A stretch of 26,722 nucleotides of DNA from a virus. Location: IMG/VR virus record IMGVR_UViG_3300010296_000064, positions 1-26,722 of that record; one strand, given 5' to 3'. Made by a program: the position numbers and the translations under genes. Each line of letters starts with the position of its first letter. Position 1 is the first letter of the stretch. The notes beneath the pieces were generated by a model. It was not told the origin of the DNA and did not search any database. It worked only from the letters and a program-made list of their open reading frames with translations. This document shows, piece by piece, positions 1 to 26,722 of this stretch.

Positions 1-2178
1 AAAGCTTGTATCAGGTGAATGAAATGACTGTATATCTACTGGAACATTTTGAGCAATTCCATTATATTGGTCGCTAACATCTTGTACATCTGCACCTGTA
101 GTACGTCTTCTTATAAATGGATCATTATAAAAATAATCAGCTTGATTTACACAAAGTCCTATAGTACAGTTAGCTTGAGGAATTAAACAATTGTATGGAT
201 AGTTTGCATACAGACCTATTGTATTATCTGCATCTCCTGTAGTATTTGTAGGTGTACCTGGTATACTGTAATTTCTAAAGTTATTTATCATACCTTTAGC
301 TAAAATAGTTTTGTTACCATTTCTAGAACCTCTTAGTATTTCGTAACCTACTATGTTAGGAATATCATCTCCGTCATTGTCTTTTGGTAAAACAATGTTT
401 TTAAACCTTACACCCATCAACCTTATTTTAAAGTCTCCATTAGAGTCTTTATCAAAGTGATATGTTTGTGGAGTAAGTGCATTATCAGGAAACTTATGAT
501 GTCTTATGTTTTTACCACATAAGTCATAGTCATCATTGCTAGACTCTGTCCAACAATAATAACTAGAGTTCCATATATCAGGTCTGTTATCTGGGTATCT
601 TTCAGTTGACTGCCAATATCCCATTCTACCTCTAGCAATAACTTTACCTCCATCAGGAAGATCTTCTTGTATATTTGATTGTTGAGTAGCTGTGTTTAAT
701 ACTTCAAAGATTTGATCATCTGCATATAGTGCAGTAGTGCCTGCATTGTTTGCATCTGTTAAAGTTGCAGTATCTGTTGTTGCTACACCTGCAGGGGTAG
801 TATAATCACCTGGTGCTCTACCTGGTATATGATATGACGCAGACTTATCTCCTGTGTCATATACCCATCTTATAAAGAATGCATATATTTCATCTCGCAT
901 ATATCCAGCATTCTTGCCACCTTCTGTATAATATTTTTCATCATACTCTACAGAAACCCATTCAGCTTGAATCAAGTTTGCTAAAGGTTGATAGTTAAAA
1001 TCAAACTTAGATGTGGGCCCTACTCTTAACAAATAATTATTTGCGCTTGTTATTTGTTGAGACTGTTCAAAGACATAGTCTTTTAATAAGATATCGTCCT
1101 TGTCAACACTTGGGTTCTGATTAGTTATTAAGTCTACAGTAACTAATTTACTTCTTGTACTATAATAACCAACTCGTCTAGACTCTAAGTTTTGATTTGC
1201 AAATCTTATTAAAACTAGTTCAAATTCATCAAATGCATTTTCATCTACATCTATATCAATCTCTAAAGATCCTTGTAGTTCAGGATCGTAATAAATAGGT
1301 TGAGGATAACCTACTGAAAAATAGTTAGTTACTCTTACTCTATCTATAGTATAAGCTATTGCTACTGCATATGAGCCGTTTTCTAAAGTACCTGGTTGAG
1401 CTCCTTTTCTGACATTAGCACAAGGAGTCTTAAGCAGTCTAGCTATTCTTAATTCATTACAGTCAAGTTTATTTGTAGGTTTACATATTCTACAATCAGG
1501 TCTAACAGTATCAGGTATACCATCACCATTAGTGTCTGTAAATACTTGTTCTATACAATCTTCTACCCAAGGAACTCCTGGCCAAAGAATTTGATCAGTA
1601 CCGTTAGAATAAAAGTTAATTGTAGTAGAATCATTTTCTCCACCTAAAAATGTATAAGGCTCATCAATCCAAAGTTTTGGATCTCCAATGTTTAAATGTC
1701 TATCTGGATTTAAATTATCAGCCCAGTACACTTCCCATGAACAATCATCAAGAACTCTAGACGCACCTGTTATAAGATAAAGCTTATTGAAAGCTAAGCA
1801 AGGATCATTAACTATAGTTCTATATCTACATTGGTCTTCTTCAAATAAACCTATTTCTGATCTTAGAGATTTACCATCGATCTGATCATAAAGCACACTG
1901 TATATAACCCACTTGTCTGCATACAGATGTATAACTCCTATAATATCCTTGTTAAAAAATCCTGAAGCAGTCATGACCTTTGCACAAAGCTCATTTGAAT
2001 CTTCATTAGATATTGTTCCTAAGTCACCAGCGTCTGTATTGTTAGAAGCATTTCTAGCATGAGTCCACATTCCTTCTTTTACAAAAGAAGGGTCAGCGTC
2101 TTTATTCAAACCTTTTAAGAAAGTATTAGTTTGAATATTGCTTGTATTAGGGTCCTGTTGTTTATTTTTCTTAGCCAT
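1..2178 (-). CDS. Large crAss-like tail/neck structural protein, 3' end outside window
   Basis: The reading frame opens with ATG at 2178 (MAKKNKQQDPNTSN) and stays open for 726 codons to position 1, so the C terminus lies outside the window. The start overlaps the stop of the 345-aa gene by 8 nt. The N terminus carries a segment around residues 20-35 (LKGLNKDADPSFVKEGMW) of a type I know from large structural proteins of crAss-like and other Bacteroidota phages; in crAss001 a protein at this end of the operon forms the tail muzzle. The rest looks beta-rich, with several Cys residues (for example CRICKPTNKLDC near residues 225-236) and calcium-loop-like Asp-rich stretches (DTNGDGIPD, DKDSNGD). 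No membrane segment is evident. A role as a distal tail/muzzle component is inferred from position and N-terminal resemblance; the coding call itself is firm. Confidence 0.85.
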   Translation of the reverse strand, partial: MAKKNKQQDPNTSNIQTNTFLKGLNKDADPSFVKEGMWTHARNASNNTDAGDLGTISNEDSNELCAKVMTASGFFNKDIIGVIHLYADKWVIYSVLYDQIDGKSLRSEIGLFEEDQCRYRTIVNDPCLAFNKLYLITGASRVLDDCSWEVYWADNLNPDRHLNIGDPKLWIDEPYTFLGGENDSTTINFYSNGTDQILWPGVPWVEDCIEQVFTDTNGDGIPDTVRPDCRICKPTNKLDCNELRIARLLKTPCANVRKGAQPGTLENGSYAVAIAYTIDRVRVTNYFSVGYPQPIYYDPELQGSLEIDIDVDENAFDEFELVLIRFANQNLESRRVGYYSTRSKLVTVDLITNQNPSVDKDDILLKDYVFEQSQQITSANNYLLRVGPTSKFDFNYQPLANLIQAEWVSVEYDEKYYTEGGKNAGYMRDEIYAFFIRWVYDTGDKSASYHIPGRAPGDYTTPAGVATTDTATLTDANNAGTTALYADDQIFEVLNTATQQSNIQEDLPDGGKVIARGRMGYWQSTERYPDNRPDIWNSSYYCWTESSNDDYDLCGKNIRHHKFPDNALTPQTYHFDKDSNGDFKIRLMGVRFKNIVLPKDNDGDDIPNIVGYEILRGSRNGNKTILAKGMINNFRNYSIPGTPTNTTGDADNTIGLYANYPYNCLIPQANCTIGLCVNQADYFYNDPFIRRRTTGADVQDVSDQYNGIAQNVPVDIQSFHSPDTSF

Positions 2179-3208
2179 TGCTATGAATATTATTTCTTAT
2201 TGGTCTCTGCTTAAATAAGTTTGGAGAATATGAACTAAACATATCATAGTATCTTGCATACATTGCTTTTCTATTAGCTTTTGTAATCTCTTTCAATTCT
2301 CTAAAGTTAGGTGTATTCACTACACTTAAAGCATTATTTCTTGCACCTCTAAGTCTCTGCTCAACCAACTGCATTCTTTGTGATACATCTTCACCATTAA
2401 GATAAAGATTTTCTAGTATTCTAGATTTGAATGCATATTCATAATATTCATTAAGAAGATCGTGATCTGGCACAAGAAGATTTCCTTCATCATCTTCCAT
2501 TTGACCTTGGTAATTTAAATATACTTTACCTGTTTTAAAGTTAGTATATAAAAAGCCGTGCTTAATCCATCCTTCATTTGGTGTATTATAGTATAGATTT
2601 GGGCATTCACAGTCAATGTTTTGACTAGCCTTCATCTTTAAAGGAATTAATTCATTGTACGTTCTAGTTTCTGAAGCATTAATTACTTGTATAAGTTCGT
2701 ATGTCTCACCTTTGCAATTCATAAAAACTCTTGGTTTTACACAAGCATCTCCATATGGCTGCTGAGGATTATGCACTAGACATGTTCCTACATTACCTTT
2801 ATCATCACAACAACATGTAGGTTGATGAGTATCACAAGGATCTGGAACTTGTGCAGGAAAATCACTATATGTAGTAGGCACTTGCCCATCAGTTATCCTA
2901 ACTTCTTGCATGTTTGTACCACCTGCATATCCATCATAACCTACTGTAGTCTTAAAACTACCGCATATAAGCCCATAGTTAAATGTATAGAAATCATCAG
3001 GCAACTTTACTTTACCGTGGGTTACATCTAATATTACTTCTTTCTGTTGATTAATTCTAAGTCCTAAATCATAATTAAGTTTCTTAGCAAGCTTAATAAG
3101 CTGCTGAGGTTCAATCATATTTTCTAGAGCATATGTATTTAAATCAACTGTTACATCTTCTAACAGTTGATCAAATGTTCTATATTTTAATGTGTAGTTA
3201 AAATCCAT
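2171..3208 (-). CDS. Conserved tail/ring structural protein (crAss-like), 345 aa
   Basis: A 345-residue protein whose N terminus (RTFDQLLEDVTVDLNTYALE, residues 10-29) is helical and is followed by a beta-rich region (KVKLPDDFYTFNYG). I recall this arrangement from a conserved structural gene of crAss-like phages. A Cys cluster occurs near residues 124-143 (CDTHQPTCCCDDKGNVGTC), possibly a metal or disulfide knot, with another Cys pair near residues 200-202 (CEC). The C terminus is helical and basic (residues 270-345). The start is coupled to the preceding gene by TAATG (1-nt overlap) and the stop overlaps the next gene by 8 nt, so the three are translated together. It probably belongs to the neck/tail assembly alongside the 221-aa protein. 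The exact role (ring, tube or stabilisation protein) cannot be settled from sequence alone. Confidence 0.85.
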   Translation of the reverse strand: MDFNYTLKYRTFDQLLEDVTVDLNTYALENMIEPQQLIKLAKKLNYDLGLRINQQKEVILDVTHGKVKLPDDFYTFNYGLICGSFKTTVGYDGYAGGTNMQEVRITDGQVPTTYSDFPAQVPDPCDTHQPTCCCDDKGNVGTCLVHNPQQPYGDACVKPRVFMNCKGETYELIQVINASETRTYNELIPLKMKASQNIDCECPNLYYNTPNEGWIKHGFLYTNFKTGKVYLNYQGQMEDDEGNLLVPDHDLLNEYYEYAFKSRILENLYLNGEDVSQRMQLVEQRLRGARNNALSVVNTPNFRELKEITKANRKAMYARYYDMFSSYSPNLFKQRPIRNNIHSNG

Positions 3209-3873
3209 TATCTAAGTGTGTTTTGACTATCATCAGCACCATCAGTTGGAACTTTGATAGACATAGTTAATTCTTGAACTACATATTGTTCTACTTCAGA
3301 AAATAAATAGTCAGGTATGTTTAAAGATTGATCTTGTTTAATAAGACATTTATCAGAATCGCATGACTCTGTATCATTTTCAAAGATGGCTTCTATCTTA
3401 ACTGCATCCCAATCTAGATTTGGAAAATACAAGTATCCATCTAGATACCAGAAGTATTGTCTCTTATTATACTTAAACGTAGTAGTTTTAGTCATAGAAA
3501 CAAAAGTACCTGGATCAGTTCTAAATAACTCTATAGAACCATCAACTGATGATACAGTCCTAAATATAGGACCCTGGATGCCAGTCAATAGATCTGGAAC
3601 ACGTTCTTTAGTTCTCTTAAAATAACATCCTGAGTATACACCTACGCATGCAGCATCTACTTTATCTACTTCTATAAGCTCAACATAAGGCATTACTTTA
3701 AAGATGTTACTAATCTGCATAAGCCTTCTTTGGTTATCTTCTCTCTTCATAAGAGAGTTACCATACTTTATAAGTGAAAAGTAGATTGTTCTGTCTGTTA
3801 GGAATGGATCTTCCTTAACAGCCTTTAGTGTGTTTCTTACTCTTGATATTGCTTCGCCAACTGTTGTACTCAT
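3208..3873 (-). CDS. Conserved ring/connector-type structural protein (crAss-like), 221 aa
   Basis: A 221-residue protein with a helical N terminus (TVGEAISRVRNTLKAVKED, residues 4-22) and a second helix containing SLIKYGNSLMKRED. A beta-rich middle follows (CYFKRTKERVPDLL; FKYNKRQYFWYLDGYLYFPN). The C-terminal helix SEVEQYVVQELTMSIKVP leads into a short polar tail. A helix-beta-helix plan in a 200-240 aa protein is common in head-tail connector, ring and tail-tube-terminator proteins of podoviruses. I recall near relatives beside the 345-aa type gene in crAss-like phages. It overlaps the stop of the upstream 193-aa gene by 4 nt (ATGA) and is linked to the next gene by TAATG. The function is inferred from family resemblance and position. 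Confidence 0.85.
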   Translation of the reverse strand: MSTTVGEAISRVRNTLKAVKEDPFLTDRTIYFSLIKYGNSLMKREDNQRRLMQISNIFKVMPYVELIEVDKVDAACVGVYSGCYFKRTKERVPDLLTGIQGPIFRTVSSVDGSIELFRTDPGTFVSMTKTTTFKYNKRQYFWYLDGYLYFPNLDWDAVKIEAIFENDTESCDSDKCLIKQDQSLNIPDYLFSEVEQYVVQELTMSIKVPTDGADDSQNTLR

Positions 3874-4451
3874 AAATCAAATTCATTATAGCCATCTAAA
3901 GCATGATCTTGCTTCTTCAGTCTTATTTCATTAGCTACCTTTTTAGAGTAAGCTAGTTTTATTTTCTGCTTTGGATCAACTACTATATAGTTGTTCCAGT
4001 TTTCAGGATATGATTTAGCTACTGCTCTTTTAAACTCTCTACATGCAGTAAAGCCCCAAAACTCTCTGTTCTTAATTTTGTGCTTTAATCTTCCATTAGT
4101 AAAGAATATCTTAGCAAGCTTACCATCACTATCCCAGTTCTTGTTGGCAACCTTAACACCGTATTTTTTAGATTTAGCAAAGTCTACATTTTTCTTTTTA
4201 CTTGGTTGACATGTACCTATGAATAACCAACCTAGTGATTCGGGAAGTTCTACTCCACCCCTCTTGTCAATCACTGTTTCATAAACCAATTTATTAAAGG
4301 ACTTAATAATTGATCTAAGCTCTTTATCCTTTAGGTTTTTATACCTTGGATACTTTTCTCTAAATCTGTCAAAGAACTCTTTATTTAAAACTTCATAAGT
4401 GTCAGCTCTAAATCTTGGAGCGTTTAAGTCTGGTGTTTTGAATGTTTCCAT
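3870..4451 (-). CDS. Basic structural-block protein, possible HU/IHF-like fold, 193 aa
   Basis: A 193-residue Lys-rich protein. Residues 25-65 form two predicted helices (KNLKDKELRSIIKSFNKLVY) followed by a turn and strand (GGVELPESLGWLFIG). This resembles the helix-helix-beta plan of HU/IHF subunits, where a helix precedes a 'V-L-G-F-G' strand. A basic region follows (KKYGVKVANKNWDSDG, then GRLKHKIKNREFWGF). Published crAss-like genomes carry IHF-like genes within the structural block, which supports but does not prove the idea. The gene directly follows a strong terminator and a GTATATTAT element, so it probably starts a new transcript covering the neck/tail genes. It could also be an ordinary head-tail adaptor. 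The coding call is secure and the fold call is weak. Confidence 0.8.
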   Translation of the reverse strand: METFKTPDLNAPRFRADTYEVLNKEFFDRFREKYPRYKNLKDKELRSIIKSFNKLVYETVIDKRGGVELPESLGWLFIGTCQPSKKKNVDFAKSKKYGVKVANKNWDSDGKLAKIFFTNGRLKHKIKNREFWGFTACREFKRAVAKSYPENWNNYIVVDPKQKIKLAYSKKVANEIRLKKQDHALDGYNEFDL

Positions 4452-4457
4452 ACTATG

Positions 4458-4475
4458 TAAATAATATACTAAAAA
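4458..4475 (-). promoter_or_regulatory. Candidate promoter element (GTATATTAT) before the 193-aa gene
   Basis: The minus strand reads TTTTTAGTATATTATTTA here, 7-24 nt upstream of the ATG at 4451 and about 35 nt downstream of the terminator hairpin. The core GTATATTAT recurs in the same orientation before four other genes in the window. A TTG about 20 nt further upstream (ACTTGATAA) could serve as the distal box of a Bacteroidota-type promoter. Promoter function is inferred. Confidence 0.45.
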
Positions 4476-4507
4476 TTAATGAGATTATCAAGTATAACAA
4501 ATATAGC

Positions 4508-4543
4508 TAAAAAAAGAAAACCCCCACTTGTGTGAGGGCTTTC
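4508..4543 (-). terminator. Intrinsic terminator after the 553-aa fibre gene
   Basis: On the minus strand a 12-bp stem (arms 4543-4532 and 4527-4516; arm sequence GAAAGCCCTCAC with two G-T wobbles) closes a 4-nt loop (ACAA). It is followed by seven T residues (4515-4509). It lies 42 nt past the stop of the fibre gene and before the 193-aa gene, a textbook rho-independent terminator. Confidence 0.88.
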
Positions 4544-4584
4544 CTGTTGTTAGCCACAGAAACCAACAAACTGCGACAATATTA

Positions 4585-6246
4585 TTAATATAGAATAACT
4601 AATCTATCAACATTCTGAGTAGATGTAATTTGAACCTCAGTAGTACTAAGCATTATAAATCTTGTATCTCGAGTGACATCTTCATTTCCATTAAAAGCTC
4701 TAGCTACTATAAATTGCTCTCCAAGATTGTGTGAAATACCTGTTAAGGGATCACCTGCAATATAACCAATACCTGTTATATCAGTTGCTCTTCGCACATT
4801 TAAAGTTGTATTAATAATTGGATTTTGAGGATTTGTATTATCAACTACAATATCTGCACTAGAAGAAGTTACACTAAGTACACCATCATTGTTAATTGTA
4901 ATAGTTTGAGATCCTAAATCTCCTATTGTACCAATTCCAGTTCCACCTGCTATAGTAAATGTACTAGTTGTGTTAGGCGCTTGTAAAGTATCACCTGCAT
5001 CAGATTGAATTTCTGCATAAACACGGTCAATAAGGTTATCAATTGTAATTTGATTACCTAATACTGTTAAATCAATATCTGTTCCACCTACAAGAGTTAA
5101 AGTATCTCCGTTAACACCAGCACTAGCTGTACCGCCTGGAGTACCAGAAACATTTGAACAAGTAACATCAACAAACGTTAACTGAGCAGAACCTCTGTCT
5201 TCATTTACAATAGTAAATGTACCTTCATTAGCTCCAGGTCCACTGGCTAATGATACACTTATACCATCTACTACAGCGTCTGATACAATTCTTAGTTTAT
5301 CATTAGCTGAAGCTGCGATAATATCAGTAACACCATCGCTAATAGTTTGCCATTGGAATGGAACTCCAATTGATTCACCAATAGTAATTGTATGTGTAAG
5401 CGCATCATAACCAACTGTGATACCACTACCTGGATCAGCAATAATACCACCTTGAGCAAGAATTCCTGCTGCAGTATCCATGATATAGTTACCCATTTCA
5501 GTTTCATTTACATCTACTGTAAATGTTCTTTCAAAAGGTGCAATACCACCAGCATTAGTATTAACAACATCAATTTTAGTATCAACACTAGTTATAGTAA
5601 CTTCATCAACTTCTAATGTATAAGTTGTATCTCCTGCGTTTGGAGTGTTTGGAATTTCTGTAATAGAAATGTGTCCAAATGAAGTTTGAAGTTCAGTTAC
5701 TGGTAAAAGTGAACTATCAATATCAATAGTATAAGTATTTTCATATGGTCCAGTAGATGAAGTTGATACAGACAATGCAGTACCTGGTGTTACATCTACT
5801 ATACTTTCATGAGAATTTACTACATAAGGATCTCCAGCGCTACCATCACCAGTTACAACAACATTATCTCCTGCAGTTACAATTGAAGCTGTAGGAAGTC
5901 CTGCTGGATCTAGAGTAACTGTATATGTAGTTACTGCACCTACTGTTGAAGGAGTTACAACTACAAAAGAATCTCCTGATACTACTATACTTTGAGCTGT
6001 TAAAGCTTCATTTACTCTAGCACAGAAAAAGTTTATAATTTTAGTTAATGCAGTATCTAAATAATCATTTCTAGAGATTACAGTACTACTTATTCCTGTC
6101 ACATCATTAGTACAGGTTAAGTCTACACCTGTGTAGACAATGCAAGAAGCGTTGAACACTTCTGAACATGCTGGTGGACATGTCTGGGAAACTACGTAAG
6201 TTCCAGAGCATCCACAGTTTGGGGTATTACAATTTGAACAAGCCAT
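4585..6246 (-). CDS. Beta-repeat tail/head fibre-like protein, 553 aa
   Basis: A 553-residue protein in three parts. Residues 1-15 hold a compact Cys cluster (C3, C6, C11, C13; MACSNCNTPNCGCSG) that looks like a small metal- or disulfide-bound knot. Residues 24-78 form a Cys-anchored module (SCIVYTGVDLTCTN ... FFCARV) shared in outline with the N terminus of the adjacent 599-aa protein. Residues 80-553 are almost entirely short beta repeats rich in Thr, Ser, Val, Gly and Asp (for example GDNVVVTGDGSAGDPYVV, ITVGYDALTHTITIGE, ADIVVDNTNPQNPIINT), typical of trimeric phage fibres. A compact C-terminal cap follows (QITSTQNVDRLVILY). A role in host binding or as a capsid fibre is inferred from this architecture. 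A terminator follows the gene, which ends the appendage segment. Confidence 0.85.
   Translation of the reverse strand: MACSNCNTPNCGCSGTYVVSQTCPPACSEVFNASCIVYTGVDLTCTNDVTGISSTVISRNDYLDTALTKIINFFCARVNEALTAQSIVVSGDSFVVVTPSTVGAVTTYTVTLDPAGLPTASIVTAGDNVVVTGDGSAGDPYVVNSHESIVDVTPGTALSVSTSSTGPYENTYTIDIDSSLLPVTELQTSFGHISITEIPNTPNAGDTTYTLEVDEVTITSVDTKIDVVNTNAGGIAPFERTFTVDVNETEMGNYIMDTAAGILAQGGIIADPGSGITVGYDALTHTITIGESIGVPFQWQTISDGVTDIIAASANDKLRIVSDAVVDGISVSLASGPGANEGTFTIVNEDRGSAQLTFVDVTCSNVSGTPGGTASAGVNGDTLTLVGGTDIDLTVLGNQITIDNLIDRVYAEIQSDAGDTLQAPNTTSTFTIAGGTGIGTIGDLGSQTITINNDGVLSVTSSSADIVVDNTNPQNPIINTTLNVRRATDITGIGYIAGDPLTGISHNLGEQFIVARAFNGNEDVTRDTRFIMLSTTEVQITSTQNVDRLVILY
6019..6177 (-). other. Cys-anchored N-terminal module of the 553-aa fibre
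   Basis: Residues 24-76 contain the pattern S-C-I-V-Y-T-G-x-D-L-x-C followed by a helix ending in FFCARV. The 599-aa neighbour has S-N-C-V-V-W-Q-G-P-D-I-P-C followed by a helix ending TELCTIL (residues 16-52). The spacing of the hydrophobic and Cys positions matches, so this is probably a common virion-attachment domain. The comparison was made by eye. Confidence 0.55.
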
Positions 6247-6285
6247 TTTTTATTTTATTTTATATATATATAATTTACAATTTAA

Positions 6286-8085
6286 TTAAGGTGTTTCACA
6301 ATCTATTGTTGCAGTTGCAGCTGTACAGTCTACATATGCAGTTAATCCATCAATACTAGTATAAAAGCCACCTAAGTTAGCAACACTTCCTGCATCACAA
6401 TCAAAAGGATACAATGCTGAGTCATACACTTTAGTTTGTACAGGATACTCATATTCGTTCCAATTATTAGGTGTGGATGCTGGATCAGGTGTTACAGCTG
6501 GTGGTGTAGGTGTTGCAATATTTGTGATAGCTACATAAAGTTGACCAGCATATAATACCACATCTCCTATAGAGTATCCTAGTGTTTCATCAAAAGGAGT
6601 CGGTACAGGAAATGAATGCACATCTGATTCATTGGATGTATAGTCAGGAACTGTTTCTCCTGATCTTACATTACTTGTAATAAATCTTAATGCTGAACTT
6701 CCTAGGGTAGATGCAGTTAATCCAAAAGTTGATTTTTCAAGTGCTCCTATTGTTTCAATATAAAGAACACCTGATGCTTTGATACCAAACCTTACTACAG
6801 AAGATAATGCTGTACTTGCAAATGTTCCAGCATCTATTACAATAGGTCTTACCATAACTGTAGGATAACCTAATCTATATTCTGAGTCTAATAGTCCTGC
6901 ATGAACTACAGCAGGAATACAAGTGGTATTATTATTAAAATATAATGTGTCATTTCCTGCTGTTTGTACAGAACTACTAGCAGGATTGGTTGCAATTATA
7001 TTATCATAAGCATTTAATTCTTTTAATTCAGTAGCAGATCCATCTCCATTTCCATCTAAAGGAATATAAACTAATCCTCTAAAATGTATTACATTACCAA
7101 TTCTTCTACACTCTGGTCTAAATCCTGGTAATAACATAGAACTACTATAGAAATCAAATCCTTCTAAGGGTCTCCATCCTGTATCTTGAATTTTAGCTGA
7201 TAACTCATTAGTAGGACTAAGTGTTAAGTCAATAGTATTAGTATCAGCTACTGTAATTGTCCAGCTATCAACATTTGCTAATAAGTATTGATAAATATCA
7301 CATACAGCAATCCAGATGTTAGTAATTGTATCTGCTAATGTTCCAGGGGCATCTATCCATAAACCATAAGCTGTAGTGTAATCTTGTCCTGGAAACTGTA
7401 AAGTTTCATCATTATTATTAATACACTGTCTTTGAATAGCTGTGCTTATGGCAGCAGTTGTTCCTGTTACAGCATAAAAATCACACCAAATAGCATTCAA
7501 AAACTGTTCTAGAACTTGTTGTATAGGAGTTGGTGCTCCTGCTACTACAGTACCAAAACTACAATCTGAAGCAATTGTTATTTCAGATGGAGCAGGAATA
7601 ACAGTATTTTCTAAAGTTGTAAGTCTAATTAAAATATCAGTAATTTGATCTTGAATTAAACTGATCTCTGTAATAATACTACAGATTCTTTGTCCAATAA
7701 GTTGAACATACTCTACTAGTTGCATAGTAGTTTGATTACCTGTAACAAAGCATTCTGCTACAGATACTACACAATCAGGACATCCTGTTTCATCTTTTTC
7801 TACTGGTACAAGACCTTGGTTTTGACAAATCTGATCAATAAGAAATTGTATAAGTGCCTGAAAGTCTTGAGGACCACATGCTTGTATATTAAAGCATGTT
7901 AAGTCATAGTTAGAAACTTTCAACGTATCTAGAATAGTACATAGCTCTGTAGCCATTTGAGATACAACATCTGACACAGTGTCTCCAGTACATAATTCAA
8001 TGCATGGAATATCTGGACCTTGCCAAACTACACAGTTGGAAGATATTGGGCTACAAGGCTTGTTATCTAAATTTAAAGGTTTCAT
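6286..8085 (-). CDS. Cys-rich fibre/adhesin-like protein with a possible carbohydrate-binding module, 599 aa
   Basis: A 599-residue protein. Residues 16-52 carry the module shared with the 553-aa fibre. A second Cys-bounded segment (residues 101-135) runs into a coiled-coil-like helix (ISLIQDQITDILIRLTTLE, residues 141-159), suggesting trimerisation. Residues 300-480 look like a beta-rich head domain (GFRPECRRIGNVIHFRGLVY). Residues 503-545 (YSIGDVVLYAGQLYVAI ... NNWNEY) fit the CBM5/12-type pattern Y-x-x-G-D-x-V-x-Y-x-G-x-x-Y-x-A followed by a Trp, a chitin/glycan-binding fold often found in phage tail proteins. The gene stands 40 nt before the 553-aa fibre and 32 nt after the 982-aa gene, with a GTATATTAT element in front. 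A receptor-binding or decorating fibre is the best inference. Confidence 0.85.
   Translation of the reverse strand: MKPLNLDNKPCSPISSNCVVWQGPDIPCIELCTGDTVSDVVSQMATELCTILDTLKVSNYDLTCFNIQACGPQDFQALIQFLIDQICQNQGLVPVEKDETGCPDCVVSVAECFVTGNQTTMQLVEYVQLIGQRICSIITEISLIQDQITDILIRLTTLENTVIPAPSEITIASDCSFGTVVAGAPTPIQQVLEQFLNAIWCDFYAVTGTTAAISTAIQRQCINNNDETLQFPGQDYTTAYGLWIDAPGTLADTITNIWIAVCDIYQYLLANVDSWTITVADTNTIDLTLSPTNELSAKIQDTGWRPLEGFDFYSSSMLLPGFRPECRRIGNVIHFRGLVYIPLDGNGDGSATELKELNAYDNIIATNPASSSVQTAGNDTLYFNNNTTCIPAVVHAGLLDSEYRLGYPTVMVRPIVIDAGTFASTALSSVVRFGIKASGVLYIETIGALEKSTFGLTASTLGSSALRFITSNVRSGETVPDYTSNESDVHSFPVPTPFDETLGYSIGDVVLYAGQLYVAITNIATPTPPAVTPDPASTPNNWNEYEYPVQTKVYDSALYPFDCDAGSVANLGGFYTSIDGLTAYVDCTAATATIDCETP
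6451..6579 (-). other. Possible CBM5/12-like carbohydrate-binding module in the 599-aa protein
   Basis: Residues 503-545 show Y-S-I-G-D-V-V-L-Y-A-G-Q-L-Y-V-A-I, then a Pro/Thr-rich loop and W542. This is the spacing of the aromatic residues in CBM5/12 (ChiC-type) modules. The match is a motif read by eye, without a profile search. Confidence 0.5.
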
Positions 8086-8097
8086 ACTTATTGTTAT

Positions 8098-8112
8098 TTA
8101 TAATATACAAAT
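8098..8112 (-). promoter_or_regulatory. Candidate promoter element (GTATATTAT) before the 599-aa gene
   Basis: The minus strand reads TTTGTATATTATAAA in the 32-nt gap between the 982-aa stop and the 599-aa start, 13-27 nt upstream of the ATG. The 9-mer core is identical to the four other copies. Function as a promoter is inferred from recurrence and placement. Confidence 0.45.
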
Positions 8113-8117
8113 TATTA

Positions 8118-11066
8118 TTAAGAATTGCAAGAGCAATGTGAAGTTGAGTTTCCGCAACAATCTGCTATTTGATCACATGTATAATCAGGATCTGTTAGCG
8201 CTTGTAACTCTATTAATTCTTTTTTAATTAACCATTTTTCATCTTCTTCAGGACAGCAATTAGATATACCATACCTTAATTCAAGTACTTTCTTATATGC
8301 TATATCTGCAAAGTTGCATGTAATTTTATCATACTTATCTGCAGAACATATAGGAGTATTGTATCCTGGTTTTACTTTTCTTTTATTTGGAAAGTGTTGA
8401 ACACAATGAGCATACTTTGTGACTGGTAGATCTGGACAATCAGCAACAAAAGATATAAGACCATTAGGTCCAACAACACTTCCTGATTTACTTTCTACAC
8501 CAGGAATAGTACCATTACTTTGCCAAAGTACAGGATTAGATTCACTTTCCCCTGCTGGACAATTTAATATACCACCTTTTATCCTTCCTAATACATTTGG
8601 ATATGTATCAATACCTACATCAGAACTGCAAACCCATCCTCCTGGAATATCTGATGTTGATGCCCATACTTTATATTCAAAACCATTTATATCAACATCC
8701 CATACTTTTTCATTATTATAAAATTCACCAGTATGTACTGCTAGATATGTAAATGTATTATTGTCAAGATCTGTTACTCTAAAAGTAAAACAATCACAAT
8801 ATTCTGTTTCAGCAACACTTTCAAATACAGTACAATCTCCATAGAAGTTAAAGATAAAGCTGTCTGGCTCATTCCATTCTTGTACACAATATCTAAGTGA
8901 AAAATGTCCTGATTTTACTACTTCTGTTATTTGAGTATTTCCGTTAACATCTATATAATTAAATACTCTATCTTCTGTACTGTTATTAAATACAGTAGAA
9001 CATCTTGGAGGAACCTGATTACACTCGGGACAAGTTGCAAAGTTTTCCTCTACAGTAACTGCTTCTACAAATGATGGAACCTCTGTATAAGATTCTACAA
9101 AGAAGCAGAAGTTACAGTTCTCAATTTTAATATACTGACCTACATATAATATTAGATTTGTATTTGTAATTATAGTAGTACCTGAATCATTACAGTCTGT
9201 GAGTATAAAAAACTCAGATTGACACGTTTCGCAATCATCATAGACTTGATCAATTGTAATTGGAGTATTTATTGGAGGTTGATAATCTATTTCCTGTACT
9301 GTGTAACAGTCGCAGTCATCCTTTATTACTTTATCTACATACTCAGATAAATCTTGTGTAGTATAAGTATTAATCAAAGGATTAGCACAAGATGTAAGTT
9401 TGTAAGCTCTAGTAGGTAAACAAGCTTCACAATCTATATAATCTTGGATTACAGTTACATCTATAGGACAATCACATTCTTCAGTTACAGTTACTGTCCA
9501 ACATCCTTCATATCCAGCTAATACAACTACAGAGTTACCATATGCATATTGTGATAAACTTTGTAAGTTTGAAGTTAGTACAGGATCTTGATCTGGATGT
9601 TGTAATGGTTCACAGTTAGTAAGTAAAAAACATTGTTCTATACATTCACCATCTCTACAATCTTCACCTATTATAAGAGTATAATCTTCTCCTTCTACAC
9701 CTACAATATTTGGGGCAGTTGCTGCACAGAACTTATCTGCACCTGAACTAGTTACTAATACAGTATTTCCTGTTTCACAATCAATATAAGTAAAAGTACC
9801 TGAGTAACCTATTACTTCATAGCATATACAATTACATCCATCACATGGTCCTGTAACTGTAACAGGTTGAGTTTGCAGTCCAGGTAAAGTATTAATAAGT
9901 TGATTTGATACTGCTAACTTGCCGCCAATTGCTGAAGGATCTTTTATTTCATTAACTGCAGAGTACTCTTGTACAAACCAGCATCCTGGTATACTATCTA
10001 GTTCAACATATGTACCTATATATGCAGATAAATCTGTTTCAGTATTTATAGTAATACCTTCACAATTGGTTAAAGAATATATTATAGGATTACACTCTGG
10101 ACAAGGAGGTCTTTCACAATCACCTGCTTTTTCTAATTGTGTAGAATAAGGTGCTAAAGGAAGATTGTTATAATCAGTTTCATCTTGTGGTGCAGGAGCT
10201 GCCTCAGTTCCTAAAGTATGCAGAGTACCCGTATAACACTGACCTACTACAAATCCAATATTTTGAGTCTGTAAAGCTGTCTGAGTAAATAAAAATACAC
10301 CTGTGTAAGCTGCAGGATTTACTATAGGACCTATATTACCTGTGCCAGATCCTTGATATGAACCGTCTAATCCACCATTTAAACCTCCTGTATAACTTTC
10401 TGTTCTAACATATATAGTATCAAATCCTTCACAGCAAGGTTCAAACTTTAAATATGAGATTCCTTCTTCTGGGCAATCAGCACATCTATTATCATCACAA
10501 CCTAATTCTAGATTCATCTGTTGCCAGGAAGCAGTTGAAAAATCTAACTCTATTAAAGTTTGTATAGGGTCATCTTGTAAGTTTCTAGTAAAAGTATAAC
10601 ACTGACCTGGTTCTAGTATTAAATCTGTACCTAGTATTGGAAGTGTTTCAGGACCTCCATATATATATACACCATCTTGGTAATCTAAATCACTTAAAAA
10701 AAGATTTACTTGTTGAGCTGCTGCACCCTGTGTGCCAAACTCAGGACAACAAGGAGATATATAATATAACCAAGGACAAGAACAAGGACCTTCATCATAG
10801 TCTGCACAGTCTTGGCTAGCACCTAATTCAAGAAAAATAAACTCAGATAAGTCTACTGTTGCTTGTCCAATACCAGGAGTCGGTGCTTCTTGGATGATAT
10901 AACATTCGCCTGTATCTAAAACTAATCCGCCAGCTACAATTAACTGTGGTGAATTCCATGTATATAAACCAGGTTGAAAACCAGCTGTATCAACAAGATT
11001 AACATCAATAAAATATTGAGCTCCTCCACAACAGTTGTTTATTATATATCTAGGTATTTGTGACAT
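8118..11066 (-). CDS. Very Cys-rich modular virion protein, 982 aa
   Basis: A 982-residue protein with about 63 Cys (6.4%), mostly as CxC, CxxC and CC pairs. Three N-terminal modules (residues about 6-98, 100-199 and 205-325) share a starting CC pair, an x-G-Q-C-Y- or G-E-C-Y-type core and a closing Cys cluster. Four further modules (residues about 328-413, 479-549, 554-615 and 618-682) share the frame L-T-x-C ... T-x-x-L-S-x-Y-x-G ... C-W/Y/F-x-V ... V-T-V ... C-x-x-C. A different insert (GTFTYIDCETGNTVLVTSSG, residues 423-442) separates the first two. The C-terminal 300 residues have other Cys pairs and end in a short Cys-rich tail (CDQIADCCGNSTSHCSCNS). No signal peptide or membrane segment is seen. 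The location among fibre genes suggests a long, cross-braced appendage or decoration protein. I do not know a described function for it. Confidence 0.85.
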   Translation of the reverse strand: MSQIPRYIINNCCGGAQYFIDVNLVDTAGFQPGLYTWNSPQLIVAGGLVLDTGECYIIQEAPTPGIGQATVDLSEFIFLELGASQDCADYDEGPCSCPWLYYISPCCPEFGTQGAAAQQVNLFLSDLDYQDGVYIYGGPETLPILGTDLILEPGQCYTFTRNLQDDPIQTLIELDFSTASWQQMNLELGCDDNRCADCPEEGISYLKFEPCCEGFDTIYVRTESYTGGLNGGLDGSYQGSGTGNIGPIVNPAAYTGVFLFTQTALQTQNIGFVVGQCYTGTLHTLGTEAAPAPQDETDYNNLPLAPYSTQLEKAGDCERPPCPECNPIIYSLTNCEGITINTETDLSAYIGTYVELDSIPGCWFVQEYSAVNEIKDPSAIGGKLAVSNQLINTLPGLQTQPVTVTGPCDGCNCICYEVIGYSGTFTYIDCETGNTVLVTSSGADKFCAATAPNIVGVEGEDYTLIIGEDCRDGECIEQCFLLTNCEPLQHPDQDPVLTSNLQSLSQYAYGNSVVVLAGYEGCWTVTVTEECDCPIDVTVIQDYIDCEACLPTRAYKLTSCANPLINTYTTQDLSEYVDKVIKDDCDCYTVQEIDYQPPINTPITIDQVYDDCETCQSEFFILTDCNDSGTTIITNTNLILYVGQYIKIENCNFCFFVESYTEVPSFVEAVTVEENFATCPECNQVPPRCSTVFNNSTEDRVFNYIDVNGNTQITEVVKSGHFSLRYCVQEWNEPDSFIFNFYGDCTVFESVAETEYCDCFTFRVTDLDNNTFTYLAVHTGEFYNNEKVWDVDINGFEYKVWASTSDIPGGWVCSSDVGIDTYPNVLGRIKGGILNCPAGESESNPVLWQSNGTIPGVESKSGSVVGPNGLISFVADCPDLPVTKYAHCVQHFPNKRKVKPGYNTPICSADKYDKITCNFADIAYKKVLELRYGISNCCPEEDEKWLIKKELIELQALTDPDYTCDQIADCCGNSTSHCSCNS
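9021..10085 (-). repeat. Four tandem Cys-framed protein modules (type B)
   Basis: The encoded modules begin IIYSLTNC, CFLLTNC, AYKLTSC and FFILTDC. They continue with DLSAYIG, LSQYAYG, DLSEYV and LILYVG, then GCWFVQE, GCWTVTV, DCYTVQE and FCFFVES. They close with CDGC, CEAC, CETC and CPEC. Each unit is about 62-86 residues. The repeat is clear at protein level but not at DNA level, so it is an old duplication. Confidence 0.75.
10092..11051 (-). repeat. Three degenerate Cys-framed protein modules (type A)
   Basis: The units are about residues 6-98, 100-199 and 205-325 of the 982-aa protein. They share a leading CC pair (NNCCGG, SPCCPEF, EPCCEGF) and a core TGECYIIQ, PGQCYTFT or VGQCYTGT. They end with a Cys cluster (CSC, CADC, CPEC). 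Divergence is high, and the third unit carries a Gly-rich insertion. The assignment was made by eye. Confidence 0.6.
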
Positions 11067-11067
11067 T

Positions 11068-11214
11068 TTACTTTACAAATTTATTCAAGCTCTTATTTTT
11101 AATAGAAGCTTCATACGATGCTTTGCAAGATTTACAAACTGAAGTACCATCAGAAGCTTTTGCTCTCTGACAGCCACATCCTAGTCTTTTCTTGCAGTTA
11201 TTACATGTCGCCAT
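11068..11214 (-). CDS. Small paired-Cys (zinc-ribbon-like) protein, 48 aa
   Basis: This 48-residue frame starts MATCNNCKKRLGCGCQ and contains C4-x2-C7, C13-x-C15 and C27-x2-C30, an arrangement compatible with one or two zinc sites. The tail is basic (SIKNKSLNKFVK). It fits exactly between the 180-aa gene and the 982-aa gene: 19 nt after the former, and its stop lies 1 nt before the latter's start. The first seven residues resemble the N terminus of the 553-aa fibre (MACSNCN), hinting at a common small Cys domain. It could be a minor virion protein or a factor used in folding or attaching the Cys-rich appendages; neither is proven. Confidence 0.75.
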   Translation of the reverse strand: MATCNNCKKRLGCGCQRAKASDGTSVCKSCKASYEASIKNKSLNKFVK

Positions 11215-11233
11215 AGTTGTTGGTTTTAAATGG

Positions 11234-11776
11234 TTAACAATTTCTACAATCTAATTTATTTAGAAGTTTTAAAGCATAGTTATACAAAGTCATTCCCTCT
11301 TGTTGTTCATGACATGTTTCTACTTTAGCTTTGGCTGCTTCTAAATACATTTTAATAAGCCTAAGTTGATTAAGCTTGTCTTTTACTTTTTTTGGAGGAT
11401 CACAGTCTGCTACATCTACATCACATAAAATCTTTTGATATAGGTTTAGTGCTTGTGTTATTCTCAAGTGATTATATTCTACATAGACCACATGACTTGG
11501 ATCTACTACATATTTAACTACATAAATTCCATCAGGTAAATTCACATAAGATTGACCACAGTTCTCTGTCTGCAGACCTAGATCACATCCTGTTAATGTA
11601 GGAGATGATTCAGGTTGAAAGTGAACTTCTGTAGCATATGTATATCCTGGTACTGTGATCTGCAACTTTGGTTCAAAGACAGCAACTTGTGCAGAGTAGA
11701 CACTTGTGTCAAATATTTTCATAACACAAGGATTACCTACAGTTGGTATCTCTAAACTTAATACATGATTTGCCAT
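11234..11776 (-). CDS. Conserved two-part structural-block protein, 180 aa
   Basis: A 180-residue protein with a beta-rich N-terminal half (SLEIPTVGNPCVMKIFDTSV; KLQITVPGYTYATEVHF; LPDGIYVVKYVVDP) and a helical C-terminal half (residues 125-175, KVKDKLNQLRLIKMYLEAAK), ending CRNC. I recall similar proteins in Bacteroidota phages without an assigned role. It is the first gene after the terminator that follows the 491-aa gene, and it leads the appendage group. The layout (beta domain plus helical bundle with Cys at the end) would suit an adaptor joining fibres to the capsid or tail, but that is inference. Confidence 0.82.
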   Translation of the reverse strand: MANHVLSLEIPTVGNPCVMKIFDTSVYSAQVAVFEPKLQITVPGYTYATEVHFQPESSPTLTGCDLGLQTENCGQSYVNLPDGIYVVKYVVDPSHVVYVEYNHLRITQALNLYQKILCDVDVADCDPPKKVKDKLNQLRLIKMYLEAAKAKVETCHEQQEGMTLYNYALKLLNKLDCRNC

Positions 11777-11782
11777 ATTCAG

Positions 11783-11824
11783 AAAATAAAAAAGGGAGAG
11801 GAGAAACTAAAATCTCACTCTCCC
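11783..11824 (-). terminator. Intrinsic terminator after the 491-aa gene
   Basis: On the minus strand GGGAGAG (11824-11818) pairs with CTCTCCC (11800-11794). After a bulged T, GAGA pairs with TCTC, leaving an 8-nt loop; six T residues follow (11793-11788). The 3' arm with its T tract (positions 11802-11784) is identical over 19 nt to that of the terminator after the MCP. Confidence 0.88.
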
Positions 11825-11847
11825 TGTATGAGTAATTAATTATCTAA

Positions 11848-13323
11848 TTAAGGTATAATTGTTATAACCTCATCTACTGAAACTGGTACTGTGATAGGAT
11901 CACATGGTTCAGGATTATTGATTAAAATAGCATCACAAAGCTCACCACAAGTTGTTCCATCAAAGTATGTACCTAATTGCTTTACAAATGCAGCTCTAGC
12001 ATCTGCACCTAGGCTAGCACCATCTGCATCTGCCAAAGTAAGAATCTCAACTACATACTGATCATTATCAAATGTTCCTGTAGGATTGTTATATCTTGGA
12101 ACTGAGTGTTGAATCATAAGTCTATCATATAAAGCTCTTCTATCAATTCCTCCTGGGTTAACAGATCCACCAGCTGCAGCTGCAGTAGTTAACATGTCAT
12201 CACCTTGAGTAATCTCACGGATTCTTAAATCAGTAGCAAAATGATTTTGTCTGTAAGACTCTGATAAGATAAAATCTCTAAGAGCAGTCTCACCAAGACC
12301 ATTTGCTTGTCTACCTTGACACTCTGCTTCAATACAGATTCCTGTAAATTCACAAGGAGCACCATTTAAATCTACTTCAGAAGCAAAGATTCTAACAGGC
12401 TCTAGTCCATACCAATCAGAAGTTTGGAAAGTACAATCTCCAAATCTTGTATCTTCATATGCACCTACTAAAGAAAGACCAGCACAATCACCAGCAGTAT
12501 ATCCTGGAGATTGATAAGCATCCCATTCAATAATTACATCAGCACCTGTTTGAGCTAAAAGAGCTGGGTCAGTAGGATTAAGACCGCTAAGTGCTAACCA
12601 TCCTGGAGGGTACATTAAAGTAATAGTTCCACCAACGTTTGCATAAACTACAGGTACTAAAAGTGGATCAGGATTAACTCTTGCAGCAGCAGAAGCAGGT
12701 CCTTGATTAGAGAAGTTAGGTCCGTTACCAGTAACAACTACACTTTCCCAAATTCCTTCTGCCCACTGAATCATAATTAATGCAGGGTCAACTGGAACTG
12801 GAGCAATAAGTGGATCATCTGGTTGATCAGGACAACAACCACCGTATGCAGTAACTTCTACATATCCTTGGTGATTTAACATTCTTAATGCTGGAGAACC
12901 TTTTACATCTACTCGTAAGTGATAGTTTTCTCCACAAAGGAATTCTGGACAACATCCAGCATTACCTTCAGTAAAAGAAGTTGTACCAACGTGAAGTACA
13001 AAAGGTTGAGCTTCATTAGCTAAACCGTCCCAAATTTTAGTAGTGTATCTAGGATTAATTCCTTTTGATTTAATTGATTCTTGATATCCGCCATGGAAAG
13101 GTCCAATTCTATCATTTGCATAAGGAGAACCTGATACAACCATAAAAGGACAAGGAGGGCACGTATCATCAACTGGTCCAAGAAGAGCAAATGTTCTTGC
13201 GTCAAACATTCCTACTTGGCCAGGCCCTAAGTCAGCAGTAGTTGCTACACCGCTACCGTCTCCAGCAGTGACAAACTCTTGCATAACCAAGGTCTTTCTA
13301 AAAGCGTGGTTAAAATAAGCCAT
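11848..13323 (-). CDS. Probable major virion protein, Cys-rich, 491 aa
   Basis: A 491-residue protein starting MAYFNHAFRKTLV, with about 16 Cys, several as pairs (CPPC near 54-57, CC near 123, CC near 163). A central block around residues 119-160 is beta-rich (FLCGENYHLRVDVKG). The middle third is rich in Gly, Pro and Asp. Residues 280-370 contain GDCTF and FTGICIEAECQG followed by a helix with SESYRQNHFATDLRIREIT. I recall homologues in uncultured aquatic phages but no described role. Expression signals imply abundance: the leader is the same 20-nt A-rich sequence used by the MCP gene, and a strong terminator sharing a 19-nt arm with the MCP terminator follows. Candidates are a head fibre or decoration protein, or a major tail protein. 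The spacing to the upstream 232-aa gene (82 nt) holds a GTATATTAT element. Confidence 0.85.
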   Translation of the reverse strand: MAYFNHAFRKTLVMQEFVTAGDGSGVATTADLGPGQVGMFDARTFALLGPVDDTCPPCPFMVVSGSPYANDRIGPFHGGYQESIKSKGINPRYTTKIWDGLANEAQPFVLHVGTTSFTEGNAGCCPEFLCGENYHLRVDVKGSPALRMLNHQGYVEVTAYGGCCPDQPDDPLIAPVPVDPALIMIQWAEGIWESVVVTGNGPNFSNQGPASAAARVNPDPLLVPVVYANVGGTITLMYPPGWLALSGLNPTDPALLAQTGADVIIEWDAYQSPGYTAGDCAGLSLVGAYEDTRFGDCTFQTSDWYGLEPVRIFASEVDLNGAPCEFTGICIEAECQGRQANGLGETALRDFILSESYRQNHFATDLRIREITQGDDMLTTAAAAGGSVNPGGIDRRALYDRLMIQHSVPRYNNPTGTFDNDQYVVEILTLADADGASLGADARAAFVKQLGTYFDGTTCGELCDAILINNPEPCDPITVPVSVDEVITIIP

Positions 13324-13344
13324 TTTTGTTTTTGTTTTTGTTTA
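13324..13344 (-). promoter_or_regulatory. A-rich leader (CAAAAA repeats) of the 491-aa gene
   Basis: The minus strand carries TAAACAAAAACAAAAACAAA directly before the ATG. The same 20 nt stands before the MCP start. Bacteroidota do not rely on Shine-Dalgarno pairing and respond to A-rich leaders, so this is probably a translation-enhancing leader. Confidence 0.6.
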
Positions 13345-13355
13345 TAAATAAATAA

Positions 13356-13365
13356 ATAATATACT
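13356..13365 (-). promoter_or_regulatory. Candidate promoter element (GTATATTAT) before the 491-aa gene
   Basis: The minus strand reads AGTATATTAT 33-42 nt upstream of the ATG, followed by TTATTTATTTATAAAC and the CAAAAA leader. A second similar sequence, CTATATTAT, lies just upstream of it. The transcript leader would be about 25-30 nt, a plausible length. Confidence 0.45.
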
Positions 13366-13405
13366 ATAATATAGTAAAAAGTTTTTAATTAATCAAACTA
13401 TAGAA

Positions 13406-14104
13406 TTAATTATTTCTTTCAGCAGTTTGAGTACCTCTTGGGTATTGTACTGGAGATTCTATATCTCCTGCTAGTACACTAACTGTTTCGTCAATGATTA
13501 GTTCTATAATGTCATCTTTAAATTCTGATTCCACATTAACTAATGTTTCTTCATTAGTATATGGATCTACACATCCTTGTAACTGAATGCGTCTTGGTTG
13601 TCTGTAATAAATCAAGCTTGCTTCTGATATATCAAACTCATCATTAGTATAAATATGCACTTGGTTATTAATTAGGGTAGCAAATGTTTCTGCCCACTCA
13701 AAGCTAGGCTTCTTTGCTTTATCTCTAAGTAATTGATTTAAGTTACCTTCTTCTGCTAGATAAACTGTCATTCTTCTATCATCACAGCAATCCTTGCATG
13801 CTAATACATCTACTCTTTTCCACTGTAAATAGTCAGTGGGAACATTACCAAAGAAGTAATCTTTCTTATCAGTAACTGTTAATCCATCTGTAGTAAGTAA
13901 AACTTGTAAGTCATCTTTTCTTCTAGTAGACTGCTCATCACCTTCTTTAACAATATTAAGTCCGTGCAGCTGTCTTCTACACCATTCAACTTGCGCTTTG
14001 TTAAATGCTTCAACAATTTGCCAGCATTCTAAGTTATCATAATCTTGGCTGTCAAGTTTATTGATCCGCTGTTTTACTTTTATGACTATTGTACTGTTTA
14101 ACAT
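13406..14104 (-). CDS. Head-tail connector/ring-like protein (crAss-like), 232 aa
   Basis: A 232-residue protein with a helical N terminus (IKVKQRINKLDSQDYDNLEC, residues 8-27, then WQIVEAFNKAQVEW). A beta-rich core follows (KKDYFFGNVPTDYLQWKRVD; NQVHIYTNDEFDISEASLIY), with Cys residues at CKDCCDD near residue 115. The C-terminal helix is FKDDIIELIIDETVSVLAG. The helix-beta-helix plan matches the 221-aa protein at the other end of the block and is common in connector/ring proteins beneath the portal. I recall the family as conserved in crAss-like structural blocks. Its start is coupled by TAATG to the last of the small basic genes, so the basic cassette and this virion component are translated from the same message. 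Confidence 0.85.
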   Translation of the reverse strand: MLNSTIVIKVKQRINKLDSQDYDNLECWQIVEAFNKAQVEWCRRQLHGLNIVKEGDEQSTRRKDDLQVLLTTDGLTVTDKKDYFFGNVPTDYLQWKRVDVLACKDCCDDRRMTVYLAEEGNLNQLLRDKAKKPSFEWAETFATLINNQVHIYTNDEFDISEASLIYYRQPRRIQLQGCVDPYTNEETLVNVESEFKDDIIELIIDETVSVLAGDIESPVQYPRGTQTAERNN

Positions 14105-14448
14105 TATGTTCTTTTATAAGTACCTTTTTTCTTTTCTTTTTTATAAATATCCTTTACATAACTTTTCATATGCTTAGGTAATTCTAACTCACCAGCTGAA
14201 CTAAAGACACTACCTTTTTTAGTAGCTTTCATTCTGCTTTTTATAGCACTCTTAGCATACCTTGGGTTTTTATATGCACCCTTTGTAGTAAGCTTTAAGT
14301 TTTCTGCTATATCATAACCTAAAGGTTTTTCAATCTTAACATCTTCAAAAGGACCTCCCTCATTATACTTAGGATAAGACTTAACTACTTTACCCATTCT
14401 AGCTTCATTATTTTTTCTAAATGTGGTCAATGGACTTACTTTTTTCAT
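14104..14448 (-). CDS. Small basic protein with Lys-rich C terminus, 114 aa
   Basis: A 114-residue Lys-rich protein (MKKVSPLTTFRKNNEARMGK) with a mixed middle (NEGGPFEDVKIEKPLGYDIA) and a basic helical C-terminal half (AKSAIKSRMKATKKGSVF; DIYKKEKKKGTYKRT). It is the last and largest gene of the basic cassette, overlapping the previous gene by 4 nt (ATGA) and the 232-aa gene by 1 nt (TAATG). I do not recognise a family. The acidic patch in residues 34-50 sets it apart from its neighbours. A role as virion cargo or in DNA condensation is inferred only from charge and position. Confidence 0.78.
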   Translation of the reverse strand: MKKVSPLTTFRKNNEARMGKVVKSYPKYNEGGPFEDVKIEKPLGYDIAENLKLTTKGAYKNPRYAKSAIKSRMKATKKGSVFSSAGELELPKHMKSYVKDIYKKEKKKGTYKRT

Positions 14449-14657
14449 TTCTTTTTCTTTTTTCTAAGTTTACCAAGAGTGATTGCAAACCTTGCACGTT
14501 GTGCAGTTTTACCTTTACCCTTAGCTTTTTTTTGCAACCAAGACTTCTTTATCTTTTTATTCTTAGCATCATAACCACCTTCTCTCTTAGCAGTAGCTGT
14601 AAGAGATCCTGGTTTCTTAATAGCTTTCTTGATATTTAGTTTTTTCTTAGTTGCCAT
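14445..14657 (-). CDS. Lys-rich protein of a small phage family (PGSLTATAKREGG type), 70 aa
   Basis: A 70-residue protein with 28 Lys/Arg (40%) and only two acidic residues. The pattern KKPGSLTATAKREGG followed by KTAQRARFAITLGKLRK matches, from memory, a recurring small protein of aquatic phages in which 'PGALT-x-A-K' is followed by 'G-x-x-x-x-R-A-R-F/L-A-x-x-L'. It ends in five Lys. The gene follows a 15-nt gap holding a GTATATTAT element and overlaps the next gene by 4 nt. Nucleic-acid binding is likely from composition, but no function is established that I know of. Confidence 0.8.
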   Translation of the reverse strand: MATKKKLNIKKAIKKPGSLTATAKREGGYDAKNKKIKKSWLQKKAKGKGKTAQRARFAITLGKLRKKKKK

Positions 14658-14660
14658 ACT

Positions 14661-14669
14661 ATAATATAC
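14661..14669 (-). promoter_or_regulatory. GTATATTAT element within the basic-protein cassette
   Basis: The minus strand reads TTTGTATATTATAGTATG, with the core only 3 nt before the ATG at 14657. If this is a promoter, the transcript would be leaderless or nearly so, or it would serve the next gene (14448). This is the weakest of the five copies as a promoter for the adjacent start. Confidence 0.35.
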
Positions 14670-14672
14670 AAA

Positions 14673-14951
14673 TTAGTTTCTACATTTCCATCTTCTCCTA
14701 GCTTTTCTCAAACGGCTATTTGGATCTTTAGCAGCTTTTGGAAACTTTTTCATTTGACCTTTAGATCTAGCACAGTAGCTTTTCTTTCTTGCACCACCAC
14801 CTGGCTGAGGAGCTTTAAGTTTAGAGCCAGTCTTTCTGTTAATCATCTTACGACCTTTAGCAGTAAGACCACCTTTCTTAGACTTGCAGCCATTCTTAAT
14901 GCTGCAACCTTTCATTGCTCCTTTCTTCTTGCTACTCTTTTTAGTTGCCAT
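14673..14951 (-). CDS. DUF6321-like small basic protein, 92 aa
   Basis: A 92-residue protein with 34 Lys/Arg (37%), one acidic residue and four or so Cys. The core GGLTAKGRKMINRKTGSKLK, followed by GGARKKSYCARSKGQMKK, then AAKDPNSRLRKARRRWKC, fits the DUF6321 signature as I remember it (GGLT-x-K-G ... K-S-F/Y-C-A-R ... A-K-D-P-x-S-R-I/L-x-K-A-x-R-x-W-x-C). That family occurs in cyanophages and giant viruses and has no known function. The gene sits in the middle of the cassette with TAATG coupling to the 47-aa gene before it. Its occurrence beside capsid genes supports a virion or DNA-associated role. The family call is from memory, without a profile search. Confidence 0.82.
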   Translation of the reverse strand: MATKKSSKKKGAMKGCSIKNGCKSKKGGLTAKGRKMINRKTGSKLKAPQPGGGARKKSYCARSKGQMKKFPKAAKDPNSRLRKARRRWKCRN

Positions 14952-15094
14952 TATTTCTTTTTCTTTTTAGGTTTAGTATGAGTATAACCAAGTTTTTTTA
15001 AACGTAAATGATCAGCCATTTTTTTAGCCATAGTACCTTTACCTGTTTTAGGATTGTACATCATATGAGCTTTAAACTTTTTAGTAGTTGCCAT
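14951..15094 (-). CDS. Very small Lys-rich protein (MMYNPKTGKG type), 47 aa
   Basis: A 47-residue frame occupies the whole interval between two cassette genes, with 1-nt TAATG overlaps at both ends, which is strong evidence that it is real. It has 16 Lys/Arg. The sequence HMMYNPKTGKG, then ADHLRLKKLGYTHTKP, followed by five Lys, resembles short proteins I recall from aquatic phages ('MMY-x-P-K-T-G-K-G ... H-L-R-x-K-K-x-G-Y-T-H'). No function is known to me. The poly-Lys end is encoded by A-rich codons that also form the leader of the next gene. Confidence 0.78.
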   Translation of the reverse strand: MATTKKFKAHMMYNPKTGKGTMAKKMADHLRLKKLGYTHTKPKKKKK

Positions 15095-15357
15095 TACTTC
15101 TTCTTTTTTCTTTTTCTAATAGAACTAGTTCTTCTACCCATTCCTACTCTTTTCTTTTCAGCAACAGCTTTAGCTTTCTGAGACTTAGATAATGACCCCC
15201 ATGTTCTAGGTGTCTTCTTAGAAACCTTTTTAGTAGGTCTGCACTTTTTGGTTTTCTTATTCTTAGAAGAGCCACAAGGATTTCCTTTCTCATCCTTCCA
15301 CTTTTCTTTAAACCACCTTTTAAGTGCAAGACCCTTAGCTGTTTTTCTTACTGCCAT
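15094..15357 (-). CDS. DUF5872-like small basic protein, 87 aa
   Basis: An 87-residue protein with 35 Lys/Arg (40%). The order LKRWFKEKWKDEKGNPCG, then a Lys-rich stretch, CRPTKKVSKKTPRTWGSLSK, and a basic end GRRTSSIRKRKKKK, fits the DUF5872 pattern as I remember it ('K-R-W-F-K-E-K-W-V-D ... P-C-G-R ... C-R-P-S-x-R-V-S-x-x-T-P-K-T'). That family is found in phages, giant viruses and some cells, with no assigned function. The two Cys (CG and CRP) may bind metal. Both ends join neighbours by TAATG. The assignment is from memory. Confidence 0.82.
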   Translation of the reverse strand: MAVRKTAKGLALKRWFKEKWKDEKGNPCGSSKNKKTKKCRPTKKVSKKTPRTWGSLSKSQKAKAVAEKKRVGMGRRTSSIRKRKKKK

Positions 15358-15545
15358 TACTTAATCTTTCCTCTACGTTTTCTACATTTAGCAATGTATC
15401 CACTAGCATAAGCTGAAGGAAATACTCTGTACTTAGCTTTTGCTTTTCTATAGCAAGCATCTTTCTTAGACTTCTTTTTAGATCCTCCTTTTCTAAAGAA
15501 TTCTAAAATTTCACCATCAGTATTTACTCTACTATAATTAGGCAT
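15357..15545 (-). CDS. Lys-rich protein with FPSAYASG motif, 62 aa
   Basis: I chose the ATG at 15545 (MPNYSRVNTDGEILEF), which leaves a 1-nt gap after the previous stop, over the ATG at 15590, which would overlap that gene by 44 nt. The 62-residue product has 20 Lys/Arg (32%). Its core KDACYRKAKAKYRVFPSAYA continues SGYIAKCRKRRGK. The pattern 'C-Y-x-K-x-K-x-x-Y-x-x-F/W-P-S-A-Y-A-S-G-x-x-x-K-C-R-K' recurs, from memory, in many marine phages. The conserved aromatic/Cys core suggests a small folded domain and not only a charged tail. Function is unknown to me. Confidence 0.8.
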   Translation of the reverse strand: MPNYSRVNTDGEILEFFRKGGSKKKSKKDACYRKAKAKYRVFPSAYASGYIAKCRKRRGKIK

Positions 15546-15546
15546 C

Positions 15547-15753
15547 TTATTTACTTTTTTTAGACTTTCTAGCAAAAGTAGTACTTCCACCGTTTTTCAT
15601 TCCCACTAGACCTTTAAGAAATTTCTTAATTTCATTTCCAGCCTTCTCTAATTCATTTAAACCTTGACCTGGTTTGGGTTTACAGCTTCTACGTTTACAG
15701 TCTCTATACTGCCTAGTTTTTTCATCATATTTGCAAGGACATTTTGGATCCAT
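15547..15753 (-). CDS. Small Cys-containing basic protein, 68 aa
   Basis: A 68-residue protein with four N-terminal Cys (C5, C7, C19, C24; MDPKCPCKYDEKT ... DCKRRSCKPKPG) that could form a small metal or disulfide site. A short amphipathic helix follows (ELEKAGNEIKKFLKGLVG), then a basic end (FARKSKKSK). It lies 2 nt after the 75-aa gene and 1 nt before the 62-aa gene. I do not recognise a family. The helix plus Cys knot distinguishes it from the purely Lys-rich neighbours. Confidence 0.75.
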   Translation of the reverse strand: MDPKCPCKYDEKTRQYRDCKRRSCKPKPGQGLNELEKAGNEIKKFLKGLVGMKNGGSTTFARKSKKSK

Positions 15754-15755
15754 AA

Positions 15756-15983
15756 TTATCTACGTTTTAAAGTTTTCTTTCTAGGTAAAGTTTTCTTAGG
15801 TTTAGAAGGTGCACCACCAGCTAAGTTTTGAAGTTTCTTAACTTCTGCCATAGCAGCTTTTCTAACCTCAGCCATAAGCTTTGCATCTTTTTGAATCTCT
15901 TGAGCTCTTTGTAGAGTACTCATTGCTGAGGCTACTTCAAACTCTCGCATATCTTTTTTATTCATGTTAGTAATTTTAATCAT
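15756..15983 (-). CDS. Helical protein with basic tail, 75 aa
   Basis: A 75-residue protein. Residues 8-55 form one long amphipathic helix with coiled-coil character (FEVASAMSTLQRAQEIQKDA, then MAEVRKAAMAEVKKLQNL). Residues 60-75 are a basic Pro-containing tail (KPKKTLPRKKTLKRR). The ATG at 15983 is chosen because it forms the TAATG coupling seen throughout the cassette; a second Met at residue 7 (15965) is possible. The architecture of an oligomerising helix plus basic tail would suit bridging protein and DNA, or binding to the inner capsid surface. That is inference. Confidence 0.75.
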   Translation of the reverse strand: MIKITNMNKKDMREFEVASAMSTLQRAQEIQKDAKLMAEVRKAAMAEVKKLQNLAGGAPSKPKKTLPRKKTLKRR

Positions 15984-16243
15984 TAATAACCACCTCTTTT
16001 CATAACTTTAGTATCTAGTGACCGTCTAAAGCTACCACCTGCATACTTTTTATCACCACTTAGTGTTCCGCTTTTTTGATCTAAGAAACTATTTACAGCT
16101 GTCTGTCCACCAACCATTAGCATTTGTCCAGAAAGAGATCTTGGGTTATTACTGTACATGGGCATAGTTTTACTGCACATGCATGAACCACCCATTTTCA
16201 TTTTTGATCCTCCATCGGAGTACATCATTTTATTATTTGCCAT
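15983..16243 (-). CDS. Met/Gly-rich small protein, 86 aa
   Basis: An 86-residue protein rich in Met, Gly and Ser. MYSDGGSKMKMGGSCMCS, near the N terminus, resembles small 'M-Y-x-x-G-G' proteins I recall from Bacteroidota phages. A less biased middle follows (MLMVGGQTAVNSFLDQKSG), then a basic end (SFRRSLDTKVMKRGGY). The GG-spaced Met/Tyr/Lys motifs are like those in the preceding 68-aa protein, so the two may be related. It starts 2 nt after that gene's stop and ends in TAATG. Function is unknown. Confidence 0.75.
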   Translation of the reverse strand: MANNKMMYSDGGSKMKMGGSCMCSKTMPMYSNNPRSLSGQMLMVGGQTAVNSFLDQKSGTLSGDKKYAGGSFRRSLDTKVMKRGGY

Positions 16244-16245
16244 AA

Positions 16246-16452
16246 TTAAAAAGATTTTTTCATTCTGTTATATCTCATCTTCTTTCCACAAGAACCTCCA
16301 TATTTATAAGCTCCTGTTTCCATTGCAGATGCAGCACCACCGATTTTTTTGTAACCTTTAGCTTTTAGTGCATCAAAAAGTGCTTGACCACCAGCTGTGC
16401 CACCATTTTTCTTCATGCTCATTCCGCCATAACCGTAATTCATTTTTTGCAT
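16246..16452 (-). CDS. Gly/Met/Lys-rich small protein, 68 aa
   Basis: A 68-residue protein (65 if it starts at 16443). It has GG-bounded blocks: YGYGGMSMKKNGG at the start, then FDALKAKGYKKIGG, then YKYGGSCGKKMRYNRMKKSF. The central stretch GGQALFDALKAKGYKK is probably a helix. The second ATG (16443, MNYGYGG) has the better A-rich context (ATGCAAAAA directly before it). The first ATG overlaps a TATATATTAT sequence close to the promoter-like element, so 16443 may be the true start. It is the first gene of the small-protein cassette, 15 nt after the 341-aa gene. No family is recognised. Confidence 0.72.
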   Translation of the reverse strand: MQKMNYGYGGMSMKKNGGTAGGQALFDALKAKGYKKIGGAASAMETGAYKYGGSCGKKMRYNRMKKSF

Positions 16453-16467
16453 AATATATATTTTAAT

Positions 16468-17493
16468 TTAACTTTTCCAATATTGCTCACAGGACTTTGT
16501 TAAATCATCTAAGATATCTTCATTAAGAGGATTCTTTAAATATTCTACTACATCAGAAACATTTCTTCCAAGTAGAACATTCTTCTTAGTATGATATATA
16601 TGTCCATCACTCTTTGTAACAATATGTTTAAAGAATGTTGAATCTTTAACAATACTTCGGAGCTTTAATGTTTCCATATCAGATCCTACTGTATCTATAA
16701 ATACTTTAACAGCTCTTTCTACATTACTCTCTGCTCCATCTCCATGTATGAATTCATCCATGTTTTCATACAATACATCTATTGGAGTAGACTTTTTATA
16801 CTGAGTACTGTTTGCATCTACCACTTTTGCTACATAGAATAGTTTAGTACTATTTTTGTCAAATAACTTTTGTAACTCAGATAACGCTTTGTTTCTAAGT
16901 TTCTTGTATTCTGTTCTAGTAGATACAGATTCTTCTTCTTTATCTAGATAGAACTTTGGTGGTCTTGGTTTAGACTTAGCGTCTTCATAACTTTTTGCAA
17001 TTAAAGAAAATCCACCTGCTTCAATTGCACATAGTTTAATTCTATCATAAGGATCAGCCATATTCAAATACTTAGGCTCATTTCCTACAGATATTTCAAT
17101 CTTATTCCAAAACTCTGAGTTATCAGGTTTTAAAAGTTTAACCTTATTCCAAAAGTCTTTGTCTTCTGGGTCAAGGATATTAGATGCTAGTTCAGCTTCT
17201 AAGTCAGCAACTGTTGCTCTTATTTGCTTTACCTTAGCTTCTCTTTTTTCAGGACTGAGTTTTTTAATCTCTGGAGCAAACTCATTTAGTCCTGTTAAAT
17301 ATCTATTGATACCGTTGATCTCTAGACATGCTAATTGTTCTTGGTGTGTTACACCATCAAATAAACTAAGTCCATAATTTTCTAGACCCATGTTTTCTGA
17401 TCTTGCATCAAAGTAAGGTCTGATTTTAACCTTAGATTCTCTGCTGTTAGTTGGGACTTCTACCATTGTGAAGTCATCATTTTTCTTTGCCAT
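16468..17493 (-). CDS. Conserved head-region protein after the MCP, 341 aa
   Basis: A 341-residue protein starting MAKKNDDFTMVEVPTNSRES. It contains a charged helical segment (residues about 78-110, LSPEKREAKVKQIRATVADL) and a central region with FWNKIEISVGNEPKYLNMAD. Further helices follow (TRTEYKKLRNKALSELQKLF), and the C terminus holds HIVTKSDGHIYHTKKNVLLG. I recall related proteins next to the MCP in crAss-like phages without a firm function; inner capsid or auxiliary roles are possible. The gene has an A-rich CAAAAA leader like that of the MCP and lies after the terminator that ends the MCP transcript. It is therefore expressed by read-through or from a promoter I could not identify. Confidence 0.83.
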   Translation of the reverse strand: MAKKNDDFTMVEVPTNSRESKVKIRPYFDARSENMGLENYGLSLFDGVTHQEQLACLEINGINRYLTGLNEFAPEIKKLSPEKREAKVKQIRATVADLEAELASNILDPEDKDFWNKVKLLKPDNSEFWNKIEISVGNEPKYLNMADPYDRIKLCAIEAGGFSLIAKSYEDAKSKPRPPKFYLDKEEESVSTRTEYKKLRNKALSELQKLFDKNSTKLFYVAKVVDANSTQYKKSTPIDVLYENMDEFIHGDGAESNVERAVKVFIDTVGSDMETLKLRSIVKDSTFFKHIVTKSDGHIYHTKKNVLLGRNVSDVVEYLKNPLNEDILDDLTKSCEQYWKS

Positions 17494-17510
17494 TGGTTTT
17501 TGTTTTTGTA
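17494..17510 (-). promoter_or_regulatory. A-rich leader (CAAAAA repeats) of the 341-aa gene
   Basis: The minus strand reads TACAAAAACAAAAACCA directly before the ATG, two CAAAAA units like those before the MCP and the 491-aa gene. It probably acts as a translation enhancer in a host that does not use Shine-Dalgarno pairing. Confidence 0.55.
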
Positions 17511-17522
17511 TTGGTTTTTAAA

Positions 17523-17554
17523 TAAAAAAGGGAGAGGACGCTTCCTCCCCCTTT
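17523..17554 (-). terminator. Intrinsic terminator after the major capsid gene
   Basis: On the minus strand GGGGGAGGA (17551-17543) pairs with TCCTCTCCC (17538-17530) around an AGCG loop, with one G-T wobble. The stem is extended by A-T pairs and followed by six T residues (17529-17524). It lies 23 nt past the MCP stop. Its 3' arm and T tract match the terminator at 11783-11824 over 19 nt. Confidence 0.9.
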
Positions 17555-17576
17555 CTATGAGTTGTTTGTGTTATTC

Positions 17577-19205
17577 TTAGAATGAACCTCCTGTTACTGG
17601 GTTTCTCATAACAATCTTAAGAACCTTAGTTGGATCTTTTACCCAAATTGCAGGCATTGTTTGAGACATCATTACACGGTAACCATTGAACTGTCCAGAA
17701 GACTGGAAGCCTTGTGATCTACCCATGTAATCCATAGTACCATTTTGATACCACCATTTCAATTGATTATCCCACTCTAACTTCAACAAGAAGATGTTGT
17801 CATTAGTGTTATCAGTAATATCAAAGATGATGAATGAATAAGAAGATAATGGGAATCCATCAATGATTGGGTTCTCAATATCATTAGTATTCACGTTATC
17901 AAATGCTGGGTTAAGTACAAACTTAACATTAGCAAGGAAAGGAATTACATAAGAAGTGTAAGCAAAACCAAAGTTCAAGTCCATACCTTGACCAGTGATT
18001 GCACCTATATCAGCAGCTTGAATTACAAGACCTGATGCTACAGCTTCTCTTTTGATAGCTTCATTAACCATTCTCATTCCACCCATACCAGTTTGGACAA
18101 TCAATTGTCTGTTTGGATCTGGACCTTGGAACTCAACTTTTCCATTGAAGAAGTTGTAGATCTCAGAACGGAATAGATCTAAGTTAAAGTTATTTTTATT
18201 GTATACTCTTTTAAAAGAGTTATCGAGCTGTTGCCAAAGACCTACAGATAATCTTAAATCATCTGGACCATCTTGTCTTACTCTACCACCTTGTCCCCAC
18301 ATTAAGTAGCACTCAATGTCATTAGCGACTTTAGTTAAGTGAGCAGCTTCCATGCTAGTAAGGAAAGAACGAGAAAGATCACCATTATCAAATGCTCTCT
18401 TTACACCATCTTTACCCATTACTTTAACCATGTCTTCCAAAGAAGTAATAGAAGGATCCATTCCTTTATCAGAAGTTCTCCAGATCTCAGTTACAGGAAC
18501 TGTACCATCTGCATTCATTCCTCCTTTGATCATAAGATCAGCTCTAGAAGAAATAGAATAGTGAACGTGAGCTTCAGCACCACCTACATAGTTGTAGAAT
18601 TCTCTGAAACCTGTTCTTGTAGTGATGTCAGAAAATCTTTCACCATACTCACCTCTTGCAGAACCTTTTCTAAAGTACTTAGTTCCATTAACCAAGAATC
18701 TTGGATCCATAACTGCAACATTGTTATTGTTAACAAGTTGAACAGTATAGATAAATCCATCACCTACAGGAAGAATATCTTCATCAGTAATGTAAAGTTC
18801 AGCACCATTGTACTTGTCATAAGTAATGATGTCACCATGACCAAATTCTCTTCGGCTAATTTTAATCTGGAAAGTTTGACCATCTGCTCCACGAGTGCTA
18901 TAAGCTTCATCATTTACTGCTACTAAATCTTCAATAACATAAGGAAGATCATTAGACACTGGAGTTTGCCACTTATACTCACCACGAGCATTGTCTACCA
19001 TGATTACATTTTTACCACCAAAGCTAGACATTTGATAAAGAGGCATTTCAACTTTCTGAGCCATTGCCCATAGGTCAACTGGACCTAAGTCCATTGGTTC
19101 TGCATCCTTCAACATGTTAACCAAGTGGTAAGAGTCTACGTGTGAACTTGCGTTGTACGCTGTATCCCGTAGAAAGATACCATTGTTTAAAACTGGAGTT
19201 GCCAT
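17577..19205 (-). CDS. Major capsid protein (crAss-like), 542 aa
   Basis: A 542-residue protein whose length and overall look fit the HK97-fold major capsid proteins of crAss-like phages. The N-terminal region contains ATPVLNNGIFLRDTAYNASS and a segment near residues 40-60 (LGPVDLWAMAQKVEMPLYQM). The middle has GFREFYNYVGGAEAHVHYSI and helices typical of the spine and A domain (MRMVNEAIKREAVASGLVIQ). The C-terminal third includes SLPAIWVKD-type strands (TMPAIWVKDPTKVLKIVMRN). It sits directly after the scaffold-like gene and the portal, the usual head-gene order. The 20-nt CAAAAA leader and a strong terminator immediately after it indicate the highest expression in the block. The identification rests on family resemblance and synteny, without a search. 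Confidence 0.88.
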   Translation of the reverse strand: MATPVLNNGIFLRDTAYNASSHVDSYHLVNMLKDAEPMDLGPVDLWAMAQKVEMPLYQMSSFGGKNVIMVDNARGEYKWQTPVSNDLPYVIEDLVAVNDEAYSTRGADGQTFQIKISRREFGHGDIITYDKYNGAELYITDEDILPVGDGFIYTVQLVNNNNVAVMDPRFLVNGTKYFRKGSARGEYGERFSDITTRTGFREFYNYVGGAEAHVHYSISSRADLMIKGGMNADGTVPVTEIWRTSDKGMDPSITSLEDMVKVMGKDGVKRAFDNGDLSRSFLTSMEAAHLTKVANDIECYLMWGQGGRVRQDGPDDLRLSVGLWQQLDNSFKRVYNKNNFNLDLFRSEIYNFFNGKVEFQGPDPNRQLIVQTGMGGMRMVNEAIKREAVASGLVIQAADIGAITGQGMDLNFGFAYTSYVIPFLANVKFVLNPAFDNVNTNDIENPIIDGFPLSSYSFIIFDITDNTNDNIFLLKLEWDNQLKWWYQNGTMDYMGRSQGFQSSGQFNGYRVMMSQTMPAIWVKDPTKVLKIVMRNPVTGGSF

Positions 19206-19210
19206 TTATA

Positions 19211-19230
19211 TTTGTTTTTGTTTTTGTTTA
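19211..19230 (-). promoter_or_regulatory. A-rich leader (CAAAAA repeats) of the major capsid gene
   Basis: The minus strand reads TAAACAAAAACAAAAACAAA, ending 5 nt before the ATG. The same 20 nt precedes the 491-aa gene. No Shine-Dalgarno sequence is present. An A-rich translation enhancer is the likely role. Confidence 0.6.
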
Positions 19231-19234
19231 CTAA

Positions 19235-20524
19235 TTAAAATCTTTTGAACATATTGTTCTTTCTTTGTACTGTTTTTCTAGTTGGTTTAGATCCTCTCTT
19301 TGCAGAACTTTCTTTTTCTTGCGTAGAAGAAGAACTAATTTTTTGTGACTGTGCAGTTTTTAGTTTTCTTACTGTATCTGCAACAGCTGCTTGACTGCCA
19401 AGACTTTTTACTTTTTCTTTATATCCTTCTGGATCAGAAAGTAACCATAATGCTTCTGCAATAAGGTCATGTCTTGGTTCTACAAACTGATATTTCTCAA
19501 GTAAGTGTCCTAGTAAGTTAGTAGGCTTACCAGATATAGAAGGATAGTTTGGTTGAACTAATCCAGCATATAAATGATTTTGTATTTTTTTGTCTAACTT
19601 AATATCGCCTATCTTACCTTCTGAAAGAGTGTTATATACATTATCCATGTATTGAGCAGCTGCTTGTTCTTGTTGGGCTTTCCTTTGTTCTTGCTCTACT
19701 AGTTGTTGTGCAACAATCTTCTCTTGCATCTTATCTAACTTGGGTTTAAACTGTTTAGCTTTCTTTTCAAGCTTTTCTATATCAGCCCACTCTTGAATTT
19801 CTTCTTGTATTTCTTCAGGAGTACCAAAGTTTGTAGCAGTTAAGTATTGCCTTGCAATCTCTGCTTGGTGATTTTCATTATTAGGATCTAGTTCCATTAC
19901 TTCTTCTACTCTAGATAAAGTTCTGAATAAACCCTTTAAATCTGTACCGCCATCTGCTACATATTTTGCAGCCACTTGAAGTTCTTGAGGTAAAGCATTA
20001 AAGAATTCTTTAGGAGTATTCTTTCTTATTTGAGCTTCCCTTTCTTGGAAGTTAGCTTCAAATAATTCTCTAAAGTCTTTAGTAGAATAATCTTCTAAGT
20101 CTTTATCATCATCAAAGCCAAATAGAGTACCTTCCTCTATCATCTTTTTAGCTAGATCAACTAGACCACTTTTATCTGTTCTATATCTACCTCCTTTACT
20201 CTCACCTTCTTCTTCTGCAGTAATGGCTTCATCAAGTTCTGATAATGCTTCCTCTACAACAGAGTCTGGAGTTGCTTCAATCTTTTCTTCAGCTGTCATC
20301 TCCCTTTCAGGAGCTTCAGTTGTAGTTTCAGTCTTGTCAATGAACGATGTGTCAAGTTCTTCTTCTCTAGAAAAAAGATTTGACTTAGTTTCTTTTACTT
20401 CTGGCTCTACCTCTTCTGCTGGTAATATAATACTTTCAGCACCTGGTTGACCAAAAATCTCATCAATATTTACATCTACTTCTTCTACCGTTGTAGAATC
20501 TTGTGTTTGGTTTTCTTCTGCCAT
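19235..20524 (-). CDS. Putative capsid scaffold protein, 429 aa
   Basis: A 429-residue protein between portal and MCP, the usual site of a scaffold gene. Residues 1-115 are strongly acidic and probably disordered (EEVDVNIDEIFGQPG; EEALSELDEAITAEEEGES). Residues 130-330 are helical and charged, with coiled-coil character (EEIQEEIQEWADIEKLEKKA; EKIVAQQLVEQEQRKAQQEQ). The last 40 residues are Ser-rich and then basic (KRGSKPTRKTVQRKN). An acidic helical body with a basic C-terminal capsid-binding tail is the classic scaffold layout. No protease motif is visible. The start has an A-rich context (CCAACAAAAAATAAA) and a GTATATTAT element 25 nt upstream. The scaffold role is inferred from position and composition. 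Confidence 0.82.
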   Translation of the reverse strand: MAEENQTQDSTTVEEVDVNIDEIFGQPGAESIILPAEEVEPEVKETKSNLFSREEELDTSFIDKTETTTEAPEREMTAEEKIEATPDSVVEEALSELDEAITAEEEGESKGGRYRTDKSGLVDLAKKMIEEGTLFGFDDDKDLEDYSTKDFRELFEANFQEREAQIRKNTPKEFFNALPQELQVAAKYVADGGTDLKGLFRTLSRVEEVMELDPNNENHQAEIARQYLTATNFGTPEEIQEEIQEWADIEKLEKKAKQFKPKLDKMQEKIVAQQLVEQEQRKAQQEQAAAQYMDNVYNTLSEGKIGDIKLDKKIQNHLYAGLVQPNYPSISGKPTNLLGHLLEKYQFVEPRHDLIAEALWLLSDPEGYKEKVKSLGSQAAVADTVRKLKTAQSQKISSSSTQEKESSAKRGSKPTRKTVQRKNNMFKRF

Positions 20525-20626
20525 TTTATTTTTTGTTGGTTATTTATAATAATATACTAAAATAAATCTTAAAGATTTAAAATAAGCGCAAATTTTTTAT
20601 GTAAAATTTTTCATTATATAGCTAAA
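20525..20626 (-). promoter_or_regulatory. Intergenic region between portal and scaffold, with GTATATTAT element
   Basis: This 102-nt AT-rich gap is one of the longest non-coding stretches here. The minus strand holds TTTTAGTATATTATTATAAA (core 20557-20549), 25 nt before the scaffold ATG. A short inverted repeat, AAATCTTTAAGATTT (about 20580-20566), lies just upstream. I see no convincing terminator in it. It is a reasonable promoter for the scaffold-MCP transcript. Confidence 0.5.
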
Positions 20627-23389
20627 CTATTTTTTCTTATCTCTTTCTGATGGTTTTACATCATATTTGTTCTTGTTTTCTCTAGCTATTTCTAATTGTT
20701 TATCTGCTATTTCTCTTTGAGCTTGAATTCTTTGCTCTTCAATACTCATTTTTTGAGAATGTTTTACCATATCATCACTCAGCTTTTGTCTTTGTATATT
20801 AGTTTGTTGCTGATATTGTTCAGTTTTTCTTATTTCAGACATAGCATCTCTATAGTCATTCATCTCATTTTTATCTAAATCAACCATAGAGCCATATCCT
20901 GCTGCTCTAATTTCAGCAATAAGAATATCTTTTTGTCTGTCTTTTTCTGCCTCAGCAGCTTCTGCATCAAGTTTCTCTTTCTGCATTTGTTGCTGTTGCT
21001 GCAATTGCTGTTGTTGCATTTGCTGTTGCTGTTGCATTTCTTCTTGTCTCTGTTTCTCTTGTCTGTCTTGAGTACCTTTAAGTATATTAGATAGTTCTGC
21101 AACAGAGTCTGACTGAATAATATTTCCAAGATCATAAATACTAGCACCTGTAGTATTATTTTGCATAGCCATTTGCTTAAGCTGTTCTAGAACTGCTCTG
21201 TGATTTGCAGTAGTAGTACAGAATATATTTAGCTCTCTCATAAGCATATCAGTACCTTCAATCTCAAAGTTGACTTTTTCATCAGCAGATGTAATATATG
21301 TAAGTCTAGTTGATGGATTAGTACTATGATAAAACTGAGCTAGGTCTGTTCTCATCTCATGTACTCTAGGCATTAGATAATCTGCATGCTGGATAAAGTA
21401 CATTTCTGTTTGAGCATAAGAAGCATTAGCGGCTTGTTCTACTCCTGTAGCAGTCATCTGAGATAATTGCTGCCCCATTCTTTGTGGATTAACACCAATT
21501 GTTTCATATGCTTGCTGCTTGAAGTAATTAGATAACTGGATTCTAGACATCAATCTGTTTGTTTGCTCTAGATCAAGTTTCTGAAAGTGTTGGAAGTTTA
21601 ATGCATTCTCTGTATTTGTAATAGATGTATCAAGAGGTAACATCTGGAAATCCTTCATGGCCACATAAGCTTTAGCTAAGTTTCCTTTACCCCAGTCTTC
21701 TCCTAATGAATGTTTAGGTAATGTATTTTGATCTAACATAATTACAGTACCTAATTCATCTACTAAGATATCAGCAATCTGATTATTAACCATGTTATAT
21801 CCAATCTGGAACGGTTTCATTAAATCAATTAAAGATGTTGACTTAGTATTTCTATCTGAGAATACAGAACCCTCTACAGGAAGTTTGCAGTTATATAAGT
21901 TATTATCACCTTTGAACTGGAATTTTAGCGGCCCTATTCTGTTTTTATCTATACCAATGTAAATAGGAGAGAAACCATTAGTTTCATTCATACCCCAATA
22001 GCTAGGAATATTTGGTCCTATCTTAATACCACCCCATACTTGATTTATCCATATCCAGTCAATATGCTCTCCAAATAAAAGATTGTCTTTATTTTTATTT
22101 TTAAATAGTCTATTATCATATACAGGTTTATCCATTATCTTATAGTCTTCTGTGACTATTTCAGTAAATACATTTCCTGTTTCATCTATCTTAGTAAGGT
22201 GTCCAAGTTTTCTTTGAGACTTCCAATATGCAGTAGTTACTCTAATATAATAGTTAGAGTTATATAAGCTATCTGTATAGTCTTCTCCTTCTGAAAGTAT
22301 TTGATTTATAACATCTCCATTATAAGCTTGTTCTCCTGCCATAAAGGTTGTATACTGTCTCATAGCCAAAGATGGCATTTCAGTATTCCATTCATGAGAC
22401 TTTGTAGGGTCATAGAATGAACCATCATTTTGATAACCTCCTGTAGCATATCCAAATGATTGTATAGGATAAGTTGCTTCTAATGTTTCAAGTTGATCTT
22501 TTGTCATCAAGTAACCATACTGATCAATAACATCTGAAGGTGTAAGCATATCTGTTTTACCTACCCAGTTAGATTGTGATATATATCTAGCTTGTGGAGA
22601 CTTATGATAAAATGTAAGTACAGGATTCCAAAGCTCTACATCATAGTCATCTTCCATCATTCTAAAATGCCAGAACTCTCTATCTGTAATAAGCATATCT
22701 CTAAATGCTCTTTCTTCAAGCTCATCCATTCTAAATCTTTCAACATCTACACTATGCTGATGACTTGCCCATTGCTCTAACATAGATCTATAATCCTTTC
22801 TAAAGAATTGCTCTATTTCAGGAAGAGTCTTTATGTTTTCAGGGTTTAACTGTTTTTGTGCTTCTTGTGATTCTGGATCTAAACCTTGTGCTACAAGTGC
22901 AGAGATTATTTCTTCTTCTGCATCTGACATCAAAGTTTCTTCAACCATCTTACGTTTCTCTTCTAGAAGCTCATTGTATGATACATTATCAACTGCTCTA
23001 TAAGTTAATTTAGTAGATCTTTTTGCAAACTCTGCAGTAAGTACATTAATTACATTTGGAATAATAGGGTAGAACTTTAACTCTAAAGCAGAGTCTTCAT
23101 TTCTATTAGCTAACATATCTACTATGTCTACATACTCATTGTCTTCCTCTACAATATAATCGGATCTATCTATAATACCTTTTGCAAGCTTGTAATTTTT
23201 CATTAATCGCCTTGCATTTTTTCGGATTTGTTTTAGACCTTCCCACTCTAACCAGTCTAAATTCCAGGCAGCCCATTCGTCATTTTTCTTTTTCTCAGGT
23301 AGAAACTGAAGTGGTTGTGTAATAGAGCCCATTCTATTTCTTTCAACCTTAGCTCCCTTTTTTAATTGAAGTGCATTATATACCTGCAT
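20627..23389 (-). CDS. Portal protein (crAss-like), 920 aa
   Basis: A 920-residue protein, larger than typical podovirus portals and in line with crAss-like portals. The N-terminal region has EWAAWNLDWLEWEGLKQIRK and ARRLMKNYKLAKGIIDRSDY (about residues 37-80), which I recall from that family. The body alternates helices and strands and contains a long helical stem region (residues about 600-690). The C terminus (residues about 770-920) is a charged coiled coil with a Gln run at about residues 784-799 (MQQQQQMQQQQLQQQQQMQ) and a basic end. It starts 5 nt after the TerL stop. In the virion it would form the dodecameric ring at the packaging vertex. The Gln-rich extension may reach into the capsid or contact the packaged DNA or proteins; that is inference. 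Confidence 0.88.
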   Translation of the reverse strand: MQVYNALQLKKGAKVERNRMGSITQPLQFLPEKKKNDEWAAWNLDWLEWEGLKQIRKNARRLMKNYKLAKGIIDRSDYIVEEDNEYVDIVDMLANRNEDSALELKFYPIIPNVINVLTAEFAKRSTKLTYRAVDNVSYNELLEEKRKMVEETLMSDAEEEIISALVAQGLDPESQEAQKQLNPENIKTLPEIEQFFRKDYRSMLEQWASHQHSVDVERFRMDELEERAFRDMLITDREFWHFRMMEDDYDVELWNPVLTFYHKSPQARYISQSNWVGKTDMLTPSDVIDQYGYLMTKDQLETLEATYPIQSFGYATGGYQNDGSFYDPTKSHEWNTEMPSLAMRQYTTFMAGEQAYNGDVINQILSEGEDYTDSLYNSNYYIRVTTAYWKSQRKLGHLTKIDETGNVFTEIVTEDYKIMDKPVYDNRLFKNKNKDNLLFGEHIDWIWINQVWGGIKIGPNIPSYWGMNETNGFSPIYIGIDKNRIGPLKFQFKGDNNLYNCKLPVEGSVFSDRNTKSTSLIDLMKPFQIGYNMVNNQIADILVDELGTVIMLDQNTLPKHSLGEDWGKGNLAKAYVAMKDFQMLPLDTSITNTENALNFQHFQKLDLEQTNRLMSRIQLSNYFKQQAYETIGVNPQRMGQQLSQMTATGVEQAANASYAQTEMYFIQHADYLMPRVHEMRTDLAQFYHSTNPSTRLTYITSADEKVNFEIEGTDMLMRELNIFCTTTANHRAVLEQLKQMAMQNNTTGASIYDLGNIIQSDSVAELSNILKGTQDRQEKQRQEEMQQQQQMQQQQLQQQQQMQKEKLDAEAAEAEKDRQKDILIAEIRAAGYGSMVDLDKNEMNDYRDAMSEIRKTEQYQQQTNIQRQKLSDDMVKHSQKMSIEEQRIQAQREIADKQLEIARENKNKYDVKPSERDKKK

Positions 23390-23394
23390 TGTCT

Positions 23395-25605
23395 CTATTT
23401 AATATTTTTAAAAGCAGATCTTTTAGTTCTGCCATTATTTCGTTTGTTTTTTCTACCCATGTGTCTAAACGGAGTACTATTTAATTTAAACAAATTTTCT
23501 GACTTTTGCAACTTTTTAGCAGTGTCATCCCTGTCTACTCTTTTGGTATAGCCTCTATTAGATTCCTGTATTTTCATAAATGATACAAGAGCTGCAAATG
23601 ATACTAATCTATCCACGTTAACTCCATCTGCATATTCTTGCATTTCTTTTATAAGCATTGGATCTGGTATTCTTTCTATACCATAAGTTGTTCTTACCAC
23701 TGTTCCATCAGCTTTGGTTTCTTGATCAAGTTCTTCACTTACAAACTCAATTGCATATGATAACAGGTGCGCTTTGAATAATGTTCCTGTATTTTTCCAA
23801 CCATATTCCTGAAATACATTTTTATTTGAAGCAAGATCTTTAAGAAACATTATCTGACTCTTAGGTACTAGATACTTCTGTTTTCTTCTAGATATCATGT
23901 ACTGGATAAATAAAGAGATGTTGTTCTCAATTACTGTCCAAGCATTGTAATACTCTATAATTAACTCTAACCTTTGATGTGTTTTATTTATATCATCAAA
24001 TCTACCGCACCATGCAGCTACTATTTTACTTTGTTCTACATATGTTTCTGTTTCTACTCCAGTAACCTTAGTTACTTCTACAGAATTTTTCATAACATAG
24101 ATAGAACATAATGATTCTGATGTTGTAGTCTTACCTTCTGATACAGGGTCAATAGAAGCATAATAGGTTCCAAATCCTGGGTCTGCAACAGGTCTTTCCC
24201 ATACTACTAGACATCCTGTTTTATCTTCTGTCTTTTTATTTATAGGAAACTGTTTAATAGGTTGTTTATTACTTTTCTTTACAGCAGGTTTTCCTTCATC
24301 ATCTGCATAGATGTCTAAGAACTCATATCCATATTCCTTTTCTTCTATTCTTCTATTTTGTGCTGCTAGCAGATGTGTAGGAAATACTGATACAGATCTA
24401 TTATCAAAAGCTTCTTTAATATTTCTAGGGTGCTGAGATATCCTAAGCTGATAATCTTCTGGCGCTAGATCTCTTTTCCACTCATCAAATTGATCTTGCA
24501 ATGCTATAGTAGCTTGTTCTACTAATGAATTGCCATATTCGTCTATATGTGGAGGCATAGACCATTGTTCTGGTATAAATAAACCTGACAAACCTGTAGT
24601 ACCTTTGTGATCAATTAAATCAGTTTCTACAGCATAAATATCTTTAGAAGTTGGATTAAGTATCATATCCTTAAGAGGATTGCATTGTGACAAGTCACCA
24701 ACTGATCCTGCTGCTATAAATAATCCTGTGGTAGTAAGTCCTGATCTCATTGCTGGTCTCATGTACTCATATGTCTTATCCATCTTAGGTGCAATACCTG
24801 CTTCCTCATGGAAAAAATATTTTACTGGACCCCCTACACCATTTGTTGGATCTTTCTCAAATGACATACCTTGTATTGTACCTTTAAGACCTACCTCAGT
24901 TTTTCTGTTACCTTTTCTAACTTCTATCTTCTGCTGCCACATCATAACCTTACTTGGATTCATTGGTCTATACCAAGCAGTATGTTCATTTAAGAATGCA
25001 GCATATTCATCTAAAAACTTCCAAGAACCTTTCTCATTTATATAATCTTTAAGACTTGCTCCTATCTTAAGAGTTACCCCTGGCTCAAACCATTGCTGAT
25101 TAATAAGTTTAGCCATATGATAATAAGAAGAAGCTATCTGCCTTTTCTTAAGTATAGCTGCATGCTTATAGTTTAGTTCTGCTAGCATTTCATATAATGC
25201 CATATGATACTGAGCATCTCTAATATCAGCAAAACCAAACTGCTGTATTTCTTTATTAAAGATTGGTAAGAAGTTTAACCACATGTAGTAGTCTCGTGCA
25301 ATATACCAAGTATTATCTCCTGATTTATATATTACACCTCTTCTACACTTCTGCTTTTCTCCTTCCCAATAGTTTATAAAGTCTCTTGATTTAAATGGCG
25401 AGTCACAATAAAATCCTTGAGTATTAAACTTAGTAGCTTCTGCATTAAATAGCTTACTAGTTTCATCAAACTTATATTCACCAGGTTCTTTAAATAGATC
25501 TCTTACGTAAGCTGCAAACTCTTCTCTAGATTCAAAACTTGTACTAGTCCATGTTCCATTGTCCCATGTAGGTATATCTTGATATATCTCACTCTTATTG
25601 ATCAT
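23395..25605 (-). CDS. terL: Large terminase subunit (TerL), 736 aa
   Basis: A 736-residue packaging motor protein. The N-terminal ATPase part has a degenerate Walker A at residues 153-160 (KKRQIASS), without a canonical GK[S/T] but with Lys in the early position as in lambda-type terminases. The Walker B strand and catalytic Glu are at 261-268 (VKYFFHEE). The C-terminal RNase H-like nuclease begins with the strand SIDP (D486). Further acidic candidates lie at E549 to E560 and D665 (GVNVDRLVSFAAL). The C terminus is basic (GRKNKRNNGRTKR), suited to DNA contact. The start overlaps the stop of the 171-aa gene by 11 nt, implying translational coupling, and the portal gene follows by 5 nt. The family identification is secure; the closest group, by memory, is crAss-like. 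Confidence 0.93.
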   Translation of the reverse strand: MINKSEIYQDIPTWDNGTWTSTSFESREEFAAYVRDLFKEPGEYKFDETSKLFNAEATKFNTQGFYCDSPFKSRDFINYWEGEKQKCRRGVIYKSGDNTWYIARDYYMWLNFLPIFNKEIQQFGFADIRDAQYHMALYEMLAELNYKHAAILKKRQIASSYYHMAKLINQQWFEPGVTLKIGASLKDYINEKGSWKFLDEYAAFLNEHTAWYRPMNPSKVMMWQQKIEVRKGNRKTEVGLKGTIQGMSFEKDPTNGVGGPVKYFFHEEAGIAPKMDKTYEYMRPAMRSGLTTTGLFIAAGSVGDLSQCNPLKDMILNPTSKDIYAVETDLIDHKGTTGLSGLFIPEQWSMPPHIDEYGNSLVEQATIALQDQFDEWKRDLAPEDYQLRISQHPRNIKEAFDNRSVSVFPTHLLAAQNRRIEEKEYGYEFLDIYADDEGKPAVKKSNKQPIKQFPINKKTEDKTGCLVVWERPVADPGFGTYYASIDPVSEGKTTTSESLCSIYVMKNSVEVTKVTGVETETYVEQSKIVAAWCGRFDDINKTHQRLELIIEYYNAWTVIENNISLFIQYMISRRKQKYLVPKSQIMFLKDLASNKNVFQEYGWKNTGTLFKAHLLSYAIEFVSEELDQETKADGTVVRTTYGIERIPDPMLIKEMQEYADGVNVDRLVSFAALVSFMKIQESNRGYTKRVDRDDTAKKLQKSENLFKLNSTPFRHMGRKNKRNNGRTKRSAFKNIK

Positions 25606-26110
25606 ATCCTAGTCCAATACCACCTCTTACATTACTCTGCTGTTCTTCCTGGAGATCTTTATATGCTCCTTTAAATGATTCTCTAATCTGTTGATATTTA
25701 GCAGCTGCATTTACTAGAGAGTTAATATTACCATCTCTACCATGCTCAATAGGCGTAGTCTGCATATATCTACCTAATCTATCTAACATGGCTGCAATAC
25801 CTTTGTATGCTCTAGATGTTGGTGTTTCATACATCTTCTCGCAAAACTTAAGTGCTGCCCATATGTCATCATCCTCTGTACTAAACTCTGCATCTAGTTC
25901 TTTTAATACTACTTCTTCTTTCTCATGCTCAGGAGTATGAAAGAAAGGATTCATATCTGGGTTAGGACATGTCATATAAAATAAATACTGATAGATCTTA
26001 AGATAATCATCAGGATAGTTATCCATTATATCTTTTAATGACTTAAGTGTATAGCAGTGTTCTGTTGGTACAACCTTGCCGTTTTGTATATCAAATAGTT
26101 TTGCAATCAT
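25595..26110 (-). CDS. Terminase-associated conserved protein, candidate TerS, 171 aa
   Basis: A 171-residue mostly helical acidic protein (SLKDIMDNYPDDYLKIYQYL; EKEEVVLKELDAEFSTEDDD). A C-terminal helix region follows (AAKYQQIRESFKGAYKDLQE), ending VRGGIGLGYDQ. I recall a conserved crAss-like gene of this type immediately before TerL. Size, helical content and position fit a small terminase subunit, but I see no clear helix-turn-helix, so TerS is a hypothesis. It overlaps the nuclease gene by 4 nt (ATGA) and TerL by 11 nt, making one tightly coupled packaging unit. An alternative is a TerL cofactor without DNA-binding activity. Confidence 0.8.
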   Translation of the reverse strand: MIAKLFDIQNGKVVPTEHCYTLKSLKDIMDNYPDDYLKIYQYLFYMTCPNPDMNPFFHTPEHEKEEVVLKELDAEFSTEDDDIWAALKFCEKMYETPTSRAYKGIAAMLDRLGRYMQTTPIEHGRDGNINSLVNAAAKYQQIRESFKGAYKDLQEEQQSNVRGGIGLGYDQ

Positions 26111-26721
26111 TTTTTTAGTTTGTGTCTGTTGTCTGATAAATAATGGATTATTGAGATAACTTCATCTTTTAGATAAGGAACAGGAATCTGTACTACTTCT
26201 TTTACAACAGGATCTCCTTTATCTGTATATTTAGTTATAGGGTAACCATAATCATCTTTACCCTCTTCCTCAAACTGTATATGGTAGATAAACATGCTAC
26301 CTGGTCTTAGTTTAGGATTGTGCTTTAATATAATATACATATAAATACTGAGCTGTAAGGCATAATGATTAAAGTTACAATCATCTAAATGAGACAAAGG
26401 AAACTTCATTTTCTGTGATATACCTTCCCAATCTTTGTAGGATTGCATCTTAATTTCCTTGTTTGTCTTATAGTCAATGATGGATACTTTATTATTAACT
26501 ACCTCAACTAAATCTGACTGTCCACAGATACCTGCTGACTTTAAATATACCATATGTTCAGGGTATACTCCAGGTTCTAGTTTTTGATTAGGTGATAATT
26601 TTACACCTTCACCTTTTATTATAGGACTAAATACTGGTACAGTAACTCCATCTCGTTCTATAGATGCAAGTGCACACAGATCAGCTTCTCTTTGATTGTG
26701 ATAGAATGTACCTAAAGACAT
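26107..26721 (-). CDS. PD-(D/E)XK nuclease (Cas4/RecB-like), 5' end probably outside window
   Basis: The visible part codes for 204 residues. It shows the motif series of the Cas4/RecB-like PD-(D/E)XK group: GTFYHNQRE at residues 4-12 (G-T-x-x-H-x-x-x-E), GQSDLVEVV near residues 67-75 with the catalytic Asp, IIDYKTNKE near residues 82-90 (the D-x-K pair), and HYALQLSIYMY near residues 121-131 (the Q-x-x-x-Y helix). The G-T-x-x-H motif normally lies some 30 or more residues into the protein, so the Met at 26721 is probably internal and the gene continues beyond the window. Such nucleases occur near TerL in crAss-like phages. It may process DNA for packaging or recombination; the exact step is not shown by the sequence. 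Confidence 0.85.
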   Translation of the reverse strand: MSLGTFYHNQREADLCALASIERDGVTVPVFSPIIKGEGVKLSPNQKLEPGVYPEHMVYLKSAGICGQSDLVEVVNNKVSIIDYKTNKEIKMQSYKDWEGISQKMKFPLSHLDDCNFNHYALQLSIYMYIILKHNPKLRPGSMFIYHIQFEEEGKDDYGYPITKYTDKGDPVVKEVVQIPVPYLKDEVISIIHYLSDNRHKLKK

Positions 26722-26722
26722 A

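What the first reader, a model, noticed from the sequence alone, without database searches (positions are those of the whole stretch)
14104..16452. Cassette of ten tiny, mostly Lys/Arg-rich genes embedded in the virion gene block
Ten end-to-end genes (47-114 aa) lie between the head genes and a connector gene. Several have 32-40% Lys+Arg with almost no acidic residues (70, 92, 87, 62 and 47 aa). Others add Cys knots, a long helix or Gly/Met-rich blocks. They are joined by TAATG or ATGA or separated by 1-2 nt in nearly every case, so they are co-translated with structural proteins. I infer a set of virion-packaged DNA-condensing or cargo proteins, functionally like protamines. The variety of folds suggests a multi-part system and not copies of one gene. 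I know of no description of such a set as a system.
Basis: partly seen in the sequence, partly recalled or inferred. Interest (0 to 1): 0.85.

Follow-up and report, generated by a model that had tools for sequence, protein, structure and literature searches.

The report
Swappable set of basic virion genes
In a group of water-dwelling crAss-like phages, ten tiny, strongly positively charged genes sit between two virion genes; the set is shuffled quickly from phage to phage but always stays positively charged, and relatives of some of its parts were detected in the particles of an unrelated phage, so it is probably a set of DNA-bound proteins carried inside the virus.

Summary
Ten co-directional genes (47-114 aa, all net positive, +187 in total) lie end to end between the gene after the major capsid protein and a head-tail adaptor/ring-protein gene of a crAss-like phage. 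All 41 relatives that span the site carry a cassette there; sister crass-like phages have the two flanking genes abutting. Content turns over fast: phages with 93-96% identical capsid proteins share about 22% of cassette genes. Charge is nevertheless held: 318 of 320 cassette proteins are positive, whereas the flanking virion proteins are negative.

The parts are not unique. Two are Pfam DUFs (DUF6321, DUF5872). Related tiny basic genes sit among head or packaging genes of T7-like, Pam1-like and other phages, and modules are fused into one protein in T4-like cyanophages. In one of those, S-CREM2, published mass spectrometry of purified virions detected proteins carrying two of the modules.

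Best reading: a modular, fast-evolving set of virion internal proteins that ride on the DNA, in logic like T4 internal proteins. Bulk protamine-style condensation is possible but numerically demanding. Packaging and DNA binding are untested for this phage. I found no description of the set as a system.

The parts
16468..17493 (-). upstream flank, 341-aa gene following the MCP (g341)
   Evidence: orthologues directly abut the adaptor gene in sister phages
16246..16452 (-). cassette gene 1, 68 aa, Gly/Met/Lys-rich, net +12
   Evidence: 59% id homologue in same slot of L009, dN/dS 0.44
15983..16243 (-). cassette gene 2, 86 aa, Gly/Met-rich with YSNNPRxxxGQ motif, net +9
   Evidence: family matched in 13 relatives; motif HMM iE 4e-12
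15756..15983 (-). cassette gene 3, 75 aa, probably helical, net +13
   Evidence: family matched in 27 relatives
15547..15753 (-). cassette gene 4, 68 aa, four Cys, net +13
   Evidence: only an identical copy found (L002)
15357..15545 (-). cassette gene 5, 62 aa, KCRK module (KDACY..FPSAYASGYIAKCRK), net +16; in-frame GTG at 15590 would give 77 aa
   Evidence: PHROGs 727/38880/3477; module HMM iE 2e-17; fused to next gene in 19 relatives
15094..15357 (-). cassette gene 6, 87 aa, Pfam DUF5872, net +31
   Evidence: Pfam PF19197 E=1.4e-14
14951..15094 (-). cassette gene 7, 47 aa, HMMYNPKTGKG..GYTHTKPK module, net +15
   Evidence: 65-79% id homologues in L004, L009
14673..14951 (-). cassette gene 8, 92 aa, Pfam DUF6321, net +33, near-universal core gene
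   Evidence: Pfam PF19846 E=9.8e-16; in 39 of 41 relatives; dN/dS 0.05-0.07 vs closest relatives
14445..14657 (-). cassette gene 9, 70 aa, IKKPGSLTA..TAQRARFAITL module, net +26
   Evidence: phrog_20603 E=4e-7; dN/dS 0.05-0.18
14104..14448 (-). cassette gene 10, 114 aa, N-terminal SPLTTFRKNNEAR (variant of the NPLxxF...AR motif usually on the last cassette gene), net +19
   Evidence: 59% id match in L052; motif
13406..14104 (-). downstream flank, 232-aa adaptor/ring-protein gene (g232)
   Evidence: phrog_29507 virion structural protein; orthologue in csAssE-Sib annotated ring/adaptor

Best explanation
The cassette encodes a fast-turnover set of small cationic virion internal proteins. They are translated in the late virion operon, bind DNA non-specifically through Lys/Arg, are carried into the capsid with the genome, and probably enter the host with it, where some shield or organise the incoming DNA. 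One component (DUF6321) is a near-constant core; the others are exchangeable modules drawn from a vocabulary shared by unrelated aquatic phages. Shown: operon position, synteny, positive charge held through content turnover, purifying selection, module sharing and fusion, and (published) virion detection of proteins with two of the modules in another phage. Inferred: packaging, DNA binding and ejection in this phage.
For: Same slot in 41/41 relatives, absent in 12 other crass-like loci where the flanks abut. 318/320 cassette proteins positive, +0.187 +/- 0.028 charge per residue, while 243 flanking virion proteins are all negative. Turnover: MCP 93-96% identical pairs share 22% of cassette genes. 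Modules beside head or packaging genes in DSL-LC04 (MCP-cement-[basic genes]-adaptor), P-SCSP1d, Ran, S-CBP4, CRP-7; fused in T4-like cyanophages. S-CREM2 virion MS: gp160 (KCRK + CWPGY modules, 7 unique peptides) and gp137 (DUF6321, 4 peptides). T4 internal proteins, the nearest analogue, are highly diverse, packaged at about 1000 molecules, and their lysines contact DNA phosphates (PMC3012670). Shared termini: C-terminal KKGGxVKxKKK-type tail in 26 of 87 family representatives vs 0.8-1.4 in shuffles, 48/277 ORFs inside vs 3/652 outside cassettes, one of the three on a portal C-terminus.
Against: No direct virion data for this lineage. phiCrAss001 virions were reported to carry large cargo proteins (PMC10172136), with no such small basic set mentioned in the passages read. 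The S-CREM2 peptides could come from outside the modules (gp137 coverage 4.1%), and that preparation also contained proteins such as Cas9. The C-terminal tail is absent from the ten window proteins. A lone DUF6321 gene in Microcystis phage LMM01 lies among helicase genes. AlphaFold models are low confidence (pLDDT 63-70).
Confidence: 0.6

Rival explanations
1. Protamine-like bulk condensers: the products coat and neutralise the packaged genome at high copy number, replacing polyamines and cations.
For: Charge density held through rapid sequence turnover, as expected if charge itself is selected; ascovirus P64, a large cationic mosaic protein, condenses its genome (PMC6163548).
Against: Mean +164 per cassette against about 245,000 phosphates: full neutralisation needs about 1,500 copies of each protein; about 1,000 molecules in all (the T4 internal-protein figure) would neutralise about 7%. 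Invariant Cys/Trp/Gly positions in DUF6321 and its dN/dS of 0.05-0.07 among close relatives suggest a specific fold, not just charge. Sister phages package 100-150 kb genomes without the cassette.
Confidence: 0.2
2. Injected counter-defence or host-takeover proteins: the cassette is an arms-race locus whose products act after entry, with positive charge serving mainly to load them onto DNA.
For: Very fast content turnover with conserved flanks; conserved N-terminal motif with variable remainder on the last gene; T4 internal proteins are a diverse set of injected defence proteins with only a targeting sequence conserved (PMC3012670).
Against: 318/320 basic is more uniform than expected for a free effector locus; no enzymatic or known anti-defence domain among the ten by Pfam or PHROGs (PADLOC not searched); DUF6321 is near-constant.
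Confidence: 0.3
3. Assembly or shell proteins: small cement, portal-vertex or scaffold-binding proteins that use positive charge to bind the acidic scaffold and capsid proteins.
For: Position between the MCP-side gene and the adaptor; the scaffold-like protein is acidic (pI 4.7); the tail motif occurs on some portal C-termini.
Against: Content differs almost completely between phages with nearly identical capsid proteins; shell proteins would be expected to co-evolve with the MCP.
Confidence: 0.12
4. Accretion hotspot: unrelated small accessory genes collected at an insertion-tolerant site, without virion function.
For: Homing-endonuclease-like genes also occur in some cassettes.
Against: Composition is far from random; the same modules occupy head-gene slots in unrelated phages; purifying selection.
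Confidence: 0.08

Closest known systems
Bacteriophage T4 internal proteins (IPI, IPII, IPIII)
   Same: small, lysine-rich, highly diverse between close relatives; reported to be packaged with DNA, IPI* injected (PMC3012670)
   Different: no sequence or fold similarity shown; no capsid-targeting sequence plus prohead protease pair identified; here a contiguous cassette of 4-11 genes with modules shared by unrelated phages
Pfam DUF6321 (PF19846)
   Same: 92-aa cassette gene is a member (E=9.8e-16)
   Different: family is uncharacterised; here it is a core member of a multi-gene cassette
Pfam DUF5872 (PF19197)
   Same: 87-aa cassette gene is a member (E=1.4e-14); a DUF5872 protein is also listed in an algal virus, CpV-BQ1 (PMC12085832)
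   Different: matches only profile positions 49-112 of 116
T4-like cyanophage cluster T4-GC 119
   Same: contains KCRK and DUF6321 modules (and CWPGY in S-SM1) of the cassettes; beside neck/terminase genes; one record (S-B68) annotates it as structural
   Different: modules fused in one long protein instead of separate genes
Ascovirus P64 and baculovirus P6.9 DNA-condensing proteins
   Same: cationic viral DNA-binding virion proteins
   Different: Arg/Ser-rich, single genes, eukaryotic viruses, no homology shown
phiCrAss001 cargo proteins (gp45, gp46, gp47, gp49, gp50)
   Same: virion-carried proteins of a crass-like phage
   Different: large (60-277 kDa); a small basic cassette is not mentioned in the passages read

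Membership tests
Pfam DUF6321 | profile match above gathering score | tested here: met
   58.6 bits vs cut-off 28.5
Pfam DUF5872 | profile match above gathering score | tested here: met
   55.1 bits vs cut-off 27.5
T4-type internal head proteins | small and lysine-rich/basic | tested here: met
   47-114 aa, net +9 to +33
T4-type internal head proteins | highly variable between close relatives | tested here: met
   22% shared genes at 93-96% MCP identity
T4-type internal head proteins | shared N-terminal capsid-targeting sequence cleaved by a prohead protease | tested here: inconclusive
   NPxxxF-type N-terminal motif in 17 of 41 loci and a C-terminal tail in 32; no common N-terminal sequence on all ten; protease not searched for specifically
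T4-type internal head proteins | present inside the head | not testable with these tools
   only indirect: S-CREM2 virion MS of module-bearing proteins
T4-type internal head proteins | ejected into the host | not testable with these tools
   needs experiment
Protamine-like condensers | enough positive charge at plausible copy number to neutralise the genome | tested here: inconclusive
   about 1,500 copies of every protein needed (arithmetic and the 122.6-kb relative)
Crassvirales virion block (setting) | TerL, portal, MCP and ring/adaptor families in order | tested here: met
   phrog_6681, 6547, 11589, 29507; HMM matches for MCP and adaptor in phi14:2, phi17:2, csAssE-Sib, Lbo-JY46

The most novel reading that the evidence does not exclude
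Aquatic phages of several unrelated lineages share a combinatorial kit of small cationic modules (DUF6321, DUF5872, KCRK, CWPGY, KVNQAG and others) that are shuffled, fused and split, loaded into virions on the DNA (in crass-like phages perhaps addressed by short terminal tags such as KKGGxVKxKKK), and delivered with it: a modular virion chromatin/cargo system.
Probability: 0.3. Interest if true: 0.85.

Novelty: new variant of a known kind. Interest (0 to 1): 0.63.

Why it matters
Modules of this kind occur in hundreds of cyanophage and other aquatic phage genomes (536 phage records for DUF6321, and 365 for the KCRK module, at the limits used; many records are near-identical isolates), nearly always annotated hypothetical. 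Recognising them as parts of one virion-linked cassette gives a testable function to several orphan families at once, supplies a strong case of composition conserved through rapid gene turnover, and suggests candidate packaging tags.

Tried and rejected
No nucleotide relatives in the phage collection at megablast level, no Rfam or tRNA feature. PDB sequence search with DUF6321 and KCRK/DUF5872 profiles: nothing. AlphaFold of DUF6321 (pLDDT 70, four helices) and of the fused 112-aa protein (pLDDT 63); Foldseek gave no significant match, so no fold claim is made. Chance ORFs in K-rich reading frames: rejected by dN/dS and conserved frames for most genes. A broken DUF5872 gene suspected in L008 was rejected: it starts with GTG overlapping the preceding stop. 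Copies of one gene: rejected on distinct motifs and families (the loosest clustering merged some by low complexity). A fully shared packaging tag on every protein: rejected, it is on a subset and not on the window's own ten. T4-GC 119 as an MS-proven structural protein in S-SM1 could not be verified (the table is in a supplement not held); its RefSeq record says hypothetical. Literature searches for the set as a system found nothing, within the open-access library only.
Full report
Setting. The window is a 26.7-kb fragment of a virus record. All the genes assigned here run on the minus strand: terminase (phrog_6681), portal (phrog_6547), an acidic scaffold-like protein, MCP (phrog_11589), a 341-aa gene, the cassette, a 232-aa adaptor/ring-family gene (phrog_29507) and further virion genes. 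This is the Crassvirales virion block; the closest cultured phage by portal is Leptolyngbya phage Lbo-JY46, 33.5% identity.

Observation. Ten tightly packed genes, all net positive, total +187 over 769 aa. Two have 15-nt leaders; the rest overlap or are separated by 1-2 nt. Codon-level comparison with relatives shows purifying selection for eight of the ten, strongest for DUF6321 (0.05-0.07 against the three closest relatives, rising to 0.36-0.69 against more distant ones, where synonymous sites approach saturation), the 70-aa gene and DUF5872.

Synteny. A search with the MCP returned 80 loci at 87-100% identity. Of these, 41 span both flanks, and every one has a cassette of 4-11 co-directional ORFs, 0.87-4.9 kb. 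A few of the 41 are near-duplicates of one another (for example L022/L026, L057/L062). In phi14:2, phi17:2, csAssE-Sib, Lbo-JY46 and eight Lbo-JY46-type metagenomic loci the MCP, the next gene and the adaptor are contiguous. The intervening gene is confirmed by profile as a g341 orthologue in phi14:2 (E 2e-4) and in five of the eight metagenomic loci (E 1e-14 to 6e-17); in the others it is assigned by position. The cassette therefore marks this clade (gain here is the simplest reading; loss elsewhere is not excluded). Six long relatives have exactly one DUF6321 place each, inside the cassette; four other cultured crass-like phages and seven sister contigs have none (the second search had no positive control in the same run).

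Charge versus content. 318 of 320 cassette proteins are positive; the per-cassette mean is +0.187 per residue (SD 0.028), whereas all 243 flanking virion proteins measured are negative. Yet pairs with 93-96% identical MCP (n=269; pairs are not independent) share only 22% of cassette genes, with flanks 77-79% identical. DUF6321 is the near-constant member (39 of 41).

Modules. The 62-aa KCRK gene and the adjacent 87-aa DUF5872 gene are one 112-aa protein in 19 relatives. DUF6321 is fused to other cassette modules in L012, L024, L030, L034, L037 and L063. In T4-like cyanophages KCRK and DUF6321 modules, with a DUF5872-like segment recognised by eye only, are fused in the T4-GC 119 protein (P-SSM2, Syn9, S-SM1, S-IOM18; Pfam did not call DUF5872 in these). 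In other phages they are separate tiny genes: DSL-LC04 (MCP-cement-[basic genes]-adaptor), P-SCSP1d (MCP-[DUF6321, 58 aa]-tail tube A), Ran and S-CBP4 (between scaffold and MCP), HTVC033P (seven basic genes), CRP-7 (DUF6321, KCRK and DUF5872 homologues beside the terminase). These examples were chosen by me from the hit list for lineage diversity, not sampled at random; LMM01 is a counterexample.

Virion evidence. In S-CREM2 (PMC10665884, Table 3) CsCl-purified virions yielded 7 unique peptides of gp160, which carries CWPGY (iE 4e-12) and KCRK (iE 8e-17) modules, and 4 of gp137, which ends in DUF6321 (iE 5e-17). This supports virion association of module-bearing proteins in one unrelated phage; it does not show it here.

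Terminal motifs. A C-terminal tail of the type KKGG(S/A)(V/I)K.KKK ends 26 of 87 family representatives, against 0.8-1.4 expected from shuffling; 48 of 277 ORFs inside cassettes against 3 of 652 outside, of which one is a portal C-terminus and two are cassette-like basic proteins. The pattern was defined after looking at these sequences, so the enrichment is descriptive; families may share the tail by recombination. An NPLxxF...AR N-terminus marks a protein in 17 loci, last before the adaptor in 12. The window's 114-aa gene has a variant of it; none of the window's ten has the C-terminal tail. These are candidate addressing signals, nothing more.

Mechanism. Bulk condensation is numerically demanding (about 1,500 copies of every protein to neutralise 122.6 kb). 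DNA-riding internal proteins with T4-like logic fit position, charge, turnover and the S-CREM2 data best. Whether their role is protection, organisation or counter-defence after entry is open; the counter-defence rival overlaps with the best explanation and the confidences given are not exclusive.

Novelty. Two members are known DUFs and internal head proteins are a known kind. The shared, shuffled kit and its fixed charge are, as far as the searched open library shows, undescribed.

Noticed in passing
L042:8630-9358, L052:8420-9040, L021:13961-14533, L076:14109-14528: Probable homing endonucleases (GIY-YIG- and HNH-like by eye) inserted within the basic cassettes of relatives.
   Followed up: no
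L086:6001-6198 (Synechococcus phage P60, 37238-37435): A DUF6321 protein is encoded in an unannotated frame; the annotated gp45 there is in a different frame and looks spurious.
   Followed up: partly
window 11068-11214: 48-aa Cys/Lys-rich gene (6 Cys, 23% K+R) among virion-block genes, outside the cassette.
   Followed up: no
window 3870-4451: 193-aa basic protein (22% K+R, pI 9.8) without a PHROG match, next to a virion structural gene.
   Followed up: no
window 8118-11066: 982-aa acidic protein with 63 cysteines.
   Followed up: no
L012 and a few other relatives, portal C-terminus: Portal ends in KGGSVKNKK, like the tail of cassette proteins; portal tails are otherwise variable and Lys-rich.
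   Followed up: partly
L060:554-850, L079:523-909: Further tagged basic proteins about 9 kb upstream of the MCP, outside the cassette slot.
   Followed up: no
L099:5001-5264 (Microcystis phage LMM01): Lone DUF6321 gene on the opposite strand among helicase genes, away from virion genes.
   Followed up: no
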